Origin: Bacillota bacterium
GTDB taxonomy: Bacteria; Bacillota; Limnochordia; DTU087
Assembly (NCBI GenBank): GCA_012519025.1
Contig: JAAYQZ010000052.1
Location: forward strand, 1-64,000
Direction: 5' to 3'
DNA length: 64,000 nt
Made by a program: the position numbers and the translations under genes. Positions 1 to 64,000 of the stretch are shown here, piece by piece (the stretch's first letter is position 1; each line of letters starts with the position of its first letter). The notes beneath the pieces were generated by a model that saw only the letters and a list, made by a program, of their open reading frames with translations, was not told where the DNA came from and searched no databases.

Positions 1-1339
1 TCCTCTTACCGGCGAACATTTTGATGGGCATGATTATATTCCCGATGCTGTGGCCCTCGATGCTGCGGCAGTTTTAGTGCAGGAGAGTCAGGCAAAGCAG
101 GTGGTGACTGCCCTTAACGCCCGAAACATAAGAGCGGAAACTGCAATCATTAGTGTGACACACACATTGCGGGCTTTGCAGGACTTAGCTCGGGAATATC
201 GCAATCTGTTTGATGTTCCTTTAATTGCCGTTACCGGCAGCACAGGTAAAACCACTACAAAAGATATGATCGCAAGCATTTTAAAGGAAATGGGCTCTGT
301 AAACAAATCTCCCGAAAACTTCAATAACGAGATCGGGCTGCCCCTCGCTTTGTTACAATTTGATGAGATGCATAACTACGGGGTTGTAGAGATGGGTATG
401 CGGGGACTTGGACAAATTGAGGAATTGACAAAGATTGCCAAACCTCAAGTAGGGGTAATTACGAACGTTGATGTAGTACATATTGAGCTTTTGGGTAGTT
501 TGAGCAATATTGCCGCAGCCAAGGAAGAGCTTTTAATAAACATGCCATTAGAAGGTGTGGTAGTATTAAACGCCGATGATGATCTAGTCCGGCAGATGGG
601 GGCAGACTGTGAAAAGATGAACATAGTGTATTATGGTTACCAACAACCAAAACCGGCATGTCCCTCAACGGCAAAATATGTAACGGCCCAAAATATCGCT
701 CAAAAAGGTGAAGCTGGCATAAGTTTTAAGCTTTGCTGTGAGGGGCAGATTGTGGACATTAAAGTACCTTTGCCCGGTCTTTACCAAGTGCATAACGCTT
801 TAGCTGCGGCAGCTGCCTGTATGGCTGTAGGTGCCGGACTGGAACACGTGCAGGCGGGGTTGGCCAATGTTGAGCTATCCGGCATGAGGATGGAACAGAT
901 ACAATTGGCCTGCGGTGGATTGCTTATTAATGATGCATATAATGCGAACCCCACCGCGATGGAAGCTGCACTCGAGACCACTGAAATTGTTGCAGCAGGT
1001 AGGGCATTTGGTTTCATATTAGGTGATATGTTGGAGTTGGGTCATTTATCTAAACAGGCCCATTATGATATAGGCCAAAAAGCTGCCGCCTTTTTACCAA
1101 ACTATTTAATCACTGTTGGAGAAAATGCCAAAGAGATTGCTCGAGGTGCCCGGGATCAAGGTATGGACAAGGACAGCATCATCGAGTGCTCTGATTACAA
1201 GACTGCACAAAATGCGGCTTGCAGCAGGGTTCGGCCCGGGGAAGTCGTGCTTGTGAAAGGCTCAAGGGGCATGGCACTGGAGCATGTAGTCTGGGCTTTG
1301 AGACAGCAGGTTGATGATGCAGGGGGGAGATGGGATTGA
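1..1339 (+). CDS. murF: UDP-N-acetylmuramoyl-tripeptide--D-alanyl-D-alanine ligase (MurF), 5' end truncated by the window edge
   Basis: The ORF track starts at 50, but the frame stays open upstream (LTGEHFDGHDYIPDAVALDAAAVLV). Mur ligase P-loop GSTGKTTTKD; followed by mraY. Confidence 0.93.
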   Translation, partial: PLTGEHFDGHDYIPDAVALDAAAVLVQESQAKQVVTALNARNIRAETAIISVTHTLRALQDLAREYRNLFDVPLIAVTGSTGKTTTKDMIASILKEMGSVNKSPENFNNEIGLPLALLQFDEMHNYGVVEMGMRGLGQIEELTKIAKPQVGVITNVDVVHIELLGSLSNIAAAKEELLINMPLEGVVVLNADDDLVRQMGADCEKMNIVYYGYQQPKPACPSTAKYVTAQNIAQKGEAGISFKLCCEGQIVDIKVPLPGLYQVHNALAAAAACMAVGAGLEHVQAGLANVELSGMRMEQIQLACGGLLINDAYNANPTAMEAALETTEIVAAGRAFGFILGDMLELGHLSKQAHYDIGQKAAAFLPNYLITVGENAKEIARGARDQGMDKDSIIECSDYKTAQNAACSRVRPGEVVLVKGSRGMALEHVVWALRQQVDDAGGRWD

Positions 1340-2313
1340 TAGTAATGAGCCTTTATGGGGCGCTCTTGGCCTTTACCATTGCATTATTGGCCGGACCCCA
1401 TGTAATTGGCTATTTACATAGGCTCCGTTTCGGGCAAAATGTTAGGACCGATGGACCCAAAACACATTTAAAAAAAGCAGGCACTCCCACCATGGGGGGA
1501 GTTTTGATTGTCTTTGCTGCCACAATCAGCATTTTAGTTTTGGCTCCAAATCATATGGATGTGCGCTACTGCCTTTTGGCTACACTGGGGTTTGCACTGA
1601 TTGGGTTTGTTGATGATTTCATTAGTGTTGTTGCCAAAAGGCCGTTAGGGTTGAAGGCAAGGTATAAATTTATCGGGCAGCTTTTGGTAGGCTTGGCAGT
1701 CAGTCTCCATGCAGTGGGTTCCCCCCACATAGGTACCGATATGTTGGTGCCTTTTACGACCTTCAGTATTACACTACCCTTGTGGGCATTTGTCCTGTTC
1801 GCCGTTTTGACTATGGTAGGAGCTGCCAATGCTGTCAATTTTACCGACGGCTTGGATGGTTTGGCGGCAGGCACAACGGCAGTGGCAGCTGTTAGTTATG
1901 CTCTTATATGCATTGGCCTGGGGAAGTGGGAATTGGCCGCTTTTGCCGGCACTATTGCCGGGGCATGTTTGGGATTCACTTGGTTTAACGCCCATCCGGC
2001 CCAAGTAATAATGGGTGACACCGGTTCTTTGGGGTTGGGTGCTGCTTTGGGGGCTTTGGCGGTTGTTACCGGAACTGAACTGTTTTTGGTTATCATTGGT
2101 GGAGTTTTTGTTATAGAAACAATGTCAGTTATACTGCAAGTTGGATATTTCCGTCTAACTGGAGGCAAACGCATCTTTAAGATGAGCCCCTTACATCATC
2201 ACTTTGAACTTCTGGGCTGGCCTGAAAGCAAGGTGGTTTTCCGTTTTTGGATCTTGGCTTTTGTATTTGCCCTATTAGGGTTGGCGGGATTTTCCACCGG
2301 CCTTGTGTTGTGA
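1330..2313 (+). CDS. mraY: phospho-N-acetylmuramoyl-pentapeptide transferase
   Basis: Multi-TM protein with KAGTPTMGG, NFTDGLDGLA and SPLHHHFE motifs. Confidence 0.96.
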   Translation: MGLIVMSLYGALLAFTIALLAGPHVIGYLHRLRFGQNVRTDGPKTHLKKAGTPTMGGVLIVFAATISILVLAPNHMDVRYCLLATLGFALIGFVDDFISVVAKRPLGLKARYKFIGQLLVGLAVSLHAVGSPHIGTDMLVPFTTFSITLPLWAFVLFAVLTMVGAANAVNFTDGLDGLAAGTTAVAAVSYALICIGLGKWELAAFAGTIAGACLGFTWFNAHPAQVIMGDTGSLGLGAALGALAVVTGTELFLVIIGGVFVIETMSVILQVGYFRLTGGKRIFKMSPLHHHFELLGWPESKVVFRFWILAFVFALLGLAGFSTGLVL

Positions 2314-2350
2314 AGTTGGGCTGCCGAAATAAAGCTAAGGGGGGAGTGCA

Positions 2351-3448
2351 GTGTCCCAAGGGACTCAGCGAATGCCGGATGTCCTTTTGTTTGCCGCGGC
2401 TTTTTTGTTAGTGGGTATTGGTTTGATTATGGTCTACAGTGCCAGCTCTGTTATGGCTTTGGCAGAAACAGGAGATAGCCTGCACTATTTAAAAAGGCAG
2501 TTGGTTGGTGTCGTAGTCGGTGTCATCGCGATGATTGTTGTTATGAGAGTCGATTACCGCTTGTACCAAAAGGTGGCAATATTGGGTGTAGCTGTGGCTT
2601 ATGTGCTGCTTGTAGTTGTGCTGCTTCAGGGCACTAAAATTGCCGGTTCACGCCGCTGGATCAATTTGGGCATTATCAATCTGCAGCCCTCTGAATTGGC
2701 GAAATTAGCCTTAGTCAATTTTACAGCCGCATTTGCGGCCTCAAGGCCTCAAGATATGCGGCGGTTTTGGAAAGGGTTGATGTGGCCCCTTGCAGTGACC
2801 GGTGGATTTTTTGTTTTGATCATGCTGGAACCGGATTTCGGTACAGCAGTTTCTATGGCCGGCACTAGTGTAGTTTTGCTGTTTGCCTGCGGGGTTCAGG
2901 CAAGCCATATAGTTGGTATAGGGGCTTTGGCACTCCCTTTGCTTGGGGTAATAATCTGGCTAGAACCTTACCGCTTGGAACGAATTTTGTCATTTATGGA
3001 TCCGTGGGCAGATCCCATGAACACAGGTTGGAACATTATCCAATCGCTTTTGGCCATCGGTTCCGGTGGGTTATTTGGCTTGGGCTTGGGCAGCAGTCGC
3101 CAAAAATTCTTTTATTTGCCGGAACAGCACACGGATTTTATCTTCGCCATTCTCAGTGAGGAGCTGGGGCTTTTGGGTGGTTTGATCACACTGTTGTTAT
3201 TTTTTCTATTGGCCTGGCGAGGCTATCGCACGGCATTAAAAGCCCCCGATCTGTTTGGTTGCTTCTTAGCAGTGGGCATAACTACCATGATCACACTGCA
3301 GGCAGTCTTAAATATGGGTGTTGTAAGTGGAATTTTGCCGGTGACAGGACTTACTTTGCCTTTCATTAGTTTTGGCAGCTCCTCTTTGGTCGTCACTCTT
3401 ATAGGTATAGGTATTTTATTAAATATCTCAAAGCATGAAACGGTCTAA
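2351..3448 (+). CDS. ftsW: FtsW/RodA/SpoVE family lipid II polymerase
   Basis: SEDS-family signatures (YSASSVMAL, NLQPSELAKLAL, FIFAILSEELGLLGG, LPFISFGSSSL) in dcw context. Confidence 0.93.
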   Translation: MSQGTQRMPDVLLFAAAFLLVGIGLIMVYSASSVMALAETGDSLHYLKRQLVGVVVGVIAMIVVMRVDYRLYQKVAILGVAVAYVLLVVVLLQGTKIAGSRRWINLGIINLQPSELAKLALVNFTAAFAASRPQDMRRFWKGLMWPLAVTGGFFVLIMLEPDFGTAVSMAGTSVVLLFACGVQASHIVGIGALALPLLGVIIWLEPYRLERILSFMDPWADPMNTGWNIIQSLLAIGSGGLFGLGLGSSRQKFFYLPEQHTDFIFAILSEELGLLGGLITLLLFFLLAWRGYRTALKAPDLFGCFLAVGITTMITLQAVLNMGVVSGILPVTGLTLPFISFGSSSLVVTLIGIGILLNISKHETV

Positions 3449-3468
3449 CTTGCATAGGAGGTGTTTTA

Positions 3469-4602
3469 GTGCGGGTTCTTATCGCGGCAGGTGGAACCGG
3501 TGGCCACATCTATCCGGGGCTGACTATTGCAGATGAAATCAAGCGGCGCTTTCCCAAGGGCGAGATTGCTTTTGTTGGAACAAAGTACGGCCTGGAGACG
3601 AGCATTATTCCACGGGCAGGCCATCGGTTAGAACTGATCGAAGTCAAATACTTCGAAAGAAAACTGTCCTTAGACACATTGAGGACGTGTTTTGTGGCAG
3701 TAAAAGGTGTCAGCCAATCACTTGCATTGATGGGAAAATTTCAGCCGGATATAGTCATCGGCACCGGCGGGTATGTGGCAGGGCCGGTGCTTTTAGCAGC
3801 TGCTTTGCGCAGGATTCCAACACTCATACAAGAACAAAATGCATTCCCCGGGGCCACCAGCCGAATCCTCGGCAAGTTTGTTAATCTAGTTGCTTTGGGG
3901 TATGAAGAGGCAGACAAGTTTTTTCCGTCCCGAAAGGTTGTCGCAAGCGGCAATCCTATTCGACAAGAAATTGTCGAAGTCACAAAAAAAGAAGCCGTTG
4001 ATGCACTTGCTTTAGAGCCTGGGTTACCCACTGTAGTGGTTTTCGGCGGCAGCCAGGGTGGTCGAAGTATTAATCAAGCCATGGCAGAGTTGAGACCACG
4101 CCTTTTGGCACACTCAATTCAGGTAATTCACCAGACCGGCCAGCAAGCGTATCCCAGCACAGCGGAGGGGATCCTCACCAGGCTGGGAAAGCCGATACCA
4201 AGTCCCTTACCGGATATGGTACAGGAAGGTCGTATCCGCACAGTTCCATACATTTACGATATGCCGGCAGCCTTAGCTGCCAGCGATCTAGTAGTGGGAA
4301 GAGCTGGTGCCATCTCTTTAGCAGAGATTGCAGCAAGGGGCCTTCCTGCTGTTTTGATTCCTTTTCCCTACGCCGCTGCCAACCATCAAGAAAAAAATGC
4401 GCGGGTGTTTGAAAATGCCGGTGCCGCCAAAGTCTTGCTAGATAAAGATGTAAGCGGCAAAAGCCTGGGAGATCTGGTTTTCGAATTATTAAATAATAGG
4501 GCTCAGCTCGCAAAAATGGCCGCGGCCAGCAAATCTCTGGGCCGAATCAGTGCTGCTGAAGCAGTGGTTGATCAAATAGAGGAGCTGATCAGGCCGGTTT
4601 GA
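3469..4602 (+). CDS. murG: UDP-GlcNAc--MurNAc-pentapeptide GlcNAc transferase
   Basis: AAGGTGGHIYPGL N-terminus, GGSQGGRSIN, ending IEELIRPV; SD aggaggtg. Confidence 0.96.
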   Translation: MRVLIAAGGTGGHIYPGLTIADEIKRRFPKGEIAFVGTKYGLETSIIPRAGHRLELIEVKYFERKLSLDTLRTCFVAVKGVSQSLALMGKFQPDIVIGTGGYVAGPVLLAAALRRIPTLIQEQNAFPGATSRILGKFVNLVALGYEEADKFFPSRKVVASGNPIRQEIVEVTKKEAVDALALEPGLPTVVVFGGSQGGRSINQAMAELRPRLLAHSIQVIHQTGQQAYPSTAEGILTRLGKPIPSPLPDMVQEGRIRTVPYIYDMPAALAASDLVVGRAGAISLAEIAARGLPAVLIPFPYAAANHQEKNARVFENAGAAKVLLDKDVSGKSLGDLVFELLNNRAQLAKMAAASKSLGRISAAEAVVDQIEELIRPV

Positions 4603-4777
4603 GGCTTAAATCCCGGGGAATGGGGCACAACACAAGACCTTTGCATATCATGTAGTATCTCTGCCTGAGGTTTTTGGGCAAACCGTAGATAGAGATACTC
4701 CGTGGCGCAGGGGTTTTTATCATTTTAGGCTTGCCGCGGGATCTCTTTAGCCAAAGGGAAGGCTGGGTGATGGACAT

Positions 4778-6028
4778 ATGTCAGTAATTCGAGTCTGTGG
4801 CGGTAGATCACTGCAGGGGTATATACCGATCAGTGGTGCTAAGAATGCAGTTTTGAAGCTCATGGCGGCCGCTTTGATGGCCCCCGGTTCTTATGTGATC
4901 CGCAATGTTCCCGCAATCCAAGATGTGTTTACTATGGTTGATTTACTTGAAACCTTAGGAGCTAAGGTGGATTTTAAGGATTCTATTTTAAAGATCCTGG
5001 TGGGAGAGGAAATTGGTGAAGAGGCACCACATGATGTCGTGCGGAAAATGCGTGCATCAATCCAGGTAATGGGTCCTTTGCTGGCCCGGCTTAAAAGAGT
5101 TAAAGTGTCGCTGCCGGGGGGATGTGCCATTGGCGAAAGGCCCATTGATTTTCATTTGAAAGGTTTGTATCAACTGGGAGCCAAAATTCATGAAGAATGC
5201 GGGTACATCTATGCCGAGACCAAGGGGCTTGTAGGTGCGGACATCCAGCTTGATTATCCAAGTGTGGGGGCTACAGAAAATTTAATGATGGCAGCAGCCC
5301 TAGCCAAAGGGACAACTCAGCTGCGCAATGTGGCCCGTGAACCGGAGATTGTAGAGGTACAAAACTTCCTCAACCGTATGGGGGCCAGCATTCGAGGGGC
5401 AGGAACCGATGTTATCCGCATTGAAGGCGTAGATGAGCTTCGGGGAGCGGATCATACCGTTATACCCGATCGCATTGAAGCGGGAACCTATCTGATTGCA
5501 GCAGCCATATGCGGTGGCTCCGTGACGTTAGGACCTGTCATACCACAACACTTAGCCGGTTTGACGGCAAAACTTAAGGAAATAGGGATTTATATCAAGA
5601 CCGAAAATGATCAAATTCGGGTGGAGTCGGATGGCAAGTACACAACTAGCAATTTTCAGTCTTTACCCTACCCCGGATTCCCAACCGATCTTCTTCCTCA
5701 AGCAATGGCCCTAATGACCACTGGGATTGGGACTAGTATCATTAAAGAAATGGTCTATTCAAATCGCTTTAAGCAGGTGAGTGAGCTGAGGCGCATGGGG
5801 GCCAAAATTGTAGTGGCAGACAGAACAGCAATTGTTCAAGGTGTGCCTTACCTGAGGGGTGCGGAAGTTGTAGTGTCTGATTTAAGGGCAGGAGCTGCTT
5901 TGGTGATAGCAGGTCTTAAAGCTGAAGGTGTGACTCTTATTCAAGACAGCGGCCATTTGAAACGAGGTTATGACAATTTAGTTCGAAAACTTCAAGCAGT
6001 GGGCGCCGACATTTCCCAACCGATGTAA
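4778..6028 (+). CDS. murA: UDP-N-acetylglucosamine 1-carboxyvinyltransferase
   Basis: ISGAKNAVLKLMAAALM; catalytic Cys present in LPGGCAIGERPIDFH. Confidence 0.95.
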   Translation: MSVIRVCGGRSLQGYIPISGAKNAVLKLMAAALMAPGSYVIRNVPAIQDVFTMVDLLETLGAKVDFKDSILKILVGEEIGEEAPHDVVRKMRASIQVMGPLLARLKRVKVSLPGGCAIGERPIDFHLKGLYQLGAKIHEECGYIYAETKGLVGADIQLDYPSVGATENLMMAAALAKGTTQLRNVAREPEIVEVQNFLNRMGASIRGAGTDVIRIEGVDELRGADHTVIPDRIEAGTYLIAAAICGGSVTLGPVIPQHLAGLTAKLKEIGIYIKTENDQIRVESDGKYTTSNFQSLPYPGFPTDLLPQAMALMTTGIGTSIIKEMVYSNRFKQVSELRRMGAKIVVADRTAIVQGVPYLRGAEVVVSDLRAGAALVIAGLKAEGVTLIQDSGHLKRGYDNLVRKLQAVGADISQPM

Positions 6029-6121
6029 AGCAAAATAAGGCTTTTGGCAGCAATTTTCTCCAATTCCTTTTCCCACCTATGATATAATTGAAATAGCAAT
6101 CTGCAGGGAAGCGGGAGAACT

Positions 6122-6832
6122 ATGCCTAAAAATTTGCGATCCTATTCAACGACAATCTCAGTGTTTGCGTTAATGTTAGTGATCGGCGCGTATGCTTTGC
6201 TTCATTCGCCGTTTTTCCTTGTCCAAAATATCCATGCCAGCGGTTCCAGCTATACTACAACACAGTTGGCTAAAATTGCCGGGATCGAGATCGGGACAAG
6301 CCTTTTGAAGCTCAATGTTGAGCTTGCCGAGAGCTATCTTGAGGAAGAGCCGATTATCTACAGAGCAATTGTCCGTCGCCACCTGCCGGGGACCGTTGTT
6401 ATTGAAGTTGAAGAGCGAACCCCGATTGCCGCTGTGCCCAACGGGTTGGAATTTTGGGGAGTTGCAGCTGATGGTACGGTTCTTGGCCCTTTGAACATGG
6501 CAGGAATAAGTTTACCGATAATCACCGGTGCTGATCCTAAAGAACTGGTAATTGGGCGTAAAAATCTCAGTGAGTTGGTAATGGGGGCCTCGATTTTGCA
6601 GGGGCTAGCACAGGGGATGCGGGATCAAATTTCCGAAGTCAATGTGGAAAGTCGGGATGGACTCCGTCTAATCTGCCGGAACTTGGTGCAGTTTTATCTT
6701 GGTGGACCGGGTCAGATGCAGGAGAAACTGCAGATAGTTGCTGCTTTTTTGCCGAAACTCGGCCAGGCAGCACCCCAGTCCGGTGCTTTCGTGGATGTTT
6801 CCAATCCAAACCGCCCCGTGGTGCGCAAATGA
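6122..6832 (+). CDS. ftsQ: FtsQ/DivIB-type cell division protein (POTRA domain)
   Basis: N-terminal TM, POTRA-like region (FLVQNIHASGSSYTTTQLAKIAGIEIGTSLLKLN), located between murA and ftsA. Confidence 0.88.
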   Translation: MPKNLRSYSTTISVFALMLVIGAYALLHSPFFLVQNIHASGSSYTTTQLAKIAGIEIGTSLLKLNVELAESYLEEEPIIYRAIVRRHLPGTVVIEVEERTPIAAVPNGLEFWGVAADGTVLGPLNMAGISLPIITGADPKELVIGRKNLSELVMGASILQGLAQGMRDQISEVNVESRDGLRLICRNLVQFYLGGPGQMQEKLQIVAAFLPKLGQAAPQSGAFVDVSNPNRPVVRK

Positions 6833-6907
6833 TAATACTGATAAAAGCCCTTAGTGAGACTGGGTGAAAGAGGGAATTTGCCCACATCGTGGAACTAGAA
6901 AGCAAAG

Positions 6908-8146
6908 GTGAAAATCTTGGGTTCTGTTCATCCGGAAGCAGGACACACAATGTCTGCTATTGAAATAGGTACTTCAAAGGTAACTGTCCTTATAGCTGCT
7001 TTTGATTCAAAAGGTGCTGTTCAGATTCTGGGGGCAGGTAGAAGTTCGCATAATGCTGTGCATAGAGGCGCTGTGTTAGAGGAGTCCCAAGTTGTAGATG
7101 CGATCTCAGAGGCGATTATTAAGGCCGAAAGGATGGCTGCTGTTCCATTATCCAATCCGCTGGTGGGAATCCCGGGTACCCACATTTCAGCATTTGTGGC
7201 CGGCGGTTCTGTAACCATTACTCGCTTGGGCAGTAAAGTTCAGCCAGCTGATATTGATCGGGTAATTGAAGCGGCCAAAGCAAGGGCAGTGCCGCTGGGG
7301 CGTCGTATAATTGGCTATGAGATTCTAGAATTCACAGTAGATGATGTGCATCTTGCTGCTTCTCCACTGGGGCAGCAAGCCCGCTACTTAGGTGCAGATG
7401 TTCAGTTTGTAACTCTTTCACTGGCGGCCTTAGAGAGCTACCGTGCCTGTTTGGCCAAGGCCGGCCTAAAATCGGACAAGATTATACCCTCCAGTATTGC
7501 AGCTTCTTATAGTGTTTTAACTCTAAAAGAGCGAGCAGAAGGAGTTATTTTAGTTGACGTGGGGGCAGGTTTGTGCGAGTTTGCGGTATATAAAGATGCC
7601 ATATTGCAGGATTTAGGTTGTTTACCGGTAGGGACCGAAAATTTTATTCAAGATTTGATTGTGGGTTTGAATATTACGAAAGATGAGGCAAGACACCTTT
7701 TACAAACTGTAGGTTTAAGGCCTGCCCAGGGGCTGGAGCATGTTGGGACCAAACTAGCACCTGGGGTTAGCTCGGAAGTGCTAGAAGGTTGCAATAGGAT
7801 TTTGGCGGCCAGAGGCGAAGAGATCTGGCAGCTGATTAATGAGGCAGTGACTAATGTAAATTTAGGTCGCAGCAGGCCGAAATACGTCAAATTGGTCGGT
7901 GGAGGGGCGTTGGTGCCCGGATTTAGAGAGCTTGGCACAGCGATTATGGATAGTTCTATTGAAGTGGCGCAACCGGCGAGCGTGGCTGGCTTACCCGAGG
8001 CTTGGCAAAATCCAAGCTCAGCTGTTTGTGTAGGTTTGATTTCGCACCAGATAGATGGGTTAGCGAAGTCGGCGGGGGATATAAAACAATCCGGAATGAT
8101 ACACGTGCCATGGCAAAAGATACGGACTTGGCTGGGGTTCCAGTAG
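6908..8146 (+). CDS. ftsA: Cell division protein FtsA (actin-like ATPase, SHS2 domain)
   Basis: [42 protein letters not shown]; directly before ftsZ. Confidence 0.93.
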
Positions 8147-8189
8147 TAAAGCTGCCGGTGGTTCCGGTTGGTGGGAGGTAGAGAGGGAC

Positions 8190-9254
8190 ATGTTCGAATT
8201 CGATATGGAGAATGGGCAATTTGCCGATATTAAGGTAGTAGGAGTTGGCGGAGGTGGCAACAATGCCATCAACCGCATGATTGAAGCGGAATTGCGAGGT
8301 GTGCAATTTATAGCACTGAATACAGACGCACAATCCTTACTACTGTCCAACGCCAGCCATAAAGTCCAAATGGGAGAAAAACTTACAAAAGGCTTAGGTG
8401 CTGGTTCTAACCCCGAGATAGGGCAGAAGGCAGCAGAAGAGAGCCGAGATGAAGTTAAAGATTTGTTGGCCGGTGCCGACATGGTGTTTATCACGGCAGG
8501 CATGGGCGGTGGGACCGGTACGGGTGGTGCACCTATAGTAGCAGAACTGGCCAGAGAAGTGGCGGCATTGACTGTGGGTGTTGTGACGAAACCATTTACT
8601 TTTGAAGGCAAACGCCGTATGAAACAGGCTGAAGAGGGGATTTTGGCGTTAAAAGACAAAGTGGACACCTTAATTACCATTCCAAACGATCGCTTGCTGC
8701 AGGTGGCAGAAAAGAAAACCTCAATCATAGAGGCATTTCGCATGGCAGATGAGGTCCTGCTGCACGGTGTTAGGGGGATTGCTAATTTAATTACTGTACC
8801 CGGTTTGATCAATCTGGACTTTGCCGATGTGCGCACGATTATGACCAACGCAGGATCGGCTTTAATGGGTCTGGGGTATGCCAGCGGCGAAAACAGGGCT
8901 GCTAAAGCTGCAAATATGGCTATTTCGAGTCCCCTTTTGGAGGCTTCCATTGAAGGGGCTAAAGGCATTTTACTAAATATTACGGGGAACTCTTCATTGG
9001 GCTTGTTCGAAGTCAACGAAGCCGCAGAGTTAATTGCAGCTGCAGCCGATAGTGATGCCAATATTATTTTTGGTGCTGTTATCGATGAGGATATCAAAGA
9101 TGAAATCCGTGTTACAGTGATCGCAACCGGATTCGATGAAAAAGCCGGCTCTAAAATGGGATTAGCTGAACGGCAAGCAAAGCAAGATGAGTTCGATATC
9201 AAGCCATTTGCCACCGATGATCTTGATATACCAGCTTTTCTGCGGCGCAAATAA
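8190..9254 (+). CDS. ftsZ: Cell division GTPase FtsZ
   Basis: [27 protein letters not shown] tubulin signature, C-terminal peptide [12 protein letters not shown]. Confidence 0.98.
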
Positions 9255-9328
9255 ATACTTGATGGGGAAACCCAGACAACGGCAATCAAGGGGGATTTTC
9301 CCCTATTAAAAGCTGGGATGCCGAAGGG

Positions 9329-10075
9329 CTACTGCATCTTTTTGATTTCCCGTCTCAGCTTTTTTAGTATGCGTTTTTCCAACCGTGAAATGTATGATTG
9401 GGAAATACCTAAACAATCGGCCACCTCTTTTTGGGTTTTTTCAATACCATCTTCCAGCCCAAAGCGAAGTTTCATTATCTTGGTTTCTCGGGGATTGAGC
9501 CTTTTTAACGCACTGATCAATAAGGCTCGATCTACTTCTTCCTCAATTCCTTTTGTAACGTTGCTTTCTACACCTAGGATATCAATCCAGCCGATTTCGT
9601 TGCCGTCGTAATCGGTGTGCAGCGGCTCTTCTAAGGATACCTCCAGCCTGGTTTTATTGTTGCGGCGCAAAAACATGCGGATTTCGTTGTCTATACATTT
9701 TGAGGCGTAAGTGGCTAGCTTTACATTCCTGCCCGGGTCAAAAGTGTTGACAGCCTTAATCAAACCTATCGATCCAATCGAAATCAGATCTTCCATCCCG
9801 ACTCCCGAGCTTTCAAACTTGCGGGCTATATAGACAACCAATCGGAGGTTGCGCTCAATTAAGGTGGTCTTTACGTTTTTGTCGCCGGTCCCCAGTAAAT
9901 CCAACAACTCCCTTTCTTCATCGGCGTTTAAAGGTGGGGGCAGCACTTCATTACTGCCAATATAATAGATTCTCTTGGGTCTTAAGCCCAATCTTCGACA
10001 GATCTGAAACAGTTTAAGCCGCAGATTTAACAGCAGCTGCACATAGATATGCTTCAATGCCGCTCTCCTCCTCAA
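9329..10075 (-). CDS. sigE: RNA polymerase sporulation sigma factor SigE (pro-sigma-E)
   Basis: Hydrophobic pro-region followed by [63 protein letters not shown]; overlaps the spoIIGA stop by 4 nt. Confidence 0.95.
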
Positions 10076-11025
10076 GGCGCTAGATTGGCAGATGCTTGCA
10101 AGTGCCCCAAAGTGTTTTGGACTATGCTGGGAGGAACAAGTGCTTTGTACTCCCCAAGTGGATCTAGTTCATGGTTGCATAAAGCCACCACAGTGTCTTG
10201 GATTGGGAGCCCCATGCCCTGAATTTCCACAGTGACAAGATCGGGTCGAAAGCCAATCAACATACCGGCCGCATTTTCCAACGAAGAGTAAGGGATTATC
10301 CTAAATCTATTTGACCAAGATGAGGAAAGCAGCTTTTCTATTGCCGCCTGCTCGCCTTTGGCAAGGTGAGATATGCTGTTGGCAAGCTCGTTGGGCAACA
10401 GCTTTGTGACCTGCGCCTCCTCCAGGATTACCACCGGTGCACCTGTTAAAGGATCGGTCAAATGATTGCCGGTATCAATTAAACCCGTGATTTTGATTTG
10501 ATTGGGTCCAAAGTGTATGGTGACAGGCAGTTGATAAACGCGGCTGAGCATTTTCTTTTGTACAACACCCCACCCAAGTTCAGCAATTATGAGAATCCCC
10601 GCCGTGGCCGCCAAAAGGCCTAAAAAAGCGTTTGGGTGTTGCGGAGTCCCCAGTAAATATGCTGCAGCTAATCCTATACCTCCGGCTCCTATGCCGATGG
10701 TGGTAAAGTGACCAAACAACACAACCATGCGGCGGCTTGTGGTGGGATAAAAAGCAACCCAAATCATTACAAGCGTCAGACAAAAGACTGTGGGTAAGGC
10801 GCGCAAGATCCCGTAGTAAGGTATAATGCGCAGGTTTGCCAGGTATAGTAACAGAAAATGGACTGTCCCCAAACTTGCTCCCATAAGCAGCCGCTGCCAT
10901 GTGGTTTTAGTAAGCGTAGTGGCGGCAGTGGCCCACAAAAGCAAATAGTCGCATATGAAATTAGTCCCCAACAGCATGATTAATACGTCTAAATAGATGA
11001 CATAATCAAATCCCACATACACCAT
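10072..11025 (-). CDS. spoIIGA: Sporulation sigma-E factor processing peptidase SpoIIGA
   Basis: Five-TM N-terminus and aspartic protease motif [20 protein letters not shown]; adjacent to sigE. Confidence 0.93.
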
Positions 11026-11115
11026 CTCCTTGTTTGACCCCGTTAGATATTACCTCGATCCTCGTACATCTCCTTCTATAAACTACAGATAATTATCAAT
11101 CATCCGACGAATTGG

Positions 11116-11145
11116 GCATAAAAGCCCAGAGGGAGGGCAATACTG
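11116..11145 (+). promoter_or_regulatory. Predicted sigma-F (forespore) promoter of sigG
   Basis: GCATA (11116-11120), 15-nt spacer, GGCAATACTG (11136-11145). Fits GYWTA-N15-GGNRANAHTR at every constrained position. Confidence 0.75.
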
Positions 11146-11184
11146 GATAATACGGATGACAAGCTGTGATGGGGGGAGATTGCT

Positions 11185-11982
11185 TTGAGCAAAGTGGAGA
11201 TCTGTGGAGTCAATACATCAAAACTGCCTGTTTTGACTAATGAAAAGATGCGCGTACTTTTGAAAGCTATGCAAGAAGGTGATGAGTCTGCCCGTAGACA
11301 GCTTATTCAAGGAAACCTGCGTTTAGTATTAAGTGTGATCCAGCGGTTTAACAATCGTGGTGAACCGGTTGATGATCTGTTCCAAGTTGGCTGCATTGGG
11401 TTGATGAAGGCGATTGATAATTTTGATCTCAGTCAGAACGTGAAATTCTCTACATATGCCGTACCCATGATTATAGGTGAGATAAGACGGTATTTGAGAG
11501 ACAACAATCCCATTAGGGTTTCCCGATCTTTAAGGGATGTGGCCTATCGGGCACTGCAGGTGAGAGATTCATTGGTCGCAAAGCACTCCCGTGAGCCTAC
11601 AATTGACCAAATCGCAGAAGTCTTGAAAATGCCCAGGGAAGAAATTGTCTATGCGTTGGATGCAATCCAAGAACCGGTTTCCCTATTTGAACCAATTTAC
11701 CACGATGGTGGTGATCCAATCTTCGTAATGGATCAAATCAGCGATGAAACAAACGATGACGCCATTTGGCTTGAAGGAATCTCGATACGTGAAGCTATGG
11801 AGAAAATTGGTGAACGGGAACGATTGATTCTCAACATGCGTTTCTTCCACGGGCGTACTCAGATGGAAGTTGCAGAAGAAATCGGAATCTCGCAGGCTCA
11901 GGTGTCTCGCTTGGAAAAGGCTGCTTTGAAGCACCTACGTCGCCATATGACTGTCAACGCATCCGAGCCGATCAATCAGTGA
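11185..11982 (+). CDS. sigG: RNA polymerase sporulation sigma factor SigG
   Basis: MSKVEICGVNTSKLPVL N-terminus; DDLFQVGCIGLMKAIDNFDLSQNVKFSTYAVPMIIGEIRRYLRDNNPIRVSRSLRD. Confidence 0.96.
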   Translation: MSKVEICGVNTSKLPVLTNEKMRVLLKAMQEGDESARRQLIQGNLRLVLSVIQRFNNRGEPVDDLFQVGCIGLMKAIDNFDLSQNVKFSTYAVPMIIGEIRRYLRDNNPIRVSRSLRDVAYRALQVRDSLVAKHSREPTIDQIAEVLKMPREEIVYALDAIQEPVSLFEPIYHDGGDPIFVMDQISDETNDDAIWLEGISIREAMEKIGERERLILNMRFFHGRTQMEVAEEIGISQAQVSRLEKAALKHLRRHMTVNASEPINQ

Positions 11983-12035
11983 TTTTCGATGCTGCAGTAA
12001 ATTGGTGTAGGCACGGTTTTTAGTGATGCACGGAG

Positions 12036-12743
12036 GTGGCAAGCATGATGGTACGCACACTTTTGAATCGAGTACTTATTTCCACTATAATTTTAGCAGT
12101 AGCGTTGGTCTTCGGTTTGCTTGGCGCATATATAAACGACAATGTACAATCCTGCGAAGAGGCTTACAATGCCGAGAGCCTGATTCGGCTGCATATATTG
12201 GCAAACAGTGATGCTGTCAAAGATCAAGAGCTTAAGCTGTTGGTTAGAGATGCTGTTTTAGGTAAAACCCAAGAAATTTTCGCCGGGTCCACTAATAAGG
12301 CAGAGGCATGGCAGAAGTTGTTGAACCATGAGGATGCTTTTGAAATTGCTGCCCGCGATGTCGTTAAAAAAGCAGGTTTTGATTACCCTGTTAAAATCAA
12401 CCTCGTCCAAGAGCCGTTTCCTGAACGAACCTACGGTGTTCTTACGATCCCTGCCGGTGACTACCACGCTATGCAGGTCGTGATCGGGGACGGGGTAGGA
12501 AGGAACTGGTGGTGTGTTTTATTTCCGCCTTTATGCTTAATGGATGCATTGGAAACCGAGTCTGTAGTTAGGCAACCACAAGATCAAAGTGAAAGGAAAA
12601 AAATGGTTGAGTGGCGCCTGAGGTATCTCGATGGAATCTATAGAGAATATGGGAGCAAAATGGCCTCTGTATTCAAGCAGGGTTTTGCACTGCGGTTTCT
12701 TTCCACGGCTCAACTACCGATTTGGGCCAGATTGCCTAAGTGA
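12036..12743 (+). CDS. spoIIR: Stage II sporulation protein R
   Basis: LIRLHILANSDAVKDQELKLLVRDAVL and NWWCVLFPPLCLMDA, characteristic of SpoIIR. The ATG at 12045 or 12048 may be the real start. Confidence 0.93.
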   Translation: MASMMVRTLLNRVLISTIILAVALVFGLLGAYINDNVQSCEEAYNAESLIRLHILANSDAVKDQELKLLVRDAVLGKTQEIFAGSTNKAEAWQKLLNHEDAFEIAARDVVKKAGFDYPVKINLVQEPFPERTYGVLTIPAGDYHAMQVVIGDGVGRNWWCVLFPPLCLMDALETESVVRQPQDQSERKKMVEWRLRYLDGIYREYGSKMASVFKQGFALRFLSTAQLPIWARLPK

Positions 12744-12810
12744 CGGGCCCAGAGTAGTACATTTGTACACACCCCCACATATAATATACCAATAATCTGG
12801 TGTCCGGGGG

Positions 12811-13080
12811 GTGGGGATACTGCTGATTAAAACATCGGACTTATGGGTATTGGATGTCATTAATACTGTTGATGGTCAAAGGCTTGGTAATGTTACGGAC
12901 TTGGATATTGATCTGGACACCGGTAAGATTAATGCTTTGGTGCTTACTGAAACGAGCGGTTTTTTCGGCATGTTCCGCAGGGGAGATCTGGTGATTCCTT
13001 GGGAAAATGTGATGTTGATCGGGATTGACGTTGTGTTGGTGGAAGTACACAATCTTAGAGAGCCCCAGCGCCTTAGGTAG
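12811..13080 (+). CDS. YlmC/YmxH family sporulation protein (PRC-barrel)
   Basis: DVINTVDGQRLGNVTDLDIDLDTGKINALVL...DLVIPWENVMLIGIDVVLVEV; adjacent to sporulation genes. Confidence 0.85.
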   Translation: MGILLIKTSDLWVLDVINTVDGQRLGNVTDLDIDLDTGKINALVLTETSGFFGMFRRGDLVIPWENVMLIGIDVVLVEVHNLREPQRLR

Positions 13081-13117
13081 ACCTGAGTTACCTTAAAGCG
13101 GGCCGGGGCCTTTGTTG

Positions 13118-13261
13118 TTATTCTTCTACTAATTCAAACTCCTCTTTGCCGACTCCACATACCGGACATGTCCAATCATCCGGTAAATCTTCAAAAGGAA
13201 CATTGTCTTCTTCTGCAGGATCATAGATATAACCGCATACGGTGCATTCCCACTTTTCCAT
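13118..13261 (-). CDS. Rubredoxin
   Basis: [43 protein letters not shown] with two CxxCG knuckles. SD aaaggagg precedes the ATG at 13261; the longer ORF start at 13384 is unlikely. Confidence 0.96.
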
Positions 13262-13463
13262 GGTGAAAGCCTCCTTTAAAGTCTTCTGCTTCGTCAAAGA
13301 AGCGGATATCAATCTCTTTTCATCGTTCATCCGGAATATCCTGCCACTGCCATGTATTTTGATTAATTTGCCGATTTCCGCCATACATGCCGGTGATATT
13401 TAAGTTTCCCCTAAACAGGGTATATAATAAACATAAGGTATAAATTGTACAAGGAGGGCTAGT

Positions 13464-14678
13464 ATGGCAGTTGTTGAAGTTAAACCGGGTGTGCATTGGG
13501 TAGGTGCTGTTGATTGGAATGTGAGACAGTTTCACGGAGCCACATACAGCACCCATCGCGGCACAACCTATAATGCTTACCTAGTCGAAGGTGAGAAGTA
13601 CACTGCTTTGGTGGACACTGTTCATGCGCCGTTCACTGACGTATTGGTGGGGCATTTGGAGAGTTTGATTGACCTTGACAAGATCGACTATGTAGTAGTC
13701 AATCATGTTGAAATGGATCACACCGGGGCATTACCCAAAATAATGGAACTGTGTCCCAAAGCCCGTATATACTGCAGCAGGAGGGCCGAAGAGCCCTTAA
13801 AGCAGCATTTCGGGGATCTGGGTTGGGATATGACCACTGTGAAGACAGGAGACACGCTGGAACTCGGTGGCAAAACAATTCATTTCATCGAAGCCCCAAT
13901 GCTGCATTGGCCCGACAGCATGTTTTCTTTTATTCCTGAAGACAAACTGCTTATGCCAAATGATGCTTTTGGCCAGCATCTTGCGAGTTCTCAGCGGTTT
14001 GATGATGAGGTGGACAACGCCATTCTCATGGATGAGGCAGCAAAATACTATGCCAATATCCTGCTGCCCTTTAATGCATTAGTAGCGCGCAAGATCAAAG
14101 AGATTGTGGAAATGGGCATTGAATTTGATACTATTGCCCCGGCCCACGGTATAATCTGGCGTACTAATCCCAACCAGATCATTGAGGCATATGTCAACTG
14201 GTCCGGAGGCGTGGAAACTCCCGGGCGGATTTCACCGGAGGTTGTAATCGTTTTTGATACCATGTGGAATTCTACGGAACTGATGGCTGAGGCGATCTGC
14301 GATGAGTTGAGTGTTTTAGGCTGCAGAGTGAACTTGTACAACATTGGTAAAACCGATTACAGCGACATTATTAGAGAGATATTAGAGGCTAAGGCGGTTG
14401 TCTTTGGCTCACCGACTATGAACAATGCTATGCTGCCTTCTTTGAGCTCACTTCTGGATGCGCTTAAAGGTTTAAAACCCCAGGGGAAACTGGGTGCCGT
14501 CTTTGGGTCCCATGGTTGGAGGGGCGGCGCAGTCAAGCAGCTTGCTTCCTCACTTGCTGAGGCAGGGATAGATGTTTTAGAAACCGGGGTGGAAGTCACC
14601 TGGGTTCCAGACTCCGAAGATATTGCAGCATGTCGAGATTTGGCCCGAAGATTGGATGAAGCTTTGAAAACCAAGTAG
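13464..14678 (+). CDS. FprA-family flavodiiron protein (A-type flavoprotein)
   Basis: Diiron motif NHVEMDHTGALPK, flavodoxin domain VIVFDTMWNSTELMAEAI and GSPTMNNAMLPS; divergent from rubredoxin. Confidence 0.94.
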   Translation: MAVVEVKPGVHWVGAVDWNVRQFHGATYSTHRGTTYNAYLVEGEKYTALVDTVHAPFTDVLVGHLESLIDLDKIDYVVVNHVEMDHTGALPKIMELCPKARIYCSRRAEEPLKQHFGDLGWDMTTVKTGDTLELGGKTIHFIEAPMLHWPDSMFSFIPEDKLLMPNDAFGQHLASSQRFDDEVDNAILMDEAAKYYANILLPFNALVARKIKEIVEMGIEFDTIAPAHGIIWRTNPNQIIEAYVNWSGGVETPGRISPEVVIVFDTMWNSTELMAEAICDELSVLGCRVNLYNIGKTDYSDIIREILEAKAVVFGSPTMNNAMLPSLSSLLDALKGLKPQGKLGAVFGSHGWRGGAVKQLASSLAEAGIDVLETGVEVTWVPDSEDIAACRDLARRLDEALKTK

Positions 14679-14726
14679 GCGCAGATATTCCCCGTCAGGC
14701 CCAATTAAAGACAATCTAGGCAGTGA

Positions 14727-14757
14727 AAGGCGGTCATTTAACCGATCGCCTTTTTTA
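14727..14757 (+). terminator. Rho-independent terminator after the flavodiiron gene
   Basis: GGCGGTC-atttaacc-GATCGCC followed by TTTTTT. Confidence 0.85.
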
Positions 14758-14808
14758 CATGGTATAATTATTAGGTGGAATGTAATATTTGATTAAGGAG
14801 GCTGCATT

Positions 14809-15267
14809 ATGAAATGCCCTTACTGCGACTTCTTAGAAAGTAAAGTTGTGGATTCCCGCGCTACCGAGGAGGGCAGCTCTATTCGTCGCCGCAGGGAATG
14901 CATAAAATGCCAACGACGCTTCACTACATATGAGCGCCTGCATGATGTACCTTTGATGGTGATTAAAAAAGACGGCAGGCGAGAAGTATTCTCGAGAGAC
15001 AAGATAATCAGAGGCGTGCTTAAGGCATCGGAAAAACGCCCCATCAGCTACGAAGTTGTGGAAAATTTGAGCCGAGATATTGAAAAAGAACTGAGAAATA
15101 AAATGGATGCGGAAATTCCATCGCAAATGATTGGAGAAATGATAATGACACACTTGCGTCAGATCGATGAAGTTGCTTATGTACGCTTTGCTTCTGTCTA
15201 CAGGCAGTTTAAAGATATCGGTCGCTTTATTGAGGAACTTGAAAAATTACGGGGAGAAGATCACTAG
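14809..15267 (+). CDS. nrdR: Transcriptional repressor NrdR
   Basis: [43 protein letters not shown] zinc ribbon plus ATP cone. Confidence 0.98.
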
Positions 15268-15322
15268 GGAGAAAGCAGCATAGACAGAACAAGGGATTTG
15301 GTTCGGCTTTAGTGAAAATATA

Positions 15323-17605
15323 ATGGATGGAGGTGCAGTGATGGGTAATCCGTTAGTCCAAAAAAATAAGACTCCGAGGCCGCCGGCCAAAGGTAGGTTC
15401 AAAGAGATCGGAGTCATTTTGCTGTTTGCTTTGGGGATTTTTGTCTGGTTGAGTCTACATACTGAAAGCGTTGGACTTGTAGGGATGTGGGTCTCCCGTT
15501 ATACTCGCTGGTTGTTGGGATTCACAGCAGATCTGCCGGTATTGTTTCTTTTTTTTGCCGGATACGTCTGTCTTAAAGGAATAGATAACTTGCCGGAATT
15601 TCGACGGCTGATTACTGGTATTATTTTACTTATTGGGGTTATTTTAATTCAGGTTCATTTACAAACTACAGATATAGTGGCAGTGTCTTATGTTCAGCGC
15701 CTTGGTCCCGGTGCGACACGGCCGCAGGGAGCAGGTGCAATCGGCCAGTTGTTGACTGCCCTGAGTCTGAGAGCTTTGGGCCTTGGAGGGACCTATGTTC
15801 TTAGTATCACTTGTGCGTTGATTGCCGTAATCTTGCTTTTTGAAGTTCCACTTTTTAAAAATATAGGTAGGGGTGTCAAATGGCTGGCCGGGAATGCCTT
15901 AAAGCCGGGACAGTATGTTGCAGGGCTTTTACGTAAAGCCTATTCGTTGGTGGGCTCGTGGCATTCAGATCTTAAAGCAAGCAGTACTCGCAGACGAAAA
16001 TCGGCTCAAAATAGGCCTGCTAAAAGGAAAGTCCGGCGGGAGAGGCAAGCGGCTGAAACTACGCTGGGGGAGGTAGCCGCCGCCGGGGAGGAAAAGCCAC
16101 AAGTCGCTGAAAATGACGCAAAGGCGGATGAAGTGGTTGTTATGCCTTCAGTGGTGCCTCGAAAGGTTGATCCGTTCTCTATGCCGGGTGCGGATTTGCT
16201 GGGACCCATACGCCGCCGTCAGGTTAAAAATACCGATACTGCCGAGGAACGGGAGCTATTAGAAGAAACTTTGGCGAGTTTTGGGATAGATGGGCGTGTG
16301 GTTGATGTTTGCCAAGGGCCAACAGTGACCCGTTATGAGATACAGCCACCGGCCGGAGTCAAAGTGAGCCGCATTGTGTCATTGGCAGATGATTTAGCTT
16401 TGGCATTGGCAGCGGCTGACGTGCGCATAGAAGCACCGGTTCCCGGCAAGTCTGTTGTAGGAGTGGAAGTGCCCAACAAGGAAGCAAGTACGGTGTTTAT
16501 CCAAGAAGTCCTTGGCAGTAAGGAGTTTCAATCTCATCCTTCCCGGGTGGCTATGGCCTTGGGAAAAGACATTGCAGGAAAAACAGTTGTAGCTGATTTA
16601 GCAAAACTTCCCCACCTTTTGGTTGCGGGGGCAACCGGTTCCGGTAAGAGTATTTGTCTAAATGTCATGATCGCAAGCTTTCTCTACAAATCATCTCCGG
16701 AAGAGGTCCAACTCCTTTTAATAGATCCTAAACGTGTGGAGCTCGGCGTCTATAACGGTATACCGCATTTAGTGTCACCGGTGGTGATTGATCCTAAGAA
16801 AGCCGCTACGGCACTGCGCTGGGCAGTTAGGGAAATGGAACGCCGTTATGAATTGTTTGCTGAGTCGGGTGCCCGCAATATACAAGCCTACAATGATTGG
16901 GTACATGAAAATCATTCCAAAGAAGATAGCACAAAAGATGAGCAACTGCCTTATATAGTGATTATCATCGATGAGTTGGCAGACCTAATGTTGGTGGCCG
17001 CAGCAGATGTAGAAGACGCTATATGCCGACTAGCACAAATGGCCCGAGCCGCCGGCATGTATCTAATTATCGCTACCCAGCGGCCTTCGGTGGACGTGAT
17101 TACTGGATTGATTAAAGCCAATATTCCCTCAAGATTAGCCTTTGCTGTATCATCCCAAGTTGATTCCCGCACCATTTTGGATATGGCCGGTGCTGAGCGC
17201 CTTTTAGGTAAAGGAGACATGCTTTACTACCCCAGTGGCGCCCCGAAAGCCCTCAGAGCACAAGGGGCCTTTATTCAAGAAAAGGATATTGCCAAAATAG
17301 TTGAGTTTTGGAAAAAGCAAGCTGACCCAAAAGAGACTGCAGTTGCTGACATTATCGAGGAGCAGGAGACTGTTGACAATGAGGTAATTGTCGATGATGA
17401 GCTTTTTGATGACGCTGTACAGCTGATTATTGATTCAGGTCAAGCATCCATCTCTATGCTCCAGCGCAGGTTTCGCATAGGGTATTCACGAGCAGCAAGG
17501 CTGATAGACACAATGGAACTTAAAGGAATCGTTGGTCCACATCAAGGCAGCAAGCCCCGAGAAGTTTTAATCGATCACTACGAAGGCAGCCAGGATAATG
17601 GATAG
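15323..17605 (+). CDS. FtsK/SpoIIIE family DNA translocase
   Basis: N-terminal TMs, Walker [26 protein letters not shown]-terminal gamma winged helix. Confidence 0.96.
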
Positions 17606-17628
17606 TTTTAAATTATCGGGCATGTAGA

Positions 17629-18846
17629 TTGAGCATGAAAGAGGGGGTAAAGGTGACTGAAGTAGGAAAGATGCTGGAGGAGGCCCGGCTCAAACAAAGC
17701 ATCACCTTAGATCGTGTCGAGCGGGACTTAAAAATCCGCATGCATTATCTTATTGCAATGGAGACCGGACAGTGGGAAGAATTACCGGGTGCTGCCTATG
17801 CAACTGGTTTTTTGCGGAGTTATGCAAATTATCTCGGGCTATCCGGTGAAGACTTTGCCCATGAATATAAATACTGGCGGGATATGCGGGGCAGCAAAGA
17901 GCTCAGCCAAGGACCGTCTGTCGGTGTATTCACCCGTTCTAAGGAATTGGAGACAGATGGTGGCATTTTTCAATTGGGCGATAAAGCCACTGGCAAGAAA
18001 GTACGGCGGCGCAAATTATCCAAGGTAGCGTTTGTCTTTGTTGTTTTGATAGTCGCCTTGGGAGCCTATGTATATTTGACTTGGAAACAACCTTTCTCAC
18101 AAGGGCCGATCCAATCAGTGGAGGACACATTGGACGGTTATGAAAGCAGCATAGAGCCGGACAACGCAAATGATATGGACGAAGCACTGCCAGAAATATT
18201 GGACAAAACAAGTGATGGGTCTTTTTTACCGCATGATCAGGAAGACATGGAGTGGGCAGAGAATTGGATAACGGACACCGAAGTGGAAGACAGCAGTAGG
18301 GATGCTGTAGATGAATTTAAAGGTGCGTATTTAGATGGTCCAGATATAGAGTTGGAGGCGGAATTGTCAGAAGCAGAAGAGGTTGTACAATCTGCTCAAG
18401 AAGGGCTCCTACCGCCTGATACTCCTGATGCTGTTGAAGCTGACGCGAATTTCGATGAAGTTTTGGATCTAGATGATGAACCGCACACCGAATATCCTGA
18501 TGGGTCGGATCTCGTACCTTCGGTGATAGTGCCCAGTGATAATCTACACCGTCTATCTAGAGAGCAAGAACAGCCGCCTGTGTCAGTGGAAAGTGAACTG
18601 ACGCTACCTATGGTATTGGAAATCAGGGCCAACGGCAGATGTTGGATTGAAGTACACAGCGATGGGAATGTAGAGTTTTCTAAAACAGTGGAAGCAGGCG
18701 AACAGTATGCTTGGACCGGTTTTGAAGAGATTAAAGCACGGTTTGGCAATGCGGATGTAGTGGACCTTATCTTCAACGGACAAGAGCTGGGGCCGGCCGG
18801 CAAAGGCGTCATAACACGGATTTTCACTCAAGAGGACGCGGACTGA
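17629..18846 (+). CDS. RodZ-like protein (HTH_25, TM, DUF4115 C-terminal domain)
   Basis: MLEEARLKQSITLDRVERDLKIRMHYLIAMETGQWEELPGAAYATGFLRSYANYLGL; TM near residue 130; C-terminal MVLEIRANGRCWIEVHSDG. Confidence 0.85.
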   Translation: MSMKEGVKVTEVGKMLEEARLKQSITLDRVERDLKIRMHYLIAMETGQWEELPGAAYATGFLRSYANYLGLSGEDFAHEYKYWRDMRGSKELSQGPSVGVFTRSKELETDGGIFQLGDKATGKKVRRRKLSKVAFVFVVLIVALGAYVYLTWKQPFSQGPIQSVEDTLDGYESSIEPDNANDMDEALPEILDKTSDGSFLPHDQEDMEWAENWITDTEVEDSSRDAVDEFKGAYLDGPDIELEAELSEAEEVVQSAQEGLLPPDTPDAVEADANFDEVLDLDDEPHTEYPDGSDLVPSVIVPSDNLHRLSREQEQPPVSVESELTLPMVLEIRANGRCWIEVHSDGNVEFSKTVEAGEQYAWTGFEEIKARFGNADVVDLIFNGQELGPAGKGVITRIFTQEDAD

Positions 18847-18924
18847 ATTCGAATCCCTTCTCCAAATAGTTGACTTTGGGCATATATTGCTGAAGTCCGG
18901 AATATCTATTATGGCGGAAGGGGG

Positions 18925-19791
18925 TTGATGGGCTTGGCACGAAGAGTCACTAGAAGAACCCGTCAAACAAATGGACCAGGTCTTTTGTTTATTCTTATTG
19001 CTTTAGTTGTGGTGGCGGCAGCAGGCGCACAGTATCTTGGTTTGTACGCACCGGAACAACCAACATTAGCACCGGGGCAGATAACAAGCGGCGGTGGAGA
19101 ACTAATACCCGTCGCCAGTAAACCCGATGAGACAAGTGTACAAGACAAGGGGGAGCCGGTCACTGTTTTGGTTTACCATGCCCACGGAAGTGAAAACTTT
19201 GCACCAAAAGACAGCCATGCTAAAAATGGAAAGGGCGAAATATTGGATGTGGGTGCTGAGTTTTGCCAAGCTATTAGCGAAAAAGGAATTAAAGCCATTC
19301 ACTTAAAAGGTACTTACGATATTCCTGAATACAGCGCGGCGTTTCGCATGGCGGGCGACGCAGTGGCAAAGGCTCTGAACGAATATTCAAATGTGCAGGC
19401 GGTAATAGATATCCACCGTGATGGTCTTCCCAAAAATAAAGACAAAGATTACACAACAGCCTTGATTTCCGGGCAAAGAGTCGGGAAAATTCTATTTGTA
19501 ATAGGGGATGTGGCTAATCCCAATCGGGAAAACAACACAGCATTCGCGGAAACTGCAAAAGCACGGCTCGATGCTATGTACGCCGGTGTAAGTAGGGGTA
19601 TCAAGGTTCAGCACCGCAATCTTAATGGAAGCCTCCATGACAACACTTTGACGGCTTATTTGGGGGATTATCACGGCAACAACCTGCAGGAGGCAAAGGC
19701 CTCGGCCCGGTTACTGGCCGATGTTGTAGCAGCGGTATTGTTGGAGCAAGCCAGGAGCGGCATGTTTGTGGTGCCTACGACTACACCATAA
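18925..19791 (+). CDS. spoIIP: Stage II sporulation protein P
   Basis: TVLVYHAHGSENF, VGAEFCQAISEKGIKAIHLKGTYD, AVIDIHRDGLP, REN motif. Confidence 0.92.
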   Translation: MMGLARRVTRRTRQTNGPGLLFILIALVVVAAAGAQYLGLYAPEQPTLAPGQITSGGGELIPVASKPDETSVQDKGEPVTVLVYHAHGSENFAPKDSHAKNGKGEILDVGAEFCQAISEKGIKAIHLKGTYDIPEYSAAFRMAGDAVAKALNEYSNVQAVIDIHRDGLPKNKDKDYTTALISGQRVGKILFVIGDVANPNRENNTAFAETAKARLDAMYAGVSRGIKVQHRNLNGSLHDNTLTAYLGDYHGNNLQEAKASARLLADVVAAVLLEQARSGMFVVPTTTP

Positions 19792-19835
19792 ATTTCACTA
19801 GACCTCTTTGATCAGGCAGGGTAATTAGGTAATTT

Positions 19836-19877
19836 GACCCACTCCCGGCAATACTATTTATAGGGGTGGGCGTTTTT
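19836..19877 (+). terminator. Rho-independent terminator after spoIIP
   Basis: CCCACTCCC...GGGGTGGG followed by CGTTTTTTT. Confidence 0.75.
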
Positions 19878-20003
19878 TTGCTAACCAGTCGTAGAGACAG
19901 GCAGGGCCCCCGATCTATATGTCGAATTGAAGTTCCTGGGCTTATACATTTATCAGTGATTCTATTAATACATTACCAAGCCAGCACGGGAGGTGCTCCT
20001 ACC

Positions 20004-21449
20004 ATGGCAGAGCATATTCATATGATTGGAATCGGGGGAGTGGGCATGAGTGCCATTGCTACCGTGCTCCTCGAAATGGGGCATAAGGTTAGCGGCTCCG
20101 ATTTAAAAGATTCAGAGACACTCCATCGACTGCAGCAAGAGGGAGCCGGGGTTTTTGTGGGCCATGAAGCCTCGCACATTGAAGGTGCGGATTTAATCGT
20201 TTATTCATCTGCAATACCAAAACATAACCCGGAACTGCTTGCTGCGGGTAAACAAAATATACCGATTTTGCACCGTTCGGAAATGCTTGCACGCTTGCTC
20301 AATGACAAATTGGGCATAGCTGTTGCCGGAGCCCACGGCAAGACCACCATTACCGGCATGATTGCCCATATATTGACTAAGTTGGAGGTTGATCCAACGG
20401 TATTGGCCGGTGGTGAGATGCAGAACCAGTGTGTTCATGCCAGATGGGGTGAAGGACATTACGTTGTGGCTGAAGCCGATGAGAGTGATGCATCATTTCT
20501 GAGATATTTCCCCCACATTGCTGTCATAACCAGTGTGGAGGCAGATCATCTAGAGAACTTCGGGGGTAGAGCCGGTCGCCTAGTGGCAAGTTATAAAAGT
20601 TTTTTAGGCAATATCAAAGCGGGCGGGGTTCTGATCATATCCCGAGATGCGTATAAGATTTTAGAAGATGAGATCAAGGCGCTGGAAAACAAAATCTCTG
20701 TGATCGTTTATGGTTTAGATCAAGCAAATGGGGATGTTGGCTTTAAAGACAGTATCAATACAGCAACCAATGTTGATGGTTACCGAGCGGAAGAGATTAA
20801 ACTGGTGGAATCCACAGCATGCTTTTACGTGTATTTTAATGGTGAGTGTCTTGGTGAATGCTGTATTTCTGTTCCGGGTAGATACAATGTAGAAAATGCG
20901 TTGGCTGCCATAGCTGTAGCCCGCTCTGCCGGACTTGAGTACAGTGAAATTTTCCGTGCGCTGGGCGGTTTTCATGGTGCTCATCGCCGCTTTGAGTGGA
21001 TAGGTACGGCCAAAGGCGTTTTAGTTTACGATGATTATGCACACCATCCCACAGAAATCAAAAACGCTTTAAAGGCAGCTAAAACCGGGTTTAACCGCAG
21101 AGTAATTGCGATTTTCCAGCCTCAGCGCTACAGCCGCACCAAACTTTTTATGCATGAATTCAGCCAATCATTTAAGGAAGCAGACATAGCGGTGATCACC
21201 GATATTTATGCACCACCACCGGAAGTTCCGCTGCCCGGGATCACAGCCAAACGCCTGGCTAAATTGGTTGCGGAAGATATTGGCGAGGACCGGGTGATGT
21301 TCATAGGTGATAAGGAACAGATCAGTGAACGACTTGAGCCGGTTTTGGAAAATGACGATTTAGTTATCACTATGGGTGCCGGGGATATTTGGCAGGTAGC
21401 CCATGAGCTGGTAGAAAGGCTTGAACACACGGGTGTGCAGGGACTTTAA
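20004..21449 (+). CDS. murC: UDP-N-acetylmuramate--L-alanine ligase
   Basis: MAEHIHMIGIGGVGMSAIATVLLEMGHKVSGSDLKDS, AGAHGKTTITGM. ATG at 20004 with SD gggaggtg; the ORF start at 19866 lies in the upstream terminator. Confidence 0.96.
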   Translation: MAEHIHMIGIGGVGMSAIATVLLEMGHKVSGSDLKDSETLHRLQQEGAGVFVGHEASHIEGADLIVYSSAIPKHNPELLAAGKQNIPILHRSEMLARLLNDKLGIAVAGAHGKTTITGMIAHILTKLEVDPTVLAGGEMQNQCVHARWGEGHYVVAEADESDASFLRYFPHIAVITSVEADHLENFGGRAGRLVASYKSFLGNIKAGGVLIISRDAYKILEDEIKALENKISVIVYGLDQANGDVGFKDSINTATNVDGYRAEEIKLVESTACFYVYFNGECLGECCISVPGRYNVENALAAIAVARSAGLEYSEIFRALGGFHGAHRRFEWIGTAKGVLVYDDYAHHPTEIKNALKAAKTGFNRRVIAIFQPQRYSRTKLFMHEFSQSFKEADIAVITDIYAPPPEVPLPGITAKRLAKLVAEDIGEDRVMFIGDKEQISERLEPVLENDDLVITMGAGDIWQVAHELVERLEHTGVQGL

Positions 21450-21470
21450 TATATCTACAGCTAGTGCATT

Positions 21471-22508
21471 TTAACCTAAGGATTGCCCTGTAACAGGATC
21501 AAATCTGAGTGCAAGCACTTCACCGTCAAAATCCATCTCATATGTGATGATAGGGGCATAGATTAAAGCCGTTGCAAAGGGACTTGCCATCACCCTAGGT
21601 GCTAAGCGCTGCTTCAGCTCCCGGCGGCTTTTGTCATATTCCCACTGTGATTTGTTGAAGGATGATTCCTCCGTGCTTTGCCCGGCATAGTATTTTGCTA
21701 AAGCCGTTAGTTCCAATTCCAGGTGTGCTTGTGCCGGCTTTGCCCAGGCGCTGCTTTCATTGGACAGCATATAGTTGAGTTCTTGCAGCATAAAATCGTA
21801 CGCTTTCTTGTAACTGATTTTTGCACGTGTTTTGGGTATGTGAGGCAGTGGAGTTTCTTCCAGTTGACAAGCCAATAAACTTTGAAAATAGCCGTAGAAA
21901 AGATCCCCGCTGATGAGATTAATGGCTAAATCCAAGTTGCGCTGTTGGCTCACATTGCCGGTAACGTAGTTTAAACACCAATGTATCAATAAATGCGGCT
22001 CATAGACTAACAATCCGCCGTCTGTCTCGGGAAGGGAGACTGCTTTACCTAAGGCCGTGATCTCAACCACGTACTTGCTGCAGTTGCTGGCTTTTTCACG
22101 AACGATCTCCAATATGCGATCCCAGTGGTAACTTCCCGGCATAAACAAGGCCGCATCGGGGTGTTTTGCGGCTGTTTGAGGTGACAAGGCTAGTTTGCAC
22201 GTGTAGCCCGGAATGCGGCGTCCCTCGAGCAGACTGGCTGCTTCGTTACTTAAATGCAGCAATGCCAGGTTCGGACACAGCCACTCCAGCTTCATTTTCA
22301 TGTATTGGCAGAAAATCTCTAAAAACTTTTGAAATCCCTTAAGAGCGGCCGGAGTGGGCTCTTTTATACTAAGATCTGTTAGGGATTCCACCGGTGTCTC
22401 TGCCGGCCGATCGTTTGACAAAACACTAGGGATATAACTCAAAGATACCGACCTCACTTGGCAGTTGTCTTGCCTTGAGAATATCATCACCCAATTCATC
22501 AAATTCAT
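21471..22508 (-). CDS. Conserved hypothetical protein encoded downstream of the SNF2 helicase (possibly YqhG-like)
   Basis: Long ORF directly downstream of the helicase. The true start is probably internal (a TTG just after the helicase stop near 22414, or the ATG at 22304). The YqhG link rests on gene order only. Confidence 0.65.
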   Translation of the reverse strand: MNLMNWVMIFSRQDNCQVRSVSLSYIPSVLSNDRPAETPVESLTDLSIKEPTPAALKGFQKFLEIFCQYMKMKLEWLCPNLALLHLSNEAASLLEGRRIPGYTCKLALSPQTAAKHPDAALFMPGSYHWDRILEIVREKASNCSKYVVEITALGKAVSLPETDGGLLVYEPHLLIHWCLNYVTGNVSQQRNLDLAINLISGDLFYGYFQSLLACQLEETPLPHIPKTRAKISYKKAYDFMLQELNYMLSNESSAWAKPAQAHLELELTALAKYYAGQSTEESSFNKSQWEYDKSRRELKQRLAPRVMASPFATALIYAPIITYEMDFDGEVLALRFDPVTGQSLG

Positions 22509-24231
22509 GCCGCAGTTCTTCCTCAGAATCAGCTTTTGTTAAGATGTCAATTACACGACTTTCGAGGGAGCCGCTCGCTCCAAACTGGCTGAGGATGGCG
22601 TCCAGCTCCCCAACGACCATTTCAAACATATTGATTTTTTCATGAAGCAGTTTCAAAATATGTTCTTCAATTGTTCCCGCTGTGGCCAGGTTAAAAACTA
22701 AGACATCTTGAGTTTGACCCAATCGGTGTACTCTGCCAATTCTTTGCTCAAGGCGCATTGGGTTCCAGGGTAGATCGAAGTTCACTACTTTGTTGCAGTA
22801 CTGCAGATTCAACCCTTCTGCCCCTGCCTCTGTGCTGATCATTACGTCACCATAGCGGCTGAATAGAAATTTAGTAAACTCCTTGCGACCGGCCGAAAGA
22901 CTGCCATCAAAATTAACGGTGGCAAGGCCTGCTTCCTCAAGATGTCTTTTGATAAATGCCTGAGTACCCCTATATTCAGTAAATACAATGACTTTTTCGT
23001 GACCATATTCACCCAGAATCTTTAAAAGGCATTCAATTTTAGCGCTTATCTCAATGTTTACGGCCATCTCTAAAAGAGATAGCAAATCTTTCGAATCGGG
23101 CCCAGCCTTTTCAGCCAGTTTTTTTAAGGTTAAAGCAGCAGCCCAAGAGCTGCTGCAAGCCTCCCGAAGCAGAGTAATATAAGGCAAAATGGTGCGTTTT
23201 AACGCAAGTGATGTCTGCATCTTTGTGCGGACAAAATTATGAAGCATTCTGTAAAACTGCTGTTCTTGCTCAGTTAACGTGACAGCAACCGGATGAACAA
23301 TGCGTTTTGTGAACTCAATAGTGCCTTTACCGCGTCGGTTTCTAATCATGACTTGACTCAACAAATTTTGAAGTTGTTTTGAGTCTTTAGGTGTGCGTTT
23401 ATCCTGCACGAACCTCTGTTTAAAATCCCGATATGTGCCCAGCTGGCCCGGCTTTAGTAAGGTGATCAGGTTGTACAGTTCCTTAAGATCATTTTGTACC
23501 GGTGTTGCTGTAAGCATAAGGAAGTACTTTTTGGATATAGAGTTGATGAATTGCCAGTTTTGTGTGCGTGAATTCTTCAGCCGATGGGCTTCATCTACAA
23601 TCAACATATCCCAATCCTGGGAGAGAATTTCTGCGGCATGGGGTTGGCGCTTTGCTGTGTCTATAGACGCAACTATGCATTCATGGCGCAACCAGTCATA
23701 CTGGCTGCGCTGCATGACAACGGGGATGCGGAATTTCTCCCGCATTTCATAAAACCACTGCCTGCTCAAAGAGGCCGGAGTCAAAATCAAAGTCCTTCTC
23801 ACAAGGCCTCTCAGCATATATTCTTTAAGAATCATCCCAGCTTCTATGGTTTTACCCAACCCCACCTCGTCTGCCAAGATGGCGCGTCCCCGCATTTCCT
23901 CGATGACCCGGTGCGCTGTAGCTAACTGGTGGGAATAAGGTACTACGCCCACTCTTTCCCAGTGGGTGGACAGGTGAGTTAAACACAGCAATCGGGAGAC
24001 AGCGTGGGTGCGAGTTAAATCTTCTGCCTCGCGGCAAAGACGATGCCACGCCCAAGATGCGTTGGGTTTATAGCGCATGCTGTGGAGCAGTGTTGCAAGA
24101 CCGCTTTTGCTAAAATGCACTCTGAAAGCATCATTGATCTCTACCGGATCGTGGAAGGATTCAAACTTAGGTGCGTCAAGTAGGGCTCGCCTGGTGTTTT
24201 TCAAAATGGGAACAGTAATCCGAATCTCCAA
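22426..24231 (-). CDS. SNF2-family DEAD/DEAH helicase (YqhH-like)
   Basis: ADEVGLGKTIEAGMILKEY, VDEAHRLKN, LTATPVQND, STEAGAEGLNLQYCNKVVNFDLPWNPMRLEQRIGRVHRLGQ. Confidence 0.93.
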   Translation of the reverse strand: MEIRITVPILKNTRRALLDAPKFESFHDPVEINDAFRVHFSKSGLATLLHSMRYKPNASWAWHRLCREAEDLTRTHAVSRLLCLTHLSTHWERVGVVPYSHQLATAHRVIEEMRGRAILADEVGLGKTIEAGMILKEYMLRGLVRRTLILTPASLSRQWFYEMREKFRIPVVMQRSQYDWLRHECIVASIDTAKRQPHAAEILSQDWDMLIVDEAHRLKNSRTQNWQFINSISKKYFLMLTATPVQNDLKELYNLITLLKPGQLGTYRDFKQRFVQDKRTPKDSKQLQNLLSQVMIRNRRGKGTIEFTKRIVHPVAVTLTEQEQQFYRMLHNFVRTKMQTSLALKRTILPYITLLREACSSSWAAALTLKKLAEKAGPDSKDLLSLLEMAVNIEISAKIECLLKILGEYGHEKVIVFTEYRGTQAFIKRHLEEAGLATVNFDGSLSAGRKEFTKFLFSRYGDVMISTEAGAEGLNLQYCNKVVNFDLPWNPMRLEQRIGRVHRLGQTQDVLVFNLATAGTIEEHILKLLHEKINMFEMVVGELDAILSQFGASGSLESRVIDILTKADSEEELRHEFDELGDDILKARQLPSEVGIFELYP

Positions 24232-24379
24232 ATTGATCCCCCCAAATACGAGGCGGTTTTAGAGTCGGGTAGTAGTTTATCCGTTCTCTTAGTGAATTAT
24301 AAAGGACAATGCAAAGCGCCATTAAGTGCTAAATTGTACTGGACAATGGACAACAGCTGAAATATAATTAAGGTGTTCT

Positions 24380-24455
24380 GGGCCTGTAGCTCAGTTGGGA
24401 GAGCGCGGCGTTCGCAACGCTGAGGTCGAGGGTTCGAGTCCCTTCGGGTCCACCA
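24380..24455 (+). tRNA. tRNA-Ala(CGC)
   Basis: 76-nt cloverleaf: acceptor GGGCCTG/CGGGTCC, anticodon loop TTCGCAA, T-loop TTCGAGT, encoded CCA. Carries the G3:U70 wobble that identifies tRNA-Ala. Confidence 0.96.
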
Positions 24456-24459
24456 GACA

Positions 24460-24499
24460 AAATCCCCACCGGAAACGTATTTCCGGGTGGGGATTTTTT
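24460..24499 (+). terminator. Rho-independent terminator after tRNA-Ala
   Basis: AATCCCCACCGGAAA-cgta-TTTCCGGGTGGGGATTTTTT. Confidence 0.9.
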
Positions 24500-24521
24500 A
24501 TCTACACCGAGTTATCACACC

Positions 24522-24998
24522 CTATACCCGCGCCTTTCCCGTCAAATGCTCAACTGTCATCTCGATCACTGCAACACTGGGGAAACCCTGTTCTATGTAG
24601 CTGATGCGGCTGTCTTTAGACACGCTGTCGCTGACAAAGCGCGCCACGAAAGCATCTAAGTATCTGCGTTTTTTGGCGGTATCTTCGACCAACGCGGCTT
24701 TGCCGTGGGCCACAGCTGAAGTATATGTGGTTGAAAATTCCTTGGGGATTACTTCCGCCTCCCCGACGACGAAAAATGAAACATGGGGATTCAACTTGAT
24801 ATTTTCAATTTTCTCTCCCTGCAGGCTGCCGTGAAACACAATTTTATTATCATTGATTAGGACATGGTTTAAAGCTGCAGTACACGGCCTGCCGATGGCA
24901 TCCACTGTAGCAAGCACCCCATAATCTGCAGATTGGATGATCTTAACTGCTTCCGCCTGTGACAAAGCACGGTCTTGGCGGGTAAGTACGCCTCGCAT
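24522..24998 (-). CDS. Pyridoxamine 5'-phosphate oxidase-family (split-barrel flavin-binding) protein
   Basis: MRGVLTRQDRALSQAEAVKIIQSADYGVLATVDAIGRPCTAALNHVLINDNKIVFHGSLQGEKIENIKLNPHVSFFVVG; SD aaggagg before the ATG at 24998. Confidence 0.87.
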   Translation of the reverse strand: MRGVLTRQDRALSQAEAVKIIQSADYGVLATVDAIGRPCTAALNHVLINDNKIVFHGSLQGEKIENIKLNPHVSFFVVGEAEVIPKEFSTTYTSAVAHGKAALVEDTAKKRRYLDAFVARFVSDSVSKDSRISYIEQGFPSVAVIEMTVEHLTGKARV

Positions 24999-25089
24999 AG
25001 TCAAATTCCTCCTTGATCTAGTATTCCGCCAAAAGAATGTAATACCCTGCGGTCCTCTATCCAACTCAACAAATTTTAAAGTCATTGCG

Positions 25090-25372
25090 AACTGTCGTCT
25101 CATCACTAATGACTTCATCAGCCGCCATGATCTATATCCGTGGGTGGCCTGTTTGTTCGTTCAAGAGGATAAGCGGGGGCTTGGATATGGTGGTTTGCTT
25201 CTGGAACACGCCGAGTAGTCAGCCTGGCAAATGGGGTCTGAAACAGTTTATTTGACTACAAGACCATCACGGCTATTACGAACGACACAAATGGAACAAA
25301 ATTGATGATGGAGTGGACTTATTTACATCCAAACCAACTTGCATCTATAAAAAGAGCTTTTCGCTTAACTAA
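25090..25372 (+). pseudogene. Remnant of a GNAT N-acetyltransferase
   Basis: Frame 1: ITNDFISRHDLYPWVACLFVQEDKRGLGYGGLLLEHAE-[TAG 25216-25218]-SAWQMGSETVYLTT. It continues in another frame from about 25260: DHHGYYERHKWNKIDDGVDLFTSKPTCIYKKSFSLN*. Confidence 0.78.
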
Positions 25373-25378
25373 ACCAGA

Positions 25379-26710
25379 ATGGAATTTTCAATGCCAAACA
25401 GGATTTCGCCCATATCAATAGAATTATTTGGTGAAGTCTGGAAAGAGGTGTGTTTTTTGAATTGGTGGAAGCTTTATCTGTGGCTGTGCTTGCTTCTCAT
25501 ACCATTTTTCCCGGCAAAACCAATTTACTTAGTGTTTGTCTCACTGGCGATAGTTTACTGGGGCGGAGGTAAAGTACTCGATCATGCCTTTCGGAATGTA
25601 AAAATCACTAGGACTTCTGAAAGCACTAGGCTTTTCCCCGGTGAGATAGGTAGGGTGTCCATTACGTTTGAAAATGGCACTATTTTGCCCTTAGCCTGGC
25701 TTTCCGGGCATGATCATCTGCCTTTGGCCTTGGAAGGCGGCCGAGCCAGGCGCTGGGTGATTTCTTTGGGGCCTTTTGCAACAGAAAAAATCAGTTACTC
25801 TATAATTGCATCAGGCCGCGGTTTTTTTACTACAGGTCCTTTAGATGTGTCTGTAGGAGAGCCCTTGGGGCTGCATCAGTTTTCCACCTCTGTACCCTCA
25901 TACCACAATATTGTTGTATATCCACGGATATATGAATTAGTTGATCTCGGTCTGCCTTCCCGGTTGCCCCACGGAAATATTCAAACCTGTATGCCTATTT
26001 TCCTCGATCATTCCCGCTTAGCCGGAGTGCGACCTTATCAAGCCGGGGATCAAAAGCAGTCCATCCATTGGAAACTCACTGCCCGCACGGGCGAGCTGCA
26101 GGTGAAACAGTTCCAGCACACGGTTGCGGTTGATACCGTTATTTGCCTAAATTTGAATGCAGACGACTATACTGTCGGTACTCTCTACCTAGATAGTGAA
26201 CTTGCCATTGAGACTGCTGCCAGTCTAGGCAATCATTTGGCCCAAAAAGAAGAATCCTTTGGACTTGTCACTAATGGCGATATAAAAGAAGAGCGCTATC
26301 TTGGGGAAAAGCAGCAAACTGGAGCGGGGAACACGTTTACAGGCACCAACGGGGCAAAAAAATCCGGCACCTCTATTAGGCTGGCTCCCCGCAAAGGGAT
26401 GGCACAGCTTATGAGTGTGCTTGAGGCATTAGCCAGACTCCAGTATTACTCAGGGGATGAGTTCTCTTCACTGCTCACACAAGAAGCCGGCTATCTGCCT
26501 TGGGGCGCTGTCTTTTTGATTATTGTACCCACTGATTCTCCCAAGCTCATAGATACAGCTCAAGCCTTGGTCCGCAGAGGATACCGGGTGTTGATTTTTG
26601 TTGTAGGCAGCAGCATTGTTCACCCTCAGCTGCTGCATCGGTCTACCGACTCATCCCTGCAGTTATTTCGAGTGCGCAAGGCCGAACTTGGAGTTTTAGG
26701 TATCAGTTAA
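25379..26710 (+). CDS. DUF58 domain-containing protein
   Basis: GVRPYQAGDQKQSIHWKLTARTGELQVKQF, the DUF58 core. The TTG at 25457 with upstream SD-like aaagaggtg is a plausible alternative start. Confidence 0.88.
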   Translation: MEFSMPNRISPISIELFGEVWKEVCFLNWWKLYLWLCLLLIPFFPAKPIYLVFVSLAIVYWGGGKVLDHAFRNVKITRTSESTRLFPGEIGRVSITFENGTILPLAWLSGHDHLPLALEGGRARRWVISLGPFATEKISYSIIASGRGFFTTGPLDVSVGEPLGLHQFSTSVPSYHNIVVYPRIYELVDLGLPSRLPHGNIQTCMPIFLDHSRLAGVRPYQAGDQKQSIHWKLTARTGELQVKQFQHTVAVDTVICLNLNADDYTVGTLYLDSELAIETAASLGNHLAQKEESFGLVTNGDIKEERYLGEKQQTGAGNTFTGTNGAKKSGTSIRLAPRKGMAQLMSVLEALARLQYYSGDEFSSLLTQEAGYLPWGAVFLIIVPTDSPKLIDTAQALVRRGYRVLIFVVGSSIVHPQLLHRSTDSSLQLFRVRKAELGVLGIS

Positions 26711-26748
26711 AAAGCGTTTTAGCAGCTGTTGAGGTTTTATAGAAAGAG

Positions 26749-28416
26749 GTGATGCTTTTGGGGGCACGTCCGGAAAGTCACTTGCAGGAAATGGCCTTAG
26801 GATCATCACATCCGTTAAACCGCATCATCATGCCTTTGTTGGCAGCAGGCCTTGTGACAAGTCTTTTGACGATTGCCCGGCAATTTTCTATGGTGTTTTG
26901 GTCTGCAGTTGAAATCCCCGCCTGGTTGATTATCTTAAGTGGCGGGATTGCCTTGTTTAGCGTTTATACCACGGAGATTCACCTAAAAATGCGAACCCCA
27001 TTAAGTCTTCGAGGATTGGAATTTGTCTTGGTGATGGTATTTGCATATATTCTACTGCACTTTACTGGTCATGGCGACAATTATGGATTGCTTTCTTTAG
27101 CCTGGTTTCGGGATTTATCAATGCTTGGGTCCATGTTTTTCCCTGCCGCTGCCTGGCTTTTTGCAAGAGGCTATGGGCAAACCTTTGTCTATTTAGGTGA
27201 CATTGCCCGGGATGTAGGAGACCAAGGGGCAGTAACTTTTTCCTGGGAAGCAGAGTCACTCCTGTCGGAATACCGCGTTACCCGTGAACGCACCCATGCT
27301 GTAAGCTATTTTGTACGCCGCTTCTTGTTTTACGGGTTGGTCTGTTGTATTGCAAGTGCCGTAGCAATTGATACTTTTGCCAACAGATTGCGATTGCTGC
27401 CATATTGGCATTTAGCAACCAGCCTAGCGGTTTTAGGATATTTGTTCACAGGCATGATGCTGCAGGCTTCTGTTTATCTTTATCGGCTGCAAGTAATTTG
27501 GCAAAAAGTCGGCATTAGGATCGAGCAAAAGCTTCCCAGACAGTGGCTTTGGAGCAGTACAGGTTTTATTGTCCTTATGCTTTTGTTTGCCGTTTCAGTT
27601 CCTACTGTTCTTTCTCCTTTTAATCTTTCTGAAACAGTAGAGAGCCTGGGCTCTTGGTTGGGTAGGGGGTTGGACTTTGCTTTACCCCAAGGAGAGGTTT
27701 CCAGCCAACCAAGCCACGGTAATGATGCAAGCATGGCCGTTGGTGATGGAAAAAGCGATCTGTTAAGTAAGATTGTGGGATTGTTCTACTTCCTCATGTC
27801 CATCTTCATGACTTTAGCTGTTTTGGGCATTGGGCTTGGGGTTATCGGTATGGTACTAATGGGCATCTTTCAAAAAGAGTGGGAGAGATTTGGTGGTCTG
27901 GCCCGACTACCTGTTTTCGTCTATATGTGGCTGAAAAATATGTTTGCCGTGATTAAAAAGCTGTTTCGGTTAGCGGTGCGCCGGGGCAAGGGTCTCATGG
28001 ATAAAAGCACCATGATTTTATCAAAAACACCAAAAGCTCCTGCTCCAGGTGGGATCCCAGCCCGCCCCGGGCGCTCTCCTTCTGCACCTGCACTTTATAT
28101 TCGCCACCTTTTTGTGGAGTTGGTGGGCTTTTTGGATAAGCACGGCATCGGTCCAAAAGCAAATGAAACCGCCTTGGAATATGGCCTCCACATCGGACGC
28201 ACGTTTCCCGAGGCCAAAATAGAGATACACAAACTGACAGATTTATATTTGCTTGCCCGCTACAGTCTTTGTGACTTTTCCACTGAGACCAAGTTGGCAG
28301 CAAAGACTTTATGGGATATTATCATGGCCCATCTTAAACAACAGATGATGGAAGCAGATAGAAAAGATTCGCAGTTTTTGAAAGGGTGTGGAACAGACGA
28401 TGATGCTGCAAGGTGA
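26749..28416 (+). CDS. Multi-TM membrane protein with a DUF4129-like C-terminus
   Basis: Several TM helices, then ...HGIGPKANETALEYGLHIGRTFPEAKIEIHKLTDLYLLARYS. Lies between DUF58 and MoxR genes. Confidence 0.7.
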   Translation: MMLLGARPESHLQEMALGSSHPLNRIIMPLLAAGLVTSLLTIARQFSMVFWSAVEIPAWLIILSGGIALFSVYTTEIHLKMRTPLSLRGLEFVLVMVFAYILLHFTGHGDNYGLLSLAWFRDLSMLGSMFFPAAAWLFARGYGQTFVYLGDIARDVGDQGAVTFSWEAESLLSEYRVTRERTHAVSYFVRRFLFYGLVCCIASAVAIDTFANRLRLLPYWHLATSLAVLGYLFTGMMLQASVYLYRLQVIWQKVGIRIEQKLPRQWLWSSTGFIVLMLLFAVSVPTVLSPFNLSETVESLGSWLGRGLDFALPQGEVSSQPSHGNDASMAVGDGKSDLLSKIVGLFYFLMSIFMTLAVLGIGLGVIGMVLMGIFQKEWERFGGLARLPVFVYMWLKNMFAVIKKLFRLAVRRGKGLMDKSTMILSKTPKAPAPGGIPARPGRSPSAPALYIRHLFVELVGFLDKHGIGPKANETALEYGLHIGRTFPEAKIEIHKLTDLYLLARYSLCDFSTETKLAAKTLWDIIMAHLKQQMMEADRKDSQFLKGCGTDDDAAR

Positions 28417-29371
28417 ACAAAGCAGACCGGATGTGACAGTGGTCCAAAAAATGGGCCAAAACATCATAGACAGTGTTAATCAGGTGATCATTGGGAAGTC
28501 CGAAGTGGTGGAGCTGGTTTTACTGGCACTTTTAAGTGAAGGTCATGTGCTAATCGAGGATGTTCCGGGCGTTGGGAAAACGATTTTAGCTCGTGCTACA
28601 GCCGCCTCTTTGGGGTGTGATTTCAATCGCATTCAATGTACACCGGATCTTTTACCATCTGATATACTGGGGGTATCTATTTACGACCCCGGTAAAAGCA
28701 GATTTGTGTTTCAGCCCGGGCCTGTAATGGCTCAAATCGTGTTGGCAGACGAGATTAATCGGGCTACACCCCGAACACAATCGAGTCTGTTGGAGTGTAT
28801 GGCAGAGCGCCAAATCACTGTGGACGGAAAAACCAGGCCTTTATCTCGTCCTTTTTTGGTAATGGCAACACAAAATCCCGTGGAATACGAAGGTACTTTT
28901 CCGCTTCCTGAAGCCCAACTTGATCGCTTCTTTATTAAAATATCACTGGGCTATCCAACTGAGGCTGAAGAAAATGAGATCATGATTCGCCTACAGCACA
29001 ACCATCCCGTTGAGTCGGTTAAGGCAGTTGTAACCCCGGAAAAGTTCGTTGAACTGCAGGAACTGATCAAAGAGGTTTATGTGGAAGAATCTGTACGGGA
29101 ATATGCAGTAAAGCTTACTCAAGCCACCCGCGGGCATAAAGATGTTCTGCTTGGGGCAAGCCCTCGCGGCAGTTTGGCCCTTTTTAGAGGAGGTCAGGCC
29201 CTTGCAGCGCTGAGGGGCCGTGATTATGCTATACCTGATGATATTAAACGGTTGGCACATCCTGTTCTTGGCCACCGGCTGATCTTGCAGCCGGAAAGCC
29301 AATTAAGGGGAATGACTGCCAAGCATGTAGTTGAAGAACTGCTGCATACAATTTCAGTGGAACTTGACTAA
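28388..29371 (+). CDS. MoxR-family AAA ATPase
   Basis: LIEDVPGVGKTILARATAASLGCDFNRIQCTPDLLPSDILG; ADEINRATPRTQSSLLECMAE. Confidence 0.95.
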   Translation: MEQTMMLQGEQSRPDVTVVQKMGQNIIDSVNQVIIGKSEVVELVLLALLSEGHVLIEDVPGVGKTILARATAASLGCDFNRIQCTPDLLPSDILGVSIYDPGKSRFVFQPGPVMAQIVLADEINRATPRTQSSLLECMAERQITVDGKTRPLSRPFLVMATQNPVEYEGTFPLPEAQLDRFFIKISLGYPTEAEENEIMIRLQHNHPVESVKAVVTPEKFVELQELIKEVYVEESVREYAVKLTQATRGHKDVLLGASPRGSLALFRGGQALAALRGRDYAIPDDIKRLAHPVLGHRLILQPESQLRGMTAKHVVEELLHTISVELD

Positions 29372-30777
29372 GAAAGTGACATCAGACGGCGGACAGCCGG
29401 TTCCACTAAATTCATAATTAAAGCAGGTATATTGCCCAGGGCAACACTACCGGCTAAAACTAAAACTGCCGCTAAGGTCACAAAACCGGTTTCTTTAACA
29501 AAATTGATGAAGGAAGTCCGCTGTGTTTTTTTAATGAGTGCAGCTAATTTACGTCCGTAGTCAATAGCAATAAAACCGATGGTGACAAAAACAATGCAGC
29601 GCAGTGCATACAGCCCACCAACAGGTTCTGCGAAAGCCAAAGTGATACCCACATAAGTAGCAAAACCGGGTAGACGCAGCTCTTTTGCGGCATCAATTAT
29701 ATGAAACACTAAAGGCCATTCGTCTCCCAAGTTTTTCGGGGTGAGAGGATTTAAGATCAATGAATAGGCCACACCTAGTCCTAAAGCAACCAAGGTAAAA
29801 AAGGCAGCTGCCAGCCCCGCAGTAGTTAAAGCACTTGCCGCTACTAAGGCTGTTCCAACATACACCATAGCCTGGTACCCTGCCTTGCCTAGACTGTGAT
29901 CCTTCCCTATGGCTGCGAGTGAGCCAAAAAGCATGTTGACCACCCCAACCGCGGCTAAGAAAACAGCAAAAGCAATGCCTGCATCGGGTAAAACAGCAAA
30001 AGCAAAGCGTGTAAGGCTGTAAAGACCCAAAGGTATGGAACCGCCAATTAACACAATACCGGCACCCCTTGGCAAATGAGGAAGTACAGTAGGCAGCCAG
30101 ATGTGCAAAGGAAATATGGGCATGCGCAGGGCACTGCCTAAAAAGACCGCTAAAAATATCCACCATTGGGCTGCAGGATCTAAATTAATTGGGATCAAGT
30201 TTCCGAGGGTTTCACCGGCACTAACCGGCACTTCAAAAGATCGCCACAAATAATGCAAACCGGTGCCTAATGCAGTCGCACCAAGGGCACTAAAGCAAAT
30301 AAAAAGTCTGCTGACATGTTTTGGGACCTGATCGTTCATTTTCAAGAAAATGTAGATCGGTACTAGACTAAGCACCCAAAATAAGATAAACAACCGGTAA
30401 TCCCAGGCCAAAAACGCACCGAAAAGCGCGGTCTCCCAAAAGAAAAGCAAAACATCAAATCGTCGTCTGCTATCATTTTCCAAACCAGACATTAAAACGC
30501 TGATAAGTACTAAAAAAGCTACAATGGTTACAAACACGAGGTTGAGACCATCAAGTTTCAAAATATAGGCGCTGCCAATGACGGGTATTCCGGGCTTGCT
30601 TTCCAGCAAAGATAGAATAGAACCCGACATAAATGGCGGCCACAACAAAATGCTTAAACCCAGCGGTACGCAGGCAGAGGCCAGACTCAGCCTAAAAGCC
30701 AGACGCCCTTTGTCTTTGGGTGTCAATACAGCCAACAAAATTCCAACTAAAGGTGATACCATAAGGGTTGCAAGCAT
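29368..30777 (-). CDS. Orphan NuoM/NuoN/MrpD-like proton-translocating membrane subunit homologue
   Basis: About 12-14 TM helices; MPIFPLHIWLPTVLPHLPRGAGIVLIGGSIPLGLYSLTRF aligns with the antiporter-subunit signature. No other complex I or Mrp gene nearby. Confidence 0.8.
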   Translation of the reverse strand: MLATLMVSPLVGILLAVLTPKDKGRLAFRLSLASACVPLGLSILLWPPFMSGSILSLLESKPGIPVIGSAYILKLDGLNLVFVTIVAFLVLISVLMSGLENDSRRRFDVLLFFWETALFGAFLAWDYRLFILFWVLSLVPIYIFLKMNDQVPKHVSRLFICFSALGATALGTGLHYLWRSFEVPVSAGETLGNLIPINLDPAAQWWIFLAVFLGSALRMPIFPLHIWLPTVLPHLPRGAGIVLIGGSIPLGLYSLTRFAFAVLPDAGIAFAVFLAAVGVVNMLFGSLAAIGKDHSLGKAGYQAMVYVGTALVAASALTTAGLAAAFFTLVALGLGVAYSLILNPLTPKNLGDEWPLVFHIIDAAKELRLPGFATYVGITLAFAEPVGGLYALRCIVFVTIGFIAIDYGRKLAALIKKTQRTSFINFVKETGFVTLAAVLVLAGSVALGNIPALIMNLVEPAVRRLMSLS

Positions 30778-31042
30778 GAATGCGTCCTCCGTTCCCCGAA
30801 GGCGAGGCTTTTTGAAAAGCTTCGAACCGTTTCTGTGAAAAAGAGAATATTCGGGAATAGTAAATTTAACCAGTGATGATCTCTAGTAGTGTTCAAGTCA
30901 GTAAAGGAAAATCCCTGCCGGGGCTGACTTTTGTTTTAACTTAGATCCGGGCAGGAGTTCCATGAACTAACCAGAATTAACAAGAATGGCTTTACTGTCC
31001 GTGGTATTACAAGCGGTTTGATCTTGAAATGAGTGAGCAAAC

Positions 31043-32377
31043 ATGGAGCCTACCAAAGTAGGTATGGTGTCTTTAGGCTGTTCCAAGAATCTTGTAGACA
31101 GCGAGATTATGTTGGGGAGTCTTGAAGGTGCCGGGTATTTTATTACGGCTTCTCCGGAAGAGGCCGATGTAATCATCATAAACACTTGCGGCTTTATAGA
31201 GGACGCAAAAGAAGAATCCATCGACACTATCTTAGAAATGGCGGCATATAAGGAGACAGGTCGATGTCATACTTTACTTGTCACAGGCTGCCTCAGCCAG
31301 CGGTACAGCATGGAGCTGATGGAGGCGATTCCGGAAATTGATGGTATGCTCGGTACTGGGGAGCTTGATCGGCTTCCGGAGCTTTTGCAGGATGCGGTCC
31401 AAAAGCTGCGCCCCATGTATGTGGATCTGCCCGGTTTTATTTACGAAAAAGAGCTCCCCAGAGTCCTTACAACTGTGGGGCACAGCGCTTACCTGAAGAT
31501 AGCCGAAGGATGCGACCACCGCTGTGCGTACTGTGTGATTCCGGCACTGCGTGGGCCTTTCAAAAGCCGAACACAGGCAAGCATTGTAAATGAAGCTAAA
31601 AAGCTCGCCGATCAAGGTGTTAAGGAACTGATTTTGGTTGCCCAAGACACAAGTGCCTATGGCAAAGATTTGCCAAAAGCCCCCCAACTTCCCCAACTGC
31701 TCTGGGAGCTTGGGAAAATACCCAATATCCATTGGCTGCGGGTGTTGTACACATATCCTACGACATTTTCACCGGAGCTCGTTCAAGCCTTTGCCGAAAA
31801 TCCCAAAATCTGCCGTTATGTCGATTTGCCGCTTCAGCATGCTGCAAACGATGTTTTAAAGCGCATGGGTAGAGGACCAGTGGAAATGGTGCAAAGACAG
31901 TTGATTGAGAATCTTAGGGACGCAATGCCGGACATTGCTCTGCGTAGCACGTTCATTGTAGGATATCCCGGAGAAACCCAAGCAGATTTTGAAAAACTTT
32001 TAGCCTTTCTAGCAGAAATACAGTTTGATCATGTCGGCATTTTCCCCTACTCACAAGAAGAAGGAACTCCGGCTGCCGCTTTACCGGACCAAATCCCGGA
32101 AGACATTAAACTGAAACGATATGAACAGGCTATGGCACTTCAAAAAGAAATTTCCAGGAGTAAAAACAGCAGCCGTATAGGTGAAACTTATGAAGTTGTA
32201 ATCGATGGGCCATCTGAGGAAACCGATTTGGTGCTGGTGGCTCGCTCCCAATACCAAGCACCGGATGTTGACGGTAATATCTATATTGGCAACCGGCATC
32301 TGCCAGCTGGTACGTTTGCCAAAGTTCGTATCAAAGAAGCTTATGATTATGATCTAGTAGGGGAAATCGTGGAATAG
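31043..32377 (+). CDS. rimO: Ribosomal protein S12 methylthiotransferase RimO
   Basis: VSLGCSKNLVDSEIMLG, radical-SAM EGCDHRCAYCVIPALRGPFKSR, C-terminal TRAM domain. Confidence 0.97.
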   Translation: MEPTKVGMVSLGCSKNLVDSEIMLGSLEGAGYFITASPEEADVIIINTCGFIEDAKEESIDTILEMAAYKETGRCHTLLVTGCLSQRYSMELMEAIPEIDGMLGTGELDRLPELLQDAVQKLRPMYVDLPGFIYEKELPRVLTTVGHSAYLKIAEGCDHRCAYCVIPALRGPFKSRTQASIVNEAKKLADQGVKELILVAQDTSAYGKDLPKAPQLPQLLWELGKIPNIHWLRVLYTYPTTFSPELVQAFAENPKICRYVDLPLQHAANDVLKRMGRGPVEMVQRQLIENLRDAMPDIALRSTFIVGYPGETQADFEKLLAFLAEIQFDHVGIFPYSQEEGTPAAALPDQIPEDIKLKRYEQAMALQKEISRSKNSSRIGETYEVVIDGPSEETDLVLVARSQYQAPDVDGNIYIGNRHLPAGTFAKVRIKEAYDYDLVGEIVE

Positions 32378-32388
32378 GGGATGTCACC

Positions 32389-32913
32389 ATGAAGCGGATA
32401 ACTTTAGCCACCAGTATAACCTTTGTGAGAATACTTTTGATTCCTGTTTTTATGTTGTTAATGGCGAGTTCTAATCCATACGGCCGTACACTAGCGGCGA
32501 TTATTTTTGCTATTGCCGCTTTAACCGATACTCTTGATGGGTATGCGGCCCGTGTTCGCCAAGAAGTTACCCGTTTTGGCCAATTAGTTGATCCTTTAGC
32601 TGACAAACTCTTAATCACAGCTGCTTTATTTACTTTAGTTGAACTTGGCCAGGTATCGTCTTGGGTTGCTATTATCATAGTGGGTAGAGAATTTGCGGTG
32701 TCGGGATTGAGAATCATAGCTGCCATAGATGGAATTATGATTGCTGCCAGCAACTTCGGTAAAGTCAAAACCGCACTGCAGATGGTGGCTATTGTGGCAC
32801 TGATTTTAAATTGGCCTGTAGGTGATTTTCTTATAGGTTTAGCAACAACAGTAACCATTATTTCTGGCCTTGATTATTTCCACAAAGCTAGAAAACTTTT
32901 CCACGAGGCCTGA
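32389..32913 (+). CDS. pgsA: CDP-diacylglycerol--glycerol-3-phosphate 3-phosphatidyltransferase
   Basis: CDP-alcohol phosphatidyltransferase motif DTLDGYAARVRQEVTRFGQLVDPLADK. Confidence 0.95.
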   Translation: MKRITLATSITFVRILLIPVFMLLMASSNPYGRTLAAIIFAIAALTDTLDGYAARVRQEVTRFGQLVDPLADKLLITAALFTLVELGQVSSWVAIIIVGREFAVSGLRIIAAIDGIMIAASNFGKVKTALQMVAIVALILNWPVGDFLIGLATTVTIISGLDYFHKARKLFHEA

Positions 32914-32988
32914 GATTGGGTTTTCCGAGTTGCACCCTTCTTGGTAGGTATTACATTTCGATAGCAGTCTCTCCCATGCTATAATGGC

Positions 32989-33561
32989 GTGGGAGGGGCT
33001 CTAATGGGGAAACTAAAACTGCATGTAATATTAATTGTATTTCTTCTGACCCTGGCCCTGCTGCTGCTCGGCCAGCATTTTATTTTACGGCCCAAATCAT
33101 TAAACAATATTGAGGCACAGTTTGTCGACTTACCCGGAGTAAAAGATGTCAAAGTTGAGGCAAAGTCCGAAGGTTTAAGCTTAATGATCCATTTTGGTCC
33201 AAAGGGTGGGCTTAAATCGACTTATGACAAGATCCTTGTATTGGCTAAGACGTTTGGGATTCCACATCACCGCATCGAATTAAAAGATGAGCGGGGACCT
33301 GTTTTATCGGCTGCCTTGTATGACATTCACTACTATATTGCTTGGGGGATGGCAGTCGGTGATTTTCCCGCTATGGTTGCCGCAGTCAATACGGTTTTGG
33401 ATGCTGAAGATATAACACAGCACGAAATCTGGGTGGACAAAGAATTCATCTTCCTTGAGATGCATTGGGAACAGGAGCATCTTTACCAAGTGTTTTCCCG
33501 GGACAGCACTTTAACAGATCTACCTGAATTGTTCCGAGGAAGTTTAGAACAGGAGGGCTAG
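32989..33561 (+). CDS. Uncharacterised N-terminally membrane-anchored protein
   Basis: Single N-terminal TM (LHVILIVFLLTLALLLLGQHFIL) and a domain of about 160 aa. The SD for the next gene lies in its 3' end. Confidence 0.8.
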   Translation: MGGALMGKLKLHVILIVFLLTLALLLLGQHFILRPKSLNNIEAQFVDLPGVKDVKVEAKSEGLSLMIHFGPKGGLKSTYDKILVLAKTFGIPHHRIELKDERGPVLSAALYDIHYYIAWGMAVGDFPAMVAAVNTVLDAEDITQHEIWVDKEFIFLEMHWEQEHLYQVFSRDSTLTDLPELFRGSLEQEG

Positions 33562-33564
33562 GCC

Positions 33565-35055
33565 GTGGGAATCTTTTGGAAAGAAATCGCTATAGGTACT
33601 GGCTTAGCCTTGACTATTGCTTTAGGGTTGTGGGGAATAAATATCACCCCTGTAGCTATTTTGGCAAGCTTGGCGATTTTGTTGTACCTGATTGTGGATG
33701 GACGTCTTGCAAAAGATGGCAAACTTGAGACAGTAGCATTGGATGGGGCAAATTCCGGTGAGATGAAAGTCGGTTTTGATGATATCGGTGGGCAAGAGTC
33801 CGCTAAACGTGAACTGTTGGAGGCTTTGGAGTTTGTAAACAATCGGGAAAATTGCCGAAAACTCGGTATAAGACCTTTAAGGGGCATTTTGATGGTTGGC
33901 CCTCCAGGAACAGGTAAGACACTTTTAGCTAAAGCCGCTGCCAGTTTTACCGATGCGGTTTTCATAGCTACCAGCGGTTCATCATTTATAGAGATGTATG
34001 CCGGTGTTGGAGCCCAGCGCGTGCGCAGGTTGTTCAATAAAGCCCGACAAGCGGCAATTCAACAAGGAAAAAAGAGCGCACTTATTTTCATCGATGAAAT
34101 TGAGGTGATGGGCGGCAAAAGGGGCCGCCACAGCAGCCACCTTGAATATGATCAAACATTGAATCAACTGTTGGTGGAGATGGACGGGATCAACGGGGAT
34201 GTTGAGCCCAGTATATTGGTTGTTGGCGCCACAAACCGGCCTGATCTGCTGGATCAAGCCTTAATTCGCCCCGGGCGTTTTGATCGGATAGTGCGGGTGG
34301 ATTTACCGGATAAGGCCGGCAGGCTGCATATTCTTAATATCCACGCCCGCAACAAGCCTCTCGCGTCTGACGTTGATCTTAGAAAGATTGCACAAGAGTC
34401 GTTTGGCTTTTCCGGAGCCCATTTGGAAAGCCTGCTTAACGAGGCCGCTATCCACGCGCTGAGGCGCAAGAGCAGGAAAATTGAAAACGAAGATATGCGG
34501 GAGGCGATGGAAAAGATCATGCTTGGTGAGCGTCAAGATCGCAAGCCTTCCACAGAAGAGCGCCGACGTGTTGCTTATCATGAAACCGGTCACGCATTGG
34601 TAAGTGAGAGTCTGCGGACAGGTTCGGTTTCTTCGATAACAGTCACCCCCCGGGGGCAAGCCTTAGGGTACATGCGCCAGGCCCCTGATGGCGATCACTA
34701 CATTTACACTAAAGAACAGCTGCTTGATCAGATTGCCATCGCTTTAGGCGGTGCCGTCATGGAAGAAATGATCTTCGGCAGCCGCAGCACCGGGTCGCAA
34801 GATGACTTCCAAAAGGCTTGTGAGCTGGCAGAAAGACTCATATACAGCGGTATATCATCATTGGGAATTGTCAGCAAAGAGCATGTAGGGGCAAGTGAGG
34901 TTGATCAGGAAGTACGCTCAATAATCAAACAGCAGGAAGAACGGGTACTGCAGCTTTTACAAAATGCTGAAAAGGTTATCGACTCTTTAGTTAAAGAACT
35001 GCTTTACCACGAAAAACTTGATGGAAATCGATTTAGAGAGTTAATGGCCGGTTAA
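33565..35055 (+). CDS. FtsH-like ATP-dependent zinc metalloprotease (divergent paralogue)
   Basis: AAA motifs GPPGTGKTLLAKAAA, IFIDEIEVMG, NRPDLLDQALIRPGRFDR; protease motif HETGH. GTG start at 33565 with SD aggaggg. Confidence 0.9.
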   Translation: MGIFWKEIAIGTGLALTIALGLWGINITPVAILASLAILLYLIVDGRLAKDGKLETVALDGANSGEMKVGFDDIGGQESAKRELLEALEFVNNRENCRKLGIRPLRGILMVGPPGTGKTLLAKAAASFTDAVFIATSGSSFIEMYAGVGAQRVRRLFNKARQAAIQQGKKSALIFIDEIEVMGGKRGRHSSHLEYDQTLNQLLVEMDGINGDVEPSILVVGATNRPDLLDQALIRPGRFDRIVRVDLPDKAGRLHILNIHARNKPLASDVDLRKIAQESFGFSGAHLESLLNEAAIHALRRKSRKIENEDMREAMEKIMLGERQDRKPSTEERRRVAYHETGHALVSESLRTGSVSSITVTPRGQALGYMRQAPDGDHYIYTKEQLLDQIAIALGGAVMEEMIFGSRSTGSQDDFQKACELAERLIYSGISSLGIVSKEHVGASEVDQEVRSIIKQQEERVLQLLQNAEKVIDSLVKELLYHEKLDGNRFRELMAG

Positions 35056-35095
35056 GTCGCAATTTTACCCCCAATCATTTGTATTTCTTCCATGG

Positions 35096-35124
35096 TTGAC
35101 TGTTCGTCTTGAGAATGTGATAAT
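35096..35124 (+). promoter_or_regulatory. Predicted sigma-A promoter of the Rrf2 gene
   Basis: TTGACT (35096-35101), 17-nt spacer, GATAAT (35119-35124). Confidence 0.7.
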
Positions 35125-35154
35125 AGTAACAAACGTAGTGTGTTACTTATCACA
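35116..35154. promoter_or_regulatory. Imperfect inverted repeat overlapping the Rrf2-gene -10 (candidate operator or leader hairpin)
   Basis: TGTGATAAtaGTAACA - aacgtagtg - TGTTACTTATCACA: 14 bp paired with a 2-nt bulge. Confidence 0.75.
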
Positions 35155-35256
35155 ATCATGTTGCGTCAATTAATATGACGTTGATATAAACGGGAAGGGG
35201 GTGAAGCGGCTTAGCTGTGCGTTGTTAAGTGTGCGCGGCTTAAAGTCGCTAATCTC

Positions 35257-35697
35257 ATGGAAATAACTAAAAAGGCTGAGTATGCTGTAACTATTTTGAT
35301 CGATCTGGCCACTCAACCGGAAGATTGTTATGTTACAGCACGGGAAATTGCAGATAGACAGGGTATACCAAGAACATTCGTGCCACAGATCATTTCAATT
35401 TTAAGTAAAGCAGGTTGGGTAGAGGGGATGCGGGGTCCCGGTGGTGGTGTCCGCGCTATCACAGATCTCCATGAACTCTCAGTACTGGACATTATCGAGA
35501 CCGTAGAGGGCCCCATTGCTATTACCCGATGTTTAATGGATGATACTCCGCCATGCGAGAATCGTCCTCACTGTCCGTTAAGAGGAGTATGGATCAGGGC
35601 CCAAGATGCTATGCTTGAGGTTTTGAAAGGAACTACAGTTGTTGAATTGGTGGAAATTAAGCAGCAGCTTGTCAGCCAAACTAAGATTACAGCCTAG
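35257..35697 (+). CDS. Rrf2-family transcriptional regulator with three cysteines
   Basis: MEITKKAEYAVTILIDLAT winged helix; CLMDDTPPCENRPHCPLRGVW Cys cluster as in Fe-S-binding Rrf2 proteins. Confidence 0.93.
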   Translation: MEITKKAEYAVTILIDLATQPEDCYVTAREIADRQGIPRTFVPQIISILSKAGWVEGMRGPGGGVRAITDLHELSVLDIIETVEGPIAITRCLMDDTPPCENRPHCPLRGVWIRAQDAMLEVLKGTTVVELVEIKQQLVSQTKITA

Positions 35698-35888
35698 TGA
35701 AACTTTGTGCGACTCTTGTAGATGGAGCATTTGCCCTCCCGCCAATATATGCATAAGTCACAGCGGCTATCGTCATCGTCTACACTACTATTGAGCCAAG
35801 ATATGCCGTATCCTTGAGCATCTGAGACAGGTGTATACTCAGAGCAGTGGGATGCGATGCGGTACAGCTTAACTGCTTCATTGCTCAT
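35694..35888 (-). CDS. Small four-Cys protein (64 aa), unknown function
   Basis: SRCDLCIYWREGKCSIYKSR; good SD (ggaggtg) upstream of the ATG at 35888. Confidence 0.65.
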   Translation of the reverse strand: MSNEAVKLYRIASHCSEYTPVSDAQGYGISWLNSSVDDDDSRCDLCIYWREGKCSIYKSRTKFH

Positions 35889-35929
35889 CTGGGCTCACCT
35901 CCAAACCTAATAATATTTTACCCAAAGAC

Positions 35930-35970
35930 GATAAAAATACCCTTTCATCGAAACTCGATGTAAGGGTATT
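35930..35970 (-). terminator. Rho-independent terminator of the 35988-36161 gene
   Basis: On the minus strand AATACCCTTaCATCGA-gtt-TCGATGaAAGGGTATTTTTATC: long stem followed by T-run. Confidence 0.85.
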
Positions 35971-35987
35971 CCGCAAAAGTATGTTCT

Positions 35988-36161
35988 TCAGTCTTCCTGC
36001 CATAGGGAAGCAAATTTAGGCAGCGGCTTCTTCCTAAAGTCAAAGGCAAGCCTGCGTTTGGCTTTGTAACATAATACTCCTTGGTTGTGGTAGCCGCCAA
36101 AAAATTCACAAGTCAGACAGCGACTTGGGCTGATTTGTATACCCCGCTTAGGACAGGTCAT
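35988..36161 (-). CDS. Small four-Cys protein (57 aa), unknown function
   Basis: MTCPKRGIQISPSRCLTCEFFGGYHNQGVLCYKAKRRL. ATG at 36161 preferred over the ORF start at 36239 because of the upstream ggggggtg. Confidence 0.65.
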   Translation of the reverse strand: MTCPKRGIQISPSRCLTCEFFGGYHNQGVLCYKAKRRLAFDFRKKPLPKFASLWQED

Positions 36162-36447
36162 ATTGAACACCCCCCAGACGGTTGCAGCAATTTTGTGTAA
36201 AGATATTGCATGATTACAAAGTATAGGGACATCTATCACCCACCTATGTGTTGATTTGTCCCGTGAACCTTCTGTATTATATCACTGCCTTTTACAGAGT
36301 CAAGCTCAAAGGGATTTCCAATGGTTCCGGAATCATAGAGGACATATAAAATGTGTAAAGAATTAAGCGATACAGAGCGTTTTATTGATTAATTTCTCTG
36401 TTTTGGAGGTGAAAGGTCGTATAACATCGAAATGGTGCGACCTTAAA

Positions 36448-37701
36448 ATGATTGCAGAACTGATTATGGTGGGCACAGAACTGCTTTTGGGGGAAATTGT
36501 CGACACAAATTCCAACTACCTCGCTGAAGAGCTGGCGGCCATTGGAGTTGATCTTTTTTATGTGACTAAAGTTGGGGATAACCAACAGCGAATTGCAAGG
36601 CTCATCCAAAACGCTTTTACAAGAGCTGACATAGTCATCACTTCAGGAGGTCTTGGCCCTACCTCAGATGATTTGACCAAAGAGGCTGCCGCAGAAGCCC
36701 TTGGCCGGGATTTGGTGCTTTGCCCCAAGGCTTTAAAATCAATCGAAGCCCGCTTTCAACGCATGCATGCGGCAATGTCACAAAATAATAAACGCCAGGC
36801 CTATCTGCCTGAAGGTTCCCAAGCGCTGCACAACCCCAAGGGAACTGCCCCCGGTGTGCTTGTGGAGACGCAAGATGGGAAAGCACTGATTATGCTCCCT
36901 GGCGTACCGGTTGAGCTTAAGGCAATTATGCGAGATTCGGTAATACCATACATCGCAAACAAGGCTGCAGGAGCCAATGGGATCATTTTTTCGCAAATCC
37001 TCAGATTCTATGGTCTTGGTGAATCTAGGCTGGAGGAGCTTATCAAAGATTTGTTGGTGACACAAAGCAACCCCACTATCGCGCCTTATGCCGGCAGTGG
37101 TGAGGTGAGAGTGCGGATCACGGCTAAAGCCGATACTCAAGAAACAGCTGAAAGTCTTATTGCCCCTGTAGAAAAGGAATTGCTGGGGCGGATCGGCGAG
37201 TATTTCTATGGTTATGGAGAGGCAGGAATGGAAACAGTGGTGGGCAACCTGCTGATCAACAAAGGACAGACAATCGCAGTAGCGGAATCTTGTACCGGTG
37301 GATTGATTTCAAATTTGTTGACTAATGTACCGGGCAGTTCAGATTATTACATGCAGGGAGCCGTTACCTACAGCAACTTGGCTAAAGAAACGGTTTTGGG
37401 GGTGGATCCCCGTCTGATCGAAGACTATGGGGCGGTCAGTGAACAAACTGCCAAAGCTATGGCTTTAGGGGTAAGACAGTGGGCCGGCACTGATATAGGG
37501 CTTGGTATTACAGGGATAGCAGGACCCGGAGGCGGAACATCCGCAAAGCCTGTGGGGTTAGTATATTTCAGTTTAAGTTCATCGGAAAAAGAAATTGTAG
37601 ACAAACGGGTGTTCAGCGGCGATCGTCTGCAAATAAAGGAGCGAGCCGCTTTGGCAGCATTGGATCTGGTGCGGCGGCATCTGCTTTCACTGGGCAATTA
37701 G
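36448..37701 (+). CDS. cinA: Competence/damage-inducible protein A (CinA)
   Basis: MIAELIMVGTELLLGEIVDTNSNYLAEELAAIG; C-terminal AESCTGGLISNLLTNVPGSSDYY. Confidence 0.95.
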   Translation: MIAELIMVGTELLLGEIVDTNSNYLAEELAAIGVDLFYVTKVGDNQQRIARLIQNAFTRADIVITSGGLGPTSDDLTKEAAAEALGRDLVLCPKALKSIEARFQRMHAAMSQNNKRQAYLPEGSQALHNPKGTAPGVLVETQDGKALIMLPGVPVELKAIMRDSVIPYIANKAAGANGIIFSQILRFYGLGESRLEELIKDLLVTQSNPTIAPYAGSGEVRVRITAKADTQETAESLIAPVEKELLGRIGEYFYGYGEAGMETVVGNLLINKGQTIAVAESCTGGLISNLLTNVPGSSDYYMQGAVTYSNLAKETVLGVDPRLIEDYGAVSEQTAKAMALGVRQWAGTDIGLGITGIAGPGGGTSAKPVGLVYFSLSSSEKEIVDKRVFSGDRLQIKERAALAALDLVRRHLLSLGN

Positions 37702-37841
37702 GATCTTGACTGACTTACCTTTGCGGCTGTGCTGTGAAGCCAAAAAAGGATTGACATAATCCGTGGAGAATTGTAGCAGCAGTGCCTAACCCAAGTTGTG
37801 ACCAGACCAGGATATAGCTGGATCAATGTCTTGATCACCGG

Positions 37842-37870
37842 TTGTCCTTTATAGGCAAATATGATATACT
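37842..37870 (+). promoter_or_regulatory. Predicted sigma-A promoter of recA
   Basis: TTGTCC (37842-37847), 17-nt spacer, TATACT (37865-37870). Confidence 0.7.
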
Positions 37871-37878
37871 CACAAGTG

Positions 37879-37892
37879 CGAACAACTGTTTG
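37879..37892. promoter_or_regulatory. LexA/DinR-type SOS box upstream of recA
   Basis: CGAACAACTGTTTG, close to the Gram-positive consensus CGAACNNNNGTTCG, just downstream of the predicted -10. Confidence 0.75.
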
Positions 37893-37927
37893 GCACAACC
37901 GCAAGGTCGATTGAAAGGAGTGGGCGC

Positions 37928-38956
37928 ATGTCAGAAAAGCTTAAGGCTTTGGACATGGCTTTAAATCAAATAGAAAAGCAGTTTGGCAAAGGTTCAGTTA
38001 TGCGGCTTGGGGAAGTCAATGCCTCAGATATACAAGCTATTCCCACAGGCTCTCTTGCTTTGGATTTGGCTTTGGGAGTAGGCGGAGTACCCAGGGGGCG
38101 TGTAATTGAAATATTTGGGCCGGAATCTTCCGGTAAAACCACTTTAGCTTTGCATATTATGGCCGAGGCTCAAAGAGCCGGTGGCATTGCCGCCTTTATT
38201 GATGTAGAGCATGCTCAAGATCCGGTATATGCGAAACGTCTCGGTGTGGATGTTGAGAATTTGTTGATCTCTCAGCCTGATAATGCAGAACAAGCGCTGG
38301 AAATTGCAGAAGCCTTGGTTAGAAGTGGTGCCGTAGATGTGGTGGTTATAGACTCGGTAGCCGCGTTGGTGCCCAGAGCAGAGTTGGAAGGTGAGATGGG
38401 TGATTCCCACGTTGGCCTGCAGGCAAGACTAATGTCACAAGCCCTTAGAAAATTGACGGGGGCCATCAGCAAGTCCAGGACCACGGTGGTATTTACCAAC
38501 CAAATTCGAGAAAAAGTCGGCGTTATGTTTGGCAACCCCGAAGTTACCCCGGGGGGCCGGGCACTGAAATTCTATTCTTCGGTAAGGCTTGATATAAGAC
38601 GCATTGAAACTTTAAAACAAGGCAGCGATATGATTGGCAGTCGAACGAGGGTGCGAGTAGTTAAAAACAAAGTGGCCCCTCCTTTTAAAGACGCTGAGTT
38701 TGACATAATGTACGGTGAGGGCATTTCCAGGGAAGGTAATATCCTCGATGTTGCGACAAGTATGGAGATAGTCAATAGAAGCGGGGCGTGGTATTCTTAT
38801 GGCGATGTTCGTCTGGGCCAGGGGCGGGAGAATGCCAAGGAGTTTTTAAGACAAAACCCCGATTTAGCAGACGAAATTGAAACACGGGTTAAAGCCGAAG
38901 CAGGGCTCGGCCCAAAACTGCCTGAAACCGATGAGGAAGACAATGGAGAAAGCTGA
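37928..38956 (+). CDS. recA: Recombinase RecA
   Basis: [33 protein letters not shown]. Confidence 0.99.
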
Positions 38957-39419
38957 TAAAGCAAAAAACCAAGCAGTACATTTCCTCACATTTCGCCCTC
39001 GTTCCTGCTGGGAAATTCGTCAATATTTGAAACGCAAAGGGCATCCGCCCGCAGTACGGGATGAAGTGGTTGAATGGCTGAAACGGCTCGGCTATGTGGA
39101 TGATCTGCGTTTTGCTAAGCAGTGGATAGAAAGCCGCACTCGTACCAACCCCATGGGAACCCGGCGTTTGGCACAAGAACTGTGGCAAAAGGGAATTCCC
39201 AGGTTCTTAATTGATGAGGCTCTAGCGGACTTTGAAAAATCCACTGATGAAGGGGCCCTTGCCGCTGAATTGGCAAAACAGCGAATTAGGCGCTACCCTC
39301 ATGAGTCCTCAGAGGTCATAACCCGGCGTCTAGCTGGGTTTTTGGGACGTCGAGGCTTCAAGTCTGAAGACATTCACAGCGCCATCAAGACGGCGCTTGA
39401 GGCTTTTCGGCTTCCTTGA
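38943..39419 (+). CDS. recX: Regulatory protein RecX
   Basis: [55 protein letters not shown] at 38943 overlaps recA. Confidence 0.92.
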
Positions 39420-39444
39420 CACAGATATTAAAACAAGCTAAAAT
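39416..39444 (+). promoter_or_regulatory. Predicted sigma-A promoter for rny
   Basis: TTGACA (39416-39421), 17-nt spacer, TAAAAT (39439-39444). Confidence 0.75.
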
Positions 39445-39492
39445 TACACTGTGAAGATAAGTTTGAGGGTGTTGCCCAATAACTATTCGATT

Positions 39493-39522
39493 AGCCGAGT
39501 CTTTACTCGGCTATATTTTAAA
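39493..39522 (+). terminator. Hairpin with short U-rich tail between recX and rny (terminator or leader attenuator)
   Basis: TAGCCGAG-tcttta-CTCGGCTA followed by TATTTTA. Confidence 0.65.
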
Positions 39523-39549
39523 ATCCATACTTTTTAGCCTATACGGGAG

Positions 39550-41088
39550 GTGATAGCAATTACTTTAGTCTATTCCGTGTTAACAGCTGCCGTCGCTTTT
39601 GGCGCCGGTTATTTTATGCGCAGGGCCATAGCAGAGGCAAAAATCCAATCTGCGGAAGAAGCCGCAAAACGCATTTTGCAAGAAGCTGAACGGGATGCGG
39701 AGACCCGGCAAAGGGAACTGATGCTTGAAGCAAAAGAGGAAGTTCACACCTTGCGCCGAGAGCTTGAAAGAGAGAACCGGGAGCGCCGCAATGAACTGCA
39801 GCAGGTAGAGCGGCGTCTTATGCAAAAAGAGGAATCCTTAGATCGCCGTCTTGACAACCTTGACAGAAGGGAAGCAGCTTTGGAGAGGAATCGCAAAGAG
39901 GTGACTCAAGCCCAGGAGGAAGTTGACAAACTTTTAGCAGAACAGCAAGAAGAGCTGCAAAAGATCTCCGGGCTCACCGCTGAGGAAGCCAAAGAAATCC
40001 TTTTTGCCCAAGTGGAAACTGCGGTAAAGCATGAAACGGCCATGATGATTAAAGAACTGGAAACACAAGCCAAAGAAGAGGCAGATAAACGTTCTCGTGA
40101 GATTCTTTCGTTGGCAATTCAGCGCTGTGCTGCAGACCATGTGGCAGAATCCACCGTTTCAGTGGTAAATCTGCCAAATGATGAGATGAAAGGTCGGATT
40201 ATTGGCCGCGAGGGTCGAAACATTCGTACTTTAGAGACGTTGACAGGCATTGATCTAATTATTGATGATACACCGGAAGCTGTCATTTTGTCAGGTTTTG
40301 ATCCAGTCAGGCGCGAAATCGCCCGCATTGCCTTGGAAAAACTCGTAGCCGATGGCCGCATACATCCGGCCCGCATAGAGGAAATGGTGGAAAAGGCTCA
40401 AAGAGAAGTAGAAGCGGTGATTCGAGAGGAAGGGGAGCAGGCGACTTTTGCTGCCCGTGTCCATGGTTTGCATCCGGAACTAATTAAGCTGCTTGGTCGG
40501 CTGAGATTCCGCACAAGCTACGGTCAAAACGTTTTGAAACACTCTATTGAGGTTGCCCACCTGGCTGCTATGATGGCGGCGGAATTGGGTGCTGATGAGG
40601 AACTTGCTCGAAGAGCCGGACTGCTTCATGATATCGGTAAAGCCATTGATCATGAAGTGGAAGGGACCCACGTTCAAATTGGCGTGGATTTGCTCAAGCG
40701 GTATAAAGAGTCTCAAGAGGTCGTCCATGCAGTTGAATGTCACCACGGTGATTTGGAACCGGAAACTGTGGAGGCAGTCTTGGTTGCGGCCGCGGATTCA
40801 GTATCTGCTGCTCGCCCCGGTGCACGACGGGAGACCTTGGAATCGTATATCAAACGTTTGGAAAGGCTGGAAGGAATAGCAGATTCTTTCGAAGGTGTAG
40901 AGAAAGCCTATGCTATTCAGGCCGGTCGGGAGATTCGTATTATGGTGAAACCCGAACGTATCGATGATAGTGAAGCTATCTGGACTGCGCGGGAAATCGT
41001 TAAGCGCATCGAAAATGAGCTTGAGTATCCCGGACAAATCAAGGTGACGGTCATACGAGAGACCCGTGCCATTGAATATGCCAAATAG
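39550..41088 (+). CDS. rny: Ribonuclease Y
   Basis: N-terminal TM, coiled coil, KH domain ([29 protein letters not shown]) and HD domain ([14 protein letters not shown]). Confidence 0.98.
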
Positions 41089-41096
41089 CACAGCTG

Positions 41097-41123
41097 AAGG
41101 CCCGGCAAGCCGGGCCTTTTTTT
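41097..41123 (+). terminator. Rho-independent terminator after rny
   Basis: GGCCCGGC-aa-GCCGGGCC followed by TTTTTTT. Confidence 0.95.
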
Positions 41124-41127
41124 AGAG

Positions 41128-41661
41128 GTGATGATTTTGCCGAATCTTAAGTCTGTGGAGCATCTGCCTATGGATCACACGAGTCTTTTGGCCTCCATAC
41201 TAGTTCGATATCCTGAAATAGGTAGTGTAAAGGTACTGCCTGACTCCCGCAGTATGCGCCTTTGTTTTTTTCTAAAGGACAGCCCCGAACTGGAGCACAT
41301 GGACAAGTTTTCTTTGTTGATAGAAGACAGCATCCAAGTGCTTGTCACTGTAAACAGGAAAACCCCAGTCACTTTTAATCTTTCCGTCTCCAATCAGGAC
41401 AACATTTACGTAATTGAGCTAGTTAGAGACATTCATACCATTACTTTAGAGGAGATCTCATTGATTGCCAGCCTCATGCGCCAATATTTTCCCAACGCGC
41501 TTTTATACGATGGTGAGGATATCAACGCAGAGGAAGGTGCTTGGTATGATGAATTTATCCAACATATGCTGGAGGACATTGGGCAGGCAACCTTTTTGCC
41601 GGAGTTAATCGGTTTTAGGGAAGATAATAGAGTACTTGTCTTTGATAAGTCAGTAGTGTAA
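41128..41661 (+). CDS. Conserved hypothetical protein
   Basis: 177-aa ORF with SD gaggtg, directly after the rny terminator; no confident family assignment. Confidence 0.7.
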   Translation: MMILPNLKSVEHLPMDHTSLLASILVRYPEIGSVKVLPDSRSMRLCFFLKDSPELEHMDKFSLLIEDSIQVLVTVNRKTPVTFNLSVSNQDNIYVIELVRDIHTITLEEISLIASLMRQYFPNALLYDGEDINAEEGAWYDEFIQHMLEDIGQATFLPELIGFREDNRVLVFDKSVV

Positions 41662-41716
41662 ACCTAACGTAACTCTAATGACTCGTCACAATATTAAATG
41701 AAATTTGTTCTACGAC

Positions 41717-41745
41717 AAAGGAATTGCCACTTTGACATTTAATAT
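41717..41745 (+). promoter_or_regulatory. Predicted sigma-H promoter of spoVS
   Basis: AAAGGAATT (41717-41725), 11-nt spacer, ATTTAATAT (41737-41745); one deviation from RNAGGAWWT-N11-12-RNNGAATWW. Confidence 0.55.
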
Positions 41746-41807
41746 ATAATACAGTAGCAGAAATACACGGCATTATTACCGCAATTTTGTCAAGGAGGCT
41801 AAAACAA

Positions 41808-42062
41808 GTGCTAAAAGTATCTTCAAGATCTAACCCAAATTCTGTAGCTGGAGCCTTAGCAGGTGTTTTACGTGAACGTGGGGCTGCAGAGATGCAGGCC
41901 ATTGGCGCCGGTGCCATCAATCAAGCGGTTAAGGCGGTTGCCATAGCCCGGGGGTTTGTGGCCCCAAGCGGTGTCGATCTTATCTGTATCCCGGCTTTTA
42001 CCGACATTGAGATTGATGGTGAAGAAAGAACTGCTATCAAAATTATCGTAGAGCCTCGTTAA
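41808..42062 (+). CDS. spoVS: Stage V sporulation protein S
   Basis: MLKVSSRSNPNSVAGALAGVLRERGAAEMQAIGAGAINQAVKAVAIARG; GTG start with SD aaggagg. Confidence 0.98.
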   Translation: MLKVSSRSNPNSVAGALAGVLRERGAAEMQAIGAGAINQAVKAVAIARGFVAPSGVDLICIPAFTDIEIDGEERTAIKIIVEPR

Positions 42063-42079
42063 ATTTCCAAATTTGAACT

Positions 42080-42124
42080 AAAACCTGCCGCACGTCGAGG
42101 TGTATTTGATGTGGGCAGGTTTTC
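42080..42124 (+). terminator. Rho-independent terminator after spoVS
   Basis: AAAACCTGCC...GGCAGGTTTT inverted repeat. Confidence 0.65.
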
Positions 42125-42173
42125 TAATTTGTTGTGATTTCTTACTGTACATTTGAGCAGGAGGTAATTGACC

Positions 42174-43151
42174 ATGCACAAATCCACCATTTCGTCTTAT
42201 TGGCCTATAGTTGACGGCCACATGGACACAATATCTATTATGTACGAATCAGACCTTGATTTTTCTAGGCGGCAAACTCAGACTCACAGTGATCTGGTCC
42301 GCTTACTTGAGGCAGGCATTGGACTGCAGGTTTTGGCTTTATTTACCCGCCCCAACTCCAATAAGAGCGTAAGCCTGCAAAAAATCCTTTCTTACTTAGA
42401 GTATATCCACGGAATTGCCGATGGAGAGCCAAGACTGCAGATTGTAAAAACTACGGCTGATCTGCCGGGAAAAACCCCTGAACCCGATAACCTCCGTGCT
42501 CTTTTGGCCGTTGAAGGAGGGGACTGTCTCGGCGGCGAGTTGTGGGTGCTTAGGCTGCTTTACCGCCTTGGTGTTCGGCTTTTAACCTTAACATGGAGCA
42601 ACCGCAACCAGCTGGCTGACGGGGTGTGGGAGGCAGACAGTAAAGGGGGACTTACCAGATTCGGTCGGGAAGTTGTCCAGGAGATGGGTAAATTGGGCAT
42701 GGTGGTGGATGTTTCTCATTTATCCCCTGCCGGATTTTGGGATGTAGCCAAACATGTAAGCGATCCTTTTGTTGCATCTCATTCCAATGCTGTTGAACTC
42801 TGCAATCATCCCCGCAATCTGACTGACGAGCAGATTAAATGCATTGCAGATCACGGCGGCGTAATTGGTGTATGTTTTTGCGGACCTCATTTGGCAGAAT
42901 CAGGTAGGGCAAATCTTGATCACGTAATCGCTCATATTGAGTATTTGTGGCGTGTAGCCGGCGAGGAACATGTCGGTCTTGGCACGGATTATGATGGTAT
43001 CAATGAAACTCCCGAAGGGCTTAAAGACGTCACATACCTTCCCAAGCTTTTAGAGGCTTTGGCAGCACGAGGGTACTCCCACACAAGACTTGAAAAATTC
43101 GCCGGGGCCAATTTTCTCAGAGTCTTTCAGGAAGTGCTTCCCAGTGATTGA
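42174..43151 (+). CDS. Membrane dipeptidase (peptidase M19, renal dipeptidase family)
   Basis: VDGHMDTI, LLAVEGGDCL, VDVSHLSPAGFWDV, ASHSNAVELCNHPRNLTD, GLGTDYDG. Confidence 0.93.
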   Translation: MHKSTISSYWPIVDGHMDTISIMYESDLDFSRRQTQTHSDLVRLLEAGIGLQVLALFTRPNSNKSVSLQKILSYLEYIHGIADGEPRLQIVKTTADLPGKTPEPDNLRALLAVEGGDCLGGELWVLRLLYRLGVRLLTLTWSNRNQLADGVWEADSKGGLTRFGREVVQEMGKLGMVVDVSHLSPAGFWDVAKHVSDPFVASHSNAVELCNHPRNLTDEQIKCIADHGGVIGVCFCGPHLAESGRANLDHVIAHIEYLWRVAGEEHVGLGTDYDGINETPEGLKDVTYLPKLLEALAARGYSHTRLEKFAGANFLRVFQEVLPSD

Positions 43152-43248
43152 ACAAACCACACAAATGTCGTATGAAAATCCTTTCACTGTAGAATAATAG
43201 CGTCGAAGGGTAGGATCTAGATTCCTACAGGTGAAAGGAGGCGTATCT

Positions 43249-43458
43249 GTGACAGTTATTAAGGTAGTGGAGTTAGTAGGAGATTCAAATACCGGCTGGG
43301 AAGACGCTATACAGCTGGCTGTGAAAGAGGCTTCTGAAACCATCCGGAACATAAGTGGGGTTGAGATCAAAAACATGACCGGCACAGTGGACGCCGAAGG
43401 CAACATCGTCGAATATAAAGCCAACGTCGAGCTTGCTTTTCGGGTGGAGAATACGTAA
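43249..43458 (+). CDS. Dodecin-family flavin-binding protein
   Basis: MTVIKVVELVGDSNTGWEDAIQLAVKEASETIRNISGVEIKNMTG...YKANVELAFRVE; GTG start after SD aaaggagg. Confidence 0.93.
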   Translation: MTVIKVVELVGDSNTGWEDAIQLAVKEASETIRNISGVEIKNMTGTVDAEGNIVEYKANVELAFRVENT

Positions 43459-43500
43459 CCGGACATTGGAGTTTGATCTACGTCTGCCAGTTGAAAAGAG

Positions 43501-43842
43501 GTGATTCGGATGGATTGGGTAGGGGCAGTAGTGCGCTTCATTGTGTCGGCCCTTGTGTTGATGCTGGTGGGATTTGTTATTCCGGGATTTCGACAGCTGA
43601 GTTTTTTCCATGCCCTACTGGCGGCAATAGTTATAGCCGCTATAGGCTGGGTTATTGAGGCAACGCTTGGCAAAAGTGTCTCACCCTACAGCCGGGGAAT
43701 AGTTGGGTTTTTAGTATCGGCTGTAGTTATATGGGCTGCCCAGTTTATCGTCCCGGGCATGGCGGTTTCAGTGTTGGGGGCATTACTGGCGGCTTTCGCC
43801 ATAGGGATCATTGATTTGTTTGTACCAACAGCAGTGCGGTAA
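43501..43842 (+). CDS. Phage-holin-like / YvlD-type small multi-TM protein
   Basis: Four hydrophobic segments with SALVLMLVGFVIPGF and GIIDLFVPT. ATG at 43510 possible. Confidence 0.75.
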   Translation: MIRMDWVGAVVRFIVSALVLMLVGFVIPGFRQLSFFHALLAAIVIAAIGWVIEATLGKSVSPYSRGIVGFLVSAVVIWAAQFIVPGMAVSVLGALLAAFAIGIIDLFVPTAVR

Positions 43843-43883
43843 GCTGACGGCTATGTGGAGGTTTTACTCCCAAACTGCAGTTT

Positions 43884-43916
43884 GGCGTCCCTTTTGCGGG
43901 GCGCCTTTTTGTATAA
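43884..43916 (+). terminator. Rho-independent terminator after the holin-like gene
   Basis: GGCGTCCC-ttttgc-GGGGCGCC followed by TTTTTG. Confidence 0.85.
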
Positions 43917-43917
43917 T

Positions 43918-43946
43918 TTGACAAGGCTCGCTAAGGTCTATACACT
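43918..43946 (+). promoter_or_regulatory. Predicted sigma-A promoter driving the M-box/mgtA transcript
   Basis: TTGACA (43918-43923), 17-nt spacer, TACACT (43941-43946). Confidence 0.7.
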
Positions 43947-43964
43947 ATATAGGGTCTTGAAAAT

Positions 43965-44187
43965 CTAATATTCCGGTAAGTAAGGCTACCATAGGGATAT
44001 GAGTTGCTGCCGCAAAGTAGTGGAGACACTATGAGCTGGTTAGCAGGCCATGTCGAAAACAAGGCATGATCTAATGCAATATCACCGCCCTATGGAGCTA
44101 AAGCCCAAACGGTGACATGCTGCAAACAGTTGCAGCTGTGTATGATGGATTAATCCACGCTAATCGGCTTTAGCGTGGATTTTTTAT
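43965..44187 (+). ncRNA. M-box (ykoK-type) magnesium riboswitch with intrinsic terminator
   Basis: GGTAAGTAAGGCTACCATAGGGATATGAGTTGCTGCCGC...CCGCCCTATGGAGCTAAAGCCC resembles the M-box conserved core. CATAGGG pairs with CCCTATG. Terminator AATCCACGCTAA-tcggc-TTTAGCGTGGATTTTTTA at 44153-44187; mgtA lies downstream. Confidence 0.87.
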
Positions 44188-44333
44188 TGCCGGGATACAA
44201 TAGAAAGGGTGATGAAAATCGGCAGTATGCAAATGTACATTAAAAAGGCAGCAGGAAAGCGAAAGCAATTGTCTTGTCTAAAGAAAAAAACCATGCCCTT
44301 GTTGCTTTGAGGCAAAATATGGAGGTTGCACCT

Positions 44334-47069
44334 ATGAATGAAAAGAGGCAGTACTTCAGCCGCACCAAAAACAAAAAGACTAACGCTCGTTTAGTACACA
44401 GTGAAACTATCACAAGGCGTTTGCACGACATTGCCCGCCTTTCAACAGATGAGGTTATAAGAACCTTCAACAGTTCCAGACACGGGTTAACAGAAGAACT
44501 TGTGCATGCAAACCGAGAAAAATACGGTGATAACATAGTCACAAGCGCAAGCGAAGAATCTTTTTTCCAACGCCTCGTAAAAGCCTTTATCAATCCTTTT
44601 ACTATTATTTTAATCGCTTTGGCGGCCATTTCCTTTGTTACCGATATTCAACTGGCTCCTGTTGGTGAAAAAGATCCCATGACCGTTGTTATCATAGTGG
44701 TTTTGGTGATCATAAGCGGCTCACTGCAGCTCATCCAAGAGACGCGATCAGGGAATGCGGCAGCTAAACTTCAGGATATGATCAAAATCACTACTGCAGT
44801 CGAGCGGATCGAGACAGGTACAAAAGAAATAGATCTTGATCAGGTTGTTGTAGGAGATCGCATTCACTTGGCAGCGGGAGATATGATTCCGGCGGATCTG
44901 CGGATTCTAGAAGCCAAAGACCTTTTTATCAGTCAATCGGCCTTAACAGGCGAAAGTGAACCCGTTGAGAAGTTTAATAAACCGATTGAAGAGGTCCGCC
45001 ACGTCTCTTTGACCGATATTGCCAATCTGGCTTTTATGGGCACCAACGTTGTAAGTGGCGCGGCAGTGGGGGTTGTGGTGGCAGCCGGCAACAATACTGT
45101 CTTTGGCGATATGGCACAGGATATTGTGGATGTGGATGTGCGAACCAGTTTCGAGGAAGGTGTCCACTCTGTGTCCTGGGTTTTGATTCGGTTCATGTTG
45201 GCCATGGTGCCTGTGGTTTTACTTATCAACGGGTTCACCAAAGGCAACTGGCTTGAGGCATCTTTGTTTGCTATTTCTGTGGCAGTGGGATTAACACCGG
45301 AAATGCTCCCCATGATTGTCACTGCCAACCTTGCCAAGGGAGCGCTTGCCATGTCGAGGAAAAAAACTATTATCAAAAGCCTCAGTTCCATTCAAAACCT
45401 GGGCTCCATGGATATTTTGTGTACCGATAAGACAGGCACTCTCACACAGGATCGAGTGGTTTTGGAATATTACCTTGATGTTCATGGTGAAGCCAGTGTA
45501 AGGGTCTTGCGCCACGGATTTTTAAATAGTTACTTCCAAACGGGACTAAAAAACTTGATCGATAAAGCTATTATCGATCGAGTTGCTGAGCAATCCAGCA
45601 AAGAATCCTCTCTTAAGGGTTTGAAGGAATTTTACCAAAAGATAGATGAAATTCCTTTTGATTTTGAACGCAGGCGCATGAGTGTTGTAATAGAAGACCA
45701 AACAGGCAAAACGCAGATGATTACCAAAGGTGCAGTTGAGGAGATTATGTCCATTTGTTCGTTTGTGGAATACGGTGGCGAAGTGGGTCCATTTACTGAG
45801 GAGATCGAAACCGATATCAACGACACTGTCGGACGCTTAAATGATCAGGGTATGCGGGTCATAGCAGTAGCCCAGAAAACGAACCCACCCCCAGTCGGTG
45901 AATTTTCCGTTAAAGACGAAAACGACATGGTATTGATCGGCTATTTAGCTTTCTTAGATCCCCCAAAAGAGACAACATATGAAGCCATTCGCACCCTGCA
46001 CGATTACGGTGTTGAGGTAAAAGTACTGACAGGGGATAACGAGCGAGTTACAAAGGCCATTTGCCGACAAGTTGGTTTACCTGTGGGCAATCTTCTAGAG
46101 GGCTCCCAAGTTGAGCTTATGGACGATGATGAGCTGAGCAAGATCGTTGAAGAAACAACTGTCTTTGCTAAGCTTTCCCCTCAGCAAAAGGCTAGGGTGG
46201 TGACCTGCCTAAGAGATAACGGTCACTCAGTAGGTTTTTTAGGCGACGGGATAAACGATGCTGCCGCTATGCGCACTTCGGATGTGGGTGTTTCCGTAAA
46301 CAACGCTGTAGATATTGCTAAGGAATCAGCAGATGTAATTCTTTTGGAAAAAGATCTACGGGTCCTCGGTGAAGGCATCATTGAGGGGCGAAAAACCTAC
46401 GGCAATATGATCAAATACATCAAAATGACCGCCAGCTCAAATTTCGGAAATGTTTTCTCAGTCCTAATTGCCAGTGCGTTTTTACCATTTTTGCCCATGG
46501 CCGCAATTCATCTGGTCCTGCTCAATCTAATTTACGATATCTCCTGCATATCTTTGCCATGGGACAACGTTGATGAAGAATTCTTGCGTGTACCGAGAAA
46601 ATGGGATGCTTCATCAATTGCCAGTTTCATGCTTTGGATTGGGCCAACAAGTTCGGTTTTTGATATTACTACTTTCGTCTTAATGTATTATGTTATTGCT
46701 CCGTCAGCAGTCGGGGGCAAATTGTATCATCAGCTGACAGACCCTGCCTTAAAGGCAATGTTTGTCTCGGTTTTCCAAGCCGGATGGTTTGTGGAGTCCA
46801 TGTGGTCGCAGACTCTGGTAATACACATGATCCGCACACCTAAGATCCCGTTTATTCAAAGTAGTGCTTCTTTGCCCGTTGCGGCTCTTACTTTCACCGG
46901 GATTCTAGTGCTTACATTGATCCCTTTTACTGGATTCGGTGCACAAATAGGTCTTGCGGCACTGCCCCCGGTATATTTTGCTTGGTTGGCTGTGACTGTT
47001 TTACTTTACATGGGTTTGGCCCAGTGGTTCAAAAACATCTATGTCAGGAGGTATGGGGAGCTGCTTTGA
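44334..47069 (+). CDS. mgtA: Magnesium-translocating P-type ATPase
   Basis: DKTGTLTQD phosphorylation motif, [13 protein letters not shown], MgtA/B-like C-terminus. ATG at 44334 with SD tggaggtt; the ORF extends to a TTG at 44274. Confidence 0.95.
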
Positions 47070-47171
47070 TGGCATTGGTGTAGTTGCCATTCGACCTCTA
47101 TCCCAAGCGTATAAACCACAGGTTTTTGACGCAAGCTCCTAGAGAGCCCTTTTGCAAAACCTTTAAATGGG

Positions 47172-48737
47172 GTGGGGAAACTGCAGGTCGAGAAATCATT
47201 CGAGAAAAACCTAGAATATTTAAGTACAAGACTGGGTACAGACGTGAATTTTGATGTACTTGTCCGGGAAATCAATATAGGTGGTAAAAACGCTGCTTTA
47301 ATCTTCCTGGATGGGATGGTCAAAGATCGGGAAACGCAATTTGTTATGGGGGCCTTGATGGCTTTACCGCGGGAAAAGCTCCATCCAAACATGCTTAAGT
47401 CCCTGATGGAGGATGTATTGCCCCATTTTGATGTCTCCCTAACCGATGATCTTGAAGAAACAATCGATGCCATCTTGAATGGGCCTTTGGCTTTGTTGGT
47501 GGATGGAATCGACCAAGTCGTAATCATCGATGTTCGTCAGTATCCAACTAGAAGCATAGAAGAACCGGATCTTGAAAGAGTGACCCGAGGCGCCAGAGAC
47601 GGATTTGTCGAAACTGCTTTAACTAATGTAGCGCTTATCCGTCGGCGCCTGCGGGATCCCGGTTTGAGATTTGAAGCTTTTGAAGTCGGGAAGAGATCGA
47701 AAACGGCTGTCTTTATGGTGTATATAAATGATATTGCTGATCCTGATTTAGTTGATGAGCTGCGGCAGCGTGTGAAGGATATTCGGGCGTCTGCACTTCC
47801 CATGGGTGCAAAAACCTTGGAAGAATACATAACAGGTTCAACGCTGAACCCATTTCCTTTAGTTCGTTTCACAGAACGTCCGGATGTAGTTGCAGCCCAC
47901 TTGCTAGAAGGTAATGTTGTCATTGTCACCGATACAACACCTGCAAGCATGATTTTGCCGGCAACAGCCTGGCATTTTACCCAACACGCCGAAGACTATT
48001 TTATCAACCCTGTAGTAGGCACATACATCCGCTGGCTGCGTTTTGCTGCCATGACCATGGCTTTTACATTAACACCACTTTGGCTGCTGTTAGCTCAAAA
48101 CCAAGGCAGTCTCCCGCAGTCTTTAAAGTTCATTGGCCCCCGTTCAATTACGGCCGTCCCTTTGTTTGTTCAATTTTTGCTGCTTGAGGCCGCAGTTGAT
48201 ATTACTCGCCTTGCCTTCATTCACACTCCCAACGCTTTATCAACGTCTTTGGGTCTTGTAGCTGCCATTCTACTTGGCGAGTTTGCTGTACAAGTAGGTC
48301 TGTTTATACCGGAGACCATATTGTATCAAGCAGTGGCCGCTATTGCATTTTTCGCCACACCGAACTATGAATTTGGTATGGCTGCCCGTCTTTTTCGTCT
48401 GTTGACACTGACTTTAACGGGGCTGTTTAATGTTTGGGGATTTGCTTTAGGGCTTGCGTTCCCCTTGATTGTTATGGGATTTACAAAGTCTTTTGGAGTG
48501 CCGTATTTGTGGCCGTTGATTCCCTTCCACGGACCGAGTTTACTTCGGCTGCTGTTTCGCTATCCCATTCCCACCGTTGTCAATCGTCCTCCATTCACTG
48601 ATCCTCTAGATACCGATTACAAACAAAGTGATGAGGCCGCTATGCCGGCTGCCATGGGCCTGGATAAAACGTCCCGAAACAGGAAAAGACGGGCAAAATC
48701 GAAAAAACGCTTTGCGAAAAAGCAAGACAAAGATTAG
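47172..48737 (+). CDS. Spore germination protein, GerA family (SpoVAF-like)
   Basis: GPLALLVDGIDQVVIIDVRQYPTRSIEEPDLERVTRGARDGFVETALTNVALIRRRLRDPGLRFE; multi-TM C-terminal half. Confidence 0.9.
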   Translation: MGKLQVEKSFEKNLEYLSTRLGTDVNFDVLVREINIGGKNAALIFLDGMVKDRETQFVMGALMALPREKLHPNMLKSLMEDVLPHFDVSLTDDLEETIDAILNGPLALLVDGIDQVVIIDVRQYPTRSIEEPDLERVTRGARDGFVETALTNVALIRRRLRDPGLRFEAFEVGKRSKTAVFMVYINDIADPDLVDELRQRVKDIRASALPMGAKTLEEYITGSTLNPFPLVRFTERPDVVAAHLLEGNVVIVTDTTPASMILPATAWHFTQHAEDYFINPVVGTYIRWLRFAAMTMAFTLTPLWLLLAQNQGSLPQSLKFIGPRSITAVPLFVQFLLLEAAVDITRLAFIHTPNALSTSLGLVAAILLGEFAVQVGLFIPETILYQAVAAIAFFATPNYEFGMAARLFRLLTLTLTGLFNVWGFALGLAFPLIVMGFTKSFGVPYLWPLIPFHGPSLLRLLFRYPIPTVVNRPPFTDPLDTDYKQSDEAAMPAAMGLDKTSRNRKRRAKSKKRFAKKQDKD

Positions 48738-48739
48738 AG

Positions 48740-49732
48740 GTGACCCTGCCGTTGACTTCTGTTGTAGGAATGCCAAGGGCTTTGGCATACCATGATTATT
48801 TCCCTTTCTGGGAGGCTTTTTTTGACGGGTTTGGTGTGCGATTGACAGCATCGCCGCCAACCAACAAGGCCCTCGTTCATGAGGGGGTAAGAAGGGCAGT
48901 TGACGGAACTTGTTTTCCGGTAAAAATTTTGCTTGGTCATGTTCACTGGTTGATTGAAAACGGTTACACCACTATCTTTTTGCCGCGCTTTGTCAGTGTG
49001 GCGCCTAAAGAATATATCTGTCCCAAATTTATGGGACTGCCTGACATGGTCCAAGCCACTTTTGGTACCAAGGCCAAGTTTTTAGTGCCGACAATTGATC
49101 TCAATTTGCCTAAAAAGTGCTTTTATGAACAAATTCAAACCCTTGGCTCTGAATTTGGGTGTTCCCCAAAACAAACAAAACTTGCATTTCGACAAGGTCT
49201 TGAAGCACTGAGAGACTACCGAGATGCTTTACTTAAAGGCCGTTGGCCAGCAAATAGCAATTCCCAAAACGCAGATAATAACCAACCAACCCTTGAAGTC
49301 GAAGGCAAAAAGAGTCTGAAGGTGGGTCTTTTAGGCCACAGCTATTTGATCTACGACGACTTTGCCAATATGCACATTGTCAACAAGCTGCAGAACATGG
49401 AAGTTGAGGTTATGACAGTGGACATGCTGCCGGATGAGCGCATTGATGCCCAATCTCTAGCATGGCCTAAACGCATGTTTTGGACATCAGGCCGGCGCAT
49501 TCTCGGTGCCGCCAGAGAGTATGTGGAAATGCGTATACCAGGAATCATTTATGTTACAGCTTTTGCTTGCGGCACAGACTCACTCACAGCAGAATTAGTT
49601 GAACGCACTTTGCGACGAGAATCCCCGATTCCGCAGTTGATTTTGAATCTAGACGAACATACCGGAGAAGCGGGCATTGTGACTAGATTGGAAGCATTTG
49701 TGGATATGCTCAGATGGAGGATAAACCGATGA
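48740..49732 (+). CDS. 2-hydroxyacyl-CoA dehydratase-like / acyl-CoA dehydratase activase-related protein (DUF2229-like)
   Basis: GMPRALAYHDYFPFWEAFFDGFGVRL...EGVRRAVDGTCFPVKILLGHVHWLIENGYTTIFLPRFVSV; ends LDEHTGEAGIVTRLEAFVDML. Confidence 0.85.
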   Translation: MTLPLTSVVGMPRALAYHDYFPFWEAFFDGFGVRLTASPPTNKALVHEGVRRAVDGTCFPVKILLGHVHWLIENGYTTIFLPRFVSVAPKEYICPKFMGLPDMVQATFGTKAKFLVPTIDLNLPKKCFYEQIQTLGSEFGCSPKQTKLAFRQGLEALRDYRDALLKGRWPANSNSQNADNNQPTLEVEGKKSLKVGLLGHSYLIYDDFANMHIVNKLQNMEVEVMTVDMLPDERIDAQSLAWPKRMFWTSGRRILGAAREYVEMRIPGIIYVTAFACGTDSLTAELVERTLRRESPIPQLILNLDEHTGEAGIVTRLEAFVDMLRWRINR

Positions 49733-50868
49733 AAATTACTTTTCCCCATATGGGGACTGCATATATTCCTTTCCGAGCTTTGATTCAAGGCGTGGGCTAT
49801 CATGCGGTAGTGCCGCCTCGGTGTACCCAAAAGACTCTTGCTTTAGGGACAAGACATGCACCTGAATCTGCTTGCCTACCTTTAAAAATCAATATCGGCA
49901 ATTATCTGGAAGCCCAACAACAGGGCGCTGAAGGGATCTTAATGGCTGGGGGAATCGGACCCTGCCGGTTTGGATTTTACGGGACTGTGCAAAAGGAAAT
50001 CCTGCAGGATATTGGTATTGCTTTGGAGATGCTCATCATCGAGCCGCCCCAACAAGGTTGGTCGGCATTCATCAACCAATTAAGCTATTTGACACGCAAG
50101 GTTACAAAAGGTGAGATTGCCCAAACACTGGCATTGACTTGGGCAAAATTTACGGCCTGTGATCGACTTGAAAAGGAAAGCCTTAAAACCAGAGCCTATG
50201 AAGCAACTCTTGGTGATACCTCACGAGTTCTGCACCACAGTCTTGAACTAGTTGATCAAGCCAGTTCCCTACAAATGGTCCGTCAGGCGGTAAGAACGGG
50301 TTTGACCTCATTCAAAGCTGTCGCAAAAGACTTAGACCGTGAAGTCTTGACTGTCGGTGTCGTTGGGGAGATTTACACCTTGCTTGAGCCCTTTGCCAAT
50401 TTCTATCTCGAGGAGCGCCTGGGTGAGCTGGGGGTGATCGTTCAACGCCAAGTTTGGTTTAGTGAATGGATTTTGCACCACATCGTCCTGTCCGCCTTTA
50501 AGAAAAGGCGCAACGGCAACTTGCTTCGTTTGGCAAAACCCTATTTAACCCATTTTGTAGGAGGACACGGTCTTGAAACTGTGGCCCATACTGCGGCTAT
50601 GGCTAAAACCGGGGCTGATGGCATCATCCACATCTTGCCTTTTACCTGCATGCCTGAAATAGTGGCACAAAGTATACTGCCGGAAGTTAGTCGGGACTAC
50701 CAGATACCCGTGTTGACACTAGTTGTTGATGAACACTCGGCAGAAGCCGGGATTCACACTCGGCTGGAGGCTTTTGTTGATTTACTGCACAACCACAAAA
50801 GGGCTTTCCAAAAAGCCAGTAAAGGTGTCGAAACATTTGGAAAAAAGGAGATGTACCCCATTGCCTGA
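49714..50868 (+). CDS. CoA-dehydratase-like protein, second subunit
   Basis: MKITFPHMGTAYIPFRALIQGVGY...ACLPLKINIGNYLEAQQQGAEGILMAGGIGPCRFGFYG; ATG at 49729 likely; ends VDEHSAEAGIHTRLEAFVDLL. Confidence 0.85.
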   Translation: MEDKPMKITFPHMGTAYIPFRALIQGVGYHAVVPPRCTQKTLALGTRHAPESACLPLKINIGNYLEAQQQGAEGILMAGGIGPCRFGFYGTVQKEILQDIGIALEMLIIEPPQQGWSAFINQLSYLTRKVTKGEIAQTLALTWAKFTACDRLEKESLKTRAYEATLGDTSRVLHHSLELVDQASSLQMVRQAVRTGLTSFKAVAKDLDREVLTVGVVGEIYTLLEPFANFYLEERLGELGVIVQRQVWFSEWILHHIVLSAFKKRRNGNLLRLAKPYLTHFVGGHGLETVAHTAAMAKTGADGIIHILPFTCMPEIVAQSILPEVSRDYQIPVLTLVVDEHSAEAGIHTRLEAFVDLLHNHKRAFQKASKGVETFGKKEMYPIA

Positions 50869-51865
50869 TCAAGAAAGCCTGTGTTTGGGCATCGATGTCG
50901 GTTCAGTCAGCACAAATTTGGTTTTAATCGATGATCATCACAACATTGTGTATAAGAAATATCTGCGCACACAAGGGCAGCCTATTCCTGTAGTGCAGGA
51001 AGGACTGGCATCTATTGAAAAAACCTACCCGAAAATGAAAATCCAAGCAGTCGGGACTACAGGCAGTGGCCGACAGTTGGCCGGTGCCATAGTTGGGGCC
51101 GATGTCGTAAAAAATGAGATCACAGCCCACGCTGTCGCTGCATGCTGCTTTCAACCGGATGTCCAGACTGTGATTGAAATCGGAGGACAGGATTCGAAAA
51201 TCATAATCCTGCGGGAAGGTGTTGTAACAGATTTTGCTATGAACACTGTCTGCGCCGCCGGCACCGGCTCCTTTTTAGACCAGCAGGCAGCTAGGTTGGG
51301 AATACCTATAGAAGACTTTGGGGAGATTGCCTTGCGCTCCCAAAACACTGTGCGCATTGCCGGTCGCTGCACAGTCTTCGCCGAGTCAGATATGATCCAC
51401 AAGCAGCAGGTGGGGCACAGTATGGCCGACATTTTAGCCGGTTTGTGCGGAGCTATGGTGCGCAATTATATGAACAATGTTGGGAAGGGTAAACAGATTC
51501 GTCCACCAGTGCTTTTTCAAGGCGGTGTAGCTGCCAATCTCGGCATGCGCAAGGCCCTGGAAGAGGAACTTAACTGCCCTGTTGTGGTGCCGCCGGCCTT
51601 CGATGTCATGGGTGCACTTGGTGCGGCATTAATAGCTAAAGAACAGGTGGAATACTCAAACCAACTCACCCGTTTTAGAGGATTTGGCGTCAGCGAAAGA
51701 AGCTTTCAAGTAGACACCTTTATCTGCTCCCATTGTGCTAACCATTGCGAGATTGTCAACATATCTATAGAACAGGAACTTGTGGCACGCTGGGGAGCCC
51801 GCTGCGGTCGATGGAACGTAAAAGAGAAAAACTCCAAATATCCCCACAGTGACAGCGCTTCTTAA
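50861..51865 (+). CDS. BadF/BadG/HgdC-type acyl-CoA dehydratase activase (ASKHA ATPase)
   Basis: CLGIDVGSVSTNLVLID, TTGSGRQLAGAIVGADVVKNEITAHA, EIGGQDSKII, CAAGTGSFLDQQAARLGI. TTG at 50861 with SD aaaggag; the ORF start at 50723 lies inside the preceding gene. Confidence 0.92.
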   Translation: MPDQESLCLGIDVGSVSTNLVLIDDHHNIVYKKYLRTQGQPIPVVQEGLASIEKTYPKMKIQAVGTTGSGRQLAGAIVGADVVKNEITAHAVAACCFQPDVQTVIEIGGQDSKIIILREGVVTDFAMNTVCAAGTGSFLDQQAARLGIPIEDFGEIALRSQNTVRIAGRCTVFAESDMIHKQQVGHSMADILAGLCGAMVRNYMNNVGKGKQIRPPVLFQGGVAANLGMRKALEEELNCPVVVPPAFDVMGALGAALIAKEQVEYSNQLTRFRGFGVSERSFQVDTFICSHCANHCEIVNISIEQELVARWGARCGRWNVKEKNSKYPHSDSAS

Positions 51866-51983
51866 GCTGAACAAAAGCGCCGTTTGTTCGCTCCCCACTT
51901 TCATTGACCCCCTATTGGGTCTGTGCTATGATAAAATGTAATTGGAATAAAGTCATAGCTGTTAAGCAGCAGGGGGCAAAGTC

Positions 51984-53321
51984 ATGTTCATGGGAACGAT
52001 GTCTGTAGATGATAAAAATCATTTAACAATTGGTGGCTGTGATACAGTTGCATTAGCCCACCGCTATGGAACCCCTCTTTATGTTTTAGATGAGCATTTT
52101 CTTCGCCAAAAAGCCCGGACATATCGCACAATTTTCAATGACCTCATTCCCGGCAGTAAAGTCCTTTACGCCGGGAAGGCTTTGTTGAATTCTGCTGTAT
52201 GTCGGATTATGGCAGAGGAAGGTCTAGGACTGGATGTTGTATCAGGGGGGGAACTTTATACCGCCTTAACTGCCGATTTTCCCCGTGAACAAATTTATTT
52301 CCACGGAAACAACAAATCTTCCGCTGAATTGAAAATGGCCTTGGAGCGCGGTATAGGCCGGATCGTTGTAGATAACATTTGGGAGCTAAAGACATTGGGG
52401 GAGCTTGCCGCCCGTCGGGGGGTAAATGTTTCGATCCTTATCCGACTTACCCCAGGAGTTGAGCCCAACACCCATTCCTATGTCCGAACCGGACAATTTG
52501 ATTCAAAATTCGGGTTGCCTATTAATGCCGACACGACCATGGATGCCATTAGGCAAGCAGTGGATATGCCCGGTATTGATCTTAAAGGTTTCCACTGCCA
52601 CATTGGCTCTCAGATTATGGAGCTTGACGCTTACCAAAAAACTGTGAGGCTTATGATCGAGTTTTTGGCACGGCTTAAAAGGGGGCTGGGTTTGACAGTC
52701 GAAGAATTGGATTTAGGGGGCGGCCTTGGTATTACCTATCTGCCTGATGAAAAGTCGCCAAGCCTGTTGGATTACGCCCAGGCGATCAGCAGTGCCCTTA
52801 CCACCAGCTGTCAAAAACATAGATTGGCAATGCCCCAAATTGCCGTGGAACCGGGGCGCTCCATTGTGGGAGAAGCCGGAATTACGCTTTATACCATTGG
52901 TGCAGTTAAGGAAGTTCCCGGTGTGAGAAAATACGTCGCTGTCGATGGAGGTATGGCAGATAATCCGCGGGTTGCTATGTATGGTGCCAAATATACGGGG
53001 TGCTTGGCCAATAGAGTGCTTGATGATGCCGAAGAATTGGTCACTATTGCCGGTAAATGCTGTGAATCCGGCGATATTTTGATTAGGGATATTTCACTGC
53101 CCACTGTGCGGACGGGAGATATATTGGCTGTATATGCAACCGGAGCCTACAATTACTCTATGGCCAGCAATTACAATCGTTTACCAAGACCTGCCATGGT
53201 TTTAGTGTGGCAGGGGAAAAGTGATATTATTGTTGAACGGGAAACATATGATGACCTGGTTCGCTTAGATCGGATACCTCAAAGGTTGACCGAGGCCAAG
53301 GCGGCTGTGGTCAAGGGGTAA
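51984..53321 (+). CDS. lysA: Diaminopimelate decarboxylase
   Basis: YAGKALLNSAVCRIMAEEGLGLDVVSGGEL, CHIGSQI, EPGRSIVGEAG, CCESGDIL, GAYNYSMASNYN. Confidence 0.97.
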   Translation: MFMGTMSVDDKNHLTIGGCDTVALAHRYGTPLYVLDEHFLRQKARTYRTIFNDLIPGSKVLYAGKALLNSAVCRIMAEEGLGLDVVSGGELYTALTADFPREQIYFHGNNKSSAELKMALERGIGRIVVDNIWELKTLGELAARRGVNVSILIRLTPGVEPNTHSYVRTGQFDSKFGLPINADTTMDAIRQAVDMPGIDLKGFHCHIGSQIMELDAYQKTVRLMIEFLARLKRGLGLTVEELDLGGGLGITYLPDEKSPSLLDYAQAISSALTTSCQKHRLAMPQIAVEPGRSIVGEAGITLYTIGAVKEVPGVRKYVAVDGGMADNPRVAMYGAKYTGCLANRVLDDAEELVTIAGKCCESGDILIRDISLPTVRTGDILAVYATGAYNYSMASNYNRLPRPAMVLVWQGKSDIIVERETYDDLVRLDRIPQRLTEAKAAVVKG

Positions 53322-53336
53322 AGGGGGACTATAATC

Positions 53337-53954
53337 TTGAATATCCAAAGTCTTATTTTACTGGTACCGGCCTTGCTCTATGCGATATCGGTGCATGAAT
53401 TCGCCCACGGCTTTATAGCCTATAAACTGGGCGATCCAACTCCCAGGTACCAAGGAAGACTTACCCTCGATCCCCGGGCCCACATAGACCCCATGGGGGC
53501 TTTGATGCTTCTTTTGTTTCGTTTCGGTTGGGCCAAACCTGTGCAGGTAAACCCGCTGTATTTTAAAAACCAAAAACAAGGTATGGCATTAGTGGCTTTG
53601 GCCGGTCCTTTGGCGAATTTCATTTCAGCATACGGGTTTCTTTTAATGATCAGCATTTTGCCACCGCTGTTTCCACCGAACGTCAGTGTCGTGCTTTACC
53701 AATTTTTGATTCTCAACGTTCAATTGAACCTCGGGTTAGCAGCATTCAACTTTCTGCCGATCCCGCCTTTAGACGGATCGAAAATCGTCGCTTGGCTGGT
53801 TCCCTCCAAATATCAATTTTCTTGGCGGCGCTTGGAAATGTACGGGCCATTGATTTTACTTATACTTTTAATTACCGGCATGGTTGGCCGCCTGATCGGC
53901 CCGATATTATCGGTACTGCAGCGTCTACTTTTTAGCTTGCCCAACTTCCGATGA
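53337..53954 (+). CDS. Site-2 protease family (M50) membrane metalloprotease
   Basis: VHEFAHGFIAYKLGDPTPRYQGRLTLDPRAHIDPMG; NFLPIPPLDGSKI. Confidence 0.94.
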   Translation: MNIQSLILLVPALLYAISVHEFAHGFIAYKLGDPTPRYQGRLTLDPRAHIDPMGALMLLLFRFGWAKPVQVNPLYFKNQKQGMALVALAGPLANFISAYGFLLMISILPPLFPPNVSVVLYQFLILNVQLNLGLAAFNFLPIPPLDGSKIVAWLVPSKYQFSWRRLEMYGPLILLILLITGMVGRLIGPILSVLQRLLFSLPNFR

Positions 53955-54002
53955 AGATTGTCAGATGAATTTGTGCCACCAGGTTTATAGAAGGCGGAAG
54001 AT

Positions 54003-54749
54003 ATGGATTACCAGGTACAGCTGGATGTCTTTGAAGGTCCCCTTGATTTGCTTCTGCATTTAATCGGACAAGAGAAACTGGATATCCACGATATAGAAAT
54101 TGCTGTCATAACTCAGCAGTACCTAGATTATCTGGCGACAATGCAGGAGTTTGATCTAGAGATTACTGGAGATTTTTTGGTAATGGCAGCAACTTTGCTC
54201 CAACTTAAGGCGGATGCTTTGCTTCCCATGCCCGGAAAGCAGTCAGAAGACGATGAGGAAGATGCGATTTACAGCCGAGAGGATTTGGTACGCCGGCTCC
54301 TTATTTTGAGCCAATACAAAGATGCAGCCGGTTGGTTAAATCGGCAGGCGAAAGCTAGTGGCCTCTCTTGGACGCGGCCGTTTTCCACCTTGGGCCCACC
54401 GGGTCCTAATCTTTATGAAAACCCCATTGGCAAAGCGACTGTTTTGAATTTGGCTTTGGCCCTTCGTGAGGCATTGACCAGCAAAAGGGAAAGGGAACAA
54501 ATCCATGAAATTCAGGCAAAAGAGGTAAACATTGAGGTTAAGATCGACCAAATCATATCGCTTATTCAAAGACGTTCCCAAGCCACTTTCCACAGCCTTT
54601 TAGGCAGTGCACCTACCCGCACGGAAGTTATAGTCATTTTTTTGGCCGTATTAGAGCTGGCCCGTTTAGGAAAAGTCCAAGTCGAACAAAAGGTGCTTCT
54701 TGGACCCATTGCGATCAAGGCAACAAAATTCCTTGAAAAGTCTGTGTAG
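54003..54749 (+). CDS. scpA: Segregation and condensation protein A
   Basis: YQVQLDVFEGPLDLLLHLIGQEKLDIHDIEIAVITQQYLDYL. Confidence 0.97.
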   Translation: MDYQVQLDVFEGPLDLLLHLIGQEKLDIHDIEIAVITQQYLDYLATMQEFDLEITGDFLVMAATLLQLKADALLPMPGKQSEDDEEDAIYSREDLVRRLLILSQYKDAAGWLNRQAKASGLSWTRPFSTLGPPGPNLYENPIGKATVLNLALALREALTSKREREQIHEIQAKEVNIEVKIDQIISLIQRRSQATFHSLLGSAPTRTEVIVIFLAVLELARLGKVQVEQKVLLGPIAIKATKFLEKSV

Positions 54750-54760
54750 GAGGCCAAAAT

Positions 54761-55291
54761 GTGAGCACGGAAAAAGCTAAAGCTGTCCTGGAAGCCATTA
54801 TGTTTGCCCACGGGGAGCCTGTTCCTTTGGAAAACCTGGCAGATGCAGTTGGCCGGACTTCGGAAAATACTAAGCTTTTGCTGGCAGAAATGGCTCGCAG
54901 GTTTCAGGATGCCGGGCACGGTATTGAATTGAGATTTATTGCCGGAGGATACCAATTGGCCACAAAATCTGAGTTGGCTCCGTTCCTTGAAAGCTTCAAA
55001 AGGCCTAAAGTAAGCCAGGGGTTATCCCAAGCAGCATTGGAAACCCTGGCAATTATAGCTTACCAACAGCCGGTAACTAAAGTCCACCTTGAAGACATCC
55101 GAGGAGTCAATGCCGATTCGGCAGTAAACACACTTCTTGAAAGAGGCCTTATAGAGGAATTGGGTAGAGCAGACGGGCCGGGCAGACCGATTTTGTTTGG
55201 CACAACTGAGATATTTCTAAAGCATTTTGGTTTGGCCGCTTTAAGTGACTTACCGAGGTTGCCGGACAGGCAAATACCATTTTCAAAGTAG
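54761..55291 (+). CDS. scpB: Segregation and condensation protein B
   Basis: LSQAALETLAIIAYQQPVTKVHLEDIRGVNADSAVNTLLERGLIEELGRADGPGRPILFGTT. Confidence 0.97.
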   Translation: MSTEKAKAVLEAIMFAHGEPVPLENLADAVGRTSENTKLLLAEMARRFQDAGHGIELRFIAGGYQLATKSELAPFLESFKRPKVSQGLSQAALETLAIIAYQQPVTKVHLEDIRGVNADSAVNTLLERGLIEELGRADGPGRPILFGTTEIFLKHFGLAALSDLPRLPDRQIPFSK

Positions 55292-55324
55292 TAGATTCTG
55301 GATAGGCAGTGCAAACTAGAATCG

Positions 55325-55972
55325 GTGATGACCATGTGGCAGTGCGTTTTTTGGGGTCTAGTAATTCTACTGCTGACAATACCTTTTGTGCCCTGGCGGG
55401 TGGCAATACATTATCGGGTTGGACAAAGAAGCGATCTCAATCTGCGGATTACTTGGTTGGGATTTGATATGGTGGGTACAGCTGAACAGTTCATGCATTA
55501 CAGCCGCCGATTGGTGGAACGTATATTTAGATCGTGGGGCAAAATCCCCACGACAAAGGAGATAAATGTAAACAGTGTCCTCGAGGACACGGATTGGTCT
55601 CAACTTATGGCATCTTGGCGTGTTTTCAACCGATACTTTGGGGCATTTGTAAACCCCCTGCTTAAAAGTGTTAGAAATTTAAATTGGTACATAAAACTGG
55701 GTTTTGCCGACCCTGCTTTGACTGCCTTGACGGTTGGAAGTCTGCAGGGTTTGGGGGCGTTTGCGGAGGCACATCTGCAAAAAAAACTTGCGTTGGCAGC
55801 TTCCTGCTTGAACTGGGCAATAGCACCCAATTTTGAAGGTGTCAACCAACTAGACCTACAGCTAGACTGCATACTGATGCTTAATCCGGGCTATATTATG
55901 GTTGCCGGCAGTTTTGATCTTTTGCGCTCTGTGCTCCGGAAAGGAGTGGATGTTGTTGGTCCAAGATCCTAA
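55325..55972 (+). CDS. DUF2953 protein (YtfI-like)
   Basis: N-terminal TM and LSNPIMY-type antisense excluded; located directly upstream of a YtfJ/GerW gene as in Bacillus ytfI-ytfJ. Confidence 0.75.
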   Translation: MMTMWQCVFWGLVILLLTIPFVPWRVAIHYRVGQRSDLNLRITWLGFDMVGTAEQFMHYSRRLVERIFRSWGKIPTTKEINVNSVLEDTDWSQLMASWRVFNRYFGAFVNPLLKSVRNLNWYIKLGFADPALTALTVGSLQGLGAFAEAHLQKKLALAASCLNWAIAPNFEGVNQLDLQLDCILMLNPGYIMVAGSFDLLRSVLRKGVDVVGPRS

Positions 55973-56435
55973 TCATCCCATTGAAGGTTTGATGCATACA
56001 ATTATGGACAGCCTTAGTGAAATGGTTGATGTAAACACTATTTTAGGGGAGCCTGTAGAAACGCCGGATGGCGCGGTAGTTCTGCCCGTATCACGGGTCT
56101 CTTTCGGTTTTGTTGCCGGAGGAACAGATCAGCCATTTCTCGACGAAGAAACGTCTAAAGCTACACATAAGGATTCACAATCGGGCGATGCCAAGACAGC
56201 CAACCGTCCTTTTGGCGGCGGCAGTGGTGCCGGAATGAGTATAAACCCTGTAGCATTTCTCGTAGTTCGACAAAATGAGGTTCGCCTGATGTCTGTGGGC
56301 GGCAATCTGATCTATGATCGATTGCTGGATCTGGCCCCCAAATTGGTAGATCAAGTCCAAGGCATTTTAAACCAAAAGCAATACAGCGAAAAGCCTGCAT
56401 GGGCCTACAACGGAGGTCAAAACAACCCCTCATGA
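55950..56435 (+). CDS. ytfJ: GerW/YtfJ-family sporulation protein
   Basis: HPIEGLMHTIMDSLSEMVDVNTILGEPVETPDGAVVLPVSRVSFGFVAGG; ATG at 55950 with SD aaggag. Confidence 0.93.
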   Translation: MLLVQDPNHPIEGLMHTIMDSLSEMVDVNTILGEPVETPDGAVVLPVSRVSFGFVAGGTDQPFLDEETSKATHKDSQSGDAKTANRPFGGGSGAGMSINPVAFLVVRQNEVRLMSVGGNLIYDRLLDLAPKLVDQVQGILNQKQYSEKPAWAYNGGQNNPS

Positions 56436-57577
56436 AGTACGGCCGCCTAAGTTTTAAGTATTTGGTATGCTATGCTGTAATCGCTGTTCTCTTGTTGTCC
56501 GGCAGGGGGAAGGCGCAAGGGAGTTTGGCAATTTCGGCTAGTGCTGCTATTTTGATGGATGGGCCCACAGGTCAGATCTTGTGGGCCAAAAATCCTGATT
56601 GGCAAAGACCCATGGCAAGCTTGACAAAAATTATGACTGCTGCGTTGGTTTTAGAACGCTGTGATCTGAATGATTCAGTAACTGTTAGTTTAAACGCGGC
56701 ACGCACAGAAGGTTCTTCCATGTATGTCAGAGCAGGGCAAACTTACCGAGTTGAAGATCTGCTCCACGGCCTAATGCTTGTTTCCGGCAATGACTGCGCC
56801 GCCGCCTTGGCAGAATACGCCGGCGATAGCCAAGAAGCATTTGTCAACTGGATGAATCGAAAGGCAAAGCTCTTGGGTGCCGAAAACACGCGTTTTGCAA
56901 ATCCCCATGGGCTGCCTGCCCCGGATCACTATTCCACTGCTTCAGATCTGGCCTTGATCGCCAGATATGCCTTGGCCAACCCAAAATTTGCTGAAATAGT
57001 TTCATCTAAACAAGCAACCTATTTTGACCCTGCATCTGAAAACCCGCGCACAATACAAAACAAGAATCGCATGCTTTGGGACGTAGAAGGGGCTGATGGG
57101 GTTAAGACCGGTTATACATTGGCAGCCGGCCGCTGTTTGATTGCATCGGCTACACGGGAAGCCCGCCGGGTAATTGCAGTGATATTGGATGGACCAGATA
57201 TGTGGGAAGATGCCAAGACGCTTCTTGAGTACGGCCTGGAGGCGTTCTCCACGCGCCTTGTGGGCAGGAAAGGGCAAGAAGTGGGCCGTGCAGCAGTTTT
57301 GAAGGGTCTCTCACCCACTACTTCCGCTGTGCTGGGTGAGGATCTATGGGTCACTTTGCCTATTAAAGCCCAAATTGAACTGGAGTACCTTCAGGGAGCC
57401 CCCCCGACCGCACCGATAATTCAATGGGCACCCATTGGGATGCTTCAGATCAAACATGCAGGCAGCGTTGTGGCAGCCGCGCCTGTTTTAGCAGGACAGG
57501 ACATAAAAAGCAGCGGGTTGAAAAACTATGTCAGTCATTTTCTCAGCAAGGTAAAGGAACTTGTGCGCGCAAACTGA
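56432..57577 (+). CDS. dacF: D-alanyl-D-alanine carboxypeptidase (DacF-type)
   Basis: RPMASLTKIMTAALVLE (SxxK), VSGNDCAAALAEY (SxN), DGVKTGYT (KTG). ATG at 56432 overlaps the ytfJ stop. Confidence 0.92.
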   Translation: MKYGRLSFKYLVCYAVIAVLLLSGRGKAQGSLAISASAAILMDGPTGQILWAKNPDWQRPMASLTKIMTAALVLERCDLNDSVTVSLNAARTEGSSMYVRAGQTYRVEDLLHGLMLVSGNDCAAALAEYAGDSQEAFVNWMNRKAKLLGAENTRFANPHGLPAPDHYSTASDLALIARYALANPKFAEIVSSKQATYFDPASENPRTIQNKNRMLWDVEGADGVKTGYTLAAGRCLIASATREARRVIAVILDGPDMWEDAKTLLEYGLEAFSTRLVGRKGQEVGRAAVLKGLSPTTSAVLGEDLWVTLPIKAQIELEYLQGAPPTAPIIQWAPIGMLQIKHAGSVVAAAPVLAGQDIKSSGLKNYVSHFLSKVKELVRAN

Positions 57578-57692
57578 TCTGTAAAGCAGCAAAACATGCA
57601 TTCCTACCCCGTCTTTTTGGATCCTAAGGAATCCAAGGTGCACGGGGAATTTAAGTTTGGCAGTGTTTTTCGCAACCGGGGAGTGATTATTT

Positions 57693-58433
57693 TTGAGTAA
57701 GATACGACTACAAAAAATCTTGGCTGACGCCGGAATAGCTTCAAGACGTGCCAGTGAAGAGCTGATAACAGCCGGTCGGGTGGAGGTGAATGGTAAGATA
57801 GTGCAAACACCGGGCAGTAAAGCTGATCCGAACAGAGACATTATCTCGGTTGACGGTGAGCGCATCCCCGCCCCGAGCCCTAATGAATATTTCCTTCTGC
57901 ATAAACCGATGGGGGTAGTATCTACATCGAGTGATCCCCAAGGGCGTCCGACGGTTATGGATTATTTACCGAAAACCAAGGCCAGAATCTATCCCGTCGG
58001 CAGGCTTGATATGGACAGTGAGGGATTGGTCTTTTTAACCAATGACGGGGATATGACACTCATTTTCACCCATCCGCGCTATGAAGTAAAAAAGCGATAT
58101 CTGGTCGAAGTGACAAATCATCCAACACCCGCAACCATCAAACGGCTCAAACAAGGTGTTAGACTTGATGACGGCACAACAGCTCCGGCAAAAGTAAAAC
58201 TTATAAAAAGCCTCGCAAACAGTGCTTTATTGGAATTTGAAATCCACGAAGGCAAAAATCGACAGATTAGACGAATGTGTGCTGCTTTGGGTCACCAAGT
58301 ACTTTCTTTGAAACGCTTCCAGATGGGCCCGTTGACACTTGCTGACCTGGCCTTGGGGGAATGCCGAAAACTCAAACCACCAGAAGCTTTGGAACTCCAT
58401 GAATTTGTCCGGAAAGTTAAACAGGGTCAATGA
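57693..58433 (+). CDS. rluB: Ribosomal large-subunit pseudouridine synthase (RluB/RsuA family)
   Basis: S4 domain RLQKILADAGIASRRASEELI; catalytic PVGRLDMDSEGLVFLTNDG. TTG start. Confidence 0.93.
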   Translation: MSKIRLQKILADAGIASRRASEELITAGRVEVNGKIVQTPGSKADPNRDIISVDGERIPAPSPNEYFLLHKPMGVVSTSSDPQGRPTVMDYLPKTKARIYPVGRLDMDSEGLVFLTNDGDMTLIFTHPRYEVKKRYLVEVTNHPTPATIKRLKQGVRLDDGTTAPAKVKLIKSLANSALLEFEIHEGKNRQIRRMCAALGHQVLSLKRFQMGPLTLADLALGECRKLKPPEALELHEFVRKVKQGQ

Positions 58434-58522
58434 TGGGCTAAGGTTTTGCAAAGTATTATAGCTTGTGGTAAGATATCTCAAAATAGCTGGAGCAATCGGC
58501 TGTTCAAGGGAGGTTTTCCGAT

Positions 58523-60022
58523 ATGTTGTCATCCCCACACACTCGTGGAATACGGGGTGCTGTTACAGTTGAAGAAAACACTGAAAGTGCAATTGTTGAT
58601 GCAGCATGCCGGCTTACACAAGCCATCATAGAACAAAACGAGCTTAAGCAAAGCGAAATTGCCTGCATGCTTTTTACAGTGACCCAAGATCTGGATGCCG
58701 CATTCCCGGCTGCAGGGGCCAGAAAAGCCGGGCTTACCCAGACAGCGCTTATGTGCACAAATGAAATACCTGTTGCAGACAGCCTGGAAAAGTGCATCCG
58801 CGTTCTTACACTTGTCTCAACTGACCTAAAACAAGAAGAAATCCGCCACGTATATTTGGGAAAAGCGGCAGCCTTGCGCCCAGATTGGGTCGATTCGGCT
58901 GAAACAGAAGCTTTGCCAACAACAACTCCACCTTTTCCAACCCCATCTTTCCGTCCAACAATTTTAGACATCCTTCCCTACCAACCGGGCAAACCTATTA
59001 GTGAATTGAAGCGGGAAAGAGATCTAAATGACGTGATTAAACTTGCCTCGAATGAAAATCCTTTGGGCCCATCTCCCAAAGCACTCAAAGCCATAAAAAA
59101 TGTTTTAAATTCACTACATATTTACCCCGATGGAAGCTGTTTTGAACTCCGTCAAAAACTGGCCCAACGCTTCAATGTTGATGGGACTCAGCTGCTTTTC
59201 GGCAACGGATCTGATGAAGTGATCAAAATGTTTGGGCTGACTTTCTTAGAATCTGGTGACAAAGTCCTTTTCTGTGAACCGACATTTAGTGAATACACTT
59301 ATGCCACTAAGCTCATGGGCGCATCGAAACACACTGCTCCATTGGCAGATTATGCTTTTGATTTGAATGCATTGTTGAAGGCCATTGATTCATCCACCAA
59401 GCTTATTTTTGTCTGCAACCCCAACAATCCCACCGGTGCTTACCTGAACCACGCTGATGTAGCGAAATTTTTGGACAAGGTGCCTGAGCATGTTTTAGTG
59501 GTGTTTGATGAAGCGTATTATGAATACGTCACTGCCGAAGATTTTGTCGATAGCTTAAGCTTTGTACGTGAAGGTCGCAATGTGGCGGTACTGCGCACTT
59601 TTTCTAAAATTTACGGTTTGGCAGGTCTAAGGATTGGTTACGGCGTTGCACCCAAACATATTGCAGAGTTGGTACACAGGGTTAGAGAACCCTTTAATGT
59701 CAATGCTTTGGCACAAATTGGAGCCTTGGCGGCTTTAGATGATGAGGATCATGTCGAGCAAAGTCGGCGGCAAAACCAAGCAGGTAAAGAGTACTTATAC
59801 CGAGAATTGGCTGATCTTAATCTGGAATTTATCCCAACACAAGCCAATTTCATTTTCTTTGATTTAGATCAAAATGCCGGACTTGTGTTTGAAAAACTAT
59901 TGGACAAGGGTATCATTTGCCGCAAGGGAGAGGTTTTCGGCTGCCCAACATGGCTTAGGGTAACGATCGGCACCGAAACCGAAAACCGGCGCTTCATCAG
60001 TGCTTTAAAGACAATCCTTTAA
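58523..60022 (+). CDS. Bifunctional AroH-type chorismate mutase fused to HisC-type PLP aminotransferase
   Basis: N-terminal RGIRGAVTVEENT...DLDAAFPAAGAR...NEIPVADSLEKCIRVLTLVSTD...EIRHVYLGKAAALRPDW, Pro/Thr linker TEALPTTTPPFPTPSF, then the HisC fold (IKLASNENPLGPSPKA, CNPNNPTG, VVFDEAYYEY, FSKIYGLAGLRIGYG). One uninterrupted ORF with SD ggaggtt. Confidence 0.93.
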   Translation: MLSSPHTRGIRGAVTVEENTESAIVDAACRLTQAIIEQNELKQSEIACMLFTVTQDLDAAFPAAGARKAGLTQTALMCTNEIPVADSLEKCIRVLTLVSTDLKQEEIRHVYLGKAAALRPDWVDSAETEALPTTTPPFPTPSFRPTILDILPYQPGKPISELKRERDLNDVIKLASNENPLGPSPKALKAIKNVLNSLHIYPDGSCFELRQKLAQRFNVDGTQLLFGNGSDEVIKMFGLTFLESGDKVLFCEPTFSEYTYATKLMGASKHTAPLADYAFDLNALLKAIDSSTKLIFVCNPNNPTGAYLNHADVAKFLDKVPEHVLVVFDEAYYEYVTAEDFVDSLSFVREGRNVAVLRTFSKIYGLAGLRIGYGVAPKHIAELVHRVREPFNVNALAQIGALAALDDEDHVEQSRRQNQAGKEYLYRELADLNLEFIPTQANFIFFDLDQNAGLVFEKLLDKGIICRKGEVFGCPTWLRVTIGTETENRRFISALKTIL

Positions 60023-60032
60023 AAGGAAGTGA

Positions 60033-61091
60033 ATGACCTTGATTGTTGTAATGGAACACCAAGCATCCCAAGGAGCCGTTGATGCCCTTATCGCGAGACT
60101 GAGAGAAATGGGATTTGACACCCACTTGTCGGTAGGGGTAGAGCGCACCATTATCGGGGCCATTGGTCCAAAACGACCGGAGTACATTCAACAGTTGGGT
60201 GCGATGGCAGGCGTTGATCGAATTGTGCCTATTTTACAGCCTTTTAAACTTGCCGGTCGGGAGTTTCACGCTGAGGGGACCGCAGTGCAGGTGGGAGCAG
60301 TGACAATAGGTGCTGAGCCTTTGGTTGTCATGGCCGGACCTTGTGCCGTAGAAGGCGAAGAACAGCTTTTAAAGATAGCCCGGGAAATAAAATCCGCAGG
60401 GGCACATATGCTGAGGGGCGGTGCATTCAAACCCCGCACTTCACCATATTCCTTCCAAGGTCTAGAAGAAGAGGGACTTCGCATCTTAGCTTTGGCCCGG
60501 GAGCAGACCGGTTTACCGGTGGTTACAGAGGTGGTCAATCCCCGGGATGTGGAGCTTGTGGCACAATATGCAGATATGCTGCAAATTGGTGCTCGCAACA
60601 TGCAAAACTTTACCTTACTAAAAGAAGTAGGCAAAACACAAAAACCTGTTCTTCTTAAACGGGGCCTATCTGCCACCGTGGAAGAGTGGCTCATGGCCGC
60701 CGAATACATCATATCCGGTGGAAATGAGGACGTAGTCTTATGTGAGCGGGGCATTCGTACCTATGAAACAGAAACCCGCAATACCCTTGATTTGAGTGCA
60801 GTGCCGGCAATTAAGCATTACAGCCATCTCCCGGTTATTGTAGATCCAAGCCACGGTACCGGCCGCTGGAGATATGTTACACCCATGGCCAGGGCCGCAG
60901 TGGCCGCCGGAGCCGATGGGCTGATGGTGGAAGTTCATTCTGAACCTGAAAAGGCTTTATCCGATGGGGCTCAATCCTTAACACCGAAAAACTTCCAACA
61001 GCTAATCGAAGAGGTAGAAAAGATTGCAGAAGCCATTGGCCGTGATGCACGACAAAATGTGATAGGAGTCCAAGTCAATGAAACGCAGTAG
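60033..61091 (+). CDS. aroF: 3-deoxy-7-phosphoheptulonate synthase (type I-beta, N-terminal ferredoxin-like domain)
   Basis: [59 protein letters not shown]. Confidence 0.96.
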
Positions 61092-62223
61092 AATCGCTAT
61101 AATAGGACTTGGTTTGATTGGAGGCTCTTTGGCTTTTCGCTTAAAGCATAAAGGTCATTATGTGGTCGGGTGTGATATAGACAGCCAACAAACCGCCTTG
61201 GCCCAAGAGTTGGGTGCGGTCGATGAAATCGTCAAAACACTATCTGATGCTGCAAAAGGTGCTGATATAGTATTTTTGGCAGTTCCAGTAGGAACTATTG
61301 CGAAAACTTTTGCCGAAATAGCCCCTTACCTGAAAAAGAGCACTATCATCACGGATGTTGGTAGTGTCAAACGCCCGATTATGAATGCTTTGGCAGAACT
61401 CGAAGGTTCATTTTCCTTTATCGGCGGCCATCCAATGGCCGGCCGTGAGCAGGGTGGAATTGCCGCGGCTGATCCCAACCTGTTTGAAAATGCAGTCTAT
61501 GTTCTAGTACCGCCCCCTGAAGGGGAAAATGGAATGGCTGAAAATGGGTCACGATACCCTTTCAACATGCTGAAGAATCTAATTGAGCAGGATCTTGGGG
61601 CCCATGTCACTATCATGGATGCCGCGACCCACGATGAAATAGTCGCTGCCGTAAGCCACATGCCCCATGTTGCTGCTGCAGCCATAGTCAACGCATTGGG
61701 CCAAACAGCAAACACAACCTCCCATGCTTTGGCATTGGCTGCCGGTGGTTTTCGGGACACAACACGCATCGCCTCCGGTTCCCCTAAACTATGGGCAGAT
61801 ATATGCCTGTACAACCTGGCATCAGTGCTGCGCACTGTGGCACATCTTCAGGATCAGTTAGAGATCTTTCAAGAAGCTCTTTTGGTTCGGGATGTCAACG
61901 CCTTAGAAGAATTCTTTGAAAGTGCCAAGCTACTAAGAGAAAAAGTCCCTATTGCCCAAAGAGGACTGATTGCACCCTTATACGAGATTGTAGTACCTAT
62001 CCCCGACACACCGGGAAGCATCAATGCGGTAACAGCTGTTTTAGCTGATGCTTCCTTAAGCCTTAAGGATATAGGTATCCTTAGGCAGCGGGAAGGGGAG
62101 ATAGGCGCCCTGCGTTTAGGATTCAATGACAGGCTATCCCGAGACCAGGCTTTGAATATACTCACAATCGAAGGCTACCGTGCTTACAGCCCTGAAGATT
62201 CTAAGGATGTGGCAAAATCGTGA
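61078..62223 (+). CDS. tyrA: Prephenate dehydrogenase with C-terminal ACT domain
   Basis: [33 protein letters not shown]-terminal [33 protein letters not shown]. Confidence 0.95.
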
Positions 62224-63548
62224 TACTAAAAACTGCACCATCGAAAACTTTGCGCGGAAAGATTAAGGTTCCCGGAGACAAATCTATCAGCCACCGCGCG
62301 GCCATCTTAGCTGCGTTGGCTGAGGGCAAAACTACCATTCAAGGTTTTTTGGAAAGTGAAGATTGTCTCAATACTTTACACTGCTTATCTCAGTTAGGTG
62401 TTGAAATAAATCGCCTTGGAGCCGGCAATTATGAGATCCTGGGTCGGGGTGAAGATGGTCTGATAGAACCGGCCGAGGTGCTGGATTGCGGCAATTCGGG
62501 CACAACCATGCGCTTGCTTACAGGTGTTTTGGCTTCTCAGCCATTTTTCTCTATTCTGACAGGTGATGCTTCGCTTTGCCAAAGACCCATGGCAAGAGTG
62601 ATCCAGCCGCTTAGTGCGATGGGGGCTCGAATTTATGGCCGAGCAAACCATACAAAAGCCCCGCTGGCTGTTTTAGGCACCGATGACCTTCTGGGCATAT
62701 CTTATATAATGCCTACAGCCAGCGCGCAGGTGAAGAGCTCGATACTTTTTGCCGGTCTGGCCGCCAACGGTGATGTGGTAATCCGTGAACCGGCGCCCAG
62801 CCGCAATCATACTGAGGTAATGCTTGAACAGTTTGGAGTCAATGTCGATATAAAGGGCCTGAAAATCTCTATGCCAGGAGGCCAAAAACCCAAAGGTACG
62901 CAGGTGGAAGTGCCGGGTGACATTTCTTCTGCGGCCTTTCCTATGGCTGCTGCGGCTATTTTACCCGGTTCCGATATTGTAATTGAAAACGTAGGAATTA
63001 ACCCCACTCGCCGAGGTGTAGTTCAAGCGCTTCTAGCTATGGGTGCTGACATAACCGTAACTCCATTAAACAAAACCGGGGAGGTTAGGGCCAACATTCG
63101 TGTACGGGGGCGAAAAACCAAACTTAGGGGTATTCGTTTGGAGGGTGCAATAATACCAAGTCTAATTGATGAGCTGCCGGTTATTGCCGCGGCTGCAGCG
63201 TTTGCTGAAGGTACTACTGTGATTAAGGATGCGGCTGAGCTTCGGGTTAAAGAATGTGATCGCATCAGCGCCATAAGCAGTGAGCTCGGCCGCCTAGGTG
63301 TGGATATTACCGAGCAAGCCGATGGTTGGATCATAAAAGGCAGCAGTGGGCATGACATTCAGGGAGGGCAGGTAAGGGGGTTTGGTGATCACCGCATTGT
63401 TATGGCTTTGGCGGTGTTGGGGCTTGGGGCTGCAGAATCCGTGCAAATCAGTGATGTTCAGACTATAGAAATATCATTCCCGGGGTTTGTTGATGTGTTT
63501 AAGCAGCTTGGGGGTTGCATGGATCTTAAGCAAAAATGCTCCCAATAG
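62220..63548 (+). CDS. aroA: 3-phosphoshikimate 1-carboxyvinyltransferase
   Basis: LRGKIKVPGDKSISHRAAILAALAEG; LDCGNSGTTMRLLTG. Confidence 0.97.
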   Translation: MILKTAPSKTLRGKIKVPGDKSISHRAAILAALAEGKTTIQGFLESEDCLNTLHCLSQLGVEINRLGAGNYEILGRGEDGLIEPAEVLDCGNSGTTMRLLTGVLASQPFFSILTGDASLCQRPMARVIQPLSAMGARIYGRANHTKAPLAVLGTDDLLGISYIMPTASAQVKSSILFAGLAANGDVVIREPAPSRNHTEVMLEQFGVNVDIKGLKISMPGGQKPKGTQVEVPGDISSAAFPMAAAAILPGSDIVIENVGINPTRRGVVQALLAMGADITVTPLNKTGEVRANIRVRGRKTKLRGIRLEGAIIPSLIDELPVIAAAAAFAEGTTVIKDAAELRVKECDRISAISSELGRLGVDITEQADGWIIKGSSGHDIQGGQVRGFGDHRIVMALAVLGLGAAESVQISDVQTIEISFPGFVDVFKQLGGCMDLKQKCSQ

Positions 63549-63636
63549 CTTTCTTACGCAGGAGTATATTTCCCAATAACGAATAAAGTAATTGGTATTA
63601 CTTGGCGAGACTGCTCCCAGTGGGAAGGGGATCTTT

Positions 63637-64000
63637 TTGCAAACAGGCAAATCAAGCATAGCCATTGACGGACCGGCCGGTGCCGGTAAAAGCTCAGTGG
63701 CGCGAATATTGGCCAAAAAACTTGGCTTTTTGCATATAGACACCGGGGCATTGTATCGGGTTTTGACTTTGCAAGTTATGCGTGAAGGCATAAGACCCAC
63801 AGAGGCATCGGCAGTAGCAAAGGTAGCTAAATTAGCCGACATTGAGATAGTGCCGGGTTCCAACGGAATCCGGGTTTTGCTAAATGGTGAGGATGTTAGC
63901 GATGCGATTCGGGAACCGAAAGTTAGCGAAAATGTTTCTTTAGTGGCGCAGCACGCTGAGGTGCGTGAGCACCTCTTGACTTTGCAAAGACAGTTGGCCG
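63637..64000 (+). CDS. cmk: Cytidylate kinase, 3' end truncated by the window edge
   Basis: TTG start at 63637: LQTGKSSIAIDGPAGAGKSSVARILAKKLGFLHIDTGALYRV; absent from the ORF track because it runs off the window. Confidence 0.93.
   Translation, partial: MQTGKSSIAIDGPAGAGKSSVARILAKKLGFLHIDTGALYRVLTLQVMREGIRPTEASAVAKVAKLADIEIVPGSNGIRVLLNGEDVSDAIREPKVSENVSLVAQHAEVREHLLTLQRQLA

Follow-up and report, generated by a model that had tools for sequence, protein, structure and literature searches.

An AroH-HisC fusion gene encoding 499 amino acids occupies positions 58523 to 60022 of the window, i.e. the whole stretch of 64,000 nucleotides that was analysed. The frame opens with an ATG at 58523, runs without interruption to a stop codon at 60020-60022, and is preceded by a ribosome site, AAGGGAGG, located at 58506-58513, nine bases 5' of the ATG. 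This gene and its neighbours all lie on the forward strand. Upstream is an RluB-type pseudouridine synthase (57693-58433; Pfam S4 and PseudoU_synth_2), a neighbour conserved in fused and unfused relatives. Downstream follow, in this order, a DAHP synthase of the AroF/B. subtilis type with a ferredoxin-like domain (60033-61091; TIGR01361 and NF006421, both above cut-off), the prephenate dehydrogenase TyrA (61078-62223; Pfam PDH_N and PDH_C), the EPSP synthase AroA (62220-63548; TIGR01356, above cut-off) and then Cmk; the first three, directly downstream of the fusion, support the aromatic-pathway setting proposed by a first-pass annotation of the same DNA. No RNA regulator was found at the fusion gene by the Rfam search. 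Elsewhere in the window, at 43965-44123 (+), an M-box magnesium riboswitch scores well above the Rfam gathering score.

The first part of the protein, residues 8-122 (58544-58888), is an AroH-type chorismate mutase domain, matched by Pfam CM_1 (E 7e-43, profile positions 2-116 of 116) and by the NCBIfam equivalog TIGR01796, with 124.8 bits against a curated cut-off of 82. A linker rich in proline and threonine (residues 123-143; 58889-58951) leads to a HisC-type aminotransferase domain (subfamily I-beta; residues 144-499; 58952-60019), which includes an N-terminal lid with Tyr153. Here Pfam Aminotran_1_2 covers residues 170-495 (E 3e-71), and the equivalog TIGR01141 is matched over positions 1-348 of 349, with 369 bits against a cut-off of 276.6. 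Pfam and both equivalogs thus agree with the earlier description of a complete AroH and a complete HisC joined in one frame. Among solved structures, the nearest relatives of the mutase half are AroH proteins; for the aminotransferase half the best PDB matches, by sequence and by fold, are 3ffh and 3get, and Foldseek ranks HisC structures first. Neither at the domain junction nor in the linker was a start codon found that had a credible ribosome site and could give a separate HisC.

The catalytic residues, previously described as intact, are all in place. In the mutase, Arg11, Arg67, Glu81, Arg93, Tyr111 and Arg119 are invariant among the 21 fused homologues, and the catalytic residues align with those of solved AroH; Arg11, Glu81, Arg93 and Tyr111 are the counterparts of B. 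subtilis AroH Arg7, Glu78, Arg90 and Tyr108. In the aminotransferase, Tyr153, Tyr201, Asn302, Asp329, Tyr332, Lys362, Arg370 and Arg479 are invariant in the same set, as is the SK motif containing the PLP-binding Lys362 (codon at 59606-59608), and the NPNNPTG motif at residues 299-305 is nearly so. Substitution rates were taken from the closest fused pair (G008/G009), and amount to dN 0.044 and dS 0.56 in the mutase domain, dN 0.052 and dS 0.66 in the aminotransferase domain, and dN 0.36 and dS 0.64 in the linker. The resulting dN/dS is about 0.08 in both domains, versus about 0.56 in the linker: purifying selection is equal on the two domains, and the linker is much less constrained.

The distribution of the architecture, another point raised by the first-pass annotation, was followed through the class, where the fusion was found in 21 of 73 genomes, belonging to five families (f1, 11 of 11 genomes; f8, 4 of 5; f10, 3 of 3; f12, 2 of 2; f11, 1 of 3). 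The ten other genomes compared from the same family (f1) all have the fusion, at 64-71% identity. An assembly artefact or a frameshift error joining two genes has therefore practically no chance of being the explanation: the frame is uninterrupted in each of these ten relatives, the fusion recurs in the 21 genomes, and its codons evolve cleanly. A missed stop or frameshift near 58900-58960, named in the first-pass annotation as the finding that would overturn the fusion, is likewise ruled out as a sequencing error by the 20 other intact copies.

The remaining families of the class have aroH and hisC as distinct, neighbouring genes, placed between the RluB gene and the aromatic genes; in most cases, the distance from the aroH stop to the aligned HisC start ranges from -13 to about 100 bases. 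The aminotransferase tree requires four changes of the fused state. An AU test of a single clade containing all 21 fusions rejected that clade (p 0.017), while a single origin was not rejected (p 0.07) for the 20 fusions that remain without G028, a fused genome from an otherwise unfused family. Since the tree needs four changes and the full test gives p 0.017, at least two origins are likely; one origin with several later splits is the less likely alternative. Within the phylum, AroH was found in 289 of 399 genomes and is almost always a stand-alone protein among the matches listed. No uninterrupted AroH-HisC fusion was seen outside the class among these matches, and all full-length matches there, in the 399 genomes, have in-frame stops between the two parts. 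Four such genomes (G271, G233, G214 and G350) carry aroH and hisC in the same frame, with one or two stop codons between them.

No second chorismate mutase can be recognised in its own genome: the fusion accounts for the single CM_1 match, and AroQ (CM_2, PF01817) gave no match. The fusion is also the only recognisable protein of HisC level there. The histidine genes hisZ, hisG, hisD, hisB, hisA and hisF are on another contig, and a search of this operon for a further hisC, as had been suggested, yielded none, including between hisD and hisB. PheA, the prephenate dehydratase, is encoded elsewhere in the genome. A second HisC-family paralogue, 38-41% identical and above the TIGR01141 cut-off, was observed in f1 relatives (L146-L154), in most of which it adjoins ABC-transporter genes; the genome of the window yielded no counterpart of it.

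A separate observation concerns glutamine amidotransferases (L145, G000:C69, 2091-3449, and the his genes at 3474-8375; f1 genomes). No HisH turned up in the genome that carries the window, nor in the relatives in f1, f2, f3 and f5, although hisB, hisA and hisF are present. In GuaA the glutaminase half is degenerate, as only part of the GATase profile is matched and no Cys nucleophile is seen; nor did f1 show a CarA-like GATase. The pattern suggests that class I glutamine amidotransferase activity was lost across the lineage and that ammonia is used directly.

The substrate range of the aminotransferase half was considered from its pocket. Four pocket positions separate the histidinol-phosphate aminotransferase of M. 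tuberculosis from its aromatic aminotransferase (PMC4703992), and in the fusion these are Asp231, Phe255, Glu257 and Phe391. The two phenylalanines fall at the positions of Phe110 and Phe246 of the M. tuberculosis aromatic enzyme, with Asp and Glu at the other two; Asp231 and the lid residue Tyr153 follow the HisC type, as they do in the Listeria enzyme, in whose alignment an identical Asp/Phe/Phe pattern is found. The pocket residues match Firmicutes HisC proteins, dual-function enzymes among them, a pattern that fits a broad enzyme, of the kind named HisHb (PMC1173090). As the sole HisC, this half must serve histidine if the strain uses the known route. The first-pass annotation had expected an aromatic transaminase "rather than, or as well as," a histidine enzyme; the hisC-less his operon and the sole HisC favour "as well as".

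The opposite restriction, in which this half would act on histidinol phosphate only, another enzyme would take care of the aromatic amino acids, and the fusion would be a neutral result of adjacency, was judged unlikely. The protein is indeed the sole HisC of the genome and scores as a HisC equivalog, and the genome also encodes a further type I aminotransferase (L002), which stays under all curated cut-offs. Yet the operon is entirely aromatic, lies apart from the his operon and keeps its arrangement across families, and the pocket phenylalanines match aromatic and broad enzymes.

The mutual arrangement of the two halves was evaluated on an AlphaFold2 monomer model, which consists of two confident domains (mean pLDDT 89.5) separated by a stretch, residues 122-138 in the linker, with pLDDT below 50, dropping to 37-41 over the linker core. 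The pTM of 0.69 leaves the mutual orientation of the domains undefined. Length and sequence of the linker vary between homologues; in the monomer model, this variable, apparently disordered linker and the pTM value argue against a fixed domain arrangement.

The same features bear on the prephenate channelling that had been put forward as a possibility, and for which no positive support was obtained. As TyrA or PheA normally acts next on prephenate, the mutase and aminotransferase steps follow each other directly only if the substrate of the transamination is prephenate itself. This is what a channelling enzyme would do: the aminotransferase half would take prephenate from the attached mutase and convert it into arogenate, the tether or a shared lid would channel it, and TyrA would be an arogenate dehydrogenase. 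The tether does link the C-terminal tail of the mutase to the N-terminal lid of HisC, and in the stand-alone enzymes both of these lie close to active sites. Arogenate is not usually formed by a HisC-family enzyme acting on prephenate, however, and the prephenate dehydratase PheA is present. The HisC lid has been described (PMC4703992), and tethered mutase-dehydratase enzymes had no benefit from channelling in tests (PMC10520331). With a linker that is variable and disordered, the fusion is most simply read as a means of co-expression and co-localisation, and channelling was considered quite improbable.

The reading we favour, and hold to be probable, is that of a bifunctional enzyme, in which an AroH mutase and a broad HisHb-type aminotransferase would together serve tyrosine and phenylalanine as well as histidine synthesis. 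The AroH half would convert chorismate into prephenate, from which TyrA, in the same operon, and PheA would form 4-hydroxyphenylpyruvate and phenylpyruvate; these would then be transaminated by the HisC half to tyrosine and phenylalanine, the same half also making histidinol phosphate for histidine. The fusion would have arisen, probably more than once, when the stop codon or frame that separated neighbouring aroH and hisC in an ancestral aromatic operon was lost, and the flexible tether would mainly set stoichiometry and co-localisation, with no tunnel. Three points count against this bifunctional enzyme: transamination, aromatic or other, could come from L002; the genome lacks a recognisable HisH, so that the histidine pathway is itself unusual; and a single origin is not rejected once G028 is removed.

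Known AroH is a trimer with active sites between subunits, and HisC is a dimer. With a linker of such length, a closed six-chain particle is conceivable. A stronger proposal, that mutase trimers and aminotransferase dimers form a closed particle of six or more chains, with local transfer of prephenate or its keto-acid products to the aminotransferase and a coupling of Tyr/Phe and His synthesis, and that this particle arose independently several times in one class, appears rather unlikely.

The same two enzymes, in the same order and followed by aromatic-pathway genes, are found in the B. subtilis-type supraoperon, where aroH and hisC (hisHb) are separate genes; in Listeria and Bacillus relatives the order is aroG > aroB > aroH > hisHb > tyrA > aroF (PMC1173090). 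A HisC-like aromatic aminotransferase is also fused to an aromatic-pathway neighbour in hisHb-tyrA of Rhodobacter sphaeroides (PMC1173090), but there HisHb is N-terminal and the partner is TyrA, not a chorismate mutase. Chorismate mutases tethered to aromatic-pathway enzymes are likewise known among AroQ proteins (PheA and TyrA of E. coli; exported CM-CDT, PMC10520331); AroQ is all-helical and unrelated in fold, whereas here the mutase is of AroH type and its partner is an aminotransferase. The HisC proteins of Listeria innocua (3ffh) and Campylobacter jejuni (3get), which among solved structures come closest to the aminotransferase half, stand alone, without a mutase domain. No published AroH-HisC fusion, and hence no earlier description of this one, was found in a search of freely accessible papers. 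What is new in the gene is how the domains are combined; the two enzyme families, and the adjacency of their genes, were already known.

The chorismate mutase fusions so far described in the searchable literature use the AroQ fold, and the present one is a conserved AroH fusion, in which a trimeric enzyme is tied to a dimeric one, the latter apparently required for histidine synthesis as well. Nature thus provides a case for testing whether a tether between enzymes that are not consecutive in a pathway brings channelling, fixed stoichiometry or nothing, and sister lineages that carry or lack the fusion are available for comparison.

Two other AroH fusions, each in one open reading frame, were also encountered. 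In genome G303 (L200, 1917-3143, minus strand) AroH is followed by cytidylate kinase (Cmk), and in genome G312 (L201, 1530-2381, plus strand) a type II dehydroquinase is followed by AroH, within a shikimate-pathway cluster.
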